From: Synechococcus sp. C9
Lineage (GTDB): Bacteria; Cyanobacteriota; Cyanobacteriia; Gloeomargaritales; Gloeomargaritaceae
DNA length: 64,000 bases
Assembly (NCBI RefSeq): GCF_022984075.1
Contig: NZ_JALAAD010000001.1
Span: 248,001-312,000 of the forward strand
Direction: 5' to 3'
Shown: in pieces, positions 1-64,000 of the stretch
Position numbering within the stretch: the first letter of the stretch is position 1
Layout: every line of letters begins with the position of its first letter
The notes under the pieces: model-generated
What the model saw: the letters and a program-made list of their open reading frames with translations, nothing else
Database searches by the model: none
Told to the model about the DNA's origin: nothing
Position numbers and translations under genes: made by a program

Positions 1-1367
1 GCGACCTGGCAGAGCCGTTCGATGCCGTAGAGTTCCCCCTGGGGGTTGGCCGCTTCGGTGATGCCATCGGTGAATAAAATGCCCCCGTCCCCCGGTTGCA
101 AGCGCACTTGGCGGTTCCGGACGTAGGGCTGAATGTCCGGTTCCAAGGCCAGGGGAAACCCCAAATCCAGGGTGTCAATCCGTTCCCAGTCCCCGTTGGT
201 TCGCAAAATAATCACTTCCTCGTGTTGCCCGGTGATGGACAACTGCCCCCGGTCGTGGTGCAAAAGGGTGAGGGTGAGGGTGCGGCCGTAGCCCATCCGG
301 GCCACGCTGTCATAAATCACCCGATTGAGAATGGTGAGCAAATGCGCCCCGCAGGATTCCCCCTGGGTGAGGAGCGTCCGTACCGCCACCTGGGTCATCA
401 GCATCAGCACCCCACTTTCCAGACCATGCCCGGTAATATCGCCGATGCTCAACCAGGTCTGTTGCCCCTGGGGATAGACGTCGTAATAATCCCCCCCCAC
501 CTCCGTCGCCGGGTACATCACACCGCTGACCGCCAACTGGGGGGTATGGGCCAATTCCTCGGGCCGGGGCAGGGACAGGGCTTGCAATTGGCGGGCCACC
601 GCCACTTCCGCCCTAAGGCGCAGGTTATCCGATTGGAGTTGGTGGTTGAGGGTTTGAATCTGGGCATTCGCCTCTGCCAGTTGGTTGGTGCGCTGTTGGA
701 CTTTTTCCTCCAGTTCTTCATTCAATTGCTCCAAGCGCTGAATCATCGGGTTGCTCACCCGCAGGAAGAGAAACGCCCCCAGCCCATTCACCACCATCGC
801 CGCCCCCAGGGCGATCCAACTGGCGTGGAGAAAGGGTTCCCGCACCTCGCTCAGATGAATTTGGTTGGCCACCACCCAATTCAAACCCTGCACCGGCTCG
901 ATGGCGGCCAAGACCTGCCTCTGGGTTTGCAAGGGGATTACCCCAACGAAGCGCTGGGGTGGGGTGCGGACCATTGCCGCCAGTAATCCCCCTTCTCGCA
1001 GTAAGGTCTGGCGGGATTTGATGTTGACCGCTAGTTCCAGTTCCACATCGTCCCAACGGCTGACGAAAATTTGGAAATCATCACCCGTGGGGATCAGGAG
1101 AATAAACTCCCCCGTCCGGGCGGAGCCGGTAAAACGACGGGCGGCTTCCTGGGCAATACTTAAGGTGAGCGGGATGTTTTTCGTTTGCCGGAATGTCTCT
1201 TCCAATAACCGCACCTGGCTATTGTTGGTTTCCTGGAGCCGCTCCAGGTTTTCCCGCACCGTCGCCCGAAACAAAATCAGCATCACCACCCCTGCCACCA
1301 CCAGGGCGACCCCATTCATAATCAGGAGCAACAACCCAAACCGTTGCCGGTAACGGGACCAGGGCAT
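1..1367 (-). CDS. SpoIIE/PP2C-type protein phosphatase with membrane sensor region (partial)
   Basis: The gene runs off the left edge, so its C-terminus is missing; about 455 codons are visible. Translated on the minus strand from ATG at 1367 it starts MPWSRYRQRFG, with a membrane segment at about residues 11-33 and a second at about 181-203 that bracket an extracytoplasmic sensor region. A short coiled coil follows ('LEEKVQQRTNQLAEAN'). The catalytic domain then shows the SpoIIE signatures GGDYYD (about 291-296), GDITGHG and TDGITEA, whose Asp residues bind the metal ions in this family. Such proteins dephosphorylate anti-sigma-factor antagonists; the partner is not visible here. The start lies 3 bases after the hisZ stop, so the two are probably co-transcribed. 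Confidence 0.85.
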   Translation of the reverse strand, partial: MPWSRYRQRFGLLLLIMNGVALVVAGVVMLILFRATVRENLERLQETNNSQVRLLEETFRQTKNIPLTLSIAQEAARRFTGSARTGEFILLIPTGDDFQIFVSRWDDVELELAVNIKSRQTLLREGGLLAAMVRTPPQRFVGVIPLQTQRQVLAAIEPVQGLNWVVANQIHLSEVREPFLHASWIALGAAMVVNGLGAFLFLRVSNPMIQRLEQLNEELEEKVQQRTNQLAEANAQIQTLNHQLQSDNLRLRAEVAVARQLQALSLPRPEELAHTPQLAVSGVMYPATEVGGDYYDVYPQGQQTWLSIGDITGHGLESGVLMLMTQVAVRTLLTQGESCGAHLLTILNRVIYDSVARMGYGRTLTLTLLHHDRGQLSITGQHEEVIILRTNGDWERIDTLDLGFPLALEPDIQPYVRNRQVRLQPGDGGILFTDGITEAANPQGELYGIERLCQV

Positions 1368-1370
1368 GAT

Positions 1371-2528
1371 TCACGCCGGGGCAATCAGGGCACCGCTGGC
1401 ATCCACCCAGACCAGTCCCTGGGAAGGCGGTTCCTGGGGCGGTGTCAGCGCCAATTCCACCCGCTGGTCGGGGTATTGGTGCCGCAGGGATTGGGCATGA
1501 TCCAGGGCCGCCCGGTAGGCCGTTTCCCCCCGGGGAATCACCACCCAATCGGGACGGGCGGGGCGTTGGGGCAAAACCCCCAAGGGCAAAAGTTGCTGAT
1601 GCAGGGTTTCCAAATTCAGGGAAAAGCCAATCCCCGGCACGGTTTTCCCCTGGGGATGGTAGGCACCCACCAGGTCATCGTAACGCCCTCCCTGCCCCAC
1701 CAACTGCACCGTATGCCCCTGGGTCACCGCCACCTGCAGGACGATCCCCGTGTAATAATCCCAGGGTTGCAAGAGACTCACATCCACAACCAGGGGAAAC
1801 CCGGCGGGCAGAAGTTCCACCAGGGATTTCAGGTGATTCACCCGCTGCCATTGCTGGGGCGTGAGTTCCCAGGTACCCAACCGCTGAAAGACCTGTGCCG
1901 GTTCCCCCCGCAAATCCAGCCACGCCAACGCCTGTTCTCGCCAGGGGGAGGGCAATTGCCCCAAGGCCACCCGGTCTAAATGGATGAGTGCCTGGGTCAC
2001 CAGGGTCTGCCAAACCGGGGGAAACCCCTGAATCCACAACCGGGTCAACCCCGCCTCCCCCAAAACCACCCGCCAGGGGGGCAAGTGAATCGCCGTCAAG
2101 CCATCCTGCAACAGCCGTAATATTTCCGCATCCGCCAAGAGTCCCCCCGCTCCCAGCAGTTCCACCCCCACCTGAAACGACTCCTGGCAATGCCCCCGTT
2201 GGGGATGGGGCCGAAATACATTCGCCACATAGTAAAGCCGTTGGGGATGGGGCACCTGCCCCCAGCGACTGGCCGCCACCCGGGCAATGGAAGCCGTCAC
2301 ATCGGGACGCAGGCCGTAAATCCCATCCCGGTCTTGAATTTGTACCACCCGCTCCGGGCGCACCCGTCCTCCCGCCACCAGGGTATCCAACCGCTCCAGG
2401 GTGGGGGTGACCACCCGTTGATAGCCCCAGCGGTGAAAGGCTCCCTGCAACCGTTCCCGAATCCAGGTTTTCTGGATCACCTCCAGGGGCAATAAATCCC
2501 GACTGCCGGTGGGCGGCTGGAAGCTCAT
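1371..2528 (-). CDS. hisZ: ATP phosphoribosyltransferase regulatory subunit HisZ
   Basis: This is a HisRS-like paralogue without aminoacylation function that pairs with short-form HisG to catalyse and regulate the first step of histidine synthesis. The sequence has the class II synthetase fold signatures: 'GSRDLLP' near the N-terminus, a motif-2-like 'FRPHPQRGHCQESFQVG', and 'GGRYDDLVG' late in the protein. Length (385 aa) suits HisZ, and the C-terminal anticodon domain of true HisRS is not recognisable. I chose ATG 2528 (MSFQPPTGSRD), 7 bases after the upstream stop; the longer start at 2555 would overlap that gene by 20 bases. A true HisRS cannot be fully excluded by eye. Confidence 0.82.
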   Translation of the reverse strand: MSFQPPTGSRDLLPLEVIQKTWIRERLQGAFHRWGYQRVVTPTLERLDTLVAGGRVRPERVVQIQDRDGIYGLRPDVTASIARVAASRWGQVPHPQRLYYVANVFRPHPQRGHCQESFQVGVELLGAGGLLADAEILRLLQDGLTAIHLPPWRVVLGEAGLTRLWIQGFPPVWQTLVTQALIHLDRVALGQLPSPWREQALAWLDLRGEPAQVFQRLGTWELTPQQWQRVNHLKSLVELLPAGFPLVVDVSLLQPWDYYTGIVLQVAVTQGHTVQLVGQGGRYDDLVGAYHPQGKTVPGIGFSLNLETLHQQLLPLGVLPQRPARPDWVVIPRGETAYRAALDHAQSLRHQYPDQRVELALTPPQEPPSQGLVWVDASGALIAPA

Positions 2529-2535
2529 GTACCGC

Positions 2536-3456
2536 TCATTTACCAAAGAAACCAAACAGACCCTTGCCCTTCTTCTTTTCGGGGGTGGTTTTGGCTTTGG
2601 CCTCGTTCTCCTTGGCTTGCTTGGCCAGCATTTTCTCCACCACTTCCAGCCCTTGGCTCGCCCGGGTATTACTTGGGTCCCGTTTCAAGGCCCGTTCAAA
2701 ATGGATTTTCGCCATTTTCAGTTGGTTGGTCTGGAGGTAAACATAACCCTTTAGGCTCAAACAACGGGCATCGCCACTGTCCAATTTCAACGCATCATCC
2801 AATTCCCGCAGGGCACCGGGATAATCTTTCATCCGCACCAATTCCTCGGCTCGGTTGTAGAACTGATCCAGGAAGGAAGGTTTCGCCGGTTCGGGGGCGG
2901 CTGGGGGTGGGGTGCTCGCCGCTGGGGCTTCCGGGGTCGCAACTGGGGTCGGGGCGGGACGATTCACAAAGGCCACCGTATTCCCCGCATACTGCCAGCG
3001 CAACATGGCGAGATTCAGTTCGCTGATTTCGTTGATCACCTGCATGGTTTCGTGGGGGACGGCAAACTGCCGCTCGTTGAGTTTTCCCAAGGTTTCCCGG
3101 TAATAGGTTTCCGGGTCGGATTGGCGCAACAGCAGATTGGCGGCTTCGGTTTCAAAAGGGAGGGTGTCCTGGGCGACCCGTTGCCCAATCATTTTCAAAA
3201 TCAGGTTATGCTCCGCCCGCACCTTATCGTTGAACAGTTTTTCGTAGGCGGGATTCACCAACCGGGAGAGGAGTTGGGCGGCAATCTGCCGGTCTTCTTC
3301 ACTCAGATGGCCGGTGGTGTCCGGGTGCAAGGCCCGCGCTACCCGCATATAGCGACGGCGAATGTCCTGGGGACCCGCATCCAAGGGCACGCCCAAAATG
3401 GCATGGTAATCTATTTGCTGAAAGCGGCCTAGTCCTTGTTGAATGCTGAAATCCAT
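2536..3456 (-). CDS. J-domain protein with C-terminal TPR repeats
   Basis: A 306-residue protein. Residues 16-80 form a J-like domain with the HPD tripeptide at 44-46 that DnaJ proteins use to stimulate Hsp70 ATPase. A Pro/Ala-rich linker (about 175-195) separates it from two TPR-like helical repeats ('EELVRMKDYPGALRELDDAL' and 'GYVYLQTNQLKMAKIHFERA'). The C-terminus is Lys-rich and ends GLFGFFGK. It is probably a co-chaperone or assembly factor that recruits a client through the TPRs; the client is unknown. It lies directly upstream of hisZ with 7 bases between and likely heads that transcript. Confidence 0.75.
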   Translation of the reverse strand: MDFSIQQGLGRFQQIDYHAILGVPLDAGPQDIRRRYMRVARALHPDTTGHLSEEDRQIAAQLLSRLVNPAYEKLFNDKVRAEHNLILKMIGQRVAQDTLPFETEAANLLLRQSDPETYYRETLGKLNERQFAVPHETMQVINEISELNLAMLRWQYAGNTVAFVNRPAPTPVATPEAPAASTPPPAAPEPAKPSFLDQFYNRAEELVRMKDYPGALRELDDALKLDSGDARCLSLKGYVYLQTNQLKMAKIHFERALKRDPSNTRASQGLEVVEKMLAKQAKENEAKAKTTPEKKKGKGLFGFFGK

Positions 3457-3555
3457 AGGGTTTGGCGGGTGAAGCAGATGTGGTCTAATCAGTATAACCT
3501 GGACTTTTCGTCATGTCTGATTCCCGATTGAACCCGTGCGTGAGAGTTTTGTGTC

Positions 3556-4380
3556 ATGTCTCTTTCTATCCTACTGTACCAAGTGGATGCCTTCACCGAC
3601 CAACTCTTTGGCGGTAATCCGGCGGCGGTTTGTCCCTTGGCGGCACCCCTTCCCCCTGGGCTATGTCAGGCGATTGCCCTGGAAAATCACCTCTCGGAAA
3701 CGGCGTTTCTCTGGCCGGATGGGACGGGCGGCTACCACATCCGCTGGTTTACCCCGACTCAGGAGGTGGATTTGTGCGGCCATGCCACTTTGGCGGCGGC
3801 CTACGTGGTGGGGGAATTTGTGGAACCCGGTTGTGACCAGGTGCGGTTCCAGAGTCGCCAAGAAACCCTGACCGTTCGCAAACAGGGGGATTTGTGGGAA
3901 TTGGATTTCCCCCGCTGGCCGTTGACCCCGGCGGAACCGACGGCGCCGTTAATTGCTGGGTTGGGACTCACTCCCCAAGCGGTCTGCCGCAGTCCCAGGG
4001 ATATTGTGGCGGTGGTCGCCGACCCGGAGGTGGTGAAACATCTGCAACCGGATTACGCCCAACTGGCTCAGTTGGACTGTTTGGGGGTGATCGTCACGGC
4101 TGAGGGGCGGGGGGTGGATTTTGTCTCCCGGTTTTTTGCTCCCCAAGCGGGCATTCCCGAAGACCCGGTGACGGGTTCGGCGCACTGTGCCTTGGTGCCC
4201 TACTGGGGCGAACGCCTGGGCAAAACTGAACTGCACGCCCGGCAACTCTCCCCCCGGGGCGGCGAATTGTGGTGTACCCTCACGCCCGAGCGGGTGCTAA
4301 TCCGGGGCGGGGCGGTCTGCTATCTCACCGGGCAAATTCATCTGGGGGAACCCATGACCCCCATCCCTCAACAAATGTAA
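3556..4380 (+). CDS. PhzF-family isomerase/epimerase
   Basis: A 274-residue protein of the phenazine-biosynthesis-like PhzF family, which has a diaminopimelate-epimerase fold. Family marks are the start 'YQVDAFTDQLFGGNPAAV', the catalytic Glu in LSETAF (E48), 'VDLCGHATLAAA' and the C-terminal 'EDPVTGSAHC'. Members isomerise small substrates by moving a proton with that Glu. No phenazine genes are nearby, so the substrate is unknown and a role in phenazine synthesis should not be assumed. It is divergent from the J-domain gene, with about 100 bases between them for promoters. Confidence 0.85.
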   Translation: MSLSILLYQVDAFTDQLFGGNPAAVCPLAAPLPPGLCQAIALENHLSETAFLWPDGTGGYHIRWFTPTQEVDLCGHATLAAAYVVGEFVEPGCDQVRFQSRQETLTVRKQGDLWELDFPRWPLTPAEPTAPLIAGLGLTPQAVCRSPRDIVAVVADPEVVKHLQPDYAQLAQLDCLGVIVTAEGRGVDFVSRFFAPQAGIPEDPVTGSAHCALVPYWGERLGKTELHARQLSPRGGELWCTLTPERVLIRGGAVCYLTGQIHLGEPMTPIPQQM

Positions 4381-4478
4381 AAAAAACTCTAAAAATCTTA
4401 AACAATTAACACCTCTGCCCCAAGGTTTCTTTGATACTTGTAAGTAAGTATGATTTGTATGATTTGGGGGCAAAATTA

Positions 4479-4883
4479 ATGAATCACTCCTGGAGTAAGC
4501 AGGTAGGTTGGCTCGGTATGACCCTGGTAACGGCGGTGGCTCTGGTGACCCTGCCCACGCCAGCCGGGAACACCCAACCGGATACCTTTGGTGCCATCAG
4601 TTGGTCGCGACGCACGGGTGCCCAGGGGTATGCCTGGGGCTACAATAACCGGGCGGCGGCGGAAAATCGTTCCCTGCGGGAATGTGAAGCCAGTGCCGGG
4701 ACAGGGGATTGCCGGGTGATGGTGTGGTTCCGCAATGCCTGTGGTTCGATTGCCCAAACCCGGGATGGGTCGGTGGGCACGGGCTGGGGGAGCAATCCCG
4801 CCCTGGCGGAAAAATACGCCCTGCAATCCTGTCGCCAATATGGACCCTGCCGGGTCTCCCGCACCTTCTGTTCCAACGAATAG
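4479..4883 (+). CDS. secreted DUF4189-family protein
   Basis: A 134-residue exported protein. Starting at ATG 4479 gives a classical signal peptide: basic 'SKQ', hydrophobic core 'VGWLGMTLVTAVALV', then a break near residue 30. An upstream in-frame start at 4431 would add 16 residues in front of the signal peptide and is less likely. The mature part has the DUF4189 pattern: 'FGAISWSR', repeated Ala-rich segments that each end in a Cys (RECEASAG, DCRVMVWF, NACGSIA, QSCRQYGPC). The six Cys probably form disulfides in the periplasm. Function is unknown. The final residues FCSNE precede the stop. Confidence 0.7.
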   Translation: MNHSWSKQVGWLGMTLVTAVALVTLPTPAGNTQPDTFGAISWSRRTGAQGYAWGYNNRAAAENRSLRECEASAGTGDCRVMVWFRNACGSIAQTRDGSVGTGWGSNPALAEKYALQSCRQYGPCRVSRTFCSNE

Positions 4884-4887
4884 GCGT

Positions 4888-5184
4888 TCAAAACCCAGCT
4901 TCCGCTAAGCGTTGGCTAAATTCCGCCCAACTGAGATTTTGCTCCAAGTACTGAATCTGCTGGGGATGATAGGGGGCTTGGATGCGATCCACCCACAGAA
5001 TTTCCGCATCCGCTGCCAAAACCGGCACATCCGGCTCAAAGGCGGTGGCACGGGTCAGGGAACTGGTAAAGCCTTTGTAGATTAGAATTTCCCCCTCCCC
5101 CTGTTCATCCCGAACCGTTAACCGCAGTACCTCCCGGGGGTGGGAACGGCTGTAATTTTCCAAACGCTCTTGGGGAGTGGTCAT
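4888..5184 (-). CDS. conserved hypothetical protein, 98 aa
   Basis: A small soluble protein of 98 residues, acidic overall, with no membrane segment or signal peptide. It starts MTTPQERLENYSRSHP and contains a predicted beta-rich stretch ('VLRLTVRDEQGEGEILIYKG') followed by a C-terminal helical part rich in Gln. I recognise the style of a conserved cyanobacterial family but cannot assign a function. Its ATG at 5184 lies 3 bases from the stop of the upstream membrane-protein gene, so the pair is probably one operon. Confidence 0.6.
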   Translation of the reverse strand: MTTPQERLENYSRSHPREVLRLTVRDEQGEGEILIYKGFTSSLTRATAFEPDVPVLAADAEILWVDRIQAPYHPQQIQYLEQNLSWAEFSQRLAEAGF

Positions 5185-5187
5185 GGT

Positions 5188-5781
5188 TTAAGAAAGAGCC
5201 GTGCGACCTTGTTTGGCTAACCGTACCAGCAGAAAATAAGCCAGACAAAAGCCATACACCACCAAACCCACAATCCCCCAAAACCCCAAATCCGCCGGGG
5301 ATGTGCCCCGATGGAACCATTCCCGATAGCCCCAGGGTGCCGCCAACCACACCCGACATTGGTTATCCGCCAGCAGGGCAGGCATACTCTTTAGCCCACA
5401 GCCCCAAAAGGGTACCATTGCCACCGCCCCCAAACTCGCTGACCAGGTGACAACCCACCGCCAGATATTCGTCACCCGCGCCAACAGCCCCGGACGTTCC
5501 ACCAGTTCCTCATTCAAATCCAGCCAAAACCACAGGGAAACCGGGATCAACACCTGCGCCAAAAAAGAAGTGAAAAAACTCACCGGCAAAGCGGCAATCA
5601 TTAAATACACATTGATCATCAACAAACTCGCCACCTGCCAATAAATCCGCAATAGGGTCACCACCGCCCGTGCCCGCTGACTCCACGCCCAGACCAGCAA
5701 CCCCAGGGGCACCAGCACATAAAACAGTACCGCCACCCGGTAATACATCCAAACCAACGTAGTCAACCAGCTTTCCGGCAT
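5188..5781 (-). CDS. DUF3177-family integral membrane protein
   Basis: A 197-residue polytopic membrane protein. Hydrophobic segments are visible at about residues 14-33, 48-66, 68-90, 103-125 and 162-186. The N-terminal part ('LVWMYYRVAVLFYVLVPLGL' and 'LLRIYWQVASLL') matches the pattern I associate with DUF3177, a family found in cyanobacteria and plants. Function is unknown. It precedes the 98-aa gene on the same strand and probably shares its promoter, which would lie in the AT-rich 5782-5903 interval. Confidence 0.65.
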   Translation of the reverse strand: MPESWLTTLVWMYYRVAVLFYVLVPLGLLVWAWSQRARAVVTLLRIYWQVASLLMINVYLMIAALPVSFFTSFLAQVLIPVSLWFWLDLNEELVERPGLLARVTNIWRWVVTWSASLGAVAMVPFWGCGLKSMPALLADNQCRVWLAAPWGYREWFHRGTSPADLGFWGIVGLVVYGFCLAYFLLVRLAKQGRTALS

Positions 5782-5903
5782 AGGGCTTTGGACACAGGTG
5801 GGGAAACATCACAGCCAAACTTAGTCTAAACCAACTTTGTCCCCCCGCTCACCCCCAGTCACGGTATTATTAAGTAGTGTAAACATTAAAAAAATATAAA
5901 AAC

Positions 5904-7130
5904 TTGTTTCAGAAGACCGGTTATACCCTGCGGTGGCTGAAGGGGGTGGGGGAGGTGCCCGCCCAACAGTGGAATGCGCTGGCATTGCCCTTGGCGACTC
6001 CCTTTTTGGAGTGGGAGTGGTTGAACCACCTGGAGACCTCCGGCAGTGCCATTCCCCGCACCGGCTGGTTGCCCCGGCATTTGACCCTTTGGCGGGGAAA
6101 TACCCTGGTGGCGGCGGCTCCCCTCTACCTCAAGGGGCACAGCTACGGGGAATTTGTCTTTGACCACCAGTGGGCGGAATTAGCCTATCGGTTGGGGGAA
6201 CCCTACTATCCCAAGCTGGTGGGGATGACCCCTTTTACCCCGGCGGTGGGCTATCGGTTTTTGATAGCGCAGGGGGAAAGTGGGGTGAATGAGCTTTTTT
6301 TGGAAGCGATTGACCAGTTTTGCCAACGGGAGGGCATTTCCAGTTGTCATTTTTTATTTGCCGACCCGGAATGGAGCGAGGCGGTCGTGCCCCTGGGCTG
6401 GCATCGGTGGTTACATCACCATTACCTTTGGCAAAATCACCATTACCAGTCCTTTGAAGATTATTTAGCCCATTTCAATGCCAATCAGCGGCGCAATATC
6501 AAACGGGAACGGCAGGCGGTACACAAGGCGGGGATACGGATGCACACCTTGCACGGGGCGGAGATTCCCGAGCATTTTTTGAGTGTGATGTATGACCTGT
6601 ATAGCAACACCTGCGACCGATTTCTCTGGGGGAGTAAGTATTTAACGCGGCAATTTTTTCAAAGTTTATACCGGGATTATCGGCATCGCTTATTATTCAG
6701 TGTTGCCACTACCAACCAAGGGGGAAATGAGCCAGTGGGGATGGCTTTTTGTATCATCAAAAACCAGCAATTGTATGGGCGGTATTGGGGGGCATGGCAG
6801 GAGGTGGATTCCCTGCATTTTGAGACCTGTTATTACACTCCCATTGCCTGGGCGATTGACCAGGGGGTGCAGACGTTTGACCCTGGGGCGGGAGGACGGC
6901 ACAAGAAACGGCGGGGTTTTTGGGCAACTCCTAATTTCAGCCTGCACCGATTTTATACCCACCGGTTGGGAGCGATTTTGCCGGAATATATTCACCAGAC
7001 CAACGAATATACGATCCAGGAAATTCAGGCAATCAACGAAAACATTCCGCTCAAAGCGACTCCCCCCCAAACCCAGGTGGCGGGGATGACCCTTTCCATC
7101 CATGAGGAAACCGAAGAGGGAAATGATTAA
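5904..7130 (+). CDS. peptidogalycan-type GNAT acyltransferase (DUF482-like)
   Basis: A 408-residue protein of the PF04339/FemAB-related type. Supporting signatures are 'PFLEWEWLNHLETSGSA', 'PLYLKGHSYGEFVFDHQWA', 'NANQRRNIKRER' and 'FDPGAGGRHKKRRGF', which recur in this family. The double acyltransferase fold suggests transfer of an amino-acyl or acyl group, but donor and acceptor are unknown. The start codon is TTG at 5904; no ATG occurs earlier in frame and the next internal Met would remove conserved sequence. Upstream DNA is AT-rich and should hold the promoter. The last 30 residues are Thr/Gln-rich and may be disordered. Confidence 0.78.
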   Translation: MFQKTGYTLRWLKGVGEVPAQQWNALALPLATPFLEWEWLNHLETSGSAIPRTGWLPRHLTLWRGNTLVAAAPLYLKGHSYGEFVFDHQWAELAYRLGEPYYPKLVGMTPFTPAVGYRFLIAQGESGVNELFLEAIDQFCQREGISSCHFLFADPEWSEAVVPLGWHRWLHHHYLWQNHHYQSFEDYLAHFNANQRRNIKRERQAVHKAGIRMHTLHGAEIPEHFLSVMYDLYSNTCDRFLWGSKYLTRQFFQSLYRDYRHRLLFSVATTNQGGNEPVGMAFCIIKNQQLYGRYWGAWQEVDSLHFETCYYTPIAWAIDQGVQTFDPGAGGRHKKRRGFWATPNFSLHRFYTHRLGAILPEYIHQTNEYTIQEIQAINENIPLKATPPQTQVAGMTLSIHEETEEGND

Positions 7131-7164
7131 TTAATGCTTTCAATAAATCCCGATAATCCATAGG

Positions 7165-7304
7165 CTAGAACTAAGATGATGTAGTGCTGTGACCTTTGGC
7201 TTTCTATAGTCTTTTAAGTAGTTATGGGATGCAGTTAAAACTGACTTGCCATAGGGGAATTATGCCAAATTTTCAGAAACAATCAGTGACTCTTTGGGGG
7301 CGAT
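7165..7304. repeat. direct repeat, left copy, flanking the toxin-antitoxin module
   Basis: About 140 bp that recur at 8158-8297. The copies share 'gacctttggct' and 'actgacttgccatagg' blocks; a 56-bp core (7240-7295 and 8233-8288) looks identical, while the outer part has small changes and a short indel. The toxin-antitoxin genes lie between the copies. Confidence 0.85.
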
Positions 7305-7352
7305 AAGATGATTGATGTGGGGGTGATTCCTGAAGATTAGGGATTGGTATGC

Positions 7353-7358
7353 TATAAT
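7353..7358 (+). promoter_or_regulatory. -10 promoter box for the toxin-antitoxin pair
   Basis: A perfect TATAAT lies 34 bases before the antitoxin ATG, in AT-rich DNA. A weak -35 candidate is present upstream (7332-7340). This is a sequence-only prediction. Confidence 0.5.
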
Positions 7359-7391
7359 TAGGGAAAAATTTTTATGTTCTAGGATAAAACG

Positions 7392-7589
7392 ATGCAAATC
7401 TTAATTGACATTCCTGACTCGCTCTCTACTGAAAAGATTGATCAAATTATTGAAATGATTAAGAATCAATTAAACAATGAATCTGTTTCTATCAGAGTAG
7501 AAAAAGTGAAGCCTCGAAAAGTTTTTGCTCATCGTTTTGAAGTAGAGCAAATCAATATATCTAGTCGAGAATCTCTGCATGAGAGATAG
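7392..7589 (+). CDS. antitoxin of a PIN-domain toxin-antitoxin pair
   Basis: A 65-residue protein that starts MQILIDIPDSLSTEKIDQI and ends SRESLHER. The N-terminal strand-helix part ('ILIDIPDSLSTEKIDQIIEM') resembles small DNA-binding antitoxins, and the C-terminal half is charged, as expected for a toxin-neutralising tail. I cannot name the antitoxin family. Its 3' end overlaps the toxin start by 11 bases, which implies translational coupling. Base composition is far more AT-rich than the neighbours, a sign of transfer. Role is inferred from position next to a PIN protein. Confidence 0.7.
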   Translation: MQILIDIPDSLSTEKIDQIIEMIKNQLNNESVSIRVEKVKPRKVFAHRFEVEQINISSRESLHER

Positions 7590-7989
7590 AGTCTTTATTG
7601 ATACTAATATTTGGGTGTACTCTCATCTCAAACAAAAAGATGACCGTAAATCTGATATTGCCACCTCATTGTTAGAAAATCTACCTACATTGGTGATCAG
7701 TACTCAAGTTTTGAGTGAATACTACAGTGCAATGCTCAAGAATAAGGTTCCAGATCACCTAATCCAAGAGAATCTGGAGGTAATGATTAGCGTGTCCGAA
7801 GTTCAAGTTATTCAAATCAGCACTATCAGACTTTGCCATCGCCTAAAAATAAATAACGGTTTATCCTATTGGGACAGCTTGATTATGGCTAGTGCGATTG
7901 AGTCCAATTGTCAGTATTTGTATTCTGAAGATATGCAAAAAAATCAGATTATTGATAAACAAGTCCAAATTATTAATCCATTTCAATAG
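7579..7989 (+). CDS. VapC-like PIN-domain ribonuclease toxin
   Basis: A 136-residue PIN-domain protein. The acidic active-site set is complete: D8 in 'VFIDTNIW', E47 in 'QVLSEYY', D99 in 'LSYWDSLI' and D118 in 'LYSEDM'. PIN toxins bind Mg or Mn through these residues and cut RNA, often tRNA, when the antitoxin is lost. The RNA target cannot be told from sequence. It overlaps the antitoxin gene and shares its AT-rich composition. Together with the flanking direct repeats this looks like an acquired module. Confidence 0.85.
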   Translation: MRDRVFIDTNIWVYSHLKQKDDRKSDIATSLLENLPTLVISTQVLSEYYSAMLKNKVPDHLIQENLEVMISVSEVQVIQISTIRLCHRLKINNGLSYWDSLIMASAIESNCQYLYSEDMQKNQIIDKQVQIINPFQ

Positions 7990-8009
7990 TTATAGGGAAT
8001 CTCTATTTA

Positions 8010-8127
8010 GGGCACTTCTATAAATTTAAAGTTAGCGGTCGCAGGGGGGTACCCCCGCCCTTGGTTCTGTGTAATCTGAGCATTTTAGCGAAATAATCTT
8101 CCAGTGGTGACAATAAATAGAGGTACC
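8010..8127. repeat. dispersed miniature element (type A)
   Basis: A 118-bp copy with inverted ends: GGGCACTTCTA on the left and TAGAGGTACC on the right. Inside it carries the family hallmark, a 'ggtcgcaggggggtacccccg' type G/C hairpin next to 'ccttggttctg', and 'agcgaaataatcttccagtgg'. No coding capacity. Confidence 0.75.
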
Positions 8128-8157
8128 TAATAGTCACTTAAACAATTACACTAAAAA

Positions 8158-8297
8158 CTAGGACGGGGTAGTGTTGCGACCTTTGGCTTGCGATAGTTTT
8201 TTAAGCAGTTATAGAATACAGTTAAAATAAAAACTGACTTGCCATAGGGGAATTATGCCAAATTTTCAGAAACAATCAGTGACTCTTTAGGGGCTAT
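8158..8297. repeat. direct repeat, right copy, flanking the toxin-antitoxin module
   Basis: Second copy of the repeat at 7165-7304. After the shared core this copy continues into an open frame (8248-8415) that the left copy loses after about 14 codons, so the right copy may hold the older sequence. Confidence 0.85.
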
Positions 8298-8415
8298 CGC
8301 AATCCTCATTCTCGCCTTGGTGATTATCAATAATGCGGGTATTATTCTCAATAGCCATGAGTTAATATATGAAAAAATGACAATTCCCCAGAACGTTCCC
8401 CCTGGTTTATCCTAG
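8248..8415 (+). pseudogene. possible remnant of a small membrane protein
   Basis: An open frame of 55 codons without an ATG near its 5' end. It contains a strongly hydrophobic run ('SLGAIAILILALVIINNAG') that could span a membrane, followed by a polar tail. A TAG stop precedes the frame at 8245. It may be a broken gene, a gene with an unusual start, or chance. It begins inside the direct repeat, and the left repeat copy holds only its first residues. Confidence 0.3.
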
Positions 8416-8446
8416 GGACAACCACGATAAGTGCATTGTTTTGCCC

Positions 8447-9931
8447 ATGAAGCTGGGGGATTTATTAAATTCCATCACGCCCTATCTTCCGCCCCTCGCT
8501 GGGCAGAACCCCCTCTGGCAGGCATCGGTGACCGGGATTACCTGTGATTCCCGCCAATGCCAACCGGGGATGGTGTTTGTGGGTTTGCCCGGTACCCAGG
8601 TGGATGGGGGGGACTTTTGGCCGCAAGCCCTGGCCAATGGTGCGATTGTTGCCCTGGTCACACCCCGCCCGGATTTGCCCCCCCAGGTACTGCCGGTGTC
8701 GGACATTGCCCAAGCCTGTGGGGAATTGGCCGCCGCATTTTATGGTTATCCCTGCCGGTGTTTGCAAATGGTGGGGGTCACGGGTACCAACGGCAAAACC
8801 ACCACCACCCACATTCTGGAATTTTTATTACAAAATGCTTTGGGAAATACAGCTTTATTAGGTACATTGTACAACCGCTGGCCGGGTTATACCCAAACGG
8901 CGAGTCACACCACCCCCTTGGCGGTGGAGTTGCAACGGGATTTGGCGCAGGCGGTGCAAGCGGGCTGTCGGGTGGCGGTGATGGAGGTAAGTTCCCATGC
9001 CCTGGCGCAGGGACGGGTGGCGGGGTGTGCCTACGATGGGGCGGTTTTTACCAACCTCACCCAGGATCATCTGGATTTTCACCGGACGATGGAAAACTAC
9101 TTTCAGGCGAAGGCACTCTTGTTTGAACCCAACCTGTTGCGGGGGCGGGCGATTGTCAACCAGGATGACCCCTACGGGCAACGGTTGTTACGGGAATTAG
9201 AGCAACGCCATACCCCCCGGTGGAGCTACAGTGCGCTGGGGCAACCGGCGGATATAACGGTTCAGCAGGTGGACTATACGCCAGCGGGAATTACTGCCAC
9301 CATGACCACTCCCGTTGGGGGTGGGATGCTTCGGATTCCCCTGATGGGGCAATTTAATTTGAGCAATACCTTGGCGGCGGTGGGGGCGGCTTTGCATCTG
9401 GGCGTTCGGTTTGAGCAAATTCAAGAAATCTTGCCCAAATTTCCGGGGGTGCCGGGGCGGATGGAGCGGGTGCGGGTGTGCCCGGAGCAGGAGATTACCG
9501 TCGTGGTGGACTATGCCCATACCCCGGATGGGTTGGCGAATGGTCTGCGGGCGTTGCGTCCGTTTGTGGGCGGGCGGTTGATCTGCGTGTTTGGCTGTGG
9601 TGGCGACCGGGATCGCACTAAACGTCCCATGATGGGCAAAATTGCCGCCGAATTGAGCGATATGGTCGTCGTTACCTCGGATAATCCCCGCACGGAAGAC
9701 CCCCAGCGGATCATCCAGGATATTCTGCAAGGCATTCCTGGCACGCCCTTGGTGATCCCGGATCGGCAGGAGGCAATCCACCGAGCGATTCACATGGCAC
9801 AGCCTGGGGACGGAGTAATGATCGCCGGGAAAGGTCACGAGGATTACCAAATTTTAGGCACGACCAAAATCCATTTTGACGACCGGGAAGAGGCGACCAT
9901 TGCGCTGAACAATCGTTACAGTCGGGGTTGA
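8447..9931 (+). CDS. murE: UDP-N-acetylmuramoyl-tripeptide synthetase, meso-DAP type (MurE)
   Basis: This cytoplasmic ligase adds meso-diaminopimelate to UDP-MurNAc-L-Ala-D-Glu in peptidoglycan synthesis, using ATP. The 494-residue protein has the three Mur domains: N-terminal UDP-sugar binding ('[14 protein letters not shown]'), the central ATPase with P-loop '[13 protein letters not shown]' and '[12 protein letters not shown]', and a C-terminal domain with 'DNPRTEDP'. The DNPR motif marks specificity for meso-DAP rather than lysine. I prefer ATG 8447 to the TTG two codons earlier. Its 3' end overlaps the convergent FAH-family gene by 16 bases. Confidence 0.95.
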
Positions 9932-10680
9932 GCCACCACCCGATTGCGGAGGGTACCCAGTCCCGTAATGCGTATTTGCACTTCATCCCCCGGTTGCAGT
10001 GGGCCAATCCCCGCAGGCGTGCCCGTCAGCACCACATCCCCCGGCAGGAGGGTCATCACCTGGCTAATATAGCTCACCAACACCGGCGGTTTGAACACCA
10101 TTTCCTGCAACTTGGCCGCCTGTTTCCGTTCCCCATTCACCCAGGTTTCCAGGGTCGCCTCCAGGGACAATTCCCGCACGATCCCCGGCCCCAAGGGACA
10201 AAACGTATCAAACCCCTTACTGCGGGTCCATTGCTCATCCCGTTTTTGCAAATCCCGCGCCGTCACATCGTTGGCAATGGTATAACCCCAAATCGCCGCC
10301 ACCGCCTCTTCCGGGGTCAAACGCCACGCCTTCTGCCCGATCACCACCGCCAATTCCCCCTCGTAGTCCACCCGCCGGGACTGGGCAGGATAAACGATGT
10401 CCCCCCCCGGAGCCAACAGGGTGGTGGGGGGTTTGAGAAAAATCACCGGCTCCACCGGCACCGTCGCCTGCATCTCGGCGGCATGGTCAATGTAATTACG
10501 CCCAGCGGCAACAATTTTACTGGGCAGGGTGGGTACCAAAAGCTGATAAGTGCCCGGTGCCAACCTTTCCCCGGTTTCTCTCCCCCCCAACCAGGGCGCA
10601 TCCGTCCACACCTGCATGGACTCATCCGCCGCCACCGTGCCATACACCACCCGCTCTGCCGTCCACACCCGCACTTGCAT
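9916..10680 (-). CDS. fumarylacetoacetate hydrolase family protein
   Basis: A 254-residue member of the FAH superfamily, which cleaves or decarboxylates acylpyruvate-type compounds. It has an N-terminal beta-rich region and the catalytic domain with '[16 protein letters not shown]', '[12 protein letters not shown]', the metal-binding '[11 protein letters not shown]' and '[14 protein letters not shown]', and '[19 protein letters not shown]'. The acidic residues in EGE and the Asp in NDV bind the divalent cation in this family. Substrate is unknown. It is divergent from rpsF. Confidence 0.88.
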
Positions 10681-10712
10681 ACGCTACCTATCATCACCTC
10701 TGAATTGTTTGT

Positions 10713-10718
10713 TATAAT
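10713..10718 (+). promoter_or_regulatory. -10 promoter box for rpsF
   Basis: Perfect TATAAT, 41 bases upstream of the rpsF ATG and in the interval between two divergent genes. No clear TTGACA is seen at the expected distance upstream. Confidence 0.5.
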
Positions 10719-10758
10719 ACTAGACTGTTTCGTTCATGCAGGAGCCATTGAACCCCCT

Positions 10759-11109
10759 ATGACCGTTGCCCCCAAACCCTTTTATGAGACCATGTACATT
10801 CTGCGCCCGGACTTGGGGGATGAGTTGACCCAGCAGGCGATTGAGAAATTCAAAACCACTTTGAGCGAAGTGGGGGGCGAGGAAATTCAGGTGTTGAACC
10901 GGAGACGGCGGCGACTGGCCTACCCAATCCAAAAATTTTCCGATGGCATCTATGTCCAGTTAAACTACTACGGCAACAGCAGGACGGTAGCGGCCTTCGA
11001 GCGAGCCATGCGTCTCAGTGAAGAGGTGATTCGGTTTTTGACCATTGCCCAAACGCCTCCCCAACCCGCACCAGCAGTAGAACCGACCGCCGTTGCCACC
11101 CCGGAGTAG
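10759..11109 (+). CDS. rpsF: 30S ribosomal protein bS6
   Basis: A 116-residue S6 protein, which binds the 16S rRNA central domain together with S18. Starting at ATG 10759 the protein reads [19 protein letters not shown], the usual S6 opening. Later family marks include '[26 protein letters not shown]' in part and '[17 protein letters not shown]'. The open frame extends far upstream, but that part is antisense to the FAH gene and has no protein-like features, so ATG 10759 is the start. The C-terminal 20 residues are Pro/Ala-rich. The rpsR partner is not adjacent. Confidence 0.95.
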
Positions 11110-11237
11110 GCATTGGCGGTAAAAAAATTAGCAGTAAAATGCCCTAACATAGTTTTCTATAGATTGCATGGCAAACTCCTCGCCCTGGTGTTAAACTGAA
11201 GCCAGGTCAGTTGGATTTTGGTGAGGAGTTAATCCCC

Positions 11238-11876
11238 GTGACTGCCAGTTCCCTACAGGAGAATGTTGCGACCCTGCAACAACAGCTTGACCAGAGAAAC
11301 CAGCTTGTCCACCAACTCTCCCAAGAGTTATTTCACCGGGTGGTGCCCCAGCGGGGACGGCAACAGGTTTTCGAGTATCTTCTGCGTGCCCAAGCCCAGG
11401 AAATTCAGCGGTTAAAAGCCCGGCTAAACCAGTACAGCCATCTGGTCAACCAGTTATCGGCGGAATTGTTTCACCGTCTGCATCAGGAGCGGCGGGTGGA
11501 TGCGGGCACGGTGGTGGCACTGCAAGGGCAGATTGAAAAATTGCAGGGGGAATTGCGCCAGGCTCAGCAGGATGTGCAACGGCGGGAACAGGAATTAGTC
11601 CAGGTGCATGGGTCGTTGGTGTCGGCACGGGAACGCAACCAAAATTTAGAAACCATCCTGCGGGATTTGCCGGAGGTCTATCGCCGTCGGTTCAATGCCC
11701 GGCTTGCCCCGGTGAAAGAGCAACTGGCGAAGCTCCAGGAGGAAAATCGCCGCCTCCAGTCCGAATTACAGCGCTATGGTGCTTTGACCCAAACCATAAA
11801 CAAGCGGGAACCTGCCGCCAGTATTGATCTGCCCAAATTCCCGCCCCTACAGGCTATATCCCGGGTGATGTCCTGA
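11238..11876 (+). CDS. coiled-coil protein, function unknown
   Basis: A 212-residue protein dominated by heptad-like helices. GTG 11238 is chosen because a GAGGAG ribosome binding site sits 9 bases upstream; a TTG at 11211 is also in frame but lacks one. Two copies of a short motif occur about 45 residues apart, 'LVHQLSQELFHR' and 'LVNQLSAELFHR', so the N-terminal part is an internal duplication. A long coiled coil follows (about 100-195) and the C-terminal 20 residues are Pro-rich. I do not recognise the family; such proteins often act as scaffolds. It overlaps the next gene by one base. Confidence 0.65.
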   Translation: MTASSLQENVATLQQQLDQRNQLVHQLSQELFHRVVPQRGRQQVFEYLLRAQAQEIQRLKARLNQYSHLVNQLSAELFHRLHQERRVDAGTVVALQGQIEKLQGELRQAQQDVQRREQELVQVHGSLVSARERNQNLETILRDLPEVYRRRFNARLAPVKEQLAKLQEENRRLQSELQRYGALTQTINKREPAASIDLPKFPPLQAISRVMS

Positions 11877-12115
11877 TGCCACCCCGTTGGTCTCGCCGAC
11901 CTGACCCCGCAGACCCGGCTTACCGGCGGTTGGCTGACCGCATTAATTTGGCAGTACATATTGCTTTTTTTGCCGCCACCAATTCTACTTTGTGGTTTTT
12001 CCATGAATTGAATGGAGCCTTTCCCCGTTTGCCCTGGGTGACGGGGTTGTGGGGGTTGGGACTCCTGGTGCATGGGTTTTATGTGGTGAAATTGAGTGGG
12101 GGTGAGAATCAATAA
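11876..12115 (+). CDS. small two-helix membrane protein (2TM-domain-like)
   Basis: A 79-residue protein with a charged N-terminus ('RRPDPADPAYRRLADRIN') followed by two hydrophobic helices at about residues 25-42 and 53-71. The layout is that of small 2TM-domain proteins of unknown function. Its ATG overlaps the TGA of the coiled-coil gene, so the two proteins are probably made together and may interact; this is inferred from coupling alone. Confidence 0.55.
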   Translation: MPPRWSRRPDPADPAYRRLADRINLAVHIAFFAATNSTLWFFHELNGAFPRLPWVTGLWGLGLLVHGFYVVKLSGGENQ

Positions 12116-12128
12116 ATTTGCCATATCT

Positions 12129-13124
12129 TTACCAATAACATCCCCCTTCTACCACCTGAAAATTGCCTGGCACTTCGGTCGGATTCGGGCGCACCCAATA
12201 GTCGTTAAATAATTTTTGAAAAAACGGGTCATCATCCCAGCGTTTGCCCCGAATGCCAAATAAAATTTGGGTGGCTCCCCCCAAATGTATCCCTTTTTTC
12301 CCCAAGCGTTTCACATGGGCGGCTAAGGGTAAGCCATAGGCTCCGGCACCAATAATCGCTATATCAAATTCTATTTGGGTAACTTGTTCCTTCATCCACT
12401 CAAAAGCGGCAAACCAATCAGGAAAACCGCAATCATTCCCGGCAATGGACTGCACCGACTTAAAAGTTTTTAGGGTAAATTCGGGTAAGATATTGGGGTT
12501 AGGAAATAATAACTCTCGCTTGCGATATTGTTGTTCAATCGTCTTGGCAAATGGGTGAATCACTAATAGGGTTTTACCCCCTAGTGCGACTGACCAAGGC
12601 TGTTCGTGATAATAGGGTTCCAAATCCGGCAATTTAACGGTAATGACCCTAGGCATCCGTTCCCTTAAAAATCGTTCTTCCGGCAACCAGGAACCTAAAA
12701 TATCAATTTCTTGTATATCCTGTAACATCTGTTCGCAAAAACGTTCTAAATACTCCGGTTCAACTGGGAAAAATCCCGCATTATAGCGCATCTTTTTTTG
12801 GATATTTTCATCCCACCAAAACGGACGGTTTTCCCCTTGGATATAGGCTAAACTTTTGTGTAACAAAAACTGGGATTTTTGGTGAATGCTGTAGTAGTAC
12901 ATCAAAGCCGCCATTTCCACACCCCCAAACCGGCAAATCATACAGGGTTCCGGGGCAGAAATTTTGGCTTGAATTACATCACTCGCTGCCTGCCCCGAGT
13001 AATCTACCGCTGGTAAGGATGGGGCAATGTGCTGGCGGGTCCATCGCTTTCCCCACCCATAAATCCGGCGGCTGGTATTCAAAATAGAAATTACGGCAGG
13101 ATGTACCATTGTCCTAGCTACCAA
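12129..13124 (-). CDS. GT-D-like putative glycosyltransferase, tandem paralogue 1
   Basis: A 331-residue protein that is closely related to its upstream neighbour, most strongly in the C-terminal half ('FKSVQSIAGNDCGFPDWFAAF', 'FDIAIIGAGAYGLPLAAHV', 'GIHLGGATQILFGIRG'). The N-terminal 'CMICRFGGVEMAAL' resembles the Arg/Gly/Glu motif of the GT-D (DUF1792-type) glycosyltransferase fold. It may modify a surface polysaccharide, but donor and acceptor are unknown and the fold call is by motif only. No signal peptide or membrane span. The start overlaps the stop of the paralogue by 7 bases, so both are one transcription unit. Confidence 0.6.
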   Translation of the reverse strand: MVARTMVHPAVISILNTSRRIYGWGKRWTRQHIAPSLPAVDYSGQAASDVIQAKISAPEPCMICRFGGVEMAALMYYYSIHQKSQFLLHKSLAYIQGENRPFWWDENIQKKMRYNAGFFPVEPEYLERFCEQMLQDIQEIDILGSWLPEERFLRERMPRVITVKLPDLEPYYHEQPWSVALGGKTLLVIHPFAKTIEQQYRKRELLFPNPNILPEFTLKTFKSVQSIAGNDCGFPDWFAAFEWMKEQVTQIEFDIAIIGAGAYGLPLAAHVKRLGKKGIHLGGATQILFGIRGKRWDDDPFFQKLFNDYWVRPNPTEVPGNFQVVEGGCYW

Positions 13125-14089
13125 TAGGCTTTTACACGGTCAATTTTCGGCGGCACTTCTTGAGGCGCCGGTCGCACCCAATGTTCGTTATATAACTGTT
13201 GAAAAAATGGCATTTCATCCCACCGCCCCCCTTTGATACCAAAAAGGATTTGCGTGGGGCCCCCCAAATGGATGCCTTTTTTGCCAAGACGTTTCACATG
13301 GGCGGCTAAGGGCAATCCATACGCCCCGGCACCGATAATCGCTATATCAAATTCGATTTGAGCAATTTCACCACACATCCATTCAAAAGCGGCAAACCAA
13401 TCGGGAAAACCGCATTCATTCCCGGCAATAGACTGCACGGACTTAAACGTTTTTAGGGTAAATTCGGGTAAAATTTTGGGGTTTTGAAATAATAATGCTC
13501 GCTTTTGATATTGCTGTTTGATCGTCTCCACAAAGGGATGCACGACCAATACGGTTTTACCCGCTAATGCTTCTGACCAGGGATGTTCATGGTAATAGGG
13601 TTCTAAATCCTGAAAACTGACGAATTTGGCTTGGGTTAACAAATGCTGAATTTGCCGCACATAACCATCCTGTTTCCCTTCCCAAAAAGCCAGAATATCA
13701 ATGATTTGCATATCCTGGAGCATCCGTTCGCCAAAGCGTTCCAAATACTCCGGGGTATCTGGGAAAAAACCCGCATCAATTCGCATGGATTCCTGGGCAC
13801 TTTGATCCCACCAAAAATGCAGAATTTCTCCCTGAATATAACGCCAGGATTTTTCCCCCCAATATTCGGAAGCCCGCCGTCGGTGATAGGCACGCAGGGT
13901 AGCATTTAATTCCACGTTGCCAAAGCGACAAATCAGACAGGGGGCAGGGGATTCCAGAGTTTTTTTGATCCAATCGCTCCCGGCTTGACCGGCATAATCC
14001 ACCTGAATCGGTGCTGGGGATGGCAGGGGCAAAACCCCATACAGCCGCCGCAGTAATTTTAATAATTTGATCGTGAACGATGCGGACAA
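13118..14089 (-). CDS. GT-D-like putative glycosyltransferase, tandem paralogue 2
   Basis: A 323-residue paralogue of the next gene downstream. It shares 'CLICRFGNVELNA', 'LEPYYHEHPWSEALAGKTVLVV', 'GNECGFPDWFAAFEWM' and the Gly-rich 'IIGAGAYGLPLAAHVKRL'. Divergence is greatest in the N-terminal 60 residues and around residues 75-150, which could change substrate choice. The pair arose by tandem duplication. It starts at ATG 14089; the 14090-14147 gap separates it from the MEKHLA gene on the same strand. Confidence 0.6.
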   Translation of the reverse strand: MSASFTIKLLKLLRRLYGVLPLPSPAPIQVDYAGQAGSDWIKKTLESPAPCLICRFGNVELNATLRAYHRRRASEYWGEKSWRYIQGEILHFWWDQSAQESMRIDAGFFPDTPEYLERFGERMLQDMQIIDILAFWEGKQDGYVRQIQHLLTQAKFVSFQDLEPYYHEHPWSEALAGKTVLVVHPFVETIKQQYQKRALLFQNPKILPEFTLKTFKSVQSIAGNECGFPDWFAAFEWMCGEIAQIEFDIAIIGAGAYGLPLAAHVKRLGKKGIHLGGPTQILFGIKGGRWDEMPFFQQLYNEHWVRPAPQEVPPKIDRVKAYW

Positions 14090-14147
14090 CAGCGTATTTC
14101 CTTTTAGGGAGATTTTTTTAACCTATTTCCCCTGATTATACCCTGCT

Positions 14148-14624
14148 TCACACATCATCTAACCAATCCCATTGGGTAAACATCGCCGCCTGCCCATAAA
14201 GGTTACCCATTGCATCGACAACATTCCATAAAATGGCATTGCGAATGAAAAATTTGCGACCTTGACGGCTGATGCGGATGCCCTGGTAATGGTTTGCCCA
14301 ACCCTGTTGTTGCACCTGTTGTAAAAAATGTTTACGTTCGGGTTGCACTTCTGGTTCCGCAGAGAACCGAGATGGCAGACCGATCAATTGATCCCAGGTG
14401 GTTTCCCATAAATCCAAAGCCCTTTGATTGGCATAATTAAACTGGGGGTCAGCTTGGGTGTCATGGGATAAAACCACCCTTGGGCTGTGAAATAAAGCCG
14501 CTCCGAATGAAGTCAATTCACCCATTTCAGGGAGTAATGGTTGCCCTGTCCAATGATAGAAACTCTCGCACAAAAGCGCACTGTGTTGTTCCACCCATGC
14601 CTCTTGCCAAGGGTATGCGTTCAT
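14148..14624 (-). CDS. MEKHLA-domain protein
   Basis: A 158-residue stand-alone MEKHLA domain, a PAS-like fold first described at the C-terminus of plant HD-ZIP III factors and found alone in cyanobacteria. Recognisable segments are 'QADPQFNYANQRALDLWE', 'LIGLPSRFSAEP' and 'GRKFFIRNAILWNVVDAMGN'. It probably binds a small ligand or another protein; no output domain is present. The gene ends 58 bases before the GT-D-like pair and starts 4 bases from the uracil-DNA glycosylase stop, so it is likely co-transcribed with that gene. Confidence 0.75.
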   Translation of the reverse strand: MNAYPWQEAWVEQHSALLCESFYHWTGQPLLPEMGELTSFGAALFHSPRVVLSHDTQADPQFNYANQRALDLWETTWDQLIGLPSRFSAEPEVQPERKHFLQQVQQQGWANHYQGIRISRQGRKFFIRNAILWNVVDAMGNLYGQAAMFTQWDWLDDV

Positions 14625-14628
14625 TCTC

Positions 14629-15273
14629 TTAGCCCGTTGTCAGGGTATCCAATTTCGCCCGCACCGCCTGAATGTCCTGCCACATCAGCCATTTGGGGCT
14701 ACCCACCTCCCGGGATGGGTTCCGCAGGAGATAGGCAGGATGCAACACGGGCATACAATCGTACCCCTGCCAGGTGAACCACTGCCCGCGAATTTTGGTA
14801 ATGCCCCGTTTTTCTTCCAAAATGGCTTGCACCGCCACTGCGCCAGTGAGGAGAATCACCTTCGGGTTCACCAACCGGATTTGCTCCAAAAGATAGGGTT
14901 TACAAGCGTCCACCTCCTGGGGTTCCGGGGTGCGATTGCCCGGTGGACGGCACTTGACCACATTGCAGATGTACACATCCCGTTCGGAATCCAAATGGAC
15001 GGAAGCCAGGATTTTATCCAGCAATTGCCCCGCCCGTCCCACAAACGGCAAGCCGGTTTCGTCCTCCTGTTGCCCTGGACCTTCGCCGATGATCATCAGG
15101 GGTGCGTGGGGATTGCCCCGGCTGACGACCACATGGGTGCGGGTGGCGGCTAATTCACACTTCTGACAGGTCAGACAGGTGGCGGTTAATTCTTCCAAAT
15201 TGGCATAGGTAGCGGTTGGAGCGGGTGGGTCGGGGGGAGCCGCCAATTGAAATAAGTCCATCTGTTCAGCCAT
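14629..15273 (-). CDS. uracil-DNA glycosylase, family 4 (4Fe-4S)
   Basis: A 214-residue DNA repair enzyme that removes uracil from DNA. The iron-sulphur ligands are visible as the CQKC segment near residue 35 and 'KCRPPGNRTPEPQEVDACKPYL' in the middle. Family motif 1 is 'GEGPGQQEDETGLPFVGRAG' and motif 2 is 'VLHPAYLLRNPS'. The type is usual in cyanobacteria and archaea. The first 25 residues are Pro/Ala-rich and not conserved. Stop and start spacing with the MscS gene upstream is 3 bases. Confidence 0.92.
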   Translation of the reverse strand: MAEQMDLFQLAAPPDPPAPTATYANLEELTATCLTCQKCELAATRTHVVVSRGNPHAPLMIIGEGPGQQEDETGLPFVGRAGQLLDKILASVHLDSERDVYICNVVKCRPPGNRTPEPQEVDACKPYLLEQIRLVNPKVILLTGAVAVQAILEEKRGITKIRGQWFTWQGYDCMPVLHPAYLLRNPSREVGSPKWLMWQDIQAVRAKLDTLTTG

Positions 15274-15276
15274 AGA

Positions 15277-16902
15277 TTAGCCCAGTGAAGCGGGATTATT
15301 GGATTGATTGACCTCGATTTGTCCGTTGGTGGCAGACTCGGTAGCAGTTCGCGCCCAATGCTGCACCACCTGCTCCAAGGCGGGAATATGCACATCCCGT
15401 TGGGGGAACGGAATAGTGATATTGTATTTCGCCAAACTCTCCACCACCCGGTAGTACAGGTCACTTTTGATGCGATATTGCTCCCGGGGTTCACAAATCC
15501 ACACCAGCAGGTCGAACATAATGGCACTTTCCCCGAAATTCACCAACCACACCTGGGGCGCGGGATTGGCTAACACATCCGTATGACGACGAGCCGCCTC
15601 CAGCAAAGCCGTCCGCACCGTTTCCACCGGCGAACCGTAGGCGACCCCCACCGGCAGATGCAACCGGGACACGGGATTGCCCAAACTCCAATTGATCACC
15701 TGGTTGTCCACAAACCGGGAATTCGGCACGATGATGGACACTCGATCCAGGGTGCGAATTTCCGTCGTGCGAGTGCCGATCCGCTCCACCGTCCCCTGCA
15801 AATCCCCCACGTTGATAAAATCCCCCACCTGAATCGGGCGCTCCAGGGTGATGATCAGACCGCTGACAAAATTATTCGCCGTATTTTGCAACCCAAACCC
15901 GATCCCCACCCCCAGCACACTCGCCAACAGGGTCAGGGAACTCACATCCAAGCCCCAAATTTGCAAAAGAATAATCGAACCCAGCAGTACCATCGCATAG
16001 CGGGTAAACACCGCCACCAATTCCCGCACCCGCTGATCCGCCCCCGCCATCTGCAACACCCGGGATTTGAGTACCCCCGCCACCGTCCCGGATAAAATCC
16101 ACAGCAGGACAAACAAGGTCACCAGCACCAGCAAATCCAACAGGGAATACCCCCGGTTCCCCAGGGTGACAATGGAAGTGGTCAACCCCACCACCAACGC
16201 CCGGAACAGGGAATAGCGGACACTCCGGCTCAGGGGAAATAAATCCGTGGTGTACAGAAACACCGCCAGCCACAGCCCAGTTTGCATGCCGATAAACCCC
16301 ATCTGGGTAATCAGGCGCAGGGTGCCCTCCAAATGGGGAGCCGTTGTATGTACTGCCCGGGTGAGTGCCCGCACCGACCACTGGCGGAGCCAACCCAGCC
16401 CCAAATGCCCCACCAAAGCCATGACCAGCGTAATCGCCGTAAATACCAACGCCTGGGAACGATAGTCGGGAGTGCGTTCCTGTTGCGCCTGGTTCAGGGC
16501 ACTGTCAATCTCCCGCTTCCAAACCTCCGCCTGCACCTGGGGACTGCGCTCGCCCCCCAAGTCCGCACTGGTGACCGTCAACAAATGCTGGTCATTCAAC
16601 CGCAGGGTGATCTGCCCAGTGGTGGGGTCCGGCACAATCGTCACCGCCGATACCCGCTGGGGGTCTGCTTGCCGCCGCTCGATTTCCTGAGAGAGTACCC
16701 GATTGACCGTATCCGCCCGTTCCACCCCGGTCAAATTGCCCGAATCCCGCACATCAAATAAAGGACGACCATCCACCACCACCGCCGAAGCCTTGCGGGA
16801 GAGCAACTGGGGTATGGGTCGTTGCTGTGCCCCCACCGGCAGACTCGTGAGGAGCCACCATACCGCCACTAAGGCTAGTAACCCACTCCACCAGCGACGC
16901 AT
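15277..16902 (-). CDS. MscS-family mechanosensitive ion channel
   Basis: A 541-residue inner-membrane channel. It begins with a signal peptide ('GLLALVAVWWLLTSLPVGAQ'), then a periplasmic domain of about 120 residues, then several membrane helices between about 150 and 330. The MscS core has the pore helix 'VLGVGIGFGLQNTANNFVSG', the beta-domain 'ERPIQVGDFINVGDLQGTVERIG' and 'IIVPNSRFVDNQVINWS'. It should open on membrane tension during osmotic downshift. The large periplasmic extension differs from short MscS and resembles larger cyanobacterial homologues. A separate MscL gene is at 27024. Confidence 0.9.
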   Translation of the reverse strand: MRRWWSGLLALVAVWWLLTSLPVGAQQRPIPQLLSRKASAVVVDGRPLFDVRDSGNLTGVERADTVNRVLSQEIERRQADPQRVSAVTIVPDPTTGQITLRLNDQHLLTVTSADLGGERSPQVQAEVWKREIDSALNQAQQERTPDYRSQALVFTAITLVMALVGHLGLGWLRQWSVRALTRAVHTTAPHLEGTLRLITQMGFIGMQTGLWLAVFLYTTDLFPLSRSVRYSLFRALVVGLTTSIVTLGNRGYSLLDLLVLVTLFVLLWILSGTVAGVLKSRVLQMAGADQRVRELVAVFTRYAMVLLGSIILLQIWGLDVSSLTLLASVLGVGIGFGLQNTANNFVSGLIITLERPIQVGDFINVGDLQGTVERIGTRTTEIRTLDRVSIIVPNSRFVDNQVINWSLGNPVSRLHLPVGVAYGSPVETVRTALLEAARRHTDVLANPAPQVWLVNFGESAIMFDLLVWICEPREQYRIKSDLYYRVVESLAKYNITIPFPQRDVHIPALEQVVQHWARTATESATNGQIEVNQSNNPASLG

Positions 16903-16962
16903 ACACCCCCCTGTTCAATCCCTTTTGATATTTTTAGTTAATTTAGTTAATCCCAGTGTAAC

Positions 16963-17811
16963 TTACTCTGCCAGAGCCGCTGGCATTTCCACCGGGGCAA
17001 TTGTATAGCTTCCGTAATTACGCAAACAACTGGTTTCCTGCGCTAATGCCGCCAACGCCTGCGCAATCCGGGGCTGGCACTGGGCACCCTCTAAATCCAC
17101 TGAGAAAAAATACTCCCCCAGGGAACGGCGGGTGGGACGGGATTCAATGCGGCTGAGATTGATCCCCGCCTGGGCAAAATGCGCCAATGCCCGCACCAAG
17201 GCTCCCGGTGCGTTTTCCGGCACACTAAACGCTAAGGTGGTGTGGCTCCCCTGCCGGTGAGGATTGGTTCCAATGACCCAAAAACGGGTGAGATTATCTG
17301 CCGCCAAATCCACCGCCAAGACGGGTAAATGCGCTAACTCAGCCGCCCGGGGGGAAGCAATCGCCGCCGCCGCCGGTTCCCGCTGGACGTACTGCAAGGC
17401 TTCGCTCGTAGAACGGGTGGGCAACCAGGGCACATGGGGTAAATGCTCCTCCAGCCAGTACTGACATTGTCCGAGGGCTTGGGGATGGGAATACACCCGT
17501 TGAATCTGGTTCATTTCCGAACAGTGGCTAATCAGGACGTGGGCAATGGGCAGGATCAACCCCTGCTGAATGTACAAATCCGGCAACCGCCAGAGCAAAT
17601 CCAACGTGGTCGTGACGCTCCCTTCCAGGGAATTTTCCACCGGCACCACCCCGTAGTCCGCCTCCCCCTGCGCCACGCTGTGCAACACCTGGGCAATCGT
17701 ACTGGTGGGCAACCATTGCGGACGCTCCCAGCGCTCCCCAAACCGATGGGCAACCGTTTCACTGTTGGTGCCCGTAGGTCCGAGATAGGCAATGCGGGGA
17801 TCAGCAAACAT
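16963..17811 (-). CDS. pheA: prephenate dehydratase
   Basis: A 282-residue enzyme that converts prephenate to phenylpyruvate in phenylalanine synthesis. The catalytic domain opens with 'IAYLGPTGTNSETVAHRF' and has 'GVVPVENSLEGSV' and the conserved 'TRFWVIG' (Thr-Arg-Phe) motif. The C-terminal regulatory ACT domain carries the ESRP motif ('LSRIESRPTRRSLGEYFF'), where phenylalanine binds as feedback inhibitor. There is no chorismate mutase domain, so it is the monofunctional form. It is divergent from the DUF1997 gene. Confidence 0.93.
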   Translation of the reverse strand: MFADPRIAYLGPTGTNSETVAHRFGERWERPQWLPTSTIAQVLHSVAQGEADYGVVPVENSLEGSVTTTLDLLWRLPDLYIQQGLILPIAHVLISHCSEMNQIQRVYSHPQALGQCQYWLEEHLPHVPWLPTRSTSEALQYVQREPAAAAIASPRAAELAHLPVLAVDLAADNLTRFWVIGTNPHRQGSHTTLAFSVPENAPGALVRALAHFAQAGINLSRIESRPTRRSLGEYFFSVDLEGAQCQPRIAQALAALAQETSCLRNYGSYTIAPVEMPAALAE

Positions 17812-17869
17812 ACGGAGTTGGGGGCATTCAGTGTTAAGATAATTTACAACGTCAGTAATTAGGTGTTTT

Positions 17870-18445
17870 ATGTTGGTACATTTTGCGGCTCAGGAATCGG
17901 TGACCGTGCCCGTGCCGCGCCAACCTATTCCTATTGAACACTACCTGCGCCAACCCCAGCGATTGGTCTATGCGATTGCCGACCCCCAGCAGGTGGAAGT
18001 GTTGGCTGACCAGGTGTACCGACTGAAAATGCGCCCCCGCAATTTTTTTTCGTTTACCATCCAGCCCGTGGTGGATATGCGGGTGTGGACGGAAGCTTCT
18101 AATATTTTGCACATCCAGTCCGTCGGCTGTGAAATCCGGGGCGTGCCCTACATTGACCGCCGGTTTCGGCTGAATTTAACGGGTACCCTACAGGCGGTGC
18201 GTTCGTCCCGGGCTTCCTCCTTGGTGGGGCAAGCCCAGTTGCAGGTGGAAGTGGAGGTGCCCCCGCCTTTGAATATGATGCCTAAGATCATTGTGGAAGC
18301 CGCCGGGGACAGCCTGCTCAGCAGTGTGTTGGGGTTGATCAAACAGCAATTGACCCGGCAATTGATTACCGATTATCAGCAATGGGTCGCCAGCACCACC
18401 CAGGCGGACGCCAACCCCCAAGGTCATCTGGTTTGGGAAACCTGA
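17870..18445 (+). CDS. DUF1997-family protein, copy 1
   Basis: A 191-residue soluble protein of the cyanobacterial/plastid DUF1997 type. Typical stretches are 'LRQPQRLVYAIADPQQVEVL', 'VYRLKMRPRNFFSFTIQPVVDMRVW' in part, and a C-terminal helix 'LGLIKQQLTRQLITDYQQW'. The fold may be lipid- or pigment-binding, but no activity is known. A second member lies at 19035 on the other side of rnhB. The last 22 bases overlap the 3' end of rnhB. Confidence 0.72.
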   Translation: MLVHFAAQESVTVPVPRQPIPIEHYLRQPQRLVYAIADPQQVEVLADQVYRLKMRPRNFFSFTIQPVVDMRVWTEASNILHIQSVGCEIRGVPYIDRRFRLNLTGTLQAVRSSRASSLVGQAQLQVEVEVPPPLNMMPKIIVEAAGDSLLSSVLGLIKQQLTRQLITDYQQWVASTTQADANPQGHLVWET

Positions 18446-19011
18446 CAGGGACGAAAGGACAGGCGATGGATGCTACTGGGTCCGTACCGTTGCAGGGCAA
18501 GGCGATGGGTAGGCGTACCGTACCCCTTATTGCGGGCTAAATCATAAACGGGGTAGGTTGATGCAAGTTGCGTTAGACATTCATCCCGCCAGACTTTCGC
18601 CAATACACTGGCGGCAGCAATGCTGATTTCAGTGGCATCCCCGTCAATCACCGTTTTTTGGGGGTAGGGCAAATCGGGAATGGCATGGCACCCATCCACC
18701 AGACATACATCGGGTGTGAGGGGAATGGCAGTAATGGCTCGGTACATGGAGCGCAAGGTGGCTTGGAGAATATTATAGGTATCAATTTCCCAGGGGTCTG
18801 CCCAGGCGATGTGCCACCCCAGCGCTATGTTTTGAATGCGGGGCACCCAGGCTTGCCTCTGCCGGGGGGTCAATTGTTTGCTTTCACAGAGTCCCCAGCG
18901 GTGCAATTGGGCTTTGCCCGTTGCATCCAGCACCACGGCGGCACTCACCACCGGTCCGCAGAGGGCACCCCGTCCCACTTCATCCACGCCCAATTCCCGG
19001 TGGGTTAGCAT
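18424..19011 (-). CDS. rnhB: ribonuclease HII
   Basis: A 195-residue RNase HII, which nicks DNA at embedded ribonucleotides and RNA-DNA hybrids. The family start 'GVDEVGRGALCGPVVSAAVVL' contains the Asp-Glu pair of the active site; the third Asp is in 'VCLVDGCHA' and the fourth in 'SIAAASVLAKVWRDE'. ATG 19011 gives MLTHRELGVDE; a second ATG at 19029 would add six residues and come within 6 bases of the divergent start, so I prefer the shorter form. It lies between two DUF1997 genes. Confidence 0.9.
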   Translation of the reverse strand: MLTHRELGVDEVGRGALCGPVVSAAVVLDATGKAQLHRWGLCESKQLTPRQRQAWVPRIQNIALGWHIAWADPWEIDTYNILQATLRSMYRAITAIPLTPDVCLVDGCHAIPDLPYPQKTVIDGDATEISIAAASVLAKVWRDECLTQLASTYPVYDLARNKGYGTPTHRLALQRYGPSSIHRLSFRPCQVSQTR

Positions 19012-19034
19012 GGGCACAACCCGGTACATGGTTT

Positions 19035-19655
19035 ATGGCTGAGTTTACCCCGTTTCAGAGTAGCTTTAGCGACTGTATGCCCATGTACGCCCCGGCGCAA
19101 CAGGTGGCGGACTATTTGGATGCCCACCAGGGTTGGTTTCACCGCTGTGCCCAGCCGATGCAGGTGGAACCGATTGGGAAAACCGGCTATGCCCTGGGGT
19201 TGGGGCGGTTTGGGGCATTGGGTTATGAATTGGAACCCCGGATTGGCTTGGATTTGCTCCCCGCTGAGGGGCGAACCTACCGCATTCAAACCGTCCCCGT
19301 GCCGGGATTTACCCCGGAGGACTATCAGGTGGATTTTCAGGCGAGTTTAACCCTCGTGGAAATGCCTTTATCCCCGGAACTTGCCCCGGAATTGCCCCAT
19401 TTGAGCGTCATGACCCAGGTGGAATGGCATTTGGATTTGGGGGTGGCGGTGCATTTTCCCCGGTTTATCAAGGTACTACCGGAAACCCTGATCCAACGCA
19501 CGGGGGATGGGCTACTGCGGCAGATTGTCCGGCAAGTGTCCCGCCGTTTGACCCGCCGGGTGCAGGAGGATTTTCACCACAGCCAGGGTTTGCCCATGCC
19601 CAAACCGGTGCATCAGTTTCGCTGGTGGCGTCGCCACGACCAACGCCGGTGCTGA
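19035..19655 (+). CDS. DUF1997-family protein, copy 2
   Basis: A 206-residue protein related to the product at 17870: 'FQSSFSDCMPMYAPAQQVADYL', 'LGLGRFGALGYELEPRIGL' and a C-terminal amphipathic helix 'QIVRQVSRRLTRRVQEDFH'. The ATG at 19035 is close to the divergent rnhB start; the open frame upstream of it is antisense to rnhB and was ignored. The 3' end overlaps the copper ATPase gene by 43 bases. Function is unknown. Confidence 0.65.
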   Translation: MAEFTPFQSSFSDCMPMYAPAQQVADYLDAHQGWFHRCAQPMQVEPIGKTGYALGLGRFGALGYELEPRIGLDLLPAEGRTYRIQTVPVPGFTPEDYQVDFQASLTLVEMPLSPELAPELPHLSVMTQVEWHLDLGVAVHFPRFIKVLPETLIQRTGDGLLRQIVRQVSRRLTRRVQEDFHHSQGLPMPKPVHQFRWWRRHDQRRC

Positions 19656-22138
19656 GCCGCCTGGTAAAGTTCCGTGCGGGTAAGGGGACGACCCTGCTGG
19701 GTTTGCCGCTGGGCTAAATCCAGTAACCATTGGGCATTACAGGCGGTCACCACATCCTGCCATTCCGGTCGGGTTACATCTGCCAAAGTTAAGCAGGTGC
19801 CCGTCATCGCTCGTCCTTTACCAAAACTGAGACTGAGCAATGGGTCTGTTTGCCAGTTCAAGCCAATTTCCACCGGTTCCCCGTCCGGCAATACCCCTTG
19901 TGCCAACCGGGTCGTGCCTTGGGGATAGGGGGCAGGCGGACGCAGGGTGAGGGAATTGAGAATCACCCCCAGGGAACTGCCCGCCATCAACGCCGCCGCC
20001 CAAGTGGGGGTCAATGCCCAACCCCAGGGGAGAAACACCCCCGCCGCCAGGGGAATGGCAACCGCATTGTACAAAAACGCCCAAGCCAGATTTTGGTAAA
20101 TTTTCGCCAGGGTGCGTTGGCTCAAGGTCAAAGCCGCCAGCACATCCCGCAGGTCGTTGTGAATGAGGACAATGCCCGCACTTTCCAACGCCACCTGGGT
20201 ACCCTGCGCCATGGCAATGCCCACCTGCGCCGCCATCAACGCCGGGGCATCGTTACTGCCGTCCCCCACCACCGCCACCCGCAGACCTTGCGCTTGCCAT
20301 TGGTTCACCCAGTCCACCTTATCCGCCGGGAAGAGTCCCCCTTTGACCTGATCCGACCCTAACCCCAGGGTTTGCGCCAGGTATTGCACCACTTCCGGGC
20401 GGTCCCCGCTCAACACCCGCACCTGCATCCCCTGTGCCTGCAACGCCTGCACCACCTCAGCGGCTTCCGGGCGCACCTGATCCCGCAGGAGGATCACCCC
20501 CACCGGTTCACCCGCTACCTGCAATGCCACCAGGGTTTGACCGGGTGCCAGTGCCAGGGGTAATTCCCGTTCCTGCGTCCAACGTCCCAGGGAAACCGGA
20601 TAACCCGCCACCTCAGCGGTCACCCCCACCCCCGGTTGCGGCTGAAGGGCTGTAATCTGCCAGGTGCGGTTAACCGACGGTGCCCCGGTGCGAATCCCCA
20701 CTGCCAAGGGATGGGTACTGCCCCATTCCAACTGCGCCGCCAACTGCCAGAGTTCCGCTTCATTGCTCACCAACGGATGGGGAGTCAGTAATTTCACCTG
20801 CTCCACCCGGGGTTGTCCTTGGGTCAACGTACCCGTTTTGTCAAACACCAGGCAATCAATCCCCGCCACCCGCTCCAAAATATCGCCACCCCGGATCAAC
20901 AGCCCCCGTTGCGCCCCCCGGGTCAACCCCACCAAAATCCCCATCGGCGTTGCCAAACCCAATGCACAGGGGCAAGCCACCACCAGCACCGCCGTCACCC
21001 GATGCACCGCCACCAGCCAAGGGTGTGCCAAATCCGACCACCACCAGGGTGCCACCACCCCCCAAAACAGCAAGGTCAGCCCGGCGATCCCCATCACCGC
21101 ATAGGTAAACCACCCCGCCACCCGGTCAGCGATCCCCTGCACTGGTGCTTTGCGGGCTTGTGCCGCCAGGACAAGCTGGATAATCTGCCCCAAACGGGTC
21201 GCCCCCCCGGTTGCCGTGACCTCAACGTTCACCGCATCGCCCACATTCACCGTACCGCTGTACACCGGGTCTCCAGGTATGCGGGTCACCGGCAGGGATT
21301 CCCCCGTCAATGTCGCCTGATCCACCAGGGTCATCCCCTCCTGAACGACCCCATCCACCGGAAACGTTTCCCCTGCTTCCACCCGCACCTGTTGCCCCAC
21401 CTGCACCTGGTTCAGCGGCACCATTTCCCACACCCCCTGGGGCGACAGCCAGCGTGCCAGCGGCGGTTGCAGCGCCACCAACCCCTGTAATGCCCGTCCC
21501 GCCCGTGCCCGTGCCCGCAGTTCCAACGTCTGCCCCACCAACATCAGGGCAACTACCATCACCACCTCTACAAAAAACCGATCCCACCCCAACCCTGGCA
21601 ACAGCCACGCCACTGTACTGCCAATGTACGCCACCGAGACCCCCAACCCCACCAGGGTGTACATGGTCGGTGCCCCATTCCGCCAACTTTGCCACCCAGA
21701 AATCAACATTCCCCGCCCCGGCACCAACAGGGTCACCGTCGCCAACAGCCATTCCGTCAGCGGGTGATGCAACCACGGCCAATGGTGATGCCCCCAGGGG
21801 AGATGCCCTAGCCCCGAAATCAACAACAATCCCATCGCCAGCGCCAACTGCCAGCCCGACCGATTGGCAGAAAACCCAGGGCTGTCCCACAGGTGATGGG
21901 GTTGACTGGGAAACCCCTTTTGGGTGAGAAATTGAGCCAATTTTTCTGGGATAACCTGGGTGACATCGGCAACCACCTGGGCTTGCCGGGTCGCCAAATT
22001 CACCGTCACCGCCAGCACTCCTGGATAGGACTGGAGATGCTTCTCAATGGCACGCACACAGCCGCCGCATTTCATCCCCTCGACATCGAGGACAATGTGC
22101 TGGGTTGCCGGAAGCCTCGTAGTGGTGGTCATAGCCAT
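19613..22138 (-). CDS. copper-transporting P1B-type ATPase (CtaA-like)
   Basis: An 841-residue heavy-metal pump. The N-terminal metal-binding domain has 'VEGMKCGGCVRAIEK' with the CxxC at residues 24-27. Later come the actuator TGE ('ATLTGESLP'), the membrane CPC motif ('VACPCALGLATPMG') that marks Cu(I)/Ag(I) transport, the phosphorylation site 'FDKTGTLTQGQP', the HP motif ('STHPLAVG') and 'VVGDGSNDAPAL'. The GMKCGGC style and an extension of about 60 residues after the last membrane pair fit CtaA, which imports copper for plastocyanin and cytochrome oxidase, better than PacS. The last 43 bases overlap the convergent DUF1997 gene. Confidence 0.9.
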   Translation of the reverse strand: MAMTTTTRLPATQHIVLDVEGMKCGGCVRAIEKHLQSYPGVLAVTVNLATRQAQVVADVTQVIPEKLAQFLTQKGFPSQPHHLWDSPGFSANRSGWQLALAMGLLLISGLGHLPWGHHHWPWLHHPLTEWLLATVTLLVPGRGMLISGWQSWRNGAPTMYTLVGLGVSVAYIGSTVAWLLPGLGWDRFFVEVVMVVALMLVGQTLELRARARAGRALQGLVALQPPLARWLSPQGVWEMVPLNQVQVGQQVRVEAGETFPVDGVVQEGMTLVDQATLTGESLPVTRIPGDPVYSGTVNVGDAVNVEVTATGGATRLGQIIQLVLAAQARKAPVQGIADRVAGWFTYAVMGIAGLTLLFWGVVAPWWWSDLAHPWLVAVHRVTAVLVVACPCALGLATPMGILVGLTRGAQRGLLIRGGDILERVAGIDCLVFDKTGTLTQGQPRVEQVKLLTPHPLVSNEAELWQLAAQLEWGSTHPLAVGIRTGAPSVNRTWQITALQPQPGVGVTAEVAGYPVSLGRWTQERELPLALAPGQTLVALQVAGEPVGVILLRDQVRPEAAEVVQALQAQGMQVRVLSGDRPEVVQYLAQTLGLGSDQVKGGLFPADKVDWVNQWQAQGLRVAVVGDGSNDAPALMAAQVGIAMAQGTQVALESAGIVLIHNDLRDVLAALTLSQRTLAKIYQNLAWAFLYNAVAIPLAAGVFLPWGWALTPTWAAALMAGSSLGVILNSLTLRPPAPYPQGTTRLAQGVLPDGEPVEIGLNWQTDPLLSLSFGKGRAMTGTCLTLADVTRPEWQDVVTACNAQWLLDLAQRQTQQGRPLTRTELYQAAQHRRWSWRRHQRN

Positions 22139-22308
22139 TCGGTAATGATATGAGCTTGCTTAATTCTTACTTAAATTTACTTAAGGACACCATTATTCGT
22201 TCAAAATTTAGAATCTATTAAAGAATCTGGGGTTACAGGGGCACCGTCTGGTTTTGGGTAACATAGTTATTTTAGCGAAATAACTTGCTAGTGGTGCCTG
22301 CCAATAGA

Positions 22309-22457
22309 GGGCACTTCTAAAAATAGGTCGCAGGGGCGTAGTCCCCGTCAAAGAAGCACCTGCGGTCTATGGTTCTCGATAGCCTCCGTGGCGTAGCCAT
22401 TAGTATGGGCATTTTAGCGAAATAATCTTCCAGTGGTGGCAATAAATAGAGGTGCCC
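22309..22457. repeat. dispersed miniature element (type A)
   Basis: A 149-bp copy bounded by GGGCACTTCTA and its inverted partner TAGAGGTGCCC. It contains 'ggtcgcaggggcgtagtcccc' and 'agcgaaataatcttccagtgg'. The interval 22139-22642 holds no gene; a related degenerate piece lies just before (22235-22308) and another after it (22490-22530). Confidence 0.8.
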
Positions 22458-22642
22458 TATCGCCATCCTCAACGAGAATGGAACAAAGGTCGCAAGGACA
22501 GCAACCCCATACTTAGTTCTACAGAATTGTTGTTGGTTAATCACAGCGGATAGATAGGCCCTATAATAATTAGGGGGTTAGAGAATCAAGCCACGAACAA
22601 TTTAGTCCAGTTAGTCCAAATATATTTCCCCTGATTTTTCCT

Positions 22643-23800
22643 ATGACCCTTGGGAGTGCCCCCCGGATCAAATGCCCCCGTTGTGGTTATGACCAGAACC
22701 CTGCCAGTGCGACCCATTGTGAAATTTGCAATTTTCCCCTCAAAAAACGCTCCCCCTTACCCTGGATACTGTTAGCTTTGGTAGCCGCATTAGCGGGAGC
22801 CGGGGGCTACTGGTTGTTCACCCGCCGTCCTGCCCAGGTTGCAACCGAGTCCGTTGTTTCCCCGCCGCCTCCAACGCCAGACATTCCCCACCAAACGACT
22901 CCCCCTGTCCCCAACAATGCACCGGGTCAACTGCGAGCCACCTTGGCGGGTCACACGGGCTACATCAATACGGTGGTTTTTACCCCGGATGGACGCTATT
23001 TGTTCAGTGCCAGCGAGGACAAGACGATCCGGGTTTGGGAGGTGGCGACGGGCAAAGCCTTGCGTACCCTGGTGGGGCATCGGCAGGAAGTGCTGGGGAT
23101 GGCGGTCACCCCGGATGGGCGCACCCTGGTCAGCGGCGGCAAGGACAATCTCATCAAAATTTGGGATGTGGCGACGGGCGAGGAACGGCAAACCCTGCGG
23201 GGACATGGGTATTGGGTCACGTCCATTAGCATCCATCCCCAAGGCAAAACCTTTGCCAGTGCCAGCTACGACCGTACCGTGCGGCTGTGGGACCTCAGCG
23301 GCAAACCCCTGAATACCCTCAAGGGACATGAGGACATTGTACTCTACGTGACCTACAGCCCCGACGGTCAAACCCTGCTCAGTGCCAGCGTGGACCGTAC
23401 CATTCGCATTTGGCAGGGGGGACAACTGCGCCACACCCTCACGGGTCATACCAGCGACGTGAACTGGTTAGCTTTTACCCCCGACGGTCAAGCCTTTGTC
23501 AGCGTCAGCCGGGATGCCACCCTCAAATACTGGAATCTCAACACCCGGCAAGTGGTGAAAACCCTCACCGGTCATGTGGGGGAAATCTTTACTGTCGCCG
23601 TACATCGTAATGAAAAATGGGTCGCCAGCGCTGGTCGGGATCAGGTCATTCGCCTCTGGGACTTGACCCAAGGGCAAGAAATCGCCCAACTGCGGGGGCA
23701 CACGGGTTGGATTTATGGGATCACTTTCAGCCCCGATGGTCGCCTGCTTGCCAGTGGTAGTGTGGACAAACTGGTCAAGTTGTGGAGCATTAACCCCTAG
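22643..23800 (+). CDS. membrane-anchored zinc-ribbon WD40 repeat protein
   Basis: A 385-residue protein with three parts. Residues 11-34 form a zinc ribbon with two CxxC knuckles ('CPRCGYDQNPASATHCEIC'). A membrane helix follows at about 42-60 ('PWILLALVAALAGAGGYWLF'). After a Pro/Thr-rich linker, residues 94-384 contain seven WD40 blades, each with an 'LxGHxxxV...W' pattern (for example 'LAGHTGYINTVVF', 'VGHRQEVLGMAV', 'TGHTSDVNWLAF'). The propeller is probably a protein-interaction platform outside the cytoplasm. No catalytic residues are evident and partners are unknown. Confidence 0.85.
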   Translation: MTLGSAPRIKCPRCGYDQNPASATHCEICNFPLKKRSPLPWILLALVAALAGAGGYWLFTRRPAQVATESVVSPPPPTPDIPHQTTPPVPNNAPGQLRATLAGHTGYINTVVFTPDGRYLFSASEDKTIRVWEVATGKALRTLVGHRQEVLGMAVTPDGRTLVSGGKDNLIKIWDVATGEERQTLRGHGYWVTSISIHPQGKTFASASYDRTVRLWDLSGKPLNTLKGHEDIVLYVTYSPDGQTLLSASVDRTIRIWQGGQLRHTLTGHTSDVNWLAFTPDGQAFVSVSRDATLKYWNLNTRQVVKTLTGHVGEIFTVAVHRNEKWVASAGRDQVIRLWDLTQGQEIAQLRGHTGWIYGITFSPDGRLLASGSVDKLVKLWSINP

Positions 23801-23925
23801 GCGTGAGTGGGTATTTTTATGGCAATCGCACTTGAATTGTAAGTAAAAGTTTTATTCTTAAAAAGGCAAAGGTCCGATAGCATTGCCTTGTCCTAGTTAT
23901 CAGTAATCTTTTTATTCACATAAAT

Positions 23926-24045
23926 ATAGTAATCCTAAATAAGAATGGAATAGGGGTCGCAGGGGCACCGTCGCCGTATTTGGTTCTGGAAAATTTCTGT
24001 ATGCCTACGGCACGCAAGCTCACGTTAATCAAATAGGATTGCTAT
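23926..24045. repeat. dispersed miniature element (type B)
   Basis: A 120-bp copy with inverted ends ATAGTAATCCTA and TAGGATTGCTAT. It shares the 'ggggtcgcaggggcaccg' and 'tttggttctgg' core with type A elements. An inverted relative lies at 44920-45036, with the same 'gcctacggcacgcaagct' segment on the other strand. Confidence 0.7.
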
Positions 24046-24164
24046 ATGAATTCAATTACAGTCTATTAAGGGGTTGCGGTTGTCAACCCACTTGCTCTCA
24101 CCTCGTTAAGGCTCAGCCTTGGAAACAGAATTTTTTGTATCCCTTTCCTTTAATTTCCTTTAAT

Positions 24165-24328
24165 GGGCACCTCTATTTATTTGCACCCATTGAAGGTTAT
24201 CTCGCTGGAATGCCCATCCCATTGAGAACCAAAGCCGGGGGCTACGCCCCTGCGACCTATTTTTAGAAGTACCCTATAACAAAGCATTACTTGGATAGCA
24301 CTACCCTGCAACTGCTGTTTTGAATTGT
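24165..24328. repeat. tandem 164-bp unit 1 (type A element plus 54 bp)
   Basis: First of two tandem units. Positions 24165-24274 are a type A miniature element (GGGCACCTCTA ... TAGAAGTACCC) and 24275-24328 are a 54-bp unique tail ending 'gctgttttgaattgt'. The next unit starts at the very next base. The whole 23801-24741 gap holds these units, one type B element and one tiny open frame, but no recognisable gene. Confidence 0.85.
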
Positions 24329-24492
24329 GGGCACCTCTATTTATTGGCACCCCTCGAAGGTTATCTCGTTAGAATGCTCATGTTATCGAAAACCAAGGAC
24401 GGGGGCAAAGCCCCTGCGACCTATTTTTAGAAGTACCCTATAACAAAGCATTACTTGGATAGCACTACCCTGCAACTGCTGTTTTGAATTGT
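24329..24492. repeat. tandem 164-bp unit 2 (type A element plus 54 bp)
   Basis: Second tandem unit, the same 164-bp length as the first. The 54-bp tails look identical, while the element parts (24329-24438 against 24165-24274) differ at many positions inside, though not in the 'cccctgcgacctatttttag' right end. Confidence 0.85.
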
Positions 24493-24510
24493 ATTAGGAC
24501 TGCCCTGGTG

Positions 24511-24600
24511 CTACTCCATCGGTAAATCAAAGGCTTCGCCACGCAAGCTATCAGTGATCGGAATCACCTCACCCGGTTCCTTCAGTAAATATACGTTCAT
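24511..24600 (-). CDS. tiny open frame, 29 aa, possible remnant
   Basis: A clean 29-codon frame from ATG 24600 that begins MNVYLLKEPGEV and ends AFDLPME. It reads like the start of a small soluble protein, but no ribosome binding site is visible and I recognise no family. It could be the surviving 5' end of a lost gene in this repeat-rich gap, or chance. Confidence 0.25.
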   Translation of the reverse strand: MNVYLLKEPGEVIPITDSLRGEAFDLPME

Positions 24601-24741
24601 TTAGAAAAATGGCTTATTTTTTACGAAAAAATACTTACTTTTTAGGGATTAGGGATTTTTTGTGATTTTTATCACTGGCAAGCCTTATCCCTAACTACAA
24701 GGATGGAATTACTGTGATTGACCCTGCTTCTGGTTTGTCCT

Positions 24742-26289
24742 ATGACCCACCCCAACCCCGACCTTTCCCCGTCACGGCAGAAGCAGTCGCAGCGATTGCA
24801 GGCGGTGCCACTCCAGGCGGAAGGTTTTTACCACCAGGGGTTAAAGAAGGTGGAGCAGGGGGATTTGCCCAGGGCGATCCAGTTTTTTACCCAGGCGTTG
24901 CAATGCTATCCGCAGTACAGCCCAGCCTATTACCAGCGGGGACTGGCAAAGTTGCATTCCCATGATTACCAGGGCGCTCAGGCGGATTTCGACCGGGCAC
25001 TGACCCTGGAGCCGGATCATGCCATGACCTACTACCACCGGGGGTTGACCCGCTATCGGTTGGGTAATCGCCAGGGGGCGATTGGGGATTATACGCAAGC
25101 GATTCGTCTGCAACCGAATTTGGCAGATGCCTATTACAACCGCAGTATTGCCCGTCGTCGGGAAGGGGATTTTCAGGGGGCGTTGGCTGACCATGCCCAG
25201 GCGTTGAAACTGAATCCCAACTACACCCACATTCACGGGACGGCGCAGGGTGTGGCGCACAACAGTGCGGGGCAATTTTATCAAAAGGGGTTGGCGCAGG
25301 CGGAGCTAAAAAATTGGGCGGCGGCGATTGAGGCGTACAATCAATGTCTGCGGGTGAAGCCGGATTTTGCCCCAGCCTATTTGCAGCGGGGGTTGGCACG
25401 GCAGGCGGCGGCGGATGTGCGGGGGGCGATTGCGGATTACACCCGGGCGTTACTGCTTGACCCGAACCTGACCCAGGTGTATTACCATCGGGCGGAGGCA
25501 CGGGCGGCGTTGGGAGATCAGCGGGGGGCGATGGAGGATTTTAACCGGGTACAGCCGGAACCCCGCCGTTGTCCACCCCTGGTCACGGAACCCCCCGTAG
25601 CGGCAGAGCAACATTTCCAGGCGGCTTTAACCCATATGCGGGAGGGACAAACGGAGCAGGCGATTGCCCGGCTCACCGAGGCGTTGCGGCTTTTTCCCCA
25701 GCACGGGGAAGCCTATTTCCGGCGGGGATGGTTGCGGTTTTATCTGGGGGACAATCGGGGGGCGTTGGAGGATTACCACCAGGCATTGCAGTGGTTGCCC
25801 AAGCGGGCGGATATTTACTACCAACGGGGCTTGACCCGCTATCGGTTGGGGGATAAGCAGGGGGCGGTGCAGGACTACACCCAGGCGATTGCCCTGCAAC
25901 CGGATTTTGCCGATGCCTATTACAATCGCAGTATTGCGTACCGGCGTATGGGGTACTATACCGAGGCGGTGAAAGACCATAACCAAGCCCTGCGTTTGAA
26001 TCCCAATTTTGCCTATGTGCATGGCACGGCGCTGAATCCCACGAGCGAGGATGCCCAGGATTTTTATGAGGTGGGCAATGGCAAGGCACAGCGGGGGGAT
26101 TTTCAGGGGGCGATTCGGGACTACAACCAAAGTCTGCGGTTGAACCCCAATTTTGCTTTAGCGTATTACCGGCGGGGTTTACTGCGCTACGAATTGCGGG
26201 ATCAGCGGGGGGCGATTGGGGATATTCGCCGGGCGTTGGAACTTGATCCCACGCTAGAAATTCCCGTGTTTATGTTGCCCCAGGGGTAG
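24742..26289 (+). CDS. TPR-repeat protein with internal duplication
   Basis: A 515-residue protein made almost wholly of tetratricopeptide repeats, about thirteen 34-residue helix pairs such as 'AYYQRGLAKLHSHDYQGAQ' and 'TYYHRGLTRYRLGNRQGA'. The N- and C-terminal halves match each other, including the unusual inserts 'HIHGTAQGVAHNSAGQFY' and 'YVHGTALNPTSEDAQDFY' at equivalent places, so the gene doubled internally. No signal peptide or membrane span. It is probably a protein-binding scaffold. I list ATG 24742; a TTG at 24718 is also in frame and some pipelines would choose it. The 3' end overlaps the convergent phosphoribosyltransferase gene by 20 bases. Confidence 0.8.
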   Translation: MTHPNPDLSPSRQKQSQRLQAVPLQAEGFYHQGLKKVEQGDLPRAIQFFTQALQCYPQYSPAYYQRGLAKLHSHDYQGAQADFDRALTLEPDHAMTYYHRGLTRYRLGNRQGAIGDYTQAIRLQPNLADAYYNRSIARRREGDFQGALADHAQALKLNPNYTHIHGTAQGVAHNSAGQFYQKGLAQAELKNWAAAIEAYNQCLRVKPDFAPAYLQRGLARQAAADVRGAIADYTRALLLDPNLTQVYYHRAEARAALGDQRGAMEDFNRVQPEPRRCPPLVTEPPVAAEQHFQAALTHMREGQTEQAIARLTEALRLFPQHGEAYFRRGWLRFYLGDNRGALEDYHQALQWLPKRADIYYQRGLTRYRLGDKQGAVQDYTQAIALQPDFADAYYNRSIAYRRMGYYTEAVKDHNQALRLNPNFAYVHGTALNPTSEDAQDFYEVGNGKAQRGDFQGAIRDYNQSLRLNPNFALAYYRRGLLRYELRDQRGAIGDIRRALELDPTLEIPVFMLPQG

Positions 26290-26767
26290 GGGGAAATTGC
26301 CAGTGGTCATAGGGTTCAAAGGGCTGATGAATCCAGGGGTTATGGGGGAGACATTCCACATAGTAATCGGGTTGAAATTGGGCGTGTCCTTTCACCCAAA
26401 TCACCGCCGTTTTTAGCTCTATAATCTGGGGATGTTCCTGGAATAAACGGGACACAATTGCCGCTAACGTTTTACCTGAATCTACTAAATCATCCACCAC
26501 CAAAAGCCGGGCGCTGAGATGCCTTTGGGTCATGGTAATGTGGGGGGCAATGTGTAGGGAACCTTGCTGTTGACCGGTGTAGGATTGGGCAATGAGAATC
26601 GCCAGCGGTTTTTGAAACATTCGTGAACATATATCCCCTACCCGCAAGCCACCCCGGGCAATCGCTAAAATTTGGTCAAATTCCCACCCAGAATCGTGAA
26701 TGGTTTGGGCGAGTTGTTCAATTTTTTGGTGATACTGTTCCCAACTCAGGTGGTAATCCTGGGGCAA
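26270..26767 (-). CDS. phosphoribosyltransferase (hypoxanthine/xanthine-type)
   Basis: A 165-residue type I PRTase. The PRPP-binding signature is 'LLVVDDLVDSGKTLAAI', with the two acidic residues and the DSGKT loop that hold the ribose-phosphate. An N-terminal 'QILAIARGGLRVGDI' forms the first PRPP loop. The C-terminal hood ('WIHQPFEPYDHW') ends like xanthine-guanine or hypoxanthine PRTases, which salvage purine bases. Exact base specificity is not readable from sequence. Confidence 0.82.
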   Translation of the reverse strand: MPQDYHLSWEQYHQKIEQLAQTIHDSGWEFDQILAIARGGLRVGDICSRMFQKPLAILIAQSYTGQQQGSLHIAPHITMTQRHLSARLLVVDDLVDSGKTLAAIVSRLFQEHPQIIELKTAVIWVKGHAQFQPDYYVECLPHNPWIHQPFEPYDHWQFPPTPGAT

Positions 26768-26891
26768 GTCCCATTCCCCCCATCAGTAACTTTTTGTAAT
26801 TATTGGTAATTATAGCGATTCTCCATCCCTTGCCAACGCTTTTCTTGCGCAACAGGTGAGGAGGATTAAATAAATCTAAAAAATGGCTTCA

Positions 26892-26981
26892 GGGCACCTC
26901 CCTAAATGTAACGGGAGTGGTCACAGGGGAGCATCCCCCGCCCTTGGTTCTGGTATGGGTTGGCTCAAATAAGAAATGCCC
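26892..26981. repeat. dispersed miniature element, short degenerate copy
   Basis: A 90-bp copy bounded by GGGCACCTCCCTA and 'aagaaatgccc', with 'cacaggggagcatcccccgcccttggttctg' like internal sequence in family order. It lies between the phosphoribosyltransferase and mscL genes. Confidence 0.6.
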
Positions 26982-27023
26982 TTCAATAAATCTAAAATCA
27001 AAGTGAGAGGTTTTGCCGTTTTC

Positions 27024-27434
27024 CTAGCGCATGGATGAGTGGTCTAAATGCGCATTTAACCGTTCAATAGCCAGCGCCAATCGCTCCTCGGTCGTGGGTT
27101 CGGTAGGGGTATCTGGCTCTGGGGCTGGGCGGGTGAGGATGAACCGAATCAACAGAAATAACACCAGGGCCACGATCAGGAAATCCACAATTGCTCCCAA
27201 AAAGTTGCCGATTTTCACCCCTGGGCCAATGGTTAACAGCCGCCAGTCGCCCCCAGGGATCAGCGGGTTCACCAAAGGCATCACCACATCTTCCACGAAG
27301 GAAGTGATAATCTTACCAAAAGCACCACCAATAATCACGGCTACAGCCAAATCTACCACATTACCTTTGAAGGCAAAATTGCGGAATTCTTGCCAAAATT
27401 GCCCCAGTCTCGGGCGAGGCCGTCTTCTTACCAT
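27024..27434 (-). CDS. mscL: large-conductance mechanosensitive channel MscL
   Basis: A 136-residue channel that opens a wide pore under extreme membrane tension and so protects the cell from osmotic bursting. The family start is 'FWQEFRNFAFKGNVVDLAVAVIIGGAFGKI', split here as N-terminal helix and first membrane helix with the pore constriction; the second membrane helix is 'FLIVALVLFLLIRFIL'. The C-terminal cytoplasmic bundle ('EERLALAIERLNAHL') is present. The N-terminus is slightly extended and Arg-rich. Length is normal. Confidence 0.95.
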   Translation of the reverse strand: MVRRRPRPRLGQFWQEFRNFAFKGNVVDLAVAVIIGGAFGKIITSFVEDVVMPLVNPLIPGGDWRLLTIGPGVKIGNFLGAIVDFLIVALVLFLLIRFILTRPAPEPDTPTEPTTEERLALAIERLNAHLDHSSMR

Positions 27435-27463
27435 GCCGGTGTCCTGTTGAGGAGCATCAGAGC

Positions 27464-28471
27464 CTACTCAACCGGTTTGGCCGCATCCCCGACCTTCAAC
27501 CCTTGCCCACTCAAAATCCGCCCCACCGCCGAAACTCCATCCACTTCCGTCAACTGTACCCGTCCCACCGGCTGGGTATCCTTCCGCAGGACTTTGCCGG
27601 TTTGGGGGTCCTTGATTTCTCGGACGACCCGCTCCACCGACATCACCATGCCGGGTTTGAGTCCATCTTTGGCTCCCTTATTCAAAATGACCCGCCCGGG
27701 GGCGACATCCGCCACAATCGCAATCACATCGGGCAGGAGGGGGGGCAAAGCGGCCAAAACGGCAGATTGCTGTACCAGCCCATCGGCGAGTTGGGCAACG
27801 GCCTGTTCCGCGGCGGCACTCAGCAATTGATCCCGGGCATCGGTTGTACTCCCCCCACCAATGCCGTAAACCGTAGCCCCACCGGTGCCTTTATCCGCCG
27901 TACCCGCTCCCTCCGCCACCGCCAAAATCTCCCCGGTGCTGGTGTTGACGATTCGGGCGTTGAGTTTCACATCCGCTTTCTGTTTTTGACTGCTAGTGGA
28001 AATGCCAAAGAAACCCACATTTACCCCAGATTGGGATTGTTCAAGATTGAACTGGGTAATGGTGCCAATAATCACCGCATCGGCTCCCAGTAAACGGCCA
28101 ATTTGAGCGGCGGTTGCGGGTTCAATCCGTCCACTTGCCCCCAGGTTTTGTTCCGCCAAAATTTGATTAATCCGACTGCGCTCCACCATGATAAATGTAC
28201 CATTTTGCACCAACCGATTGGTCAAGAGGTCGCTAACGCCCTTCGCCGGGCCAACGGTTCCGGTTAGCCCTAACCCCGTTAAGCCAGTGCTGGCAAAATC
28301 AAAATCTAACACTGCCAAGCGTTTCTTGGTTTGCACTTGGATTTGCTCTAACCCCACCCCCTGCGCCACCACGATGGACGGCAGAGCCACCGATACGCAA
28401 CCCGCCACGACCATCCCCACCAGCAAGCCCCTCATCCCAGTATTCATCCCCTTCATGCTCCCGTTGATCAT
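27464..28471 (-). CDS. CsgG/LpoB-like exported protein
   Basis: A 335-residue exported protein. An N-terminal hydrophobic segment ('GLLVGMVVAGCVSVALPS') precedes a CsgG-type domain: 'KRLAVLDFDFAST', 'VSDLLTNRLVQNGTFIMVERSRINQILAEQ', 'IGRLLGADAVIIGTITQF' (each part is given separately in the chain). The C-terminal part ('GRVILNKGAKDGLKPGMVMSV') adds a small beta domain. CsgG relatives act at the outer membrane or regulate penicillin-binding proteins; which applies here is unknown. A Cys lies in the hydrophobic segment, so lipidation is possible. Several Met codons (28471, 28456, 28450, 28438) could start translation. Confidence 0.75.
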   Translation of the reverse strand: MINGSMKGMNTGMRGLLVGMVVAGCVSVALPSIVVAQGVGLEQIQVQTKKRLAVLDFDFASTGLTGLGLTGTVGPAKGVSDLLTNRLVQNGTFIMVERSRINQILAEQNLGASGRIEPATAAQIGRLLGADAVIIGTITQFNLEQSQSGVNVGFFGISTSSQKQKADVKLNARIVNTSTGEILAVAEGAGTADKGTGGATVYGIGGGSTTDARDQLLSAAAEQAVAQLADGLVQQSAVLAALPPLLPDVIAIVADVAPGRVILNKGAKDGLKPGMVMSVERVVREIKDPQTGKVLRKDTQPVGRVQLTEVDGVSAVGRILSGQGLKVGDAAKPVE

Positions 28472-28600
28472 TAACCAGTCGTTTTAGTCATGATTCCTTC
28501 CCGGTACTATACCACGTCTGTTCTCCCCCGGAAAATGTTCCTATAATTTGCTTAATTTTATCGGTAAAATCGGGGGTAGATACTTAATAATTAAAATGCA

Positions 28601-29197
28601 ATGAATCCAGCCAATCAGACGCTCCGGTGGACGATGCGGGATGTGGAAGCCCTGCCCGATAACGAGTGGATTCGCTACGAAATTATTGATGGAGAACTGT
28701 ACGTGACCCGTGCCCCCCACCATCGCCACCAATATACGGTCGGGCGGATTTTTGCTCTGCTGGATGCCTGGTCTCGCCAAACCGGATTGGGGGAGCCTTC
28801 CATCCTGCCAGGGTTGATTTTTTCCGACTCGGATTATGTGGCACCGGATGTGGCGTGGTTGAGCTACGGGCGGTTGCGGCATCTCCAGGATGAGGTCGGG
28901 CATTTTCGGGGTGCGCCGGAATTGGTGGTGGAGGTGCTGTCCCCCGGCAAAGCCAATGAGGATCGGGATCGCCTGGCGAAATTGAAGCTCTATTCCCGGC
29001 AGGGGGTGCAGGAATACTGGATCGTTGACCCGGTGCTCCAGCAGGTGGAATTGTACCGACGGGAACAGGCGCAGTTGGTGCGCTTTGCCACGCTCTTGCC
29101 AACGGATGAACTCACTTCGCCGGTATTGCCGGGGTTTCGCTGTACCGTCGCCGAGGTGTTTACCAGCCGGGCAGAGTCGTATAATACGGGCAGTTGA
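28601..29197 (+). CDS. Uma2-family (DUF820) endonuclease-like protein
   Basis: A 198-residue protein of the Uma2 family, which has a PD-(D/E)XK nuclease-like fold and is expanded in cyanobacteria. Signatures are 'EALPDNEWIRYEIIDGELY', 'VAPDVAWLSYGRL', and the core 'ELVVEVLSPGKANEDRDRL' followed by 'KLKLYSRQGVQEYWIVDP', which contain the Asp, Glu and Lys expected in the active site. Its biological role is unknown. Start ATG 28601 is supported by the conserved N-terminus. Genes downstream follow closely on the same strand. Confidence 0.85.
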   Translation: MNPANQTLRWTMRDVEALPDNEWIRYEIIDGELYVTRAPHHRHQYTVGRIFALLDAWSRQTGLGEPSILPGLIFSDSDYVAPDVAWLSYGRLRHLQDEVGHFRGAPELVVEVLSPGKANEDRDRLAKLKLYSRQGVQEYWIVDPVLQQVELYRREQAQLVRFATLLPTDELTSPVLPGFRCTVAEVFTSRAESYNTGS

Positions 29198-29209
29198 GGG
29201 GAGAATATC

Positions 29210-29686
29210 ATGGTTTGGTGGGGACGTTGCTTGGCGTTGGGGCTGGCACTGTGGTTCTTCTTTCTGAGTCCGGTGGGGGCGGAAGATTACAACAAACGTT
29301 CCTTGATTGGCATGAATTTTGCGGGGCAGGATTTGACCGATTCCAGTTTTGTGAAAGCTGTCCTGCGGCAGGCAAATTTCCAGGGGGCGGACTTGCGGGG
29401 GGTGAGTTTTTTTGGGGCGAACCTGGATGGTGCCAATTTAGCCGGGGCAAATCTGGCAGGAGCGACTCTGGATACGGCTTTGATGACCCGCACGAACTTG
29501 CAAAATGCGATTTTGACCGGAGCCTACGCCTACCTGACCAATTTCAAGGGGGCAGACATTACCGGGGCGGATTTTACGGATGTGGGTCTGCGACGGGATG
29601 CCCAAATGCTCTTGTGTGAGCGGGCTAGTGGGGTGAATCCAGTCACCGGCGTAGCCACCCGGGAGAGTTTGGGATGCCCTCCTTGA
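29210..29686 (+). CDS. secreted pentapeptide-repeat protein
   Basis: A 158-residue protein with a signal peptide ('CLALGLALWFFFLSPVGAED') and about twelve pentapeptide repeats of A(D/N)LxG type between residues 40 and 120 ('ANFQGADLRGVSFFGANLDG', 'ANLAGANLAGATLD'). Such repeats fold into a right-handed quadrilateral beta-helix. The C-terminus has two Cys and ends ESLGCPP. By comparison with other cyanobacterial exported pentapeptide proteins it may reside in the thylakoid lumen or periplasm. Function is unknown. It starts 12 bases after the Uma2 gene. Confidence 0.8.
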   Translation: MVWWGRCLALGLALWFFFLSPVGAEDYNKRSLIGMNFAGQDLTDSSFVKAVLRQANFQGADLRGVSFFGANLDGANLAGANLAGATLDTALMTRTNLQNAILTGAYAYLTNFKGADITGADFTDVGLRRDAQMLLCERASGVNPVTGVATRESLGCPP

Positions 29687-29884
29687 GCGAAAATTGGGGT
29701 TATAGCACTCTCATGTGAATTGTGAGTATAAATTTTAGTTCTCCATCTGTGAGCATCCTCATTAAATAAATTTAGAATAGGGGTCGCAGGGAAACTCCCA
29801 CGCATTTGGTTCTGTAAAATTTCTGTTCCTTAATTAAGTGAGGTTGCGGGGCATAATTGGGTTGTGATTCTGACCGACTTCAAT

Positions 29885-30232
29885 TTACTGCGCTCGAAGT
29901 AGGGCGGCGATGGCTGGGGCTAAACTTTGCACGAGGGGGGTAAAAATGGTAGCGGCGGCGGCGGCAATGATCACCGTGCGGCTGATGGACAAATTATCTC
30001 GTGATAGTTGCAGGAATCGTTCTTCCCACTTGTCCACCCGTTGCACCGTCTCCCTAATGTCCACCTCCAATTTATCTACCTTGCCTTCCAATTTATCTAC
30101 CTTGTCTTCCAGGTTATCTACCTTGCCTTCCAGGTTATCTACCTTGTCTTCCAGGGCGGAGAGCCGGGAATCAATCCTGTCCAGGCGATTCAACACCTGA
30201 TTTTGGAAGTCTTGGGGTTCTAAGTCTTGCAT
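29885..30232 (-). CDS. heptad-repeat coiled-coil protein with C-terminal membrane helix
   Basis: A 115-residue protein. Residues 24-60 are a run of 7-residue units of type LE(D/G)KVD(N/K), encoded by 21-bp tandem repeats, so it forms a very regular coiled coil. A charged linker is followed by a hydrophobic tail (about 86-108, 'TVIIAAAAATIFTPLVQ') that may anchor it in a membrane. The N-terminus 'LEPQDFQNQVLNRLDRI' is also helical. Similar small proteins occur in cyanobacteria without known function. Repeat number may vary between strains. Confidence 0.65.
   Translation of the reverse strand: MQDLEPQDFQNQVLNRLDRIDSRLSALEDKVDNLEGKVDNLEDKVDKLEGKVDKLEVDIRETVQRVDKWEERFLQLSRDNLSISRTVIIAAAAATIFTPLVQSLAPAIAALLRAQ
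30063..30155. repeat. 21-bp tandem repeats inside the coiled-coil gene
   Basis: Between four and five 21-bp units of the type 'tccaatttatctaccttgcct', with only a few base changes (aat/ggt, cct/tct) between units. Each unit encodes one heptad of the protein on the minus strand. Confidence 0.85.
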
Positions 30233-30356
30233 GGTGGATACTCCGTTGATATGTCAAGTGTATCCCCTATCGTCATTGCAGAACCTCTCTCTCCCTCATT
30301 TTTAACAATTGTAGTTTTGTGAAGTTTTCTTATTCACATGCAGGACGCTTTGTAGA

Positions 30357-30461
30357 GAACTTCTATAGCAATCCTACTTGATTAGTGAACAGAGATTCCC
30401 CAGAACCAAGGACGGGGACGGTGCCCCTGCGACTGCTAACTTTGAATTGATAGAGATGCCC
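30357..30461. repeat. dispersed miniature element (mixed type)
   Basis: A copy of about 105 bp with left end 'gaacttctatagcaatccta', combining the type A and type B ends, and right end TAGAGATGCCC. It includes 'accaaggacggggacggtgc' and 'cccctgcgact'. Confidence 0.65.
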
Positions 30462-30496
30462 TGTAGTTAAAATATTTTAGGGCAATTTTAATTTTT

Positions 30497-31390
30497 TCAT
30501 TGATGAGAATCAGCAAAAAATCCCGTCCCCATCCGTGCCACCAGTTGCACTACCACCGTCACCCCCAAGAGCACCAACGCCGCATACATCAACGCCGCCA
30601 CCTGCATCCCCTGGGCTTCGGCAAATTGATTTGCCAGCAAACTGGGGATCGTACTGCCCGCTTGCCATAGGGACGTGCTCACCCGGTTGGCATTGCCAAT
30701 CAGCATGGTCACCGCCATTGTTTCCCCCAACGCCCGGGCTAAAGCCAGCAAAATTCCCGCACCAATCCCCGCCCGTGCCGCCGGTAGCAAAATCCCCAAC
30801 AGGGTTTCCCAGCGGGTCGCCCCCACCGCCATCGCCGCCCAACGGTACTCCTGGGGCACCTGCGCCAAACTACTGCGTGCCACTGCCGCCACCGTCGGCA
30901 AAATCATTACAGCTAACACTAAGGTGGCGACCCCCACCGATGGTCCAATGGTTGATCCGCCGAAGACTTGCGGCAGTAACTTTTGCGCCGTTCGCAGAGC
31001 CGGAATCAGGATAAAAATCCCCCACAGCCCATAGACCACACTGGGAATCGCCGCCAACACCTCCACCGCCGCCGCCGCCGCCGCCTGCCAAACCGGGGAA
31101 ATGTGCGCCCAGGACTCGGTTAACCCAATCGCCACCCCCACCCCCAAGGGCACCGCCAAGCTCAAGGATAGCCCCGCCGTCAGCACCGTTCCCCACACCT
31201 GCGGCAAAATGCCGTACTGCCCCTGCACCGGATTCCACACCTGCCCTAACAAAAAATTCCCACCGAAGGCACGGATGGCTGGGGTCGCTTGGACAAATAA
31301 CACACCGACGATTGCCAGCAACAAGCCCCCGGTTCCCAGGGCACACACCGCTGTCAGTCCCAGGAATAGCCGCTCCCAAACCTGGGTCAT
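30497..31390 (-). CDS. pstC: phosphate ABC transporter permease PstC
   Basis: A 297-residue inner-membrane permease with six or so helices; it forms the phosphate import channel together with PstA. Family marks are 'FGGNFLLGQVWNPVQGQYGILP', 'EVLAAIPSVVYGLWGI' and the EAA loop 'YRWAAMAVGATRWETLLGILLP'. ATG 31390 is used since it follows the upstream stop by one base; the longer 31435 form would overlap that gene. pstS, pstA and pstB are not in the window beside it, so the transporter is completed elsewhere. Confidence 0.88.
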   Translation of the reverse strand: MTQVWERLFLGLTAVCALGTGGLLLAIVGVLFVQATPAIRAFGGNFLLGQVWNPVQGQYGILPQVWGTVLTAGLSLSLAVPLGVGVAIGLTESWAHISPVWQAAAAAAVEVLAAIPSVVYGLWGIFILIPALRTAQKLLPQVFGGSTIGPSVGVATLVLAVMILPTVAAVARSSLAQVPQEYRWAAMAVGATRWETLLGILLPAARAGIGAGILLALARALGETMAVTMLIGNANRVSTSLWQAGSTIPSLLANQFAEAQGMQVAALMYAALVLLGVTVVVQLVARMGTGFFADSHQ

Positions 31391-31391
31391 C

Positions 31392-31673
31392 TTAGCCCTC
31401 CGGGGGTGACCAAGCCACCTGCACCGCCAAGGCAACCAGCCCGACGGTAAACACCCCCAAGACCACCACCGCCAGGGTGCCGCCCCCCACCAACACCGTG
31501 CGTACCAAGCTCGCCAAACGCAGAACCAGGGGGTTTTGACTGTGGATGGGATGGGCAGTTAACCCCGCCACCATCGCCCGGGTGAGGGCATACACCGCCA
31601 ACCCCAGCGCACCGCTAATCGCCGCCCCAGTCAAGCACCGTCCGGGGGTCAAAGGGGGTTGGGGTTCAGACAT
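31392..31673 (-). CDS. DUF3082-like small membrane protein
   Basis: A 93-residue protein with two or three hydrophobic helices (about 13-35 and 54-86). The 'PGRCLTGAAISGALGLAVYALT' start and 'LASLVRTVLVGGGTLA' segment fit the DUF3082 pattern that I associate with cyanobacteria. Function is unknown. It is tightly packed: the start overlaps the upstream gene by 8 bases and the stop is one base from the pstC start. Confidence 0.6.
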   Translation of the reverse strand: MSEPQPPLTPGRCLTGAAISGALGLAVYALTRAMVAGLTAHPIHSQNPLVLRLASLVRTVLVGGGTLAVVVLGVFTVGLVALAVQVAWSPPEG

Positions 31674-32265
31674 CCACCGGCTCCCCTTCCAGATAGATAG
31701 ACCAAATATCCGCAGGCAGGTGGGTCACCAACTCCCGCTGACCGATGGGAATCAAAGCGGCGACCTGCTCCGGGGTTAATGCCAATTCCTGGGCAATTTG
31801 CTCCTCCGACCAATGCCCAATGGTTTTCAATAACATTACCAACCGCAGGGGCGTGGCTAATTTCTGCAATGCCTCTTCCAAATAACACCACAGGGGTGGG
31901 GGTGCCGCCGGTAAGCGGTAGTGAATGCTCTCCGGGGCGGGAACTTCCACCCGGGTCAACCAATCCCCCGTGCGGTCCACCAGCCAGGTTTGTAAACTGG
32001 TCATGCCCTCCGGGGGAACCAAGTCCCGCAACTGTTGGTACAAATACCGCCAGGTGGTGGCAAACAAATAATCCACCTGTACCCCCGTCGGTGCCGCATG
32101 GCTGACCAGGGCATATACCACTAAGGCATAGCGACAAAATAAAGCCACAAACGCCCGTCCCTGTTCCGGTTCCTGTTGCAACTGGCGCAATAATTTAACA
32201 TCTTCCTGTCCCTGCAACGCTTGCACCAACGGGTGTTGACACTCGCAAAAATTCGGCAATTGCAT
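31666..32265 (-). CDS. sigma-70 region 4-like helix-turn-helix protein
   Basis: A 199-residue protein with Cys at positions 7 and 9, a helical middle part, and a C-terminal helix-turn-helix ('HWSEEQIAQELALTPEQVAALI') of the kind found in sigma factor region 4. There is no clear region 2, so it is probably not a full sigma factor; it may be a conserved cyanobacterial regulator. Name and target genes are unknown. It is the first gene of the operon with the DUF3082-like gene and pstC, upstream of the divergent tRNA-Ser. Confidence 0.55.
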   Translation of the reverse strand: MQLPNFCECQHPLVQALQGQEDVKLLRQLQQEPEQGRAFVALFCRYALVVYALVSHAAPTGVQVDYLFATTWRYLYQQLRDLVPPEGMTSLQTWLVDRTGDWLTRVEVPAPESIHYRLPAAPPPLWCYLEEALQKLATPLRLVMLLKTIGHWSEEQIAQELALTPEQVAALIPIGQRELVTHLPADIWSIYLEGEPVDV

Positions 32266-32326
32266 CCAGGAATCTCCAGAACCTTTTGGGGTTATGTTAT
32301 AGTACAGGTCTATTCTAAATCTACCC

Positions 32327-32418
32327 GGAGAGGTGGCTGAGTGGTCGAAAGCGGCAGATTGCTAATCTGTTGATAGGCAGGCAACTCCTATCCGAGGGTT
32401 CGAATCCCTCCCTCTCCG
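32327..32418 (+). tRNA. tRNA-Ser(GCU)
   Basis: A 92-nt class II tRNA. The acceptor arm GGAGAGG pairs with CCTCTCC (32411-32417), the T arm reads 'gggttcgaatccc', the anticodon loop 'ttgctaa' has GCT, and the long variable arm ('gataggcaggcaactcctatc') is that of tRNA-Ser. CCA is not encoded. Confidence 0.95.
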
Positions 32419-32442
32419 TCGCTACCTTCAGGATTAAACCCT

Positions 32443-32925
32443 ATGACTTGGCGCAGTTCTACCACCCCCCTCGACCGGACTTTTGCGGCATTGGTGTACC
32501 TGATCCCCCTATATGATGGGATTGTCTATGGTCGCTTTCTGTTCGCCCAATTCCCCTTTTTAACCTATCTGCAATATCCCCTGCTTCCCTTGGCGATTGT
32601 GTACAGCTTAATTCCCTTTGGATTAGGCAGTTTATTGGTGTTTATTGCCCTGTTTGTGGGGGTAGTGCGGAATGAAAAAATCCCCCATTTCATCCGGTTT
32701 AATACCATGCAGGCAATTTTAATCAGCATTATATTAGCCATAGTTAGCCTGATTTACCAAGTTATTTTGCAACCCCTGATTCGGGGATTTTTCGCTGAAG
32801 TTTTGTTCAATACCATTTTCCTAGGGGTGTTGGTAATGGTGGGCTATAGCGTGGTGCAATCCGCCCGGGGTCGCTATGCGGAAATGCCAGTGATTTCCGA
32901 AGCCAGCTATCTACAAACCCGGTAA
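32443..32925 (+). CDS. Tic20-family membrane protein
   Basis: A 160-residue membrane protein with four helices (about 12-32, 50-72, 85-108 and 115-138). 'RTFAALVYLIPLYDGIVYG' and 'VRNEKIPHFIRFNTMQAILI' are the hallmarks of the Tic20 family. In plastids Tic20 is part of the inner-envelope protein import channel; the role of the cyanobacterial protein is not established. Its stop TAA overlaps the start ATG of the FAD oxidoreductase gene by one base. Confidence 0.85.
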   Translation: MTWRSSTTPLDRTFAALVYLIPLYDGIVYGRFLFAQFPFLTYLQYPLLPLAIVYSLIPFGLGSLLVFIALFVGVVRNEKIPHFIRFNTMQAILISIILAIVSLIYQVILQPLIRGFFAEVLFNTIFLGVLVMVGYSVVQSARGRYAEMPVISEASYLQTR

Positions 32926-34232
32926 TGGCGGTTGAGTACAACGTCGTTATTTTGGGGGGACATTTAGAGGCGCGTTGGGTGGCGCTTTGGGCGGCACAGC
33001 AGGGGGCACGGGTGGCTCTGGTGACGGACGGAACCCAGGACTGGGGCATGGTGGCAGTGGCACTCTGGGCACAGGTGGCGGTCATGGCTCATCAGGCGCA
33101 ACAGTCGGCGTGGCTGTTCACCGGGGAATGGGGCACCCAGCCGGTGTGGGAGCGGGCGTGCCGTTGGGTGGAACAACAACTGTGGGTCTATCAAACCCAG
33201 TACAGCGATAGTTGGCTGTTGCAGTGCGGAGTGGATGTGGTTGCGGGACCTGGGGTGTTTGCTACGGAGCCGCATCTGGCGGTGGAAACCCCGGAACGTC
33301 GCCTGCGGGGGTGTGGTTATGTGGTGGCAACCACGGGCGTGCCGGTTTTGCCAGAGGTGCCCCAACTGCGGCAAGTGCCTTTTTTCACCCTGGCGCAGCT
33401 TCATACCCTGTCCCAACATCCCCGGCGCACCGCCATTTTGGGCAATACTCCGGCGGCGATTGGGTTGGCGCAGGCGTGGAACCGGTTGGGTGTGCCCGTG
33501 TTTTTGCCGGTCGGGGAACATCGGTTACTGCCGGGGGAAGAGGGACTGCTGGCACGGCGGTTGGAGCGCATCCTGCGGGCGGAAGGGGTACACATCGAGA
33601 CGGAAACGCCCCTCAAATCCGTGACCGCCCGGACGACGGGGGTATATTTAGACGGCGGGCATTGCGCCAGCGAAGTGGATACCCTGGTGGTGGCGACCCC
33701 CAACCACGTCCCCCCGGAAACCCTGGGCACGGTGGAACTGCGGCGGCAAGGGCACTACCTGCGGGTGAATCGCTACCTCCAGACCAGTCACCCCCGGATT
33801 TATGCGGTGGGGGATGCGGTGGGGCACTATCCCATACCGGCGGTGCTGGGCTATGAATTGCACATTGCCGTACAGAATATCCTCTACCGGCGGCGCCAAC
33901 CCCTCTATCGCCATTTGTCCTGGGTGATTCCCACCGACCCGGTACTCCTGCGCCAAGGGTGGACGGAAGCCCAAGCCCGCCCGCACACCCCCCGTTTGCA
34001 GGTGGAAACCCCGCCCCTGAGCAAACGCATTCGCAACCGCCGGGGACAAACCCTGGGCTGGCATACCCTGGCACCCCATGCCCTACATCGTCATTACAGC
34101 CAATTGCCACCAGCGCAAATTTCTTGGGATAGTTGGCGGTGGGTTTTGGGAGAAACCACGTTACCCACTCCTCCGCAACCCTCTTTTTGGCGGGAACTGC
34201 GCTGGACTTGGCAAAGAGATGGCACAGATTAA
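32925..34232 (+). CDS. FAD-dependent pyridine nucleotide-disulfide oxidoreductase-like protein
   Basis: A 435-residue flavoprotein of the glutathione/mercuric reductase fold. The N-terminal nucleotide motif is unusual ('ILGGHLEARWVALWAAQQGARV') where GxGxxG is expected. A second nucleotide fold is 'RTAILGNTPAAIGLAQAWNRLG', and the FAD-binding 'RIYAVGDAVGHY' is intact. The redox CxxxxC pair of disulfide reductases is absent near the N-terminus, so it is not a true disulfide reductase. Substrate is unknown. It is translationally coupled to the Tic20-like gene. Confidence 0.75.
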   Translation: MAVEYNVVILGGHLEARWVALWAAQQGARVALVTDGTQDWGMVAVALWAQVAVMAHQAQQSAWLFTGEWGTQPVWERACRWVEQQLWVYQTQYSDSWLLQCGVDVVAGPGVFATEPHLAVETPERRLRGCGYVVATTGVPVLPEVPQLRQVPFFTLAQLHTLSQHPRRTAILGNTPAAIGLAQAWNRLGVPVFLPVGEHRLLPGEEGLLARRLERILRAEGVHIETETPLKSVTARTTGVYLDGGHCASEVDTLVVATPNHVPPETLGTVELRRQGHYLRVNRYLQTSHPRIYAVGDAVGHYPIPAVLGYELHIAVQNILYRRRQPLYRHLSWVIPTDPVLLRQGWTEAQARPHTPRLQVETPPLSKRIRNRRGQTLGWHTLAPHALHRHYSQLPPAQISWDSWRWVLGETTLPTPPQPSFWRELRWTWQRDGTD

Positions 34233-34307
34233 CCGGCGGACATACCAGTTTACAATTAATTAAAACGCATTGAACTTAGCACCCTAACTATTACCAATTG
34301 CCAACCG

Positions 34308-34904
34308 ATGCAACGAATTGCCACCGTCCACCGCCAAACCGGGGAAACCCAAGTGCAAGTGACCCTCAACCTCGACGGGCAGGGGGAATGTCAGGCGGCG
34401 ACGGGCATTCCCTTCCTGGATCACATGTTGCATCAGTTAGCCGCCCACGGGTTGCTGGATGTGACCGTCCAGGCGGAGGGTGACTACGAAATTGACGACC
34501 ACCACACCAACGAGGACGTGGGCATCGCCCTGGGGCAAGCCTTGGCAAAAGCTCTCGGGGACAAACAGGGGATTCACCGGTTCGGGCATATTGTCGCCCC
34601 CTTGGATGAAGCCCTGGTGCAGGTAACGTTGGACTGTTCCGGTCGCCCCCACCTGAGCTACGGGCTGAACATTCCCACCCAGCGGGTCGGCACCTACGAT
34701 ACGCAGTTGGTGCGGGAATTTTTTGTGGCGCTGGTGAATCACAGTGCCATGACATTGCACATCCATCAGCAGGCGGGGATCAATTCCCATCACATCATCG
34801 AGGCGACCTTTAAGGCATTCGCCCGGGCACTGCGGCAGGCGGTGGACTATGACCCCCGGCGAGGTGCCCAAATTCCCAGTTCCAAAGGTTCCCTGTGCGG
34901 CTGA
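34308..34904 (+). CDS. hisB: imidazoleglycerol-phosphate dehydratase
   Basis: A 198-residue enzyme of histidine synthesis that dehydrates imidazoleglycerol phosphate using two Mn ions. Metal-binding His/Glu clusters are visible: '[16 protein letters not shown]', '[17 protein letters not shown]' and '[17 protein letters not shown]'. The C-terminal 'SSKGSL' is typical. It is the monofunctional form without HisB phosphatase. It overlaps thiL by 10 bases, an odd pairing of pathways. HisZ is also in the window, but far away. Confidence 0.95.
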
Positions 34905-35866
34905 AAGACCTCGGCGAAGCGGGATTATTAAACCTACTGCACCAATTTTGCCCGGCGGAACTGATTGGCGATGATGCCGCCCTGTTTACCCCACCGGCAG
35001 GACGGGAATTAGTTATTACAACCGATGTACTGGTAGAAGGGGTGCATTTTAGCAGTAGTCCCCTCAGTTCCCTGCCCTACCCAACCATGAGTGCGGCGGA
35101 TGTGGGCTGGCGGGCGGTGGCGGCGAATTACTCCGATTTAGCGGCAATGGGGGCGCAACCGTTGGGGATCACGGTGGGACTGGGTTTACCGCCAGAATTA
35201 CCTGTGGAGTGGGTACAGCAAATGTACGCAGGCATGGCAGAATTACTGCGGATTTACGGCGGCGTGATTTGGGGGGGGGATGTGGTGCGCTCCACCGTTA
35301 TTGTCATTAGTATTACCGCAGTCGGTTGTATTAATAGTTGCATCATCAAACGTTCGGTGGCAGAACCGGGGGATTGGATTGTTGTGACCGGCGATCACGG
35401 GTTGTCCCGGGCTGGTTTAGCCGCCTTAACTGGAGAAGTCGAGCCAAAAATTCCCGAATTTATCACGGCGCATCAGCGACCCCGTCCCCGTTTAGACGTA
35501 GTACCTGTACTGCAAAGCCTAGGCGTGTCACGGGTGGCAGGGATGGACAGTAGTGATGGGTTGGCGGATGCGGTGGCGCAAATCTGTCGGGCGAGTGGCG
35601 TCGGGGCAGTGTTACGGCACGAGATTACCGTTCATCCCTTACTCAAAGCTGAATTTCCGCAACAGGCTTGGGAATGGTTCTGGTATGGGGGCGAAGACTT
35701 TGAATTGGTGTTAACGTTACCCCCAGAACCAGCGCAAACATTGGTGCAACGTTTGGGACATCCTGCCCAGGTGATTGGTGAAATTATCGCTGGGGATCAG
35801 GTGTTTTGGGGAGAAACGGTATTGCCTGCCCGGGGTGGGTTTCAACATTTTGACTCACCCATTTAG
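34895..35866 (+). CDS. thiL: thiamine-monophosphate kinase
   Basis: A 323-residue kinase that phosphorylates thiamine phosphate to the active cofactor thiamine diphosphate. It has the AIR-synthase-like fold with '[14 protein letters not shown]', '[12 protein letters not shown]', '[20 protein letters not shown]' and '[15 protein letters not shown]', where Asp residues bind Mg-ATP. GTG at 34895 is the start and lies inside the 3' end of hisB. The 3' end overlaps the convergent metal permease gene by 4 bases. Confidence 0.93.
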
Positions 35867-36693
35867 CGGTTAATTTGCCATTTTTGCCACAATTGTTGAC
35901 CCAAAATCGTGATGACTAAAGTAAACGTAGCGATTAAAATAATTAACGGTCCCGTCGGCAGATTCAAATAATAACTACTGTAAATTCCCACCCCACAACT
36001 CAGCACGCCCACACCGGAGCCAATCAGCATCATCCCCTGCAATTCATCCGCCAAAACATAGCCCACTAAGGCGGGTCCAACCATCAACGCCATCACCAAA
36101 ATCACCCCCACCGCCTGCATACTGACAATAATGGTCAACGTCACCGCCACCAGCAATCCCCAGTTCAGCCATTGCACCGGCAAACCGACCGCCTGCGCCC
36201 CCACCGGGTCAAAGGTAAAAAATAGCAAAGGATGATAAAATCGCCTCACTAATATCCCAATTAAGCCCATCACAATTAGCGTTTTCCATAAATCACTTTC
36301 AGTCACACTCAAAATATCACCAAATAATAAATGTTCTAAATCCTGTTGCGTTCGCAGTACGGTAATCAACAAAACGCCCAGGGCAAAAAAGCTGGCAAAG
36401 GTAAATGCCATCGCCCCATCCACCTTAATCCGGGTGCGTTGCTGTACCCAGTGAATCACCCCCGTACTCATCATTCCAAAAATAAATGCGCCCCACAGCC
36501 TATCTATCTGGAAAAATAGGGACAAAGCCACGCCAGGTAGAACACAATGGGCAATCACATCCCCAAGTAAAGCGAGTCGTTGTACCACCAAATAACTACC
36601 CACTACCGGGCATAATATTCCCGTTAAAATTCCCATGAATAATGCCCGCTGGATAAACGTAAACTGCAACGGTGCGAGTAAAAATTCTGTCAT
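35863..36693 (-). CDS. metal ABC transporter permease (Zn/Mn type)
   Basis: A 276-residue permease of the ABC-3 family with about eight membrane helices. Recognisable parts are 'FIQRALFMGILTGILCPVVGSYLV', split across helix 1, 'LLGDVIAHCVLPGVALSLF' and 'DPVGAQAVGLPVQWLNWGLL'. Family members import zinc or manganese. ATG 36693 (MTEFLLAPLQF) is preferred over 36729, since it precedes the conserved start. The ATPase and binding protein normally beside it are missing; the space upstream holds a miniature repeat. Confidence 0.85.
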   Translation of the reverse strand: MTEFLLAPLQFTFIQRALFMGILTGILCPVVGSYLVVQRLALLGDVIAHCVLPGVALSLFFQIDRLWGAFIFGMMSTGVIHWVQQRTRIKVDGAMAFTFASFFALGVLLITVLRTQQDLEHLLFGDILSVTESDLWKTLIVMGLIGILVRRFYHPLLFFTFDPVGAQAVGLPVQWLNWGLLVAVTLTIIVSMQAVGVILVMALMVGPALVGYVLADELQGMMLIGSGVGVLSCGVGIYSSYYLNLPTGPLIILIATFTLVITILGQQLWQKWQINR

Positions 36694-36723
36694 CACCCAT
36701 CCCCACTTATTGAACTTGCTTAT

Positions 36724-36833
36724 GGGCACCTCTATTTATTTACACCCATTGAACTTTATCTCACTGGAATACCCATACTATCAAAAACCAGAGACGGGGG
36801 CTACGCCCCTGCGACCTATTTTTAGAAGTGCCC
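36724..36833. repeat. dispersed miniature element (type A)
   Basis: A 110-bp copy with well-kept ends GGGCACCTCTA and TAGAAGTGCCC. It includes 'cgggggctacgcccctgcga', a strong hairpin. It sits 30 bases upstream of the permease start, where promoter or operon partner would be expected. Confidence 0.85.
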
Positions 36834-36859
36834 TAAATTTATTTTAATTTTATTAAAAA

Positions 36860-37165
36860 TTAATCCCAGTCATCGGCAAAATCCCATTCGTCCTCCGATG
36901 GGGGGGGTCGCCGCCGGGGGTATTCCACATCCTCCGGTTCAAGGATAATGACCTCCTCCTCAGGTTTGGGACGTTGCGACGTTTCCACCCACCAATTCAA
37001 ACCCCAGGCACAGAGGATGCCCAGGCAAAAAGCCAGCACAAATCCTAACCCCAGGGGAATCGCAAACATCGGTTGCCCAAACACCACCACCGGGAGCAAG
37101 GGTTGCCAATTTTGCACCAAAAAACCCAACAGCAATACCCCCAAACCCAACCCCACCCACTTCAT
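36860..37165 (-). CDS. LapA-like (DUF1049) membrane protein with acidic tail
   Basis: A 101-residue protein with two hydrophobic helices (about 2-20 and 34-58) separated by 'NWQPLLPVVVFGQ', as in LapA/DUF1049 proteins. The C-terminal 40 residues are strongly acidic with a short Arg/Pro stretch and end in DEWDFADDWD. ATG 37165 overlaps the ubiX stop in an ATGA arrangement and is the likely start. Function is unknown; LapA proteins in other bacteria take part in outer-membrane lipid assembly. Confidence 0.6.
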   Translation of the reverse strand: MKWVGLGLGVLLLGFLVQNWQPLLPVVVFGQPMFAIPLGLGFVLAFCLGILCAWGLNWWVETSQRPKPEEEVIILEPEDVEYPRRRPPPSEDEWDFADDWD

Positions 37166-37770
37166 CGCCACCGCCGCAAAGGAACACAATCAATATCCAA
37201 TTGATCCAAAGCCCGTGCCACCACAAAATCCACCAAATCTAATACGGATTGGGGTTGATGATACCAAGCTGGAATCGCCGGGACAATCCGCGCGCCTGCC
37301 TCCGCCAAAGTGGTCAAATTCCGCAGATGAATCAAACTAAACGGGGTTTCCCGGGGCACCAACACCAACCGCCGCCCTTCCTTGAGATGCACATCTGCTG
37401 TACGTTCCAACAAATCCCCGCTCATGCCACCAGCCAATTTCGCCACCGTCCCCATACTGCACGGCATCACCACCATTCCCCGCGTGCGGTAGGAACCACT
37501 GGCAATCCCCGCCCCCACATCATTCCAGTGATGGCAAATTAATTTCCCTGCCGTTTCTACCCCCACCTGTTGCCGCCAAAATTCCGCCTGGGTCGCCACC
37601 GCCGGGATTTTTACCCCCATTTCCTCCCGCCAAACCGTGTAGGCTCCCTTGGAGAAGATGAGTTCAACAATGTACTCCGATTGTAATAAATACTTGAGGG
37701 CTTGCAAGGCATAGATTTGCCCCGATGCCCCGGTTACTGCCAGGACAATCGGTAGGGATGCCCCGCTCAT
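37162..37770 (-). CDS. ubiX: flavin prenyltransferase UbiX
   Basis: A 202-residue enzyme that attaches a dimethylallyl group to FMN and makes the prenylated flavin needed by UbiD decarboxylases. The start 'IVLAVTGASGQIYALQAL' is the flavin-binding loop; 'GMVVMPCSMGTVAKLAGG' and 'RRLVLVPRETPFSLIHLRNL' are conserved active-site parts. ATG 37770 is used because it overlaps the upstream stop as ATGA. The ubiD partner, used in plastoquinone synthesis in cyanobacteria, is not in the window. Confidence 0.92.
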   Translation of the reverse strand: MSGASLPIVLAVTGASGQIYALQALKYLLQSEYIVELIFSKGAYTVWREEMGVKIPAVATQAEFWRQQVGVETAGKLICHHWNDVGAGIASGSYRTRGMVVMPCSMGTVAKLAGGMSGDLLERTADVHLKEGRRLVLVPRETPFSLIHLRNLTTLAEAGARIVPAIPAWYHQPQSVLDLVDFVVARALDQLDIDCVPLRRWR

Positions 37771-38186
37771 GCCTGGGTCGCCTGTTGTACCAGGAGGCAA
37801 ACCTCTTGATGACTAAACCCCAGGGTTTCCCCCAGCAGTGCCACCAGGTCATTTTCTTCAATCAAGGTTTCCCCATCCGCCAACGCCAAACGTGCCACCA
37901 TCTGTACGGCAATTTCCCGATCCTGGGGAACCAACCCCTGCACCCCCGCCCAAAACAACTCCAGGGGGTCCACCTCCTGCACCCACTGGGTCAGCCGTTC
38001 CAACAAGGGGGGGCTGAGGTCAACCCCAGCCAACGTGAGTTGATCCGTAAGCTGGGCTAACTCGACCGGCAATACTTCATCATCAATGGCAATCACAGCG
38101 GCGGCGAGGGCGGTCAGGGATTCCTGCCGGTTCAGGGTGAGTGCCGTAGGCATCGGCTGACGAAAACGCTCCCAAACGTAACGCAT
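37767..38186 (-). CDS. TerB-like protein
   Basis: A 139-residue helical protein. Acidic segments at the ends of two helical halves, 'AAAVIAIDDEVLPVELAQL' and 'LALADGETLIEENDLVALL', resemble the TerB (tellurite resistance) fold, which uses such loops to bind metal. Function is unknown, and tellurite resistance should not be assumed. ATG 38186 is listed; ATG 38153 is an alternative. It heads a three-gene overlap chain with ubiX and the LapA-like gene. Confidence 0.5.
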   Translation of the reverse strand: MRYVWERFRQPMPTALTLNRQESLTALAAAVIAIDDEVLPVELAQLTDQLTLAGVDLSPPLLERLTQWVQEVDPLELFWAGVQGLVPQDREIAVQMVARLALADGETLIEENDLVALLGETLGFSHQEVCLLVQQATQA

Positions 38187-38634
38187 GACCAGCAGGAGTA
38201 AAAGTCACTCCCATTCTAACCCTGTAACGGGCGGCACCCCCCCAGGGAATGACCCATTCATTAATATATCATCTGAATTGTAAGCAATAACTTGACAACC
38301 CAAAAGTTAAAAATGCTACAGTAAAAACTTATTTACATCCTGAGCAGTCTTAATTGTTCTCACAAATCACTTGAAATTACCGTAATGTCCTGCTAACGCC
38401 AAGAGGTGAACCTGTCCACCAGGAAATTATTAAATAAAAACAAATTTCAATAAAAAGAGCCAGAGCATGACACCCCGGCTGACCTGTGTATCCATCTGAG
38501 AGAGGAGAACTCTGGGATTACCCTAACACTTAATGAAAATCTATGTCAAGAAGATTGTTCAAGATGGGGCATGGAACCGAAATGGCTGGCACAACATCGA
38601 GAGTTATGGACTAGAATCTTGCCACAGGAGTTTT
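38187..38634 (+). promoter_or_regulatory. promoter and long leader before the secreted repeat protein
   Basis: A gap of about 450 bases without a recognised gene. TTGACA at 38292-38297 is followed 17 bases later by GCTACA, a plausible promoter. A leader of about 300 bases then precedes the ATG at 38635. The frame is open from 38533, but the preceding codons lack protein-like character. I see no known riboswitch. Confidence 0.4.
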
Positions 38635-39723
38635 ATGAACAGTAGCGTGCAGGTGAAACGGGCGGTCGTAACCGGGATTTTGGGTTTAGGGCTGTGGGGG
38701 CTGGGGGTCACGGGTTTGCCGGGTCTGCCGCTTCCCATCGCCCTGGCGCAACAGGTGAGCGACCCCAACCCGGAGCCGGATAGCCGTCAGGTGCCCCCGG
38801 ATACCTCGATTTCCGGCGTGTTTACGGAGGGGCAGGTGAACCCCAGTTCCGTGCGGATCGTGGTCAACGACCGGGATGTGACCAGCCAAAGTACGATTAC
38901 CCGGACATTTTTCAGCTATAAACCCAGTAGTCCCTTGCCTACGGGACGCAATACGGTGCGGGTGACCTATGCGGGGGCAGGGGGAGCGACCCGGACAGTG
39001 CAATGGTCATTTCGGGTGCAACCCCCCCAGGCGCAGGTGAAAATTAATAGCATTACCCACAACGCCGACAGCCAACCCCTGGGACCCGGCAGTACGTTTC
39101 TTGCCACGATCAATGGCACCCCCCGCGCCCAGGCGACCGTGTGGTTGGTGCGGGAAGGACGGGCACCGGAAGCCTTGAGTACCCAGGAGGTATCGCCAGG
39201 GGTTTATGTGGCGACCTTGACCGTGCGGAGCGGGGATGTGTTTCGCAACGGGGCGGTGGTGGGGCGGCTCCAGCGCAATGAGCAGTTGGTCTATGGGGCG
39301 GCGACCCAGCCGGTGGAGTTTGTGAATACGGCGACCAATACGCCCGTACCGCCGGTGGGCACGGTTCCTTCCCCGGCACCCACCAACCCCAGCGTCACCC
39401 CTTTGCAACCCCAGTTCACCAACCATCGCAGTGGGGACGAAATCCGTACTCGGGGCTTTACCTTAGTGGGGCAAACCCGACCGGGGGCGGTGGTACAAAT
39501 CCGGGTGACTTCCCAAGTGCCCGTTTTGGGCGGGGTAATCACCGTTGCCCCCCAAACCCTGGTGAATCAGGACGTGGTGGCGGATGGGAACGGTCGCTTT
39601 GAAATTGCCGTGCCCTACCGGGGGGTGGTGCCAGCGGGGGCGGAATATCGGGTGCGGGCGGTGGGACGCTTCGGCAATGAAGTCAGTGCCCCGACGGAAT
39701 TGGTCTTGGTGCAGGGGCGATGA
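38635..39723 (+). CDS. exported protein with repeated beta-sandwich-like domains
   Basis: A 362-residue secreted protein. A signal peptide ends near 'LPIALAQQ'. The mature protein holds three Ser/Thr/Val-rich, beta-rich stretches with Ig-like patterns: 'GQVNPSSVRIVVNDRDVTS' near 50-130, 'PLGPGSTFLATINGTPRAQA' near 150-230, and 'GFTLVGQTRPGAVVQIRV' near 275-360, the first resembling bacterial surface Ig-fold modules. A Pro/Thr linker lies at about 230-255. An AGGAG site precedes ATG 38635. Its stop overlaps the argF start (ATGA). It may act at the cell surface; role unknown. Confidence 0.6.
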   Translation: MNSSVQVKRAVVTGILGLGLWGLGVTGLPGLPLPIALAQQVSDPNPEPDSRQVPPDTSISGVFTEGQVNPSSVRIVVNDRDVTSQSTITRTFFSYKPSSPLPTGRNTVRVTYAGAGGATRTVQWSFRVQPPQAQVKINSITHNADSQPLGPGSTFLATINGTPRAQATVWLVREGRAPEALSTQEVSPGVYVATLTVRSGDVFRNGAVVGRLQRNEQLVYGAATQPVEFVNTATNTPVPPVGTVPSPAPTNPSVTPLQPQFTNHRSGDEIRTRGFTLVGQTRPGAVVQIRVTSQVPVLGGVITVAPQTLVNQDVVADGNGRFEIAVPYRGVVPAGAEYRVRAVGRFGNEVSAPTELVLVQGR

Positions 39724-40643
39724 ACACCCTGGCGGGTCGGGACATTTTGAGCATGGCGGATATGACCGCCGCCGAAATTCATGCGCTCTTGGACTTGGCT
39801 CGCCAGTACAAACGGGGGCACACCACCCCCACAGCCCAGGGACGGGTGTTGGGGTTATTGTTCACCAAAGCCTCCACCCGCACCCGGGTCAGTTTTTCCG
39901 TCGCCATGATGCGGTTGGGGGGGCAGGTGCTCGACCTCAACCCTGGCACCACCCAGATGGGGCGGGGGGAACCCCTCTGCGATACGGCACGGGTGTTGGA
40001 CCGGTATTTGGACGTGCTGGCAATCCGTACCTTTGCCCAGGCGGACGTGGTCACCTTTGCCGAATGGGCACAGATGCCGGTGATCAACGCCCTGACGGAT
40101 CGGGAACACCCCTGTCAAGTGCTGGCGGATTTGCTGACGGTGCAGGAATCTTTTGGCGACCTGCGGGGGCTGAAAATGGCGTACTTGGGAGATGGGAACA
40201 ACGTCAGCCATTCCCTGATGCTGGGCTGTGCCCTGGTGGGCATCACCCTCACGGTGGCGACCCCACCCCAACACCCCCCGGATCGGGACATTCTGCACCA
40301 GGCGCAGGCATTGGCGGCAGCACCCAGCCCGATTACCCACACCCACGACCCGGAAGTGGCGGTTCAACAGGCACAGGTGGTCTATACGGACGTGTGGGCG
40401 AGCATGGGGCAGGAGGCAGAAAACCAGGAGCGCATCCCCCGCTTTCAGCCCTACCAGGTGAATGAAGCGTTATTACAAAAAGCAGACCCCCAGGCGATTG
40501 TCCTGCACTGCTTACCGGCGCACCGGGGAGAAGAAATTACCGAAGCAGTCTTAGAAGGCAGACAGTCCCGGGTGTGGGATCAGGCGGAAAACCGGCTCCA
40601 CGCCCAACAAGCCCTCCTTGCTCAGGTGTTGGGTTTGGTGTAA
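39720..40643 (+). CDS. argF: ornithine carbamoyltransferase
   Basis: A 307-residue enzyme that joins carbamoyl phosphate and ornithine to citrulline in arginine synthesis. The carbamoyl-phosphate site is 'STRTRVSF' (from residue 52) with 'HPCQVLADLLTV'. The ornithine site is shown by 'VVYTDVWASMGQE' and the catalytic 'VLHCLPAHRGEE'. Length is normal. Its ATG overlaps the stop of the exported protein gene, so it is translated from that mRNA, an unrelated pairing. A 70-base gap follows before rplM. Confidence 0.95.
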   Translation: MNTLAGRDILSMADMTAAEIHALLDLARQYKRGHTTPTAQGRVLGLLFTKASTRTRVSFSVAMMRLGGQVLDLNPGTTQMGRGEPLCDTARVLDRYLDVLAIRTFAQADVVTFAEWAQMPVINALTDREHPCQVLADLLTVQESFGDLRGLKMAYLGDGNNVSHSLMLGCALVGITLTVATPPQHPPDRDILHQAQALAAAPSPITHTHDPEVAVQQAQVVYTDVWASMGQEAENQERIPRFQPYQVNEALLQKADPQAIVLHCLPAHRGEEITEAVLEGRQSRVWDQAENRLHAQQALLAQVLGLV

Positions 40644-40729
40644 CCCCTGGACTTGCAAAAGCCATCCCTTACCCTGTATGATTATAGATTGTGACGTTTA
40701 ACGCATAAGTTGTGACTGCGGGGCAATCC

Positions 40730-41170
40730 ATGAACACCACCCACACCCCTTCGATGGCGACCGTGACCCCTACTTGGTATGTGGTGGATGCCAAAGGTCA
40801 GCGGCTGGGGCGGTTGGCGACGGCGGTGGCACGGGTGTTGCGGGGCAAGGATAAACCCATCTACACCCCCTTTTTGGACACGGGGGACTATGTGATTGTG
40901 GTGAATGCCAAGGAGATTGAAGTCACCGGCAAAAAACGTTCCCAAAAGCTGTATCGGCGGCACTCCGGGCGACCGGGGGGGATGAAGGTGGAAACCTTTG
41001 CCCAACTGAATGCCCGCCTGCCCGAACGGATTATTGAGGAGGCGGTGCGGGGGATGTTGCCCAAAAACCGCCTGGGACGTACCCTGTTTACCAAACTGCG
41101 GGTGTATCCGGGCCCCGATCATCCCCACGAGGCGCAACAACCCCAAGTTTTACCATTGGAGGGAGCATAA
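40730..41170 (+). CDS. rplM: 50S ribosomal protein uL13
   Basis: A 146-residue L13 protein with the family's '[26 protein letters not shown]', read as the opening beta-helix part, then '[18 protein letters not shown]' and '[14 protein letters not shown]'. L13 binds 23S rRNA early in 50S assembly. I chose ATG 40730 ([12 protein letters not shown]), since cyanobacterial L13 starts about that length before the conserved Trp; GTG 40712 and ATG 40754 are alternatives. rpsI follows at once, the standard rplM-rpsI pairing. Confidence 0.95.
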
Positions 41171-41171
41171 G

Positions 41172-41570
41172 ATGGCAGAACGGGTGACCTACTGGGGCAC
41201 GGGGCGGCGAAAAACGGCGATTGCCCGGGTGCGGCTGTGTCCTGGCGAGGGCAAAGTGATCATCAACGACCGGGACGGTCAGGATTATTTGCAGTCCATT
41301 CCCGCCTATTTGTTAGCGGTGAAAGCTCCTTTGGAAACCCTGGGGCTGGAAAACGAGTATGATATTTTGGTCAACGCCCACGGGGGAGGCTTAACGGGTC
41401 AGGCGGAAGCCATTTGTTTGGGGGTCGCCCGTGCTCTGTGCGAACTCGACCCGGAAAACCGGCAACCCCTGAAAGCCGAGGGTTATCTCACCCGGGATCC
41501 CCGTGCCAAGGAACGGCGCAAGTACGGGTTACGCAAAGCCCGCAAAGCTCCGCAGTACTCCAAGCGTTAA
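41172..41570 (+). CDS. rpsI: 30S ribosomal protein uS9
   Basis: A 132-residue S9 protein with '[19 protein letters not shown]' at the start, '[21 protein letters not shown]' in the middle and the basic '[18 protein letters not shown]' tail whose last Arg contacts the P-site tRNA. The ATG lies 2 bases after the rplM stop. Upstream in-frame codons belong to a shadow of rplM. Confidence 0.95.
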
Positions 41571-41610
41571 ATTTTATTTCAATTACCCATCAATTACAGG
41601 AGCCGTAGCC

Positions 41611-41913
41611 ATGCCCAAACCTGGAATCCACCCCGAATGGTACCCGGAAGCCAAAGTCTTTTGTAATGGCGAAGTTGTGATGACCGTGGGTTCCACCAAA
41701 CCCCAACTGCACGTGGATATTTGGTCAGGGAACCACCCCTTTTACACCGGCACCCAAAAAATCATTGACACGGAAGGGCGGGTGGAACGGTTTATGCGGA
41801 AGTACAACAAACCGGCGGCTACCCCTGCCAAGTCCAAAACCGCTGAAAAAGGCACGGGAACCCAAGGGCAAAAAGCCCAACCCAAGCCCGCCCGCCCCAC
41901 CAAAAAGAAATAA
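41611..41913 (+). CDS. rpmE: 50S ribosomal protein bL31, zinc-free form
   Basis: A 100-residue L31. The conserved 'GIHPEWYPEAKVFCNGEVV' and 'WSGNHPFYTGTQKIIDTEGR' identify it. Only one Cys remains where the zinc form has four, so this is the C-minus type used by cyanobacteria. About 35 basic residues rich in Lys, Pro and Ala follow the conserved part. It is the third gene of the ribosomal cluster, 40 bases after rpsI. Confidence 0.93.
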   Translation: MPKPGIHPEWYPEAKVFCNGEVVMTVGSTKPQLHVDIWSGNHPFYTGTQKIIDTEGRVERFMRKYNKPAATPAKSKTAEKGTGTQGQKAQPKPARPTKKK

Positions 41914-41936
41914 GCAACCGGAAACAGGAAACCCGC

Positions 41937-42980
41937 ATGGATTGGCACCGGTGGTTCCACAGTCTGCCCCGCCGGTTTACCTTCACCCGCATCGGCGGTA
42001 TTTTTACCGGGGTGACGGTGCTGGTCAGTATTGGGGCGTTTAACACCGGCAATAATCTGCTGTACCTGCTTTTTGGAATGTTGCTGAGCCTGATGATTGC
42101 CAGCGGTGTGCTTTCTGAGGAGGTGATGAAGGGCTTGGTGGTGGAGCGGAGTTTTCCCCGGCAAATTTTTGCCACCGTTCCCACGCTGGTTACCCTGAAA
42201 TTGCACAACCGTAAACGGCGGATTCCCACTTTTTCGGTCACGGTTACCGACCGCATCCCCGGCATGACCGCCCCGGAAAATTATTTTTTGAAAGTAGATG
42301 CCCAGGGGACGGCGCAGGTCAGTTATCACTTGCATTTTCCCCACCGGGGTTGGTGGACGGTGACGGGGTATGAAATTAGTACCCGGTTTCCCTTCGATCT
42401 TTTTTGTAAGGTGCGGGTATTTCGGGAGCCGGTGTCGGTTTTGGTGTACCCGGCTTTGGCGCCAGTGCCCAATTTGCGGTTTTTAGCCCTGGTGGGTCAG
42501 GGTACCCGTCCTCAAGTGCAGGCAGGGGGGGAGGGGGAGTTTCTTTCCCTGCGGGATTTTCGCACCGGGGATGATGCCCGCCGCATTCACTGGAAGGCTT
42601 CCGCCCGTCGGGATACCTGGCTCCTTCGGGATTTGGAACGCCAGGACAGCGAAGCATTGACCCTGTACTTCTACCCGGTGGCGCCGCCCAGTCTGGAACC
42701 CCAGCGATTGGAACAGGGGGTGAGTCTCTGTGCCGGTTTAGCCGAAGCACTCCTGCAACGGGGGTATCCGCTGGCGTTGGTGACCCCCCAGGAACGGACG
42801 GCGATGGGACGGGGTTTGAGCCATTTGGATAGCATTTTACGGCTGTTGGCAGTGGTGGAATTTTCGCCCCAGCCCCCGACCCAGGTGCCTTTAACCGCCC
42901 AAGACCGCTGTATTGTCCTGTCGGCGAGCGGAATGCCCAACCTGGGAGCCGCCCAACTCCTGGCACACCTGCCTTTTTAA
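41937..42980 (+). CDS. DUF58-domain membrane protein
   Basis: A 347-residue protein with two adjacent N-terminal membrane helices (about 20-65) and a C-terminal DUF58 (von Willebrand A-like) region. The signature 'GGEGEFLSLRDFRTGDDARRIHWKASAR' is recognisable in parts; 'WLLRDLERQDSEALTLYF' follows. Such proteins often work with MoxR-type ATPases, which are not nearby here. The ATG comes 23 bases after rpmE, so read-through from the ribosomal operon is likely. Function is unknown. Confidence 0.82.
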   Translation: MDWHRWFHSLPRRFTFTRIGGIFTGVTVLVSIGAFNTGNNLLYLLFGMLLSLMIASGVLSEEVMKGLVVERSFPRQIFATVPTLVTLKLHNRKRRIPTFSVTVTDRIPGMTAPENYFLKVDAQGTAQVSYHLHFPHRGWWTVTGYEISTRFPFDLFCKVRVFREPVSVLVYPALAPVPNLRFLALVGQGTRPQVQAGGEGEFLSLRDFRTGDDARRIHWKASARRDTWLLRDLERQDSEALTLYFYPVAPPSLEPQRLEQGVSLCAGLAEALLQRGYPLALVTPQERTAMGRGLSHLDSILRLLAVVEFSPQPPTQVPLTAQDRCIVLSASGMPNLGAAQLLAHLPF

Positions 42981-43015
42981 CTGCATAATGGGGGTGACGG
43001 TTGCGGGGCAATACA

Positions 43016-43444
43016 ATGCGGATACTACACACCATGCTCAGGGTGAGCGATTTGGAGGCATCCATCCGGTTTTATTGCGAGGTGTTGGGGATGAAACTCC
43101 TGCGGCGGCAGGACTATCCCGGCGGGGAATTTACCCTGGCGTTTGTGGGCTATGGGAATGAAGCGGACCAAGCGGTGATTGAACTCACCTATAACTGGGG
43201 GCGCAGTGAATATAACTTGGGAGATGGGTTCGGTCACATTGCCCTGGGGGTGGATGACATTTATACAACGTGTGAACAAATTAAAGCCAAAGGTGGGAAA
43301 GTTGTCCGGGAACCGGGTGCCATGAAGCATGGTTCGACGGTGATTGCTTTTGTGGAGGACCCGACGGGGTACAAGATTGAACTGATCCAACTCAGCACCC
43401 ACGAATCCAGTCAAAACCGGGAATTGAGTGGGTCAATTAAATAA
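43016..43444 (+). CDS. gloA: lactoylglutathione lyase (glyoxalase I)
   Basis: A 142-residue glyoxalase I, which detoxifies methylglyoxal together with glutathione. Metal ligands are visible: the His in '[15 protein letters not shown]', Glu in 'VIELTYNWG', His in '[13 protein letters not shown]' and Glu in 'YKIELIQ'. ATG 43016 gives the usual N-terminus; the longer frame to 43001 is not needed. A 305-base gap with a repeat copy follows. Confidence 0.92.
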
Positions 43445-43538
43445 AGTAAACAAGGTTGCGGGCTTGGTGGGCACAAAGCCAGAGGCAAATCGGTCTGCAA
43501 CCCTGTTGTTGGGGCGGATTCTAATCAAGGAATATTAT

Positions 43539-43665
43539 GGGAACCTCTATTGATTTGAACCAACCATAAACCCCATTGTGGGAATACCCATATTACCCAG
43601 AACTAAATACGGGGGCGGTACCCCTGCGACCCCTATTCCATTTTCATTTAGGATTACTATATTTT
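43539..43665. repeat. dispersed miniature element (mixed type)
   Basis: Left end 'gggaacctctatt' of type A and right end 'atttaggattactata' of type B, with the 'gggggcggtacccctgcgac' hairpin between. The 43445-43749 gap holds this copy and no gene. Confidence 0.65.
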
Positions 43666-43749
43666 AATTGTGTACTTTTGCCCTGAGGATCACGATAAGC
43701 TCCCTAACTTCGTACACTTCAGGATGGGCTATCATTTGGCTCACACCGG

Positions 43750-44808
43750 TTAATTCAGGGTCAATTCGGCTTTTTTCCCGAGCAAGCCTTGGGGTCGCCA
43801 GACCAATACCAAAATCAGTAACAGCCCAATGATCATCACCCGTAACGCCCCCATACGACTCCCATCAAGCGGGATCAAAGCTGGAAGCAGAAAGCGGGTC
43901 AGGGAATCATACGCCCAAAAAATCAACGCCCCCAAAAGGGTTCCCGCATGGTTGCCACCGCCGCCAATAATCACAATCATCCAGGCTTGAAAGGTAATCA
44001 AAGGCACGAACGATTCGGGATTGATAAATGTTAACTGCCACGCATAAAATGCCCCACTAATCCCCCCAATCATCCCCCCTAAAATCAGGCTATGTAATTT
44101 GTAAATAAATACATTTTTCCCCAAAGCCTGAGCGGCTATTTCATCCTCCCGAATCGCTTTGAGTAATCGTCCCCAAGGGGAATGACTTAACTGTTCTAAA
44201 AGTAAAAATGTGCCCAACAGGACACCCGCCAATAGCACTAATAACCTTACTTTGTAATCCCCCTGATAAAGGGTGGTTAGCCCCGCAAGATAGATAATCA
44301 AAAGTAAAATTCCTACCCCGACAATCAGCCATCTTTTGAACCAAATGGGTATCCGCATGGCATAGCACAATTGCCGCATACTTATCCCAAAAAATACTGT
44401 CCAGAGTAAAATGGCAGGCCAGCGACTCCAGGTTCCTTGCCAGGGAAGCGGATAACTAAAGAGTCCCAATGCCCCCCGGGTCAACCACTGTTCATTCAGG
44501 GCAATTAAACGCACTAATTCCGAAGTGCCAATGGTGACAATCGCTAAGTAATCTTCCCGCAACCGTAGGGTAGTTAATCCCAAAATAATCGCTAATACAC
44601 CTGCTAAGAGCGTTCCCACGGTCATTGCCCAAAACCAAGGGACTCCCTGGAGGGTGAGCAATACGGTGGTATAGGCTCCGATGGTCATAAATGCCACATG
44701 ACCAAAATTAATTAATCCCGTTACCCCCCACTGGAGATTTAACCCCAAACTAAACAGGGCAAAAATCCCCGTGTTAAGCGCTAAAAAAATCAGGTAATTG
44801 GTGAACAT
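43750..44808 (-). CDS. branched-chain amino acid ABC transporter permease (LivM type)
   Basis: A 352-residue permease with about ten membrane helices. Family marks are 'LNLQWGVTGLINFGHVAFMTIGAY' in the first part, 'LREDYLAIVTIGTSELVRL', and the ATPase-contact region 'LLKAIREDEIAAQALGKN'. It matches the LivM/NatD/UrtC permease group, which imports branched-chain or neutral amino acids or urea. None of the other four transporter genes is adjacent, so the substrate is open. Confidence 0.85.
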   Translation of the reverse strand: MFTNYLIFLALNTGIFALFSLGLNLQWGVTGLINFGHVAFMTIGAYTTVLLTLQGVPWFWAMTVGTLLAGVLAIILGLTTLRLREDYLAIVTIGTSELVRLIALNEQWLTRGALGLFSYPLPWQGTWSRWPAILLWTVFFGISMRQLCYAMRIPIWFKRWLIVGVGILLLIIYLAGLTTLYQGDYKVRLLVLLAGVLLGTFLLLEQLSHSPWGRLLKAIREDEIAAQALGKNVFIYKLHSLILGGMIGGISGAFYAWQLTFINPESFVPLITFQAWMIVIIGGGGNHAGTLLGALIFWAYDSLTRFLLPALIPLDGSRMGALRVMIIGLLLILVLVWRPQGLLGKKAELTLN

Positions 44809-44919
44809 AGTTGGGAGGAATACGGCACAGTTGAATTACGGCTAAATTATTCTACCGGAATTGTCAATGAATCTGGTAGTGCTATCTTGGTCATGCGGAA
44901 TAATTTAGGATGGATACAA

Positions 44920-45036
44920 ACGTTAGCTTGCGTGCCGTAGGCATACAGAAATTCCCCAGAACCATACACCACAGGTGCTGTTTCGGGGGTGGTGCCCCTG
45001 CAACCCTCTGTTCCATTCTCATTTAGGATTACTATA
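44920..45036. repeat. dispersed miniature element (type B, inverted)
   Basis: Contains 'agcttgcgtgccgtaggcat' and 'gaaattccccagaacca', the reverse complement of the 23926-24045 copy, and ends 'atttaggattactat'. The left end is poorly defined. It occupies most of the 44809-45143 gap, which has no gene. Confidence 0.65.
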
Positions 45037-45143
45037 TTCTATAAAACGAATAACTAATTGGTATGATTGTTCCCTTGACTCGCTCTAATTCGGAATTTAC
45101 ATTAATCGTTTAGACATGATTTTTAAGAGATGAGGAGTGCTTC

Positions 45144-45844
45144 ATGGCTAGCAGGGGACGGTTGCTGATGCGACTGGTGGTAGTGGGTTTGTGCGGCGTA
45201 GCAGGGGTAGCTGGGAAACCAGTCCGGGCAGAAGTTCCCTCGAACCGGGAATCCATTCGGCAGGTGCGGGAGTATATCAAAGACTTACAGGACGGGGATG
45301 AATTGGGGCAGGTGACTTCCGTTTCCGAGTTTGTGGATGTGAAACCTACGGATTGGGCTTTTTTGGCTTTGCAATCCCTGGTGGAGCGCTACGGCTGTAT
45401 CGTTGGCTATCCCACGAATCCCCCTACCTACAAGGGACATAGAGCTTTGACCCGGTACGAGTTTGCCGCTGGCTTGAATGCGTGTCTGGATCGGATGAAT
45501 GAACTGATTGCGGCGGCGGTGGAGCCTTTGGTGACCAAGGAAGACATGAAGTTGGTGCAACGGTTGCAGGAGGAATTTGCCGCAGAATTGGCTCTGTTAC
45601 GGGGGCGGGTGGATACGCTGGAGGCGCGGACGGCGACCTTGGAAGCCCAACAGTTTTCTACGACCACCAAGCTCAAGGGTGAGGCGATCTTTGGGGTGGT
45701 GGCGGCCGGGGGAGGGAACCAAAATGCTCCGGCGCGGGGGGATGCCCCCACCTTGTCCTATCGGGCGCGCTTGAATTTCGTCAGTAGTTTCACGGGGCAA
45801 GACCTGTTGGTGACGGGGTTGCAGGTTTATGACATTGGCAATTA
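45144..45844 (+). pseudogene. SLH-porin gene, 5' part, interrupted by IS630-family element
   Basis: The first 233 codons of a cyanobacterial outer-membrane porin. A signal peptide ('LVVVGLCGVAGVAGKPVRA') is followed by an SLH domain ('DWAFLALQSLVERYGCIVGY', 'ALTRYEFAAGLNACLDRM') that binds the cell-wall polymer, then a coiled coil ('LRGRVDTLEARTATLEAQQ'), then the first strands of the barrel. The IS sits at 45845-46801. Without it the frame joins the 3' part to give about 571 residues, the normal length. As it stands, translation runs a short way into the element and stops at 45896. Confidence 0.88.
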
Positions 45845-45870
45845 TAGTCATTTCGGTTTAGAATGCGACA

Positions 45871-46362
45871 CTAACTTGCGCAATAATTACGAATGACTTC
45901 ATCAATGGTGGTACCAGGGGGAGCGTACATCCTCAATTTTTTTAATGCGCTAAAGTCATGCTCAATGTCATTGAGGTCTGGGGAATAAGTTGGCAAAAAT
46001 AATACGATATGCCCCGCCGCTTCCACTAATTCTCGAATGCGTTTCTTACGATGAATCGGTGCGTTGTCCAAAATTAACACCGATAGTCTCGTCAATGCTG
46101 GTAATAAATGCACCTCTAACCATCGCTCAAAAGTCACCGCATCTAAACTGCCGTCAAATAGCATGGGAGCAATTAAATCCTTGCTATGTTTGCGCCGACC
46201 CGCTACGAGATTCTCTCGTTTATACCGCCGTCCCTGACGCTCTCCATAAATCTTTTTTCCCCGTTTAGCCCAACCATAAATCAGACTGACGAACCTCTCA
46301 AAGCCCGTCTCATCAATAAATAGCAGACTTTCTATCCCATACTTCTTGATTAATTCTCTCAA
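45871..46362 (-). CDS. IS630 transposase, catalytic DDE frame
   Basis: The 163-residue DDE part of an IS630/Tc1-like transposase. The first catalytic Asp is in 'LLFIDETGFERFV', the second in 'LSVLILDNAPIHRKK', and the final acidic residue in 'SPDLNDIEHDFSALKKL'; the usual PIE of SPDLNPIEH is here DIE. The open frame continues upstream of its first Met to about 46430 ('KKQFRYRERNH'), so it is likely produced by frame change from the HTH frame rather than from its own start. It ends at TAG 45871-45873. Confidence 0.88.
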   Translation of the reverse strand: MRELIKKYGIESLLFIDETGFERFVSLIYGWAKRGKKIYGERQGRRYKRENLVAGRRKHSKDLIAPMLFDGSLDAVTFERWLEVHLLPALTRLSVLILDNAPIHRKKRIRELVEAAGHIVLFLPTYSPDLNDIEHDFSALKKLRMYAPPGTTIDEVIRNYCAS

Positions 46363-46381
46363 TGTCCGGTAGTGTAATATT

Positions 46382-46717
46382 CTATCGGAATGATTTCTTT
46401 CTCGATAGCGAAACTGTTTTTTTTCTCGTGATATTTAGCCGCTTCAATTGATAATATATTGAGCTTGGCACTACCCCAAACTCTTGTGCTCTTTGCTGAA
46501 GAGTCTTATCGGGGTATTTCTCCACATCTTGATTCAGTCTGGCAATATCGATTTTCCTCTTCCTTCTCACTACTCTCGTGCGCTCCAGATTGGGTCTGTC
46601 TAGCCACCGGTACACGGTTGCTCGGTTGATGCCGAAGATTCGCGCCGCTTTCGTGATACTATTCCCGTTCTCAATGAAACTTATCACCTTTTTCCGTAAA
46701 TCCAGACTGTAACACAT
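46382..46717 (-). CDS. IS630 transposase, N-terminal DNA-binding frame
   Basis: A 111-residue helix-turn-helix protein: 'MCYSLDLRKKVISFIENGNS' style start with 'AARIFGINRATVYRWL' as the recognition helix and a second winged part ('AQEFGVVPSSIYYQLKRL'). The A8 run at about 46426-46433 on the plus-strand (as T8) lies shortly before its stop. Losing one A there moves the reading frame into the DDE frame, giving a fused transposase of about 285 residues. Confidence 0.85.
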   Translation of the reverse strand: MCYSLDLRKKVISFIENGNSITKAARIFGINRATVYRWLDRPNLERTRVVRRKRKIDIARLNQDVEKYPDKTLQQRAQEFGVVPSSIYYQLKRLNITRKKTVSLSRKKSFR

Positions 46718-46801
46718 CCTGATTCTTCTCCTTAATTCCTACTTCTCTTCTATCTTACACCCTCTTCTCATAAAATGTTGCATTTTTATTAAAAATGACT
46801 A

Positions 46802-47818
46802 TACAACGGCAGTTTGGGGGTGACGACGGTACCGGTTTTGAATAACGGGGTCACCAACCTCAGTTACACGCCGGGGTTTGCATACCTGAATCCCCAAAAC
46901 AGTGCTCTCTACACTCCTGGTACCCTCGCCCTGTATAAATTAGCCTATCTATTTCCGGCACCTGGGGTGAAGGGGATGACCCTATTTGTGGCACCCAAGG
47001 TGGAAACCACCGATGCCTTTCCGACGGTGTTGCCCTTTTATGGGGAAGGGAGTGAAGCCGTGTCCCGCTGGGGGCAAGTCAATCCGATTTTGCGGCTTTC
47101 CACCGGGACTTCTGGTATCGGCAATGCCTCGGCTGTTGGGTTTACCTGGAATGCCAATGACTGGATCAACTGGACCCTAGCCTATGCCAGTGCCAATGCC
47201 CAACAACCGGGAGACACCCCGGCGACGTTGCTGGGATCGGGGTTATTTGGGGGCAGTACGGTGGTGATGACCCAGTTGACGTTTACCCCGTTCAAAAATT
47301 TCCAGGCTGCCCTGACCTACGCCAATGCCTACCACCAAATCAATGTGTTGGGCACCTCCCTCACCAATGCGGATATTATCACGGCGTTGGATAGTCCTTT
47401 GAGTAGTCCGATTCGCATCAATGGGGTGGGGGGGACTTTCAAATGGGAATTTCTCCCCAAATTCTCCCTGGCGGGTTACGGTGCCTATATCATGTCCGAA
47501 ACCTTTACGGATGGCAACTATGCCAATTTGTTGTCCTGGATGATCGGGCTACACGTGAGGGACCCAGGACTGCCGGGGAGCGCTGGATTGATGTTTGGTA
47601 GCCCCCTCTATCGAACGTCCGCTAGCCTGTTGACATCCCCCACCGCTGCGGGTGCCGATACCCCTTGGCAACTGGAAGCCTATTACCGCTTCCAAATCAA
47701 CCAAAACATCAGCGTGACCCCCGGTGTCTTTTTCATCTTCAATCCCGAGGGGAATCCCACCGCTTGGGACGCTCAGACGGTAACGGTGGGGGTGTTACGC
47801 ACCACGTTCACGTTTTAG
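46802..47818 (+). pseudogene. SLH-porin gene, 3' part
   Basis: The remaining 338 codons of the porin broken at 45844. It begins in frame with 'YNGSLGVTTVPVLNNGV' once one target TA is removed. It is beta-strand-rich with alternating patterns ('NWTLAYASANAQQ', 'FQAALTYANAYHQINVLG', 'FSLAGYGAYIMSETF') and ends 'TVGVLRTTFTF', the terminal Phe being usual for outer-membrane barrels. An in-frame TTG at 46814 has no function by itself, since the signal peptide is on the other side of the IS. Confidence 0.88.
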
Positions 47819-47884
47819 CCAAATCCCCCGTCCCCATGCGGTAAACTGTTCATACCCCCTTGGGTGTGATCCAGACCTAGGATA

Positions 47885-48097
47885 ATGACCACCACCGCCG
47901 CCTTTTGGCTCAACGGCACTGCCCATCCCCATCGCCCCGGTCTCTCGGTGGCGGAGTTACTGGCGGAATGTGGGTGGCATCAAAAACCCGTCGTGATTGA
48001 GTACAACGGGGAAATTTTGCACCGCCCTTGGTGGGCAACAACTCCGATCCAACCGGGGGATAAAATCGAAGTGGTGACGATTGTGGGCGGCGGATGA
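47885..48097 (+). CDS. thiS: sulfur carrier protein ThiS
   Basis: A 70-residue ubiquitin-like protein that ends in the Gly-Gly needed for adenylation and thiocarboxylation ('VVTIVGGG'). It donates sulphur to the thiazole ring of thiamine. The N-terminus ('[21 protein letters not shown]') and '[15 protein letters not shown]' fit the family. The stop overlaps the ruvC ATG by 4 bases. thiG is not adjacent. thiL at 34895 is the other thiamine gene in the window. Confidence 0.88.
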
Positions 48098-48588
48098 CCC
48101 GCATCCTTGGCTTTGACCCCGGACTGGCGACCCTGGGGTACGGGGTAATTGATATTGAACAAAAACGCCCCGTCATGCGGGATTTTGGCGTGATCCACAC
48201 CCCTGCCCACCAATCCCTGGGAGAACGCCTGTGTACGATTTACGAAGATGTGCATACGTTGTTAGAACAATGGCAACCGGCACAGGTAGCGGCTGAGAAG
48301 TTATTTTTTTACCGGATGGCGAATACGATCACGGTGGCGCAGGCGCGGGGGGTCTTGTTGCTGGTTTTGGCGCAACGGGGGCTGTCCCTGGTGGAATTTG
48401 CCCCGCCGGTGGTCAAGCAAACCCTGACGGGGTATGGCAAGGCGGATAAGCAGGCCGTGCAACAGGCGGTGGCGCAGGAATTGACCCTGGAGCGGATTCC
48501 CCGCCCGGATGATGCCGCTGATGCCCTGGCGGTGGCCCTGACCGCTTGGCTGGCCGCTGGGGGGACAAGAGTCTTAAACAAAAGCTGA
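48094..48588 (+). CDS. ruvC: Holliday junction resolvase RuvC
   Basis: A 164-residue nuclease that cuts Holliday junctions in recombination with RuvAB. Acidic active-site residues: D8 in '[16 protein letters not shown]', Glu in '[15 protein letters not shown]', and Asp pair in '[16 protein letters not shown]'. '[12 protein letters not shown]' is the DNA-binding part. It is translationally coupled to thiS. ruvA and ruvB are elsewhere. Confidence 0.94.
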
Positions 48589-48661
48589 AGAAATGGCACC
48601 CTGGGAGGGACTCCGCCCATAATTGGGGTGTCTGTATGATACCGATTCTCCAGGTGCTTTT

Positions 48662-51181
48662 ATGACGACTGCGATGCCCGTAGCTTCCCAGTATGAGGAT
48701 GACCGGACTGGGTTGAGCGTGGAAACGCTGAAACGAGCTTTTATGGACAATTTGTTCTACATTCAGGGCAAGTTTCCCCAAATTGCGTCCGAGAATGATT
48801 ATTATATGGCACTGGCTTACACGGTGCGGGATCGGATGTTGCAACGGTGGATCAGCACGGCGCAGACCTACACCACCCAGCGCTCCCGGACGGTGTGCTA
48901 TCTCTCGGCGGAATTTTTGATGGGGCCGCACCTGGGAAATAATTTGATCAATTTGGGGATTTACGACCAGGTCAAACAGGCGATTACGGAACTGGGGTTG
49001 GATTTTGAGTCCCTGCTGTACCAGGAGGAGGAACCGGGGCTGGGCAACGGGGGGTTGGGGCGGTTGGCGGCCTGTTTTTTGGACTCCCTGGCGACCCTGC
49101 AAATTCCGGCGATTGGCTATGGGATTCGCTACGAATTTGGCATTTTTGACCAGGAAATCCGGGACGGCTGGCAGGTGGAAATTACGGATAAGTGGTTGCG
49201 CTTTGGCAATCCCTGGGAATTGCCCCGACCGGAATGGGCGGTGGAGGTGAAATTGGGCGGGCATACGGAAGCCTACACGGATGAACAGGGGCAGTACCGG
49301 GTGCGCTGGCATCCCTACCAGGTGATCAAGGGGGTGCCCTACGACACGCCGATTTTGGGTTATCTGGTGAATACGGCTAATACCCTGCGCCTGTGGAAGG
49401 CGGAAGCCCCGGAGTCCTTTGATTTCACTGCCTTTAACCGGGGGGATTACTACGGGGCGGTGGATGAAAAAATCATTTCTGAAAACGTCACCAAGGTGCT
49501 TTACCCCAACGATGAACCCCTCCAGGGCAAGCGCCTGCGCCTGATTCAACAAATTTTCTTCGTTTCCTGTTCCTTGCAGGATATGTTCCGCATCCTCAAA
49601 GGGCAGGGGTTGCCGGTGACCCGCTTTCATGAAAAATTCGCTATCCAACTAAATGACACCCACCCGGCGGTGGCGGTGGCGGAATTGATGCGGTTGTTGC
49701 TGGATGAATACGGGGTGGATTGGGATACGGCCTGGGACATCACCACCCGCAGTTGCGCCTACACCAACCATACCCTTTTGCCGGAAGCCCTGGAGCGTTG
49801 GCCGTTGAGTTTGTTTGGTTCCCTATTGCCCCGGCATCTGGAAATTATTTACGAAATCAACCGCCGCTTTTTGGATTTGGTGCGGGAGCGGTTCCCGGGG
49901 GATGCGGGCAAAATTCAGCGGATGTCCTTGATTGATGAAAGTGGCGAACGCTACGTCCGCATGGCGAATCTGGCGACGGTGGGCAGTATGGCGGTGAATG
50001 GGGTGGCGGCCCTGCACACGGACCTGCTGAAACAAACGGTGCTGAAGGATTTTTACGACCTGTGGCCGGACAAGTTCCAAAACAAAACCAATGGGGTCAC
50101 GCCCCGGCGCTGGATGCTCTTGAGCAATTTGCGGTTGAGCAAGCTGATCGCCAGCCGCATTGGCAAAACCTGGGTCACCCACTACGACGAATTGCAACGG
50201 TTGGAAGAACACATCCATGACCCGGAATTTCGGCAGGAATGGCGAGCCATCAAACAGGCGATCAAGCAAGACCTGACGGGCTACATCCAAGAGCGCACGG
50301 GCATTCTGGTCAACCCGGACTCGATTTTTGATGTGCAAATCAAGCGCATCCATGAGTACAAACGGCAACATTTGCAAGCCCTGCATATTATTGCCCTGTA
50401 CAACCGGCTCAAACGTGACCCGCACCTGAATATCCCCGCCCGCACCTTCCTGTTTGGGGGCAAGGCGGCACCGGGGTATTTCATGGCCAAATTGATCATC
50501 AAACTGATTAATTCCATCGGGGAAGTGGTGAATAATGACCCGGATATTCAGGGGAAAATCAAGGTGGTGTTTTTGCCGGATTACAATGTCAAATTTGCCC
50601 AACGGGTGTTTCCTGCCGCCGACCTCTCGGAGCAAATTTCCACCGCTGGGAAGGAAGCCTCCGGGACGGGGAACATGAAGTTTGCCATGAACGGAGCCTT
50701 GACCATCGGCACCCTGGACGGGGCGAATGTGGAAATCCGGGAGAAGGTGGGGGCGGAAAATTTCTTCCTATTTGGCTTAAATGCCCAGGAAGTCATGGCA
50801 CTGCGGGCGCACGGCTACCGACCTTGGGAATATTACAACAACAACCCGGTGCTGAAAGAGGTGATTGACCAGATCGCCGGGGGGATGTTCTCCCGGGGGG
50901 ATAGCTCCCTGTTCCGCCCGATTGTGGACTCACTGCTCAACCATGACCCGTTTTTCCTGATGGCGGATTTTCAATCCTTTGTGGACTGCCAGGACCAGGT
51001 CAGCCAAGCCTACCAGGATACGGAGCGGTGGACCCGGATGTCCATTCTGAACACGGCCCGCACCGGGTTTTTCTCCTCAGACCGGAGTATGCAGGAGTAT
51101 TGCCAAGACATTTGGCACGTCTCGCCGGTACCCATCGAGGTCAAACCCTACGACCACAACCAAGCCGGTCAGCGTCTTTAG
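48662..51181 (+). CDS. glgP: glycogen phosphorylase
   Basis: An 839-residue GT35 enzyme that releases glucose-1-phosphate from glycogen. The pyridoxal-phosphate Lys is in 'EASGTGNMKFAMNGALTIG' (K673), with 'GLGNGGLGRLAACFLDSLAT' and 'VQIKRIHEYKRQ' as conserved regions. ATG 48662 is preferred: the longer 48623 start adds 13 residues without conservation. It ends 8 bases before a histidine phosphatase gene, with which it probably forms an operon. The glycolytic gene gap follows further on. Confidence 0.96.
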   Translation: MTTAMPVASQYEDDRTGLSVETLKRAFMDNLFYIQGKFPQIASENDYYMALAYTVRDRMLQRWISTAQTYTTQRSRTVCYLSAEFLMGPHLGNNLINLGIYDQVKQAITELGLDFESLLYQEEEPGLGNGGLGRLAACFLDSLATLQIPAIGYGIRYEFGIFDQEIRDGWQVEITDKWLRFGNPWELPRPEWAVEVKLGGHTEAYTDEQGQYRVRWHPYQVIKGVPYDTPILGYLVNTANTLRLWKAEAPESFDFTAFNRGDYYGAVDEKIISENVTKVLYPNDEPLQGKRLRLIQQIFFVSCSLQDMFRILKGQGLPVTRFHEKFAIQLNDTHPAVAVAELMRLLLDEYGVDWDTAWDITTRSCAYTNHTLLPEALERWPLSLFGSLLPRHLEIIYEINRRFLDLVRERFPGDAGKIQRMSLIDESGERYVRMANLATVGSMAVNGVAALHTDLLKQTVLKDFYDLWPDKFQNKTNGVTPRRWMLLSNLRLSKLIASRIGKTWVTHYDELQRLEEHIHDPEFRQEWRAIKQAIKQDLTGYIQERTGILVNPDSIFDVQIKRIHEYKRQHLQALHIIALYNRLKRDPHLNIPARTFLFGGKAAPGYFMAKLIIKLINSIGEVVNNDPDIQGKIKVVFLPDYNVKFAQRVFPAADLSEQISTAGKEASGTGNMKFAMNGALTIGTLDGANVEIREKVGAENFFLFGLNAQEVMALRAHGYRPWEYYNNNPVLKEVIDQIAGGMFSRGDSSLFRPIVDSLLNHDPFFLMADFQSFVDCQDQVSQAYQDTERWTRMSILNTARTGFFSSDRSMQEYCQDIWHVSPVPIEVKPYDHNQAGQRL

Positions 51182-51189
51182 GGGGTGTT

Positions 51190-51828
51190 ATGGGACTGCA
51201 TTTGTATTTCCTGCGGCACGGGGAAACCACCTTCAGCCAAACCGGTGGCTACTGCGGCCATCTCGACCCGGAGTTGACCAGCGAGGGGCAGAAAATGGCG
51301 GTGGAATTTGCCCAGGCGTACCAACATTTACCCTGGCAGGCGGTCTTTGCCAGTCCCATGCGGCGGGCGGTGGCGACGGCGGAACCCTTGGCAAACGCGG
51401 TGGGGCTGTCTTTGCAACTGCGGGACGGGTTGAAGGAGGGGTACTACGGCGTTTGGGAGGGGCAAACCCCGGAGTGGGTGAAGCAGCATCATCTGGAGGA
51501 CTACATCCGCTGGATGACCGAACCCGCTTGGAACAGTCCCACGGGGGGCGAAACGGCGGTACAAATTGCGACCCGGGCGATGGCGGTCATGGCTGAAATC
51601 GAAGCCAACTATACGGAGGGGCCGGTGCTGGTGGTGTCCCACAAGGCCACCCTGCGGATTATTTTGTGCAGTCTGCTGGGAATTGACCTGGGGCGGTATC
51701 GGGACCGGATCAATGTGTTGGTGGCCTCGGTCAGCCTGGTGCGGTTTACCCAGTACGGGCCCCTGTTGGAATTCATGGGGGATCGGAACCATCTGAATCC
51801 CGAATTGCGTTCCCGCCCTGGTACCTAA
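51190..51828 (+). CDS. histidine phosphatase family protein (phosphoglycerate mutase-like)
   Basis: A 212-residue branch 1 histidine phosphatase. The catalytic His is H10 in 'YFLRHGETTFSQ'; the second conserved His is in 'VLVVSHKATLRIILCSLLG', and the acid is in 'LKEGYYGVWEGQTPEW'. It may be a sugar-phosphate phosphatase rather than a mutase; the substrate is unknown. The position between glgP and gap suggests a role in central carbon metabolism, by context only. The frame is open upstream, but that part is antisense-free shadow of glgP. Confidence 0.85.
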   Translation: MGLHLYFLRHGETTFSQTGGYCGHLDPELTSEGQKMAVEFAQAYQHLPWQAVFASPMRRAVATAEPLANAVGLSLQLRDGLKEGYYGVWEGQTPEWVKQHHLEDYIRWMTEPAWNSPTGGETAVQIATRAMAVMAEIEANYTEGPVLVVSHKATLRIILCSLLGIDLGRYRDRINVLVASVSLVRFTQYGPLLEFMGDRNHLNPELRSRPGT

Positions 51829-52905
<1,077 letters not shown>

Positions 52906-52908
52906 CCG

Positions 52909-53751
52909 ATGGGTGCAAATTCCTGGTATGAATGGCTCTTCCGGGGTTTGCGCCTATTCGGAGGGATTTATGTGGGTTTATTGTTGGTGTTGCTATTCGG
53001 TCAAGCCCGGCTGATGTATTTCCCCAGTCGTCAAATCATCAATACCCCCAAAGATACGGGGTTGGACTACGAAGACCTGCGCCTCATGACCAGCGATGGG
53101 GTGAGGATTGCCGCTTGGTGGATTCCCGGAAAAAATCCCCAGGCTCCAGTGATTTTATTTGCCCACGGGAATGGGGGAAATATCAGCTATCGTCTGCCCT
53201 ACATTCGGATTTTTCAACAAATGGGCTTGGCTAGCCTGTTTTTTGACTACCGGGGTTATGGGGAAAGTGAGGGGGAACCGAGCGAAGCGGGCACTTATTT
53301 AGATGGGGCCGCCAGTTGGCAATATCTCACCCAAACCCGGGGCATTGCTCCCCAACGGATTATTATTTATGGGGAATCTTTAGGCGGGGGAATTGCTACC
53401 TATTTAGCGGCGAAATATCAACCGGCGGGGTTAATTTTAGGGTCAACTTTTACCAGTGTTCCCGACCGAGCCAAAGAGCTTTTTCCCCTGATGCCCATTG
53501 ATCTGATTGCCCAATTTCAGTACAACAATTTAGAGCGTTTGGGGCAAATTCATCTGCCGGTTTTAATTATTCACAGTCCCCAGGATGAAATTATTCCGTT
53601 TCACCACGGGCGCAGGTTGTATGAAGCGGCGAATGAACCCAAATTTTTCTTAGAAATTCAAGGCAGTCACAACGAAGGTTTTTTGGATTCACTCCCCATT
53701 TATCAAGCGGGAATGGAGCAATTTGTCCAGGGAATTATCCCTAAACAGTAG
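52909..53751 (+). CDS. membrane-anchored alpha/beta hydrolase
   Basis: A 280-residue serine hydrolase with an N-terminal membrane helix (about 14-34) and the alpha/beta fold. The oxyanion region is 'VILFAHGNGGNISYRLPYIR' in part, the nucleophile is S157 in 'IYGESLGGGIATYLA', the Asp is in 'IIHSPQDEIIPF' and the His in 'IQGSHNEGF'. It resembles the ABHD12/17 and BEM46 group, which act on acyl lipids or acylated proteins. Substrate is unknown. Only 3 bases separate it from gap. Confidence 0.85.
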   Translation: MGANSWYEWLFRGLRLFGGIYVGLLLVLLFGQARLMYFPSRQIINTPKDTGLDYEDLRLMTSDGVRIAAWWIPGKNPQAPVILFAHGNGGNISYRLPYIRIFQQMGLASLFFDYRGYGESEGEPSEAGTYLDGAASWQYLTQTRGIAPQRIIIYGESLGGGIATYLAAKYQPAGLILGSTFTSVPDRAKELFPLMPIDLIAQFQYNNLERLGQIHLPVLIIHSPQDEIIPFHHGRRLYEAANEPKFFLEIQGSHNEGFLDSLPIYQAGMEQFVQGIIPKQ

Positions 53752-53763
53752 GTGGGGCATTAA

Positions 53764-53911
53764 GGGCACCTCTATTTAATTTATATTTAATTTATTTACA
53801 CCAATCATCAATCCCATCCTGGGAATGCCCCTATTACCCAGAACTAAACACGGGGGCGGTGCCCCTGCGACCCCTATTCTATTCTCACTTAGGATGGCTA
53901 TAGAAGTACCC
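53764..53911. repeat. dispersed miniature element (mixed, complete)
   Basis: A 148-bp copy with GGGCACCTCTA and TAGAAGTACCC ends. The type B sequence 'cttaggatggctata' lies just inside the right end, so this copy shows the two types are related layouts of one family. It includes 'gggggcggtgcccctgcgac'. Confidence 0.8.
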
Positions 53912-53945
53912 TAATATAAGTCCGGCATTATTGGTGTAATTATTA

Positions 53946-54626
53946 TTATTGACCTGGGGATGGTACTGCTTCGGGGCTAGGGGTAGGGCTGGGGCTGGCA
54001 GGGGCTTGGGCTTGTTCCAGGGCAATATCCCGCAGTTCAATAAAGGGAATGGTCTGCCCCACATCGGTCAATCCCACCCGGACTTTACCCAAACTCACCG
54101 GGAGTTTCACCCGAATTGCCGTGGCCTGATTGCCGGGAGCCAACTGCACCGGTAGCCCTTCGATTTCCGGGTCGAGGATATTCCCCTGGTTGTCCCGCAC
54201 CAGAAACTGCCGTTGCAATTGTACTGCCATCGCCCGTTCATTCTGAATCCGCAGTACCAACACCGCTTGGTCGCCCACCGCTTCGATCTGTTCGAGGGCA
54301 ATGTACACCCCCCCCTCTTGCACCGCCAACAGGGGCAAACGAGTTGCTGGGTCAGGGCGAACCGCCGTCGGGTTAATGGGCGTGACCTGGCTGGTCCCCA
54401 TGACCACCCCCACCTGCTGAATGACCTCATCTTCGGTCAGCAAACGGAATGGTTCTGGGTCATCATTGGCGTTGGTAGCGGCGGGATTGATTGCGGGTTG
54501 ACGAACCTTACCCAACGCTTCCTGACCGATCCGATAGCCCAGCCAAGCCGACACCCCCCCCCCGATGACCGCCAGTGCCATCATGCCCAGGGTGACAATC
54601 CCCATCCACCGTTTTGACTGCACCAT
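53946..54626 (-). CDS. membrane-anchored protein of unknown function
   Basis: A 226-residue protein with one N-terminal membrane helix (about 8-30, 'GIVTLGMMALAVIGGGVSAWLGY') and a soluble, beta-rich domain ('PLLAVQEGGVYIALEQIEAVGD', 'AVLVLRIQNERAMAVQLQRQF') that resembles small Ig-like or DUF-type folds. The C-terminus is Pro/Ser-rich. I do not recognise the family. ATG 54626 places the helix close to the N-terminus; ATG 54647 adds 7 residues. Confidence 0.55.
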   Translation of the reverse strand: MVQSKRWMGIVTLGMMALAVIGGGVSAWLGYRIGQEALGKVRQPAINPAATNANDDPEPFRLLTEDEVIQQVGVVMGTSQVTPINPTAVRPDPATRLPLLAVQEGGVYIALEQIEAVGDQAVLVLRIQNERAMAVQLQRQFLVRDNQGNILDPEIEGLPVQLAPGNQATAIRVKLPVSLGKVRVGLTDVGQTIPFIELRDIALEQAQAPASPSPTPSPEAVPSPGQ

Positions 54627-54663
54627 GATTCTGTTAGGATAACTCATGCCATTGTATCAGCCT

Positions 54664-54735
54664 GCACGAGTGGCCGACTGGTAAGGCAAGCGACTCATAA
54701 TCGCCGGTATGTGGGTTCAATTCCCTCCTCGTGCA
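54664..54735 (+). tRNA. tRNA with CAU anticodon, probably tRNA-Ile2
   Basis: A 72-nt tRNA. GCACGAG (54664-54670) pairs with CTCGTGC (54728-54734). The anticodon arm 'gcgactcataatcgc' has loop CTCATAA with CAT. The T arm 'gtgggttcaattccctc' has one T-T mismatch. The body ('tggccgactggtaaggc' and 'gggttcaattcc') resembles chloroplast and cyanobacterial trnI-CAU, whose C34 is changed to lysidine to read AUA, more than elongator tRNA-Met. Confidence 0.8.
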
Positions 54736-54955
54736 TTTTATACTGTTGTGCAATCTCAGATTACAGTCTATTTATCAATTAAAGGATACAAAAAGCCTCC
54801 ATCATTCTCAAGGCTCAGAATAATTGACTCACGGCAAGTGGGGTTCAACTGTATCCCATAAGCACTTAAAAGACTGTATCATTGAATTTATGGAAGGGAT
54901 TAATTCTAGTCTTTGATAAAATGAGAAGAGGCAGTGATTAATAGGAGCTAAAAGT

Positions 54956-55630
54956 ATGACCAGAATTTACTCGATTGAATGCATTTGTGCTGTTTGTGGG
55001 ACTAGTTTTGCATATTCCAAACTGATGAGTACGAATGCTTTTGGTTACCCTGACCTGGATGGACGGCCCCCAGAAATGAAACGGAGTACCATGCACTTTT
55101 GGTTACAGTACTGTGAGAACTGTAGCTACATCAATAGGACTATAGATGAATTGCGCCCGAATGCTCACGCATTGATGAATTCTCACGAGTACAGAAACAT
55201 TTTAACTAATGAGAAATATCCGTTTCTCGCTCGGTTGTTTCTCTGTGATGCCCTGTTTTACCCCGATGACCATCTGCAAGCAGCTAACCAGATTTTGTGT
55301 GCGGCTTGGGTCTGCGATGATGAGGGCAATCACGAACTGGCTAAGGAGCTTCGCAACCAGGTAGCCAATCGGTTGTTAACTTTGCAACCTTTTACCGGTA
55401 GCCAAGCTGGGGACATCAATACGGGGATGATGTTGGTGGATATTCTCAGGCGGGGAGAACGGCTTGGGGATGCAATGGATTTGGTGAATAGTTTGCTCGC
55501 TGACCCAGGTGTGCAAACGAATGAAAATACGGTCAAAATTTTAGAATATCAAGCTCGACTTTGCCAGAATCAGGATACTTCTTGCCACACGATTAGGGAG
55601 GCTTTGGAAAGTTTTCGCACTGCTACTTAA
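54956..55630 (+). CDS. zinc-finger DUF2225-like protein
   Basis: A 224-residue protein. Two CxxC knuckles ('CAVCGTSFAYSKL' near residue 11 and 'QYCENCSYINRTI' near 53) likely bind one zinc, in the spacing of the DUF2225 family. The rest is helical, TPR-like ('AANQILCAAWVCDDEGNHELAKEL', 'MLVDILRRGERLGDAMDLVN'). An AGGAG precedes the ATG. The role is unknown. It lies between the tRNA and the CRISPR locus, in DNA with lower GC than most of the window. It is not a known cas gene. Confidence 0.55.
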   Translation: MTRIYSIECICAVCGTSFAYSKLMSTNAFGYPDLDGRPPEMKRSTMHFWLQYCENCSYINRTIDELRPNAHALMNSHEYRNILTNEKYPFLARLFLCDALFYPDDHLQAANQILCAAWVCDDEGNHELAKELRNQVANRLLTLQPFTGSQAGDINTGMMLVDILRRGERLGDAMDLVNSLLADPGVQTNENTVKILEYQARLCQNQDTSCHTIREALESFRTAT

Positions 55631-55803
55631 AGACACTTCTATCTATTGGGGTGTTGCATGATGGAAGTATGAATTACAGTTTGTGGCTAATTTCACATCC
55701 TGTAGGGGCGGCATTTTCCCCGTGATACTTTGCGATTGCCATCATTCAGCAACGCCAGCGTGTTTAGGCAAGAATACCACCTACCCTTACCAAATACCCA
55801 AGT

Positions 55804-56256
55804 ATGAACGAAAAAGAAATCGAAGAACTCAAAAAGGACATTCAGGCTATCTGTAGCGAGTTTGTTCCTGTGAGTGCCGTCCATTTTCACTACCGCCGTT
55901 GCCACTTCATCTCCCCCCTCTACAAGGAGGAGGGGGTATGGTATTACGACGATGCCGATAAGGCGGTGTATAAGGAACCCTTCGTTGGCGGTGCCAGCGA
56001 GTTGATTGACAAGATAGCGGCTGAAGAAGGCATTACCCCCTACCGACTGGCGGTGTTTGCCTACGACGGAGGCCGCAAGCGCCCCACCGACCATCACGCC
56101 ACTCTATTAGCCAAAGAGAACGGCGGGGCGACCTACTACTGCGAAGAGTTCGACCACCCCTTCTGGCTCTGTGCCCATCTGTTTGATGATTTCGATGAGC
56201 CACCCCAGAGCCTCGGATTCTACCTGCTGAGCAAAGAACGGTGCGTTGATGAATGA
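55804..56256 (+). CDS. uncharacterised protein (DUF6717-like)
   Basis: A 150-residue protein. 'GVWYYDDADKAVYKEPFVGGASEL' and 'HPFWLCAHLFDDFDEPPQ' resemble the pattern that I associate with DUF6717, with less match between. It has no membrane segment or signal peptide. The function is unknown. Its stop is 15 bases before the start of the CARF-HEPN gene, so it may be transcribed with the cas operon, but nothing ties it to CRISPR function. Confidence 0.5.
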   Translation: MNEKEIEELKKDIQAICSEFVPVSAVHFHYRRCHFISPLYKEEGVWYYDDADKAVYKEPFVGGASELIDKIAAEEGITPYRLAVFAYDGGRKRPTDHHATLLAKENGGATYYCEEFDHPFWLCAHLFDDFDEPPQSLGFYLLSKERCVDE

Positions 56257-56270
56257 AAAGGAATGCAGAT

Positions 56271-57710
56271 ATGCCTAACGTGGTACTCCAGATTTTAGGT
56301 ACGAGTGATGTTCTGGTAGATGGAAAACCGGGACGGGAGCTAATTACTGGCTTTAATCTGGATGACATGCAAGAAATTGCTCTGGATATTAGGGATGAAT
56401 TGCTAGGGAATCTGAATCGTGTGGATTTTCCTTTAATTCGTCAGGCACATCAGTATTTAGAAGAATCCCCAGAATTGGTGGTGCTTTTGACGGATCAAAC
56501 GGATTGGTTTCTCGCTCACCCTGCAACTGGAGAAGGATGGCGGGAGATCATCTCCTCCGATGGGCATTGGTGGGAAGAGGTGTTGCTGGCTTGGGCTGAA
56601 AACCAGGGTATTCGCTGTCATTGTGTGCGCTTTAGGGTACCGCCTGAGGTGGAATCGGGGGTTGCGGATTGGGAAGGCATGGCAAAGCAAGTAACTGAGT
56701 TTTTCAACCAATTTATTCAAAATAGCCAGATTCATTTACCTAATGGGCAAGTGCTTTCTTTTGAGACGCTTTTTATTCAGCATAGTAGTGGGACTCCGGC
56801 GCTGAGTAGTGCCCTGTATTTGTGGGGAATTGAGCAACGATTGGAGGGACGAGCGGTGGAGTTTTTGTATCTGTCTCGGCAGGGGGAAGAACCCAGACAA
56901 CATGATGGCTCCCATTGGCAGTGGCGGTTAAAGGTGCCTCAGATTCGGCAATTGTTGGCAGTGCAGGATTTTGCTGGGATTCTGCAATTGGTGAAGGGAG
57001 ATGTAAACAAGAATGTGGAAAAACAAATCTGGCGATTGGATCGGGCGGTGTCTTTCAATTTGCAAGCGTTAAATCTGGGGCTAAATCCTGAAGCAGAAAT
57101 TTTGGAGCGGCTTGCGATTGCGTGTTGGAGTGAGCGAGCCTTTCGGGAGCGGGGGCAATGGATGCACTGGATTTTCAGAATCGCAGGGGCGTTTGAGTTG
57201 GTGTTGAAGTGTTTGCTGGTACAGCAGGGGCAAGGGCAGTTTGTATGGCAACGTCAAGAGGATAGGTCGGTAGATTTATTCCATGAACATGAGCCTGTTT
57301 TTGCACCCATCACAGGGATTGCCAAAGGTATTTCTCAAGGGAGTTTTGAAGGCAAGAAAAATTATCGAGATTTCACCTATGAGTTCGAGCCTATTCCTAG
57401 TAGCCCAGCTCTGGTTCAATTTCAAAATTTCTATTGTAATGCTCCGGGCTGGGTGCTAAATCAAGGTACAACGATTAAATTTGCCGAGATTCGGAATGAC
57501 CTTTATCATGCCCTGCAAGGGGATGTGATTAACCAAGCCTTGGATCAAAAGACTCAGCAGTTACGATGTGTTACTCACTCAGACCACCCGGCGCAGGTGG
57601 CGGTGGGTCATCTGGAGTTTTTGATTGGGTTGGCAGGGATGCAGGGCAAGGTTCAACAGCGGGTGCGGGACTATCAAACGCAAGTGCAAACCATCGAGGA
57701 GCAACCGTAA
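56271..57710 (+). CDS. CARF-HEPN ancillary RNase (Csx1/Csm6-like)
   Basis: A 479-residue protein. The N-terminal half (1-210) looks like a CARF cyclic-oligoadenylate sensor, with 'VLQILGTSDVLV' as the first strand and 'FIQHSSGTPALSSALYLWG' (H171 to P176) as the ligand-loop motif. The C-terminal half has the HEPN catalytic motif RNDLYH (R408 to H413, form R-N-x3-H) in 'FAEIRNDLYHALQGD'. Such proteins degrade RNA when Cas10 makes cyclic oligoadenylate. ATG 56271 follows an AAAGG site by 9 bases; ATG 56253 overlaps the upstream gene. It ends at the base before the Cas10 start. Family assignment is by motif. Confidence 0.75.
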   Translation: MPNVVLQILGTSDVLVDGKPGRELITGFNLDDMQEIALDIRDELLGNLNRVDFPLIRQAHQYLEESPELVVLLTDQTDWFLAHPATGEGWREIISSDGHWWEEVLLAWAENQGIRCHCVRFRVPPEVESGVADWEGMAKQVTEFFNQFIQNSQIHLPNGQVLSFETLFIQHSSGTPALSSALYLWGIEQRLEGRAVEFLYLSRQGEEPRQHDGSHWQWRLKVPQIRQLLAVQDFAGILQLVKGDVNKNVEKQIWRLDRAVSFNLQALNLGLNPEAEILERLAIACWSERAFRERGQWMHWIFRIAGAFELVLKCLLVQQGQGQFVWQRQEDRSVDLFHEHEPVFAPITGIAKGISQGSFEGKKNYRDFTYEFEPIPSSPALVQFQNFYCNAPGWVLNQGTTIKFAEIRNDLYHALQGDVINQALDQKTQQLRCVTHSDHPAQVAVGHLEFLIGLAGMQGKVQQRVRDYQTQVQTIEEQP

Positions 57711-59948
57711 ATGGATTTGGAGCAATGGTTGGTTCAACAGCGGCGGCTCTATGGGGGCGGAGTGCCGGAAGCGGAAACGCAGTTGGCAACCCATCCGGTG
57801 AGCGGCGAGTGGCAAGCATCAGGATATTTACGCAACCAGTTTTGGTGGGGCGGCGGGGCGAGTCGGGAAGCATGGCGGCAGATTGAACAGGACTTGGAAA
57901 ACCGACCCGAACTGACTCAGGTGGCGGCGTTGACCTTTGGACCGGTGCAGACCTTTTTAGGGGCAGGGCAACGGTTGCGGGACTGGGCGGTGGCCTCCTG
58001 GTTGTGTCATTACTTGGCGGCGGTGACGGTCTATCGCTGGCAGGAGCGGGGTGGGGTGGTGCTGTTGCCCCGGCACCAGGGGGTGGATTTGGTGCGATGG
58101 TTGCGGCAGACCGACGATAGCGGGGGGGAGGGCTTTTGGCGGGCGGAGTTGCCCAATGTGTTCACAGGGTTGCATCCCGACCAACCAGGGTGGATTGAGG
58201 GTCAACGGCGGGTGATCCGGCAGGAGTGGTTGCGGTTGATTACCGCCCTGGAAAGGGTGGTGGTGGCGCGTTATCCAAGGTTGCTCAATGGGGTCGGGTG
58301 GCGGGTGATTCATCGGGATCATGCCTGTTTGTGGACGGTGTACGCCGAGTCGGAGCCGATGCGGGCGGCGGGGCTGAGTGAACAGATTGGCGGATTGCAT
58401 AAACAGATCGAGGAACGGAAATTAGCAAGGCGGTGGCAGTATCCCTGGTGGGGGGGGCGCACCAGTCCGACGGCGGGCAGTCTTTCCACATGGCACCCGG
58501 GGCTGAAGCCGCTGGATCAGGGGGGAACTTGGGGGATACCCGATGAGCAACTCCAGTCCTGGTGGGAACGGGTGGCTGAGGGCAGTGGCTTGGCGGGCTT
58601 GTTTTCTAAAGAGGAGCGGTTGAACAGTTTGGAGATGGTGAAGCGGTTGGCATCAACCCCGGATGTGATTGAGTCGGTTTTGCACGAATTGTGGGGGAAG
58701 CAACCCCCGGCTTGTCCCTGGGAGCGGTTCCCGGATCAGACGGCAACGGCGGCGGCTTGGATTACCCAAGTGGTGAATCCTGGGGTGTGGAATGACCAGG
58801 TGGAAACGTTTAACGAACTGATTTTTGCACAGCAACCCTTGACCCATTGGGGCATCCCTGGGGTGGATCGGGCGGGACAACGATTTGCCCATCCCAGGAT
58901 TTTGGAGCGGCGGACGGTGCGGGATCAGGCACCGGAATTGCTGGATGAGTGGGAAAACGAAAAGCTGGCGGGTTGGGAGCGTGTGATCGAGTGGACGGTA
59001 GGCTGGCGGGGGGATGGGGACCAGATGGGGCAATGGCTATCGGGCACCCAGTATCAGGCGCGGCAATTGGCTTGGGAACGCTGGCATCTGGATGGGGACA
59101 AAATTCAGAGCTATGGGTTGGGGATTCAACCGCCGGTGATTCCGCCTCAGCCCCGACAAATTGAGTTGCCCCACGTATTAGACCTGTCGGTGTTGTTCAG
59201 TTATTGGAATGGGGTGTTGTATCCGCTGGTGGAAGATCACCATCTGGGGCGGGTCATTTTTGCCGGTGGGGATGATTTTCTCCTGCTGGGACCCATTACA
59301 GAGGCGGTTGCATTGACCAGTGATCTATTAAAACTCTGGCGGGGGTTGCCCAATCCGGTGACGAGTCCGTTGGAACCGCCCTGTGATGGTTGGGTGCGGC
59401 GGGGGAACGAAATTTATCCGGTGCCGGGGGAAAAGATGGATTTTAGTTTGGGGGTGGTGATTGCCCAGCGACGGATTCCCCAATCCCTTTGGCATCGCAA
59501 CCTGAATCAGGCGTACAAGCAAGCGAAAAAGCTGGGGCGCAATCGGGTGTGTGTGCGGGTGCTGTTCAACAGTGGGCAGAGTTTGGAGTGGGTGTGTCCC
59601 TGGCCCCTCTGGACGTTGCTGATGGAGGAGGTACAGCCGCAACGGGATGCGAAACAGACGGAGTTGAATCGCTGGGAGAAATTATTGGGCTATGTGGAGA
59701 GTACCCGCCTATCCTCCCAGGCGCAGACGGTGTTGGGGGTTGGCTCCCTGATGCGGACCTTGTGGGCGAGTGTGGGGATTGAGCCGGAGGGGTGGGATCG
59801 GGTGTTGGAGTATCGGCGGCGGTTTCCGAGGGAACTGGAGCGTTGGGATTGGTGGCTGAGTTGGATCAGTTTGCGGGGTTTTTTGGCGCGGCAGGAGCGG
59901 GAGCGGCAACGGTGGATGGAGTTGGTGGGAGGGCGGAACCATGCCTGA
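57711..59948 (+). CDS. cmr2: type III-B Cas10 (Cmr2)
   Basis: A 745-residue large subunit of a Cmr effector. The N-terminal motif 'FGPVQTFLGAGQRLRDWAVAS' is the Cmr2 type. The Palm1 motif D435-G-D437 lies in 'GDGDQMGQWLSG', and the cyclase motif GGDD is at 519-522 in 'VIFAGGDDFLLLGP'. These residues make cyclic oligoadenylate from ATP on target binding. I find no HD nuclease motif at the N-terminus ('HRDH' near residue 202 is out of place). ATG 57711 abuts the CARF-HEPN stop, and the 3' end overlaps the next gene by 8 bases. Confidence 0.85.
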   Translation: MDLEQWLVQQRRLYGGGVPEAETQLATHPVSGEWQASGYLRNQFWWGGGASREAWRQIEQDLENRPELTQVAALTFGPVQTFLGAGQRLRDWAVASWLCHYLAAVTVYRWQERGGVVLLPRHQGVDLVRWLRQTDDSGGEGFWRAELPNVFTGLHPDQPGWIEGQRRVIRQEWLRLITALERVVVARYPRLLNGVGWRVIHRDHACLWTVYAESEPMRAAGLSEQIGGLHKQIEERKLARRWQYPWWGGRTSPTAGSLSTWHPGLKPLDQGGTWGIPDEQLQSWWERVAEGSGLAGLFSKEERLNSLEMVKRLASTPDVIESVLHELWGKQPPACPWERFPDQTATAAAWITQVVNPGVWNDQVETFNELIFAQQPLTHWGIPGVDRAGQRFAHPRILERRTVRDQAPELLDEWENEKLAGWERVIEWTVGWRGDGDQMGQWLSGTQYQARQLAWERWHLDGDKIQSYGLGIQPPVIPPQPRQIELPHVLDLSVLFSYWNGVLYPLVEDHHLGRVIFAGGDDFLLLGPITEAVALTSDLLKLWRGLPNPVTSPLEPPCDGWVRRGNEIYPVPGEKMDFSLGVVIAQRRIPQSLWHRNLNQAYKQAKKLGRNRVCVRVLFNSGQSLEWVCPWPLWTLLMEEVQPQRDAKQTELNRWEKLLGYVESTRLSSQAQTVLGVGSLMRTLWASVGIEPEGWDRVLEYRRRFPRELERWDWWLSWISLRGFLARQERERQRWMELVGGRNHA

Positions 59949-60918
59949 AAATACGGTGAATTGGTTGACCTTGACTCCGGCGGGGCCGTTGAGTTTGGGC
60001 AATTTGACCCCGGTGGGGCAGAACAGTGGGCAGGTGGGCTGTCGCTGGCCTCCCAATGGGCATCAGTTGGCGGCCTGTTTGGGATTGCCCAGTTCGGCGC
60101 AGTTGTGGGGGCCGTTTTGGCATTCGCTCGCTTTACCCCAATCCTTCTATGTGCCGTTGCCCTTGCCGGTGTATGCCTTGGATGAGGGCAGGGATGAGGT
60201 CACGCAAGTCTTTCGCCTGCGGGAGGTGGGGGGCTATTGGCAGTCTCGACCGGAGCATGAAGGGCAACCGATTGAGGTGGTGGGGGGTTCCCTGCTGATT
60301 ACGGCGGTGGGGTTACGCCGTCTTTGGCAAGAGAAAACGGTAGAAGCAAAGGAGTTGGTGCAGTTGCCCTGGCGGACGCTGACGTTGAGCCACAACAGCC
60401 GCCACGATTACCAAGTGCGGGAGGAGGGGGGCTTTTTTGCGGAAATGACCACCTTGATGGAACCGGGCTGGTCAATCTTAGTGGGGGTTTTGGGGGACTA
60501 TGAACCGCCGCAGTGGGGGACTTTGGGGGCGGGGGGGATGCCGGTGGCGATTCAGTCGGTGCGGTTGCGGGGTTGGGAGTGGCTGGGGGAGGAATGTGCC
60601 GGGGCAACGGGCGGGGTGTTGTTGACCGGGGCATTGTGGAGCAAACAAACCTATTCGGTGCCCTATCCTGAGGGGGTGCGGGCCTATGCGGCGGAAACCG
60701 GGGTGCCCTGGCAATCCTGGAAAAAGGTGAAGGACCGGCAGGATGTCTCCAAGCGGGTGACGGTGTTGACTCCGGGGGAATGGCTGACTCCGGCGGGGGC
60801 GGTTTATCTTTGGGAACGGGGTTCTCCGGTGCAGCGGTCGGGGCCAATGCCTGACCCTTTTCATCGGGATGCGTTGGGGTATGGACATCTTTGGTTGTTT
60901 CGAGATGAGGAAGGATAA
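59941..60918 (+). CDS. cmr3: Cmr3-like Cas5-group RAMP subunit
   Basis: A 325-residue RAMP protein, fitting the position and size of Cmr3, which binds the crRNA 5' tag next to Cas10. It shows a ferredoxin-like start ('NWLTLTPAGPLSLGNLTPVG'), a central 'LTLSHNSRHDYQVREEGGFFAEM' region as seen in Cmr3, and a C-terminal Gly-rich 'LWERGSPVQRSG' segment. The assignment rests on gene order and general RAMP features; sequence motifs are weak. It overlaps Cas10 by 8 bases. Confidence 0.68.
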   Translation: MPENTVNWLTLTPAGPLSLGNLTPVGQNSGQVGCRWPPNGHQLAACLGLPSSAQLWGPFWHSLALPQSFYVPLPLPVYALDEGRDEVTQVFRLREVGGYWQSRPEHEGQPIEVVGGSLLITAVGLRRLWQEKTVEAKELVQLPWRTLTLSHNSRHDYQVREEGGFFAEMTTLMEPGWSILVGVLGDYEPPQWGTLGAGGMPVAIQSVRLRGWEWLGEECAGATGGVLLTGALWSKQTYSVPYPEGVRAYAAETGVPWQSWKKVKDRQDVSKRVTVLTPGEWLTPAGAVYLWERGSPVQRSGPMPDPFHRDALGYGHLWLFRDEEG

Positions 60919-60920
60919 CG

Positions 60921-61703
60921 ATGGCAAATGAGTGGTTGGTGTGTTTGTCGCCGGTGCATATTGGCGGGGCGGATAGCGATAGTCGGGGCAACAATAATCC
61001 GGTGTTTCGCCTGCCGGATCGGATGCCTGCGATTCCGGGGAGTTCCCTGCGGGGGGCACTGCGGGAGGATGCGGAAAGCCAAACTGCCTTCCGGGGCTAT
61101 GTGGTGAACTGGTTTGGGGGGCCGACGGACAATATATCGCCGGGGCGCATTTCCCTGGGGTGGGGCTGGCCGGTGTGGTGGCCGGTGCATGTCTTGGGCT
61201 ATGGCAATTGGTGGGTGAGTTGTCCGGCTTGGCTCAACCGTTTTCAACAACTGAATCACCGCTCCCCGTTTAACTTTGCCCCGGATCAGGTGTACATGAC
61301 CCATCCTGACTTGGCAAGGGGTTCTAACCTGTATTTGCGCTGGCTGAAGTTGACCAATATCCAAAAATGGACGGAACCCTTACCGGCTCCAGAGGGGGTG
61401 ACGGCGGAATGTCGGATTGTGGTGCCGGATCATTGCATCAATCTGATTGTGGATATGGGGTTGGTGCGCCAGCCCAGGGTGAGTTTGCGGGATGAACCGG
61501 ATGCTAGGGGCAATTTGGTGGAAAATTTGTTTGCGGTCGAGGGGTATCCACCGGGGGCGGTGTTTATGTTTAGCTGGACGGTGCGCCAAAAGGTGGAACA
61601 TCTGGAGGAGTGGCAATCCTTTTTGGAGGGGGATCACACCCTGGGGGGATTGTGGAGTGTGGGTTATGGCAATGTGCGGATTATGAACATTGGGGGGGCA
61701 TGA
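60921..61703 (+). CDS. cmr4: Cmr4-like Cas7-group RAMP subunit with altered active site
   Basis: A 260-residue backbone subunit. The N-terminal 'LSPVHIGGADSDSRGNNNPVF' and 'PAIPGSSLRGALRED' are the Cmr4/Csm3 pattern, and the C-terminal 'LWSVGYGNVRI' is the Gly-rich RAMP loop. In known Cmr4 and Csm3 the RNA-cleaving Asp sits two residues before a conserved Pro (DQP, DSP); here residues 25-27 are N-N-P. So target RNA cleavage may be lost, unless D18 or D20 replaces it. It starts 2 bases after the Cmr3-like gene. Confidence 0.75.
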   Translation: MANEWLVCLSPVHIGGADSDSRGNNNPVFRLPDRMPAIPGSSLRGALREDAESQTAFRGYVVNWFGGPTDNISPGRISLGWGWPVWWPVHVLGYGNWWVSCPAWLNRFQQLNHRSPFNFAPDQVYMTHPDLARGSNLYLRWLKLTNIQKWTEPLPAPEGVTAECRIVVPDHCINLIVDMGLVRQPRVSLRDEPDARGNLVENLFAVEGYPPGAVFMFSWTVRQKVEHLEEWQSFLEGDHTLGGLWSVGYGNVRIMNIGGA

Positions 61704-62137
61704 TGGCGGTCGAACATTACGATTTGGACAGGCGGGTTTTTGACCAACTGCACCGGGGGATACAGCATATCCAGGATTGGCAGGGGGCGGCGAGTGGCAT
61801 TGCGGACTATGTAGCCACCTGGGGGCTGGAGCGGTTTTGGTCTATGTCCCGGTCAATGGCTCTGCTGGGGGGGGCGATCCCGGCACCGGGGCAGGGCAAC
61901 AATGAACAACGGCGTTATTTTGCCTGGGGGGTGGCACGGCTGGTGTTGGCGGAGATTGTGGGGGCGGAATTGCGGATACGGGGGGATATGACCACCCAGC
62001 AGTTTCAGGAGCGGCTGGGAGAATTGAATTTTAATCAGCAGGTGTTGATGAGTGACCTGTTGATTGCCATTGCGGAAACGATTCAGTTTTGGACAATGCG
62101 CCTGAAGGATGCCCGAGATGCTGACATGGATGCCTAA
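61700..62137 (+). CDS. cmr5: Cmr5-like Cas11 small subunit
   Basis: A 145-residue, largely helical protein that fits Cmr5 in size and position. 'DYVATWGLERFWSMSRSMALLGG' and 'RYFAWGVARLVLAEIVGAELR' are amphipathic helices of the kind found in small subunits that line the target RNA. It starts ATGATG, overlapping the stop of the Cmr4-like gene by 4 bases; either Met could be used. The operon then ends and the CRISPR leader follows. No cmr6 or cmr1 comes after it. Confidence 0.7.
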   Translation: MMAVEHYDLDRRVFDQLHRGIQHIQDWQGAASGIADYVATWGLERFWSMSRSMALLGGAIPAPGQGNNEQRRYFAWGVARLVLAEIVGAELRIRGDMTTQQFQERLGELNFNQQVLMSDLLIAIAETIQFWTMRLKDARDADMDA

Positions 62138-62318
62138 CCGCCAACCCCAACCCATGCCCTCAATCCCCGATTCTGTGGTAAAGGTCGGCGGAGTGGCTCC
62201 TACACGGGATTTGCAGGTTTTACAGGGGCGTTTTTGGGCAAAATGTACTAACACCTGTAGGGGGTCGGCGGAAATGGACGCTGGAACCCGCTCTGGGCAA
62301 AGGGTGTAGAATAGGGGA
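62138..62318 (+). promoter_or_regulatory. CRISPR leader with promoter-like element
   Basis: A 181-base gap between the cmr5 stop and the first repeat. TAGAAT at 62307-62312 ends 6 bases before repeat 1, a candidate -10 box for the pre-crRNA. Repeats end in GTTGAAAC on this strand, so leader-to-array direction is plus. Confidence 0.5.
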
Positions 62319-64000
62319 GTCGCAGACCTTCTCAGAAGGTAAAGGCGTTGAAACCAGCTCCCAGTCAACCTTCCCTTCAGTGCCACGGTACTGTCGCAGA
62401 CCTTCTCAGAAGGTAAAGGCGTTGAAACCAATTGCACAACTGTCTGGGGGCCGCCTACGTTGAGAAGTCGCAGACCTTCTCAGAAGGTAAAGGCGTTGAA
62501 ACCCGCCTGTCCAAGGTCGGGTACGCCTCTCTTGAAGAGGCGACCGCTGCGGCCATGTCGCAGACCTTCTCAGAAGGTAAAGGCGTTGAAACTGCCCTGG
62601 TAACGCTGAGGTTTATGTCAATGTTCAGTCGCAGACCTTCTCAGAAGGTAAAGGCGTTGAAACTTCAGGGGCCATACGACCCCCACGAAACAGCCCTCAA
62701 GTCGCAGACCTTCTCAGAAGGTAAAGGCGTTGAAACATGCTCAAACATGAGCACATAACGCCCGTCGTCGAGTCGCAGACCTTCTCAGAAGGTAAAGGCG
62801 TTGAAACTCCGGCCGGGGTGTCCAGGCTTCAGGGCTTTAATTTCAGCCCGTCGCAGACCTTCTCAGAAGGTAAAGGCGTTGAAACTTGAGCTTCGGAGGC
62901 AGCTTTGGGTTGGAGAAGCAACTACGTCGCAGACCTTCTCAGAAGGTAAAGGCGTTGAAACCGTACCTTCATAAGTACGCGCACCCACGGGTCGCCAGTC
63001 GCAGACCTTCTCAGAAGGTAAAGGCGTTGAAACCCCAAGGGCACCGGGCGCCACCCGGCGGAAATATACAGTCGCAGACCTTCTCAGAAGGTAAAGGTGT
63101 TGAAACAGCAGTAGAGGATGATCGTCCAGCCCCCACCCTGGATCAGGGTCGCAGACCTTCTCAGAAGGTAAAGGTGTTGAAACAGGGACGGGGCGATCGC
63201 CACAGGCGCTTCCCAGACGGTCGCAGACCTTCTCAGAAGGTAAAGGTGTTGAAACTTGAAGGCAGCCCCAGCCTTCATTTCCAAGTCCTCCTTGTGTCGC
63301 AGACCTTCTCAGAAGGTAAAGGTGTTGAAACTTCCTCCGGCTTTCGGTGGTCGGGTAGCACCGGTATGTCGCAGACCTTCTCAGAAGGTAAAGGTGTTGA
63401 AACTAACGCCAAGAGCGTTCGTACTCCCGGCGGTCACGCGTCGCAGACCTTCTCAGAAGGTAAAGGTGTTGAAACTGGTCGTAGTTGTACCCGTGTGCCT
63501 TTGCACAATGTGCGTCGCAGACCTTCCCAGAAGGTAAAGGTGTTGAAACGATTGCAAAAAAATCTCCATGCAAACTTGAGAATACGTCGCAGACCTTCCC
63601 AGAAGGTAAAGGTGTTGAAACTCCGGGACTGGATGCGAGCCGGCCCGCGCATATATAAGTCGCAGACCTTCCCAGAAGGTAAAGGTGTTGAAACCGAGTG
63701 GAATTTATCCTCTACTGCCCGGAGCAGTAGGTCGCAGACCTTCTCAGAAGGTAAAGGTGTTGAAACTTGGTGCCAGAGGGCGACCATCTCTCGTTCCGGG
63801 GGTCGCAGACCTTCTCAGAAGGTAAAGGTGTTGAAACCGAGTGGAATTTATCCTCTACTGCCCGGAGCAGTAGGTCGCAGACCTTCTCAGAAGGTAAAGG
63901 TGTTGAAACTTTGCCCCCCATCACCTTGACCAATTTCTGGTAGATGTCGCAGACCTTCTCAGAAGGTAAAGGTGTTGAAACTGCCTGAATTTCGGCCTCA
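62319..64000 (+). CRISPR. type III-associated CRISPR array, at least 23 repeats, cut by window end
   Basis: There are 23 repeats of 36 nt, beginning GTCGCAGACC and ending GTTGAAAC. The first is at 62319-62354 and the last complete one at 63946-63981. The 22 complete spacers are 35-42 nt, except spacer 3 with 54 nt. Repeats contain the hairpin ACCTTC-TCA-GAAGGT. Variants: repeats 1-10 have GGCGTT; 11-23 have GGTGTT; 17-19 also have loop CCA for TCA. Spacers 19 and 21 are identical. The final 8 nt (GTTGAAAC, the crRNA tag) are the same throughout. Its position just after the cmr genes suggests the same system. Confidence 0.98.
63695..63909 (+). repeat. duplicated spacer pair in the CRISPR array
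   Basis: Spacers at 63695-63730 and 63838-63873 are the same 36-nt sequence, starting 'cgagtggaatttatcctcta' and ending 'cggagcagtag'. One different spacer (63767-63801) lies between. Confidence 0.97.

Follow-up and report, generated by a model that had tools for sequence, protein, structure and literature searches.

An ordinary, still-conserved bacterial toxin–antitoxin (TA) pair of a known kind is situated at a rearrangement point in the chromosome of Synechococcus sp. C9, where it was probably stranded at a breakpoint between a femAB-like gene and murE after having been part of a type I restriction and multi-TA island of the ancestor that this strain shares with the Gloeomargaritales cyanobacterium VI4D9. 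The window, i.e., the whole stretch of 64,000 nucleotides that was analysed, covers C1:248001-312000 of a 2.96-Mb genome in four contigs, and VI4D9 was the nearest relative compared. The pair occupies an A+T-rich spacer of about 1.3 kb (7118-8381, 35.8% G+C) reaching from the femAB-like gene to murE, and is bracketed there by two direct repeats, L and R (Table 1). The original prediction had described an AT-rich PIN-domain pair between two copies of a 140-bp sequence, and this description was confirmed: L and R are identical at 122 of 140 ungapped columns of a gapped alignment, the toxin belongs to Pfam family PF01850, and the G+C content of the pair amounts to 33.9% compared with 54.6% in the window.

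Table 1. Features of the femAB–murE spacer and its flanks (positions within the window).
Feature	Position	Strand	Remarks
femAB-like gene, left flank	5904-7130	+	Pfam FemAB_like, 455.8 bits
Left direct repeat L	7165-7304	+	Worn palindromic-element piece at ~7169-7200, then left ~60-75 bp of MITE-A from TA at ~7205
hsdS-start scar, 43 bp	7299-7341	+	88% to VI4D9 L088:5425-5467, first hsdS codons
Antitoxin gene, 65 aa	7392-7589	+	ORF list; C-terminal SRESLHER motif
PIN-domain (VapC-like) toxin gene, 136 aa	7579-7989	+	Pfam PF01850; acidic D8, E47, D99, E117, D118 kept
MITE-B remnant	7991-8132	.	Inverted ends (arms), internal palindromic element
Right direct repeat R	8152-8297	+	Composite of L plus 6-bp insertion
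MITE-C right part	8301-8371	+	Dispersed matches; earlier read as membrane-protein frame
murE leader and gene, right flank	8382-9931 (murE 8441-9931)	+	VI4D9 synteny from 8382

Judged from its protein family, the pair is predicted to be a VapBC-type (PIN-domain) type II module. It resembles such modules in the PF01850 domain with its acidic residues (43.4 bits, cut-off 23.6) and in the small upstream antitoxin gene, which overlaps the toxin gene by 11 bp in the ORF list, whereas it differs in that no match of the antitoxin to Pfam or NCBIfam families exceeded the cut-off and in that the toxin scored below the cut-off of TIGR00305 (28.1 bits, cut-off 29.15). In an alignment of 13 PIN sequences D8, T9, N10, D99, S100, E117 and D118 were kept, and E47 was nearly invariant. 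The only relative of the toxin with a solved structure that was found by sequence is PcrIIC1 (PDB 8wmm, E 5.3e-9), a CRISPR-associated helper protein, which is of equal length and has a similar SEDM...NPF C-terminal end. At 17 of 18 loci of PIN relatives an upstream ORF with a similar C-terminus was recognised by eye, and the remaining locus starts 31 bp before the toxin. These upstream ORFs, nearly all from other phyla, carry an R(E/D)-x-x-x-R-like C-terminal motif comparable by eye to SRESLHER in the window, and the related motif supports the pairing of antitoxin and toxin. The N-termini of these antitoxins look unrelated to one another (again by eye), which, in combination with the common C-terminal motif, suggests that their DNA-binding parts have been exchanged, a theme familiar among antitoxins. 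Scans for regulatory signals near the locus yielded five promoter sites against 4.7 expected by chance, and hence were uninformative, one terminator against 0.7 expected by chance, and two Rfam matches, both sub-threshold; TGCTATAAT was noticed by eye upstream of the antitoxin.

Comparison with the VI4D9 orthologues gave a dN/dS of 0.125 (dS 0.48) for the PIN gene and of 0.086 (dS 0.58) for the antitoxin, which is 89% identical. These low ratios (0.09-0.13), together with the conserved acidic residues of the PIN domain, indicate that the pair is a maintained module under purifying selection. The dS values of flanking core genes against the same relative were 0.52 for femAB, 0.24 for murE and 0.11 for an FAH-like gene, so that the TA pair lies near or just above them and a recent import is not needed to account for it.

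The junction at which the pair is found is, by gene order, a synteny breakpoint. Both femAB and murE were matched in all seven genus genomes, and they are adjacent in none of the six relatives, with which nucleotide synteny of the femAB side ends at 7093-7117. On a single contig the two genes were placed at 543 and 1603 kb in VI4D9, at 433 and 2080 kb in the relative G004 and at 38 and 428 kb in G003; in G001, G005 and G006 they are located on different contigs and femAB neighbours another gene, which we take to be FKBP-like. As femAB and murE are apart in all six relatives, the junction in the window is a breakpoint of the lineage's own. The FKBP-like gene adjoins femAB in five of the seven genomes, the exceptions being G004 and the genome studied here, in which its copy lies at 2.16 Mb (its places were obtained as antisense-translation matches, several of which contain stops; read on its proper strand, the ORF spans 3549-4088 of L113). 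At the reciprocal junction beside this copy no MITE was visible by eye, an argument against repeat-mediated exchange in its simplest form. A small ORF is present upstream of murE in VI4D9, G005 and G006, and here it has only a weak match elsewhere (E 7e-4).

That the module is foreign to the femAB–murE site is supported by the position of its orthologue in the nearest relative. Of 59 genomes searched, nine (among them the own genome) contain a PIN match, and VI4D9 (OV696605.1) possesses an orthologue with 90% amino acid identity (C1:1134490), which forms a TA pair directly upstream of hsdS (Methylase_S, 118.6 bits) at a locus other than femAB–murE. Window positions 7313-7985 share 86% of nucleotides with that pair over 675 columns, and between L and the antitoxin gene of the window a trace of the same neighbourhood is retained, namely the hsdS-start scar, whose translation, GDKMIDVGVIPED followed by a stop, corresponds to GYKMTEVGVIPEDW of the VI4D9 hsdS. 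A similar worn scar was seen by eye upstream of VI4D9's own antitoxin, so that the scar is probably older than the split from VI4D9. The only direct repeat around the VI4D9 pair is formed by two antitoxin paralogues, and a bracketing like that by L and R is absent there.

The VI4D9 locus (C1:1133.4-1136.2 kb, L088:3900-6675) is a crowded TA and restriction island, in which hsdS, the type I restriction specificity gene, is preceded by IS insertions and by several TA-like genes, namely two antitoxin paralogues, DUF2283 and remains of PIN genes. On contig C2 (16.7-18.0 kb) of the own genome a decayed relative of this island was found, with DUF2283, an antitoxin paralogue, the last PIN codons (17361-17489) and a shortened hsdS remnant, of which the tail lies at 17764-17943. 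The relative G004 displays a related antitoxin–PIN unit in two tandem copies about 1052 bp apart (C1:2746.8-2748.5 kb, L089:3336-5026), in which the first PIN gene contains an in-frame TAG and the ORF downstream of it is broken by a palindromic repeat; read from its sequence, this tandem is a TA unit caught in duplication and decay.

The direct repeats were analysed with regard to their composition and divergence. The alignment of L with R contains one 6-bp indel, and its longest identical run measures 59 bp; the long identical core of the original prediction thus exists, its length having been put slightly too low at 56 bp. When the bases of the region were shuffled 200 times, no exact direct repeat longer than 14 bp arose, and the similarity of L and R reached an E of about 1e-41 in a whole-genome search. 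Divergence is unevenly distributed, with 82% identity between 7169-7240 and 8156-8227 and 97% between 7237-7304 and 8230-8297 (offset 987-993 bp), or 16 mismatches among columns 1-67 compared with two among the remaining 73 (p 0.005 in a permutation test covering all split points), and this could fit gene conversion between the copies as well as other causes. The inner 60-75 bp or so of each repeat equal the left end of a dispersed element, MITE-A, from which both copies run into common non-MITE sequence, and upstream of the MITE-A part they have about 36 bp in common that resemble, by eye, a frequent palindromic element. In a search of the seven genomes with 8156-8380 the complete 140-bp composite was present in two copies only, L and R. 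Since the composite occurs only twice and includes common sequence outside MITE-A, L and R are best read as one local duplication and not as two independent insertions, i.e., as a true duplicate pair open to homologous recombination. In themselves the repeats are probably functionless, although RecA-dependent recombination between them could in principle remove the 990-bp unit.

Much of the remaining spacer consists of dispersed elements. When 7100-7400 was compared with the own genome, 23 matches were obtained, 21 of them elsewhere and most at query positions 106-166 or 106-179. The underlying MITE-A is an element of about 117 bp that starts with TACAGTCTTTTAAG, ends with ATAGACTGTA and carries no gene. 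Its full unit was matched 36 times in the own genome, at least 43 times in VI4D9 (the best 40 of 192 candidates were scored) and 12 times in G004, and had no match in the other four of the seven genus genomes searched. With its length, TA at both ends, CAGTCT inverted ends and many copies it is like MITEs derived from the IS630 family, and it was classed as an IS630-type MITE on account of a VI4D9 element with similar ends that carries part of a DDE_3 transposase (101 bits). The copies in L and R are unlike such MITEs in being left-end fragments inside a larger local duplicate. The original prediction had set its own reading against that of just another dispersed repeat, and this applies to the core, which is found many times without the module as MITE-A, but not to the full composite, which exists only as the L/R pair. 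At 54762-54878 of the window, distant from the TA pair, lies a copy of MITE-A that does not differ from the query unit. MITE-B, a remnant of which follows the toxin gene, was matched in every one of the seven genus genomes, at least 42-46 times in each of four and once in each of three among the matches listed. Further pieces of MITE-B, several beside palindromic elements, are scattered over the window (22269-22457, 24169-24421, 26888-26952, 29766-29815, 30393-30462 and 36728-36837).

Several other explanations of the bracketed pair had to be weighed. An insertion of the module at one site, with duplication of about 140 bp of target DNA, was one of two readings in the original prediction; it would agree with two direct-orientation copies flanking the module and with a composite found nowhere else in seven genomes, but the module contains no mobility gene, L ends in the hsdS scar whereas R continues into MITE-C, and the femAB and murE flanks of VI4D9 are both without the 140-bp repeat. 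Target duplications made by transposases are generally far shorter than 140 bp, which likewise counts against it, and with femAB and murE apart in the six relatives no ancestral target is seen in which a duplication could be read; in its simple form this reading is considered unlikely. The second reading, a cassette that recombination could delete, would imply Campbell-like recombination of a circle or donor, bearing one 140-bp copy and the TA pair, into a resident copy, and would be reversible in the same way. Part of it stands, inasmuch as L and R are a duplicate pair on which homologous recombination could act and their 97%/82% mosaic, with its 59-bp identical run, suggests past exchange between them. 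However, the genomes searched showed neither an empty site nor a donor locus nor a free copy, plasmid records gave no match to 7000-8500, and the VI4D9 pair has no such repeat beside it, so that an origin by this route seems rather improbable. A composite element, in which an IS630-family transposase acting in trans moved the pair by means of two flanking MITE-A copies, would draw on the MITE-A ends and TA target that match the IS630-type element of VI4D9, yet the right inverted end of MITE-A is missing from L as well as from R, no outward ends bracket the module, and the duplication takes in DNA outside MITE-A. The missing right ends largely refute any composite transposon or MITE-flanked cassette, and this explanation is regarded as very improbable.

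The original prediction had also proposed that the insertion split a small membrane-protein gene, and the observations behind it are correct: to the right of the module, after R, there is an open frame (GNYAKFSETISDSLGAIAILILALVIINN...), hydrophobic and some 50 codons long, and in the left copy it is broken off after SDSLGAI. The frame lies, however, in the right part of MITE-C, a unit of about 120 bp with inverted ends (GGGAACCTCTATTTATTG...AATTAATAGAGGTGCCC, from 18 VI4D9 copies read), and this part recurs five more times in the own genome (C1:698099, 1658082, 2277628 and 2277706, C2:55611, the two at 2277 kb only with E 0.016) and in at least 40 matches in VI4D9 (the best 40 of 145 candidates being scored). 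No ATG, GTG or TTG precedes the hydrophobic stretch, the ORF finder reported nothing of at least 40 aa there, and no Pfam match was obtained; a net frame-shifting indel was counted in seven of 23 aligned copies, a weak test on a rough alignment in which some cases may be alignment-end effects. As a dispersed MITE-C frame without a start codon, it led us to reject the membrane-protein gene, and a split of a real one is hardly credible.

The preferred explanation, stranding of a pair from an ancestral island, may be outlined as follows. A type II pair, in which a PIN ribonuclease toxin would be bound by the C-terminus of its short antitoxin, would have had its ancestral home in a type I restriction and multi-TA island before the split from VI4D9, and would have been left stranded at the new chromosomal junction between femAB and murE. 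The spacers on both sides are debris of MITEs and palindromes, of which L and R are one local duplication. Junction and duplication may have arisen when repeat-rich DNA recombined or was miscopied, for instance at GGC(G/T)AT, which is common to the end of the repeat and the start of hsdS, and not through dedicated transposition of the TA pair. Going by its family, the toxin would be a VapC-type RNase held by its antitoxin, loss of the pair would be punished and the pair would therefore persist; deletion through the 59-bp identity is conceivable, and addiction would oppose it. An alternative scenario, in which TA pairs of the clade's defence islands escape as minimal cassettes with nothing but an hsdS scar, land in MITE debris at a rearrangement point and become deletable, self-guarding cassettes through recombination-homogenised repeats, is held to be unlikely. 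Among the titles and abstract openings consulted, none described a PIN pair bracketed by repeats of this kind, and none of the papers searched contained both Gloeomargarita and toxin-antitoxin.

If the preferred explanation holds, a TA pair can outlive its restriction island while purifying selection continues to act on it at a new junction, where the scar of an hsdS start records its origin. The locus is also a warning that short open frames and direct repeats in the MITE-rich spacers of such cyanobacterial genomes are mostly repeat debris.

Follow-up and report, generated by a model that had tools for sequence, protein, structure and literature searches.

In type III CRISPR systems, binding of a target RNA activates Cas10 to produce cyclic oligoadenylate (cOA), and slicing of that target by Cmr4 or Csm3 ends the signal. 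In the type III-B system of Vibrio metoecus (VmeCmr), the Cmr4 substitution D26A abolishes cutting (PMC8682760), and altering the catalytic Asp stopped cutting in the other type III systems studied (cited in PMC8682760). In S. islandicus, a Cmr4 D27A mutant was unobtainable, and cells with slicer-dead Cmr4 die from the activity of Cas10 (PMC9368842). Therefore, a Cmr4 that is slicer-dead by nature would need another off-switch.

Within cyanobacteria, the III-Bv system (CRISPR3, plasmid pSYSA) of Synechocystis sp. PCC 6803 matures its crRNAs with RNase E instead of Cas6. Its core order of Cas10-Cmr3-Cmr4-Cmr5-fused RAMP is also that of the locus described here, although here the fused RAMP sits beyond the CRISPR array. 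The III-Bv Cmr4 loop likewise lacks the Asp (GNLLGIAR). However, III-Bv falls in a different group of Cmr4s (group C, below), its Cas10 carries an HD motif (LLHDPALKALH), and its Cmr4 shares ~27% identity with ours. On pSYSA (L157), cmr3 and cmr4 are separated by an oppositely oriented ORF annotated as a peptidase. Cluster 4 of Microcystis aeruginosa FACHB-524 is another cyanobacterial III-B system, with a Cmr1-6 fusion and Csx1; it protects Escherichia coli against T4, more so with Csx1, and its authors assume an Asp-based Cmr4 mechanism (PMC11855584). The Cmr4 of another Microcystis strain is without the Asp (GNLMG).

By analogy, the nearest functional parallel is VmeCmr, in which a Cas10 without HD has an active cyclase and serves a separate cOA-activated effector (PMC8682760), as the motifs of our system predict for it. 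Sustained or prolonged activation has been proposed for VmeCmr. Unlike our system, VmeCmr retains Cmr4 D26 and slices, if very slowly, and its effector is the DNase NucC rather than a CARF-HEPN protein (PMC8682760). The Cas7 catalytic aspartates are also not conserved in types III-G and III-H, where the Cas10 cyclase is inactivated and HD is predicted to be active, and they are lost in type VII, which has its own nuclease (PMC12669027). The branch described here is the mirror image of III-G and III-H, since its cyclase is intact and HD is absent in clades A and B; the pairing of an inactivated Cas10 palm with an active HD does not occur in clade A. Type III-C is defined by an inactivated Cas10 cyclase (PMC12669027), whereas our Cas10 has an intact GGDD.

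The type III-B locus

The window is the whole 64-kb stretch of cyanobacterial DNA analyzed here, and a type III-B CRISPR locus forms its 3′ end. All genes are on the + strand, in the order CARF-HEPN, Cas10/Cmr2, Cmr3, Cmr4, Cmr5, and CRISPR array, with a fused Cmr6-like RAMP past the array:

56253..57710, +, CARF-HEPN effector (Csm6/Csx1-like), 485 aa; PADLOC CARF_HEPN E=1e-19, motif, and model
57492..57509, +, RNDLYH at R414-H419, the HEPN active site, with R, N, L, and H unchanged across 10 orthologues
57711..59948, +, Cas10/Cmr2, 745 aa, lacking an HD nuclease domain at its N terminus; PADLOC Cas10b E=0 (1085 bits)
59265..59276, +, GGDD of the Cas10 cyclase, residues 519-522; invariant in 13/13 clade-A Cas10s
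59941..60918, +, Cmr3 (Cas5-like subunit), divergent; PADLOC Cmr3 E=4.8e-8
60921..61703, +, Cmr4, the Cas7 backbone subunit, 260 aa, lacking the catalytic Asp; Pfam, PADLOC, and fold
60972..60974, +, codon of D18, the Asp of HIGGAD, which is invariant in clade A and precedes N25 by 7 residues
60990..61001, +, N24-N25-N26-P27, the catalytic-Asp (DxP) loop of canonical Cmr4/Csm3, here without an acidic residue
61703..62137, +, Cmr5, small subunit; PADLOC “Cmr5gr11, new subfamily,” E=8.8e-64
62318..64000, +, CRISPR array, 36-nt repeat GTCGCAGACCTTCTCAGAAGGTAAAGGYGTTGAAAC, 23 copies in the window, running beyond the window end
G000:C1:313090-314661 (same genome, beyond the array), +, fused Cmr6-like RAMP, 523 aa; matches Cmr6

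The locus thus has the parts expected of type III-B, namely, Cas10/Cmr2 with a palm cyclase, Cmr3, Cmr4, Cmr5 (of the Cmr5gr11 subfamily), and a Cmr6/Cmr1-type RAMP, here the fused protein matching Cmr6. It departs from the type in the catalytic Asp of the DxP loop, which its Cmr4 lacks. We found no separate Cmr1 near the locus, and spacers from the in-window portion of the array matched no phage. The genome has one Cas6-family gene, outside this locus. Directly upstream of the CARF-HEPN gene are two small ORFs (54956-55630 and 55804-56256, one of them DUF6717), which were not found at the other clade-A loci. The genome carries two more III-B loci from different groups (L016, G000:C1:1757000-1776000; L017, G000:C1:1823000-1842000), each with a region resembling a CRISPR array and a Cas1-like gene beside it, and with Uma2-family-like ORFs interspersed among the cmr genes of L017. 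At all three III-B loci of this genome, Cmr4 is without the Asp.

The Cmr4 loop across cyanobacteria

The Cmr4 ORF (60921-61703, N-terminal start MANEWLVCLSPVHIGGADSDSRGNNNPVFRLPDRMPAIPGSSLRGALRE) was matched by Pfam RAMPs (E=4.8e-23) and PADLOC Cmr4 (E=1.3e-17), and solved Cmr4 structures were the first matches to its AlphaFold model (TM 0.74, E=1e-13). It scored 45 bits against the NCBIfam equivalog TIGR02580 (Cmr4), under the cut-off of 87, yet it was recovered by PADLOC and by fold and is a divergent Cmr4. A sequence-only reading had described N-N-N-P at 60990-61001 as the catalytic loop with Asn in place of Asp, placing N25 two residues before the Pro and anchoring the alignment on the flanking RAMP motif. 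The placement is exact, as residues 22-27 read R-G-N-N-N-P, codons 60990-61001 are AAC AAT AAT CCG (N24 N25 N26 P27), and the loop is anchored by H-x-G-G before it and by R and PGSSLRG after it. With phmmer, N25-N26-P27 fell opposite residues 33-35 of the Streptococcus thermophilus Csm3 structure, with N25 on residue 33; that entry carries an engineered D33N, so these residues read N-S-P there. Against Pyrococcus furiosus Cmr4, the same loop fell opposite D26-Q-P. A GVVDLPIQRERHT-type loop is common to Cmr4s in the PDB and to L108, a canonical Cmr4 from cyanobacteria. At residues 16-27 the AlphaFold model drops below pLDDT 50, so it does not place the loop. The register is certain to about one residue, and neither register contains an Asp.

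Other aspartates nearby were also considered. D18, which is invariant in 12 aligned clade-A Cmr4s, aligns with a separate Csm3 Asp (GGSD) and never with the catalytic D33, and D20 is not conserved; the alignments that might have overturned the original reading were thus not obtained. A strain-specific mutation or sequencing error was likewise rejected, as the motif is fixed across orthologues of diverse genera. None of 15 orthologues has the Asp; 14 carry Asn at position 25, and the remaining one carries Thr. The window codon at 60993-60995 is AAT, as predicted. The expectation of AAT or AAC in relatives was borne out in seven of eight checked, while the eighth has ACC (Thr).

To place this loop among its relatives, a scan of 84,980 species genomes returned 11 Cmr4 orthologues at 52-70% identity (best segment), all of them cyanobacterial, and further Cmr4s came from 386 Cyanobacteriota genomes surveyed by sequence and with a Cmr4 profile. 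After removal of duplicates, the tree set held 95 cyanobacterial-type Cmr4s and four canonical ones from Cyanobacteriota. A few weak or distant matches outside the window's class (L138 and L145-L148), likewise without a clear DxP, were excluded. The cyanobacterial-type proteins form three groups. Clade A (15 Cmr4s, including that of the window) has RGNNNP with single variants RGNNSP and RGNTNP, clade B (33 Cmr4s) has GN[LI]NL, and group C (47 Cmr4s, including Synechocystis 6803 III-Bv) has GN[LIV][LVM][GED]. When all were aligned together, the 15 canonical Cmr4s had D in the Asp column and 95/95 cyanobacterial-type Cmr4s had a gap there. All 95 have Asn two columns ahead of the gap, and their columns -2 to +1 are free of acidic residues throughout. 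That Asn, N24 in the window (codon 60990-60992), is shared by the three groups without exception, and canonical Cmr4s do not have it. In a group-C sub-branch (L082, L076, L089, L139-L142, L144, and L085), Glu or Asp stands at the position of the canonical DxP Pro (GNILE, GNVLD, or GNILD), possibly as a shifted acidic residue.

Canonical relatives keep the Asp. It is present in 11/11 plasmid Cmr4s, from Thermomicrobiota, Bacteroidota, Deinococcota, Pseudomonadota, Bacillota, and Campylobacterota; these came from a protein search, and a nucleotide search of plasmids with canonical cmr4 gave no matches. The Asp is also present in the four canonical Cmr4s within Cyanobacteriota (L107, L108, L109, and L137) and in 10/10 III-A/D Csm3 controls from the same phylum. 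Because these proteins keep the Asp, neither host phylum nor alignment accounts for its loss, and cyanobacterial host bias was rejected as an explanation.

In a Cmr4 tree computed without the motif columns, a branch with SH-aLRT 99 separates the Asp-less proteins from the rest; clade A has 100, and clades A and B join with 99. A single origin of the loss is likely rather than proven, because outgroup rows drew long-branch warnings. Within clade A, two close cmr4 pairs gave dN/dS of ~0.17 and ~0.09. These values indicate purifying selection, a sequence signature that clade-A Cmr4 is maintained by selection.

The original interpretation was therefore right in substance, as the cleaving Asp is gone and its absence is fixed in the lineage. 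However, the description of the event as Asp to Asn holds less well than a one-residue shortening of the loop, given the gap on the Asp column in 95/95, and the change is not confined to one protein or lineage but spans a large cyanobacterial branch of III-B Cmr4s, that of III-Bv among them. From clade A alone, the register can be drawn with D on N25 or with D deleted between N25 and N26. Still, a branch-wide loss, probably by deletion, describes the event better.

Cas10, its partner, and competing explanations

By contrast with the slicer site, the cyclase is intact. GGDD is present in all near-full-length Cas10s that we retrieved, and in clade A both GGDD and the palm-1 GDGD are invariant in 13/13. 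The HD domain is absent from the same 13 Cas10s, which have no conserved His-Asp pair and only 72 residues before the Cmr2_N domain. Clade-B Cas10s are likewise short and without the LLHDP motif, which many group-C Cas10s have. The neighboring 485-aa protein combines a CARF domain with a HEPN domain carrying RxxxxH, the pairing that defines Csm6/Csx1, and the best solved matches to its model were Csm6 proteins (E=1e-8) and CARF ring nucleases. QHSSGTPAL and RNxLxH are invariant in 10 orthologues of this protein. The gene is adjacent in 10/10 clade-A loci with at least 9 kb of sequence examined, as well as in the window. Most clade-A loci whose sequence extends upstream of Cas10 have it immediately before that gene. 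It is missing beside Cas10 at two clade-A loci from one genus (L096 and L097).

Together, these motifs suggest that the complex probably signals only, sensing target RNA without cutting it and leaving destruction to a cOA-activated HEPN enzyme; we hold this reading with reasonable confidence. The complex might instead still slice, if D18 in HIGGAD or a remodeled loop around the invariant N24 had taken over catalysis. The invariance of D18 in clade A and of N24 in 95/95 does show a loop under constraint. However, D18 lies opposite the separate GGSD Asp of Csm3, its position has no Asp in clades B and C, the columns flanking the lost Asp are acidic in none of the 95 proteins, and changes to the catalytic Asp stopped cutting in the other type III systems studied (cited in PMC8682760), all of which makes continued slicing unlikely. 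The loss of both nucleases would also fit an RNA-binding regulator or decoy that holds target transcripts and neither cuts nor signals. Yet neither the cyclase site nor the HEPN site of the neighboring effector varies, which would be unexpected were signaling dispensable, and we regard such a role as quite improbable.

Least probable is a decaying relic in which loss of the Asp is part of the decay. Some clade-A loci are indeed broken, as cmr4 in genome G119 is split by an insert and a plasmid copy in Synechocystis sp. B12 is frameshifted. But Cmr4 is under purifying selection, the GGDD and HEPN motifs are invariant, the same gene set is retained over diverse genera, and the tree shows one shared change rather than scattered losses. 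The G119 insert (L099:6900-13300) consists of ~5 kb with two reverse-transcriptase/HNH ORFs, and because its matches to group II intron domain V are on the opposite strand, this cmr4 is probably disrupted rather than spliced. On the B12 plasmid (CP101711.1, L158), Cas10, Cmr3, Cmr4, CARF-HEPN, and RAMP are all frameshifted, from either decay or a noisy assembly.

A predicted signaling role and its consequences

If the complex only signals, crRNA-guided binding of foreign RNA would activate Cas10, and activated Cas10 would make cOA. The cOA would turn on the neighboring CARF-HEPN RNase, leading to RNA degradation and cell arrest. The Cmr complex itself would cut nothing, with the slicer Asp and HD both lost and the cyclase intact. 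Because the bound target would stay unsliced, the signal should be lasting, persisting until the target dissociates, HEPN or host RNases degrade it, or the cOA is destroyed. We conjecture that activated HEPN might destroy the target RNA and thereby stop the signal, and that CARF proteins may degrade cOA. The sequences show that the Asp is missing and that this state is fixed, that the GGDD and HEPN motifs are intact, and that HD is gone; that the complex does not slice, that it makes cOA and thereby activates HEPN, and how its signal ends are inferred.

On a wider scale, we see an even chance that the Asp was lost once, when a deletion removed the catalytic codon from the ancestor of this large cyanobacterial III-B branch. 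The branch would then have run on signaling, with HD in group C and without any nuclease in clades A and B, and would have ended its signal without target cutting. In the literature we covered, which did not extend to key III-Bv papers or the supplementary data of PMC12669027, we found no statement that cyanobacterial III-B Cmr4 lacks the Asp, nor any assay of cleavage or cOA on this branch. Priority is uncertain, and the supplementary tables of PMC12669027 may record this loss.

Target slicing by Cmr4 or Csm3 is the presumed timer that switches type III immunity off. A natural branch without the slicer residue implies either a dispensable timer or some other means of shut-off, and it supplies natural test cases. 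The 2025 Microcystis study credits protection to Asp-based Cmr4 cutting (PMC11855584), which is unlikely given the present sequences. As far as these sequences indicate, the complex probably does no more than sound an alarm, with cutting left to a partner enzyme, and such complexes may serve RNA detection as ready-made non-slicing sensors.
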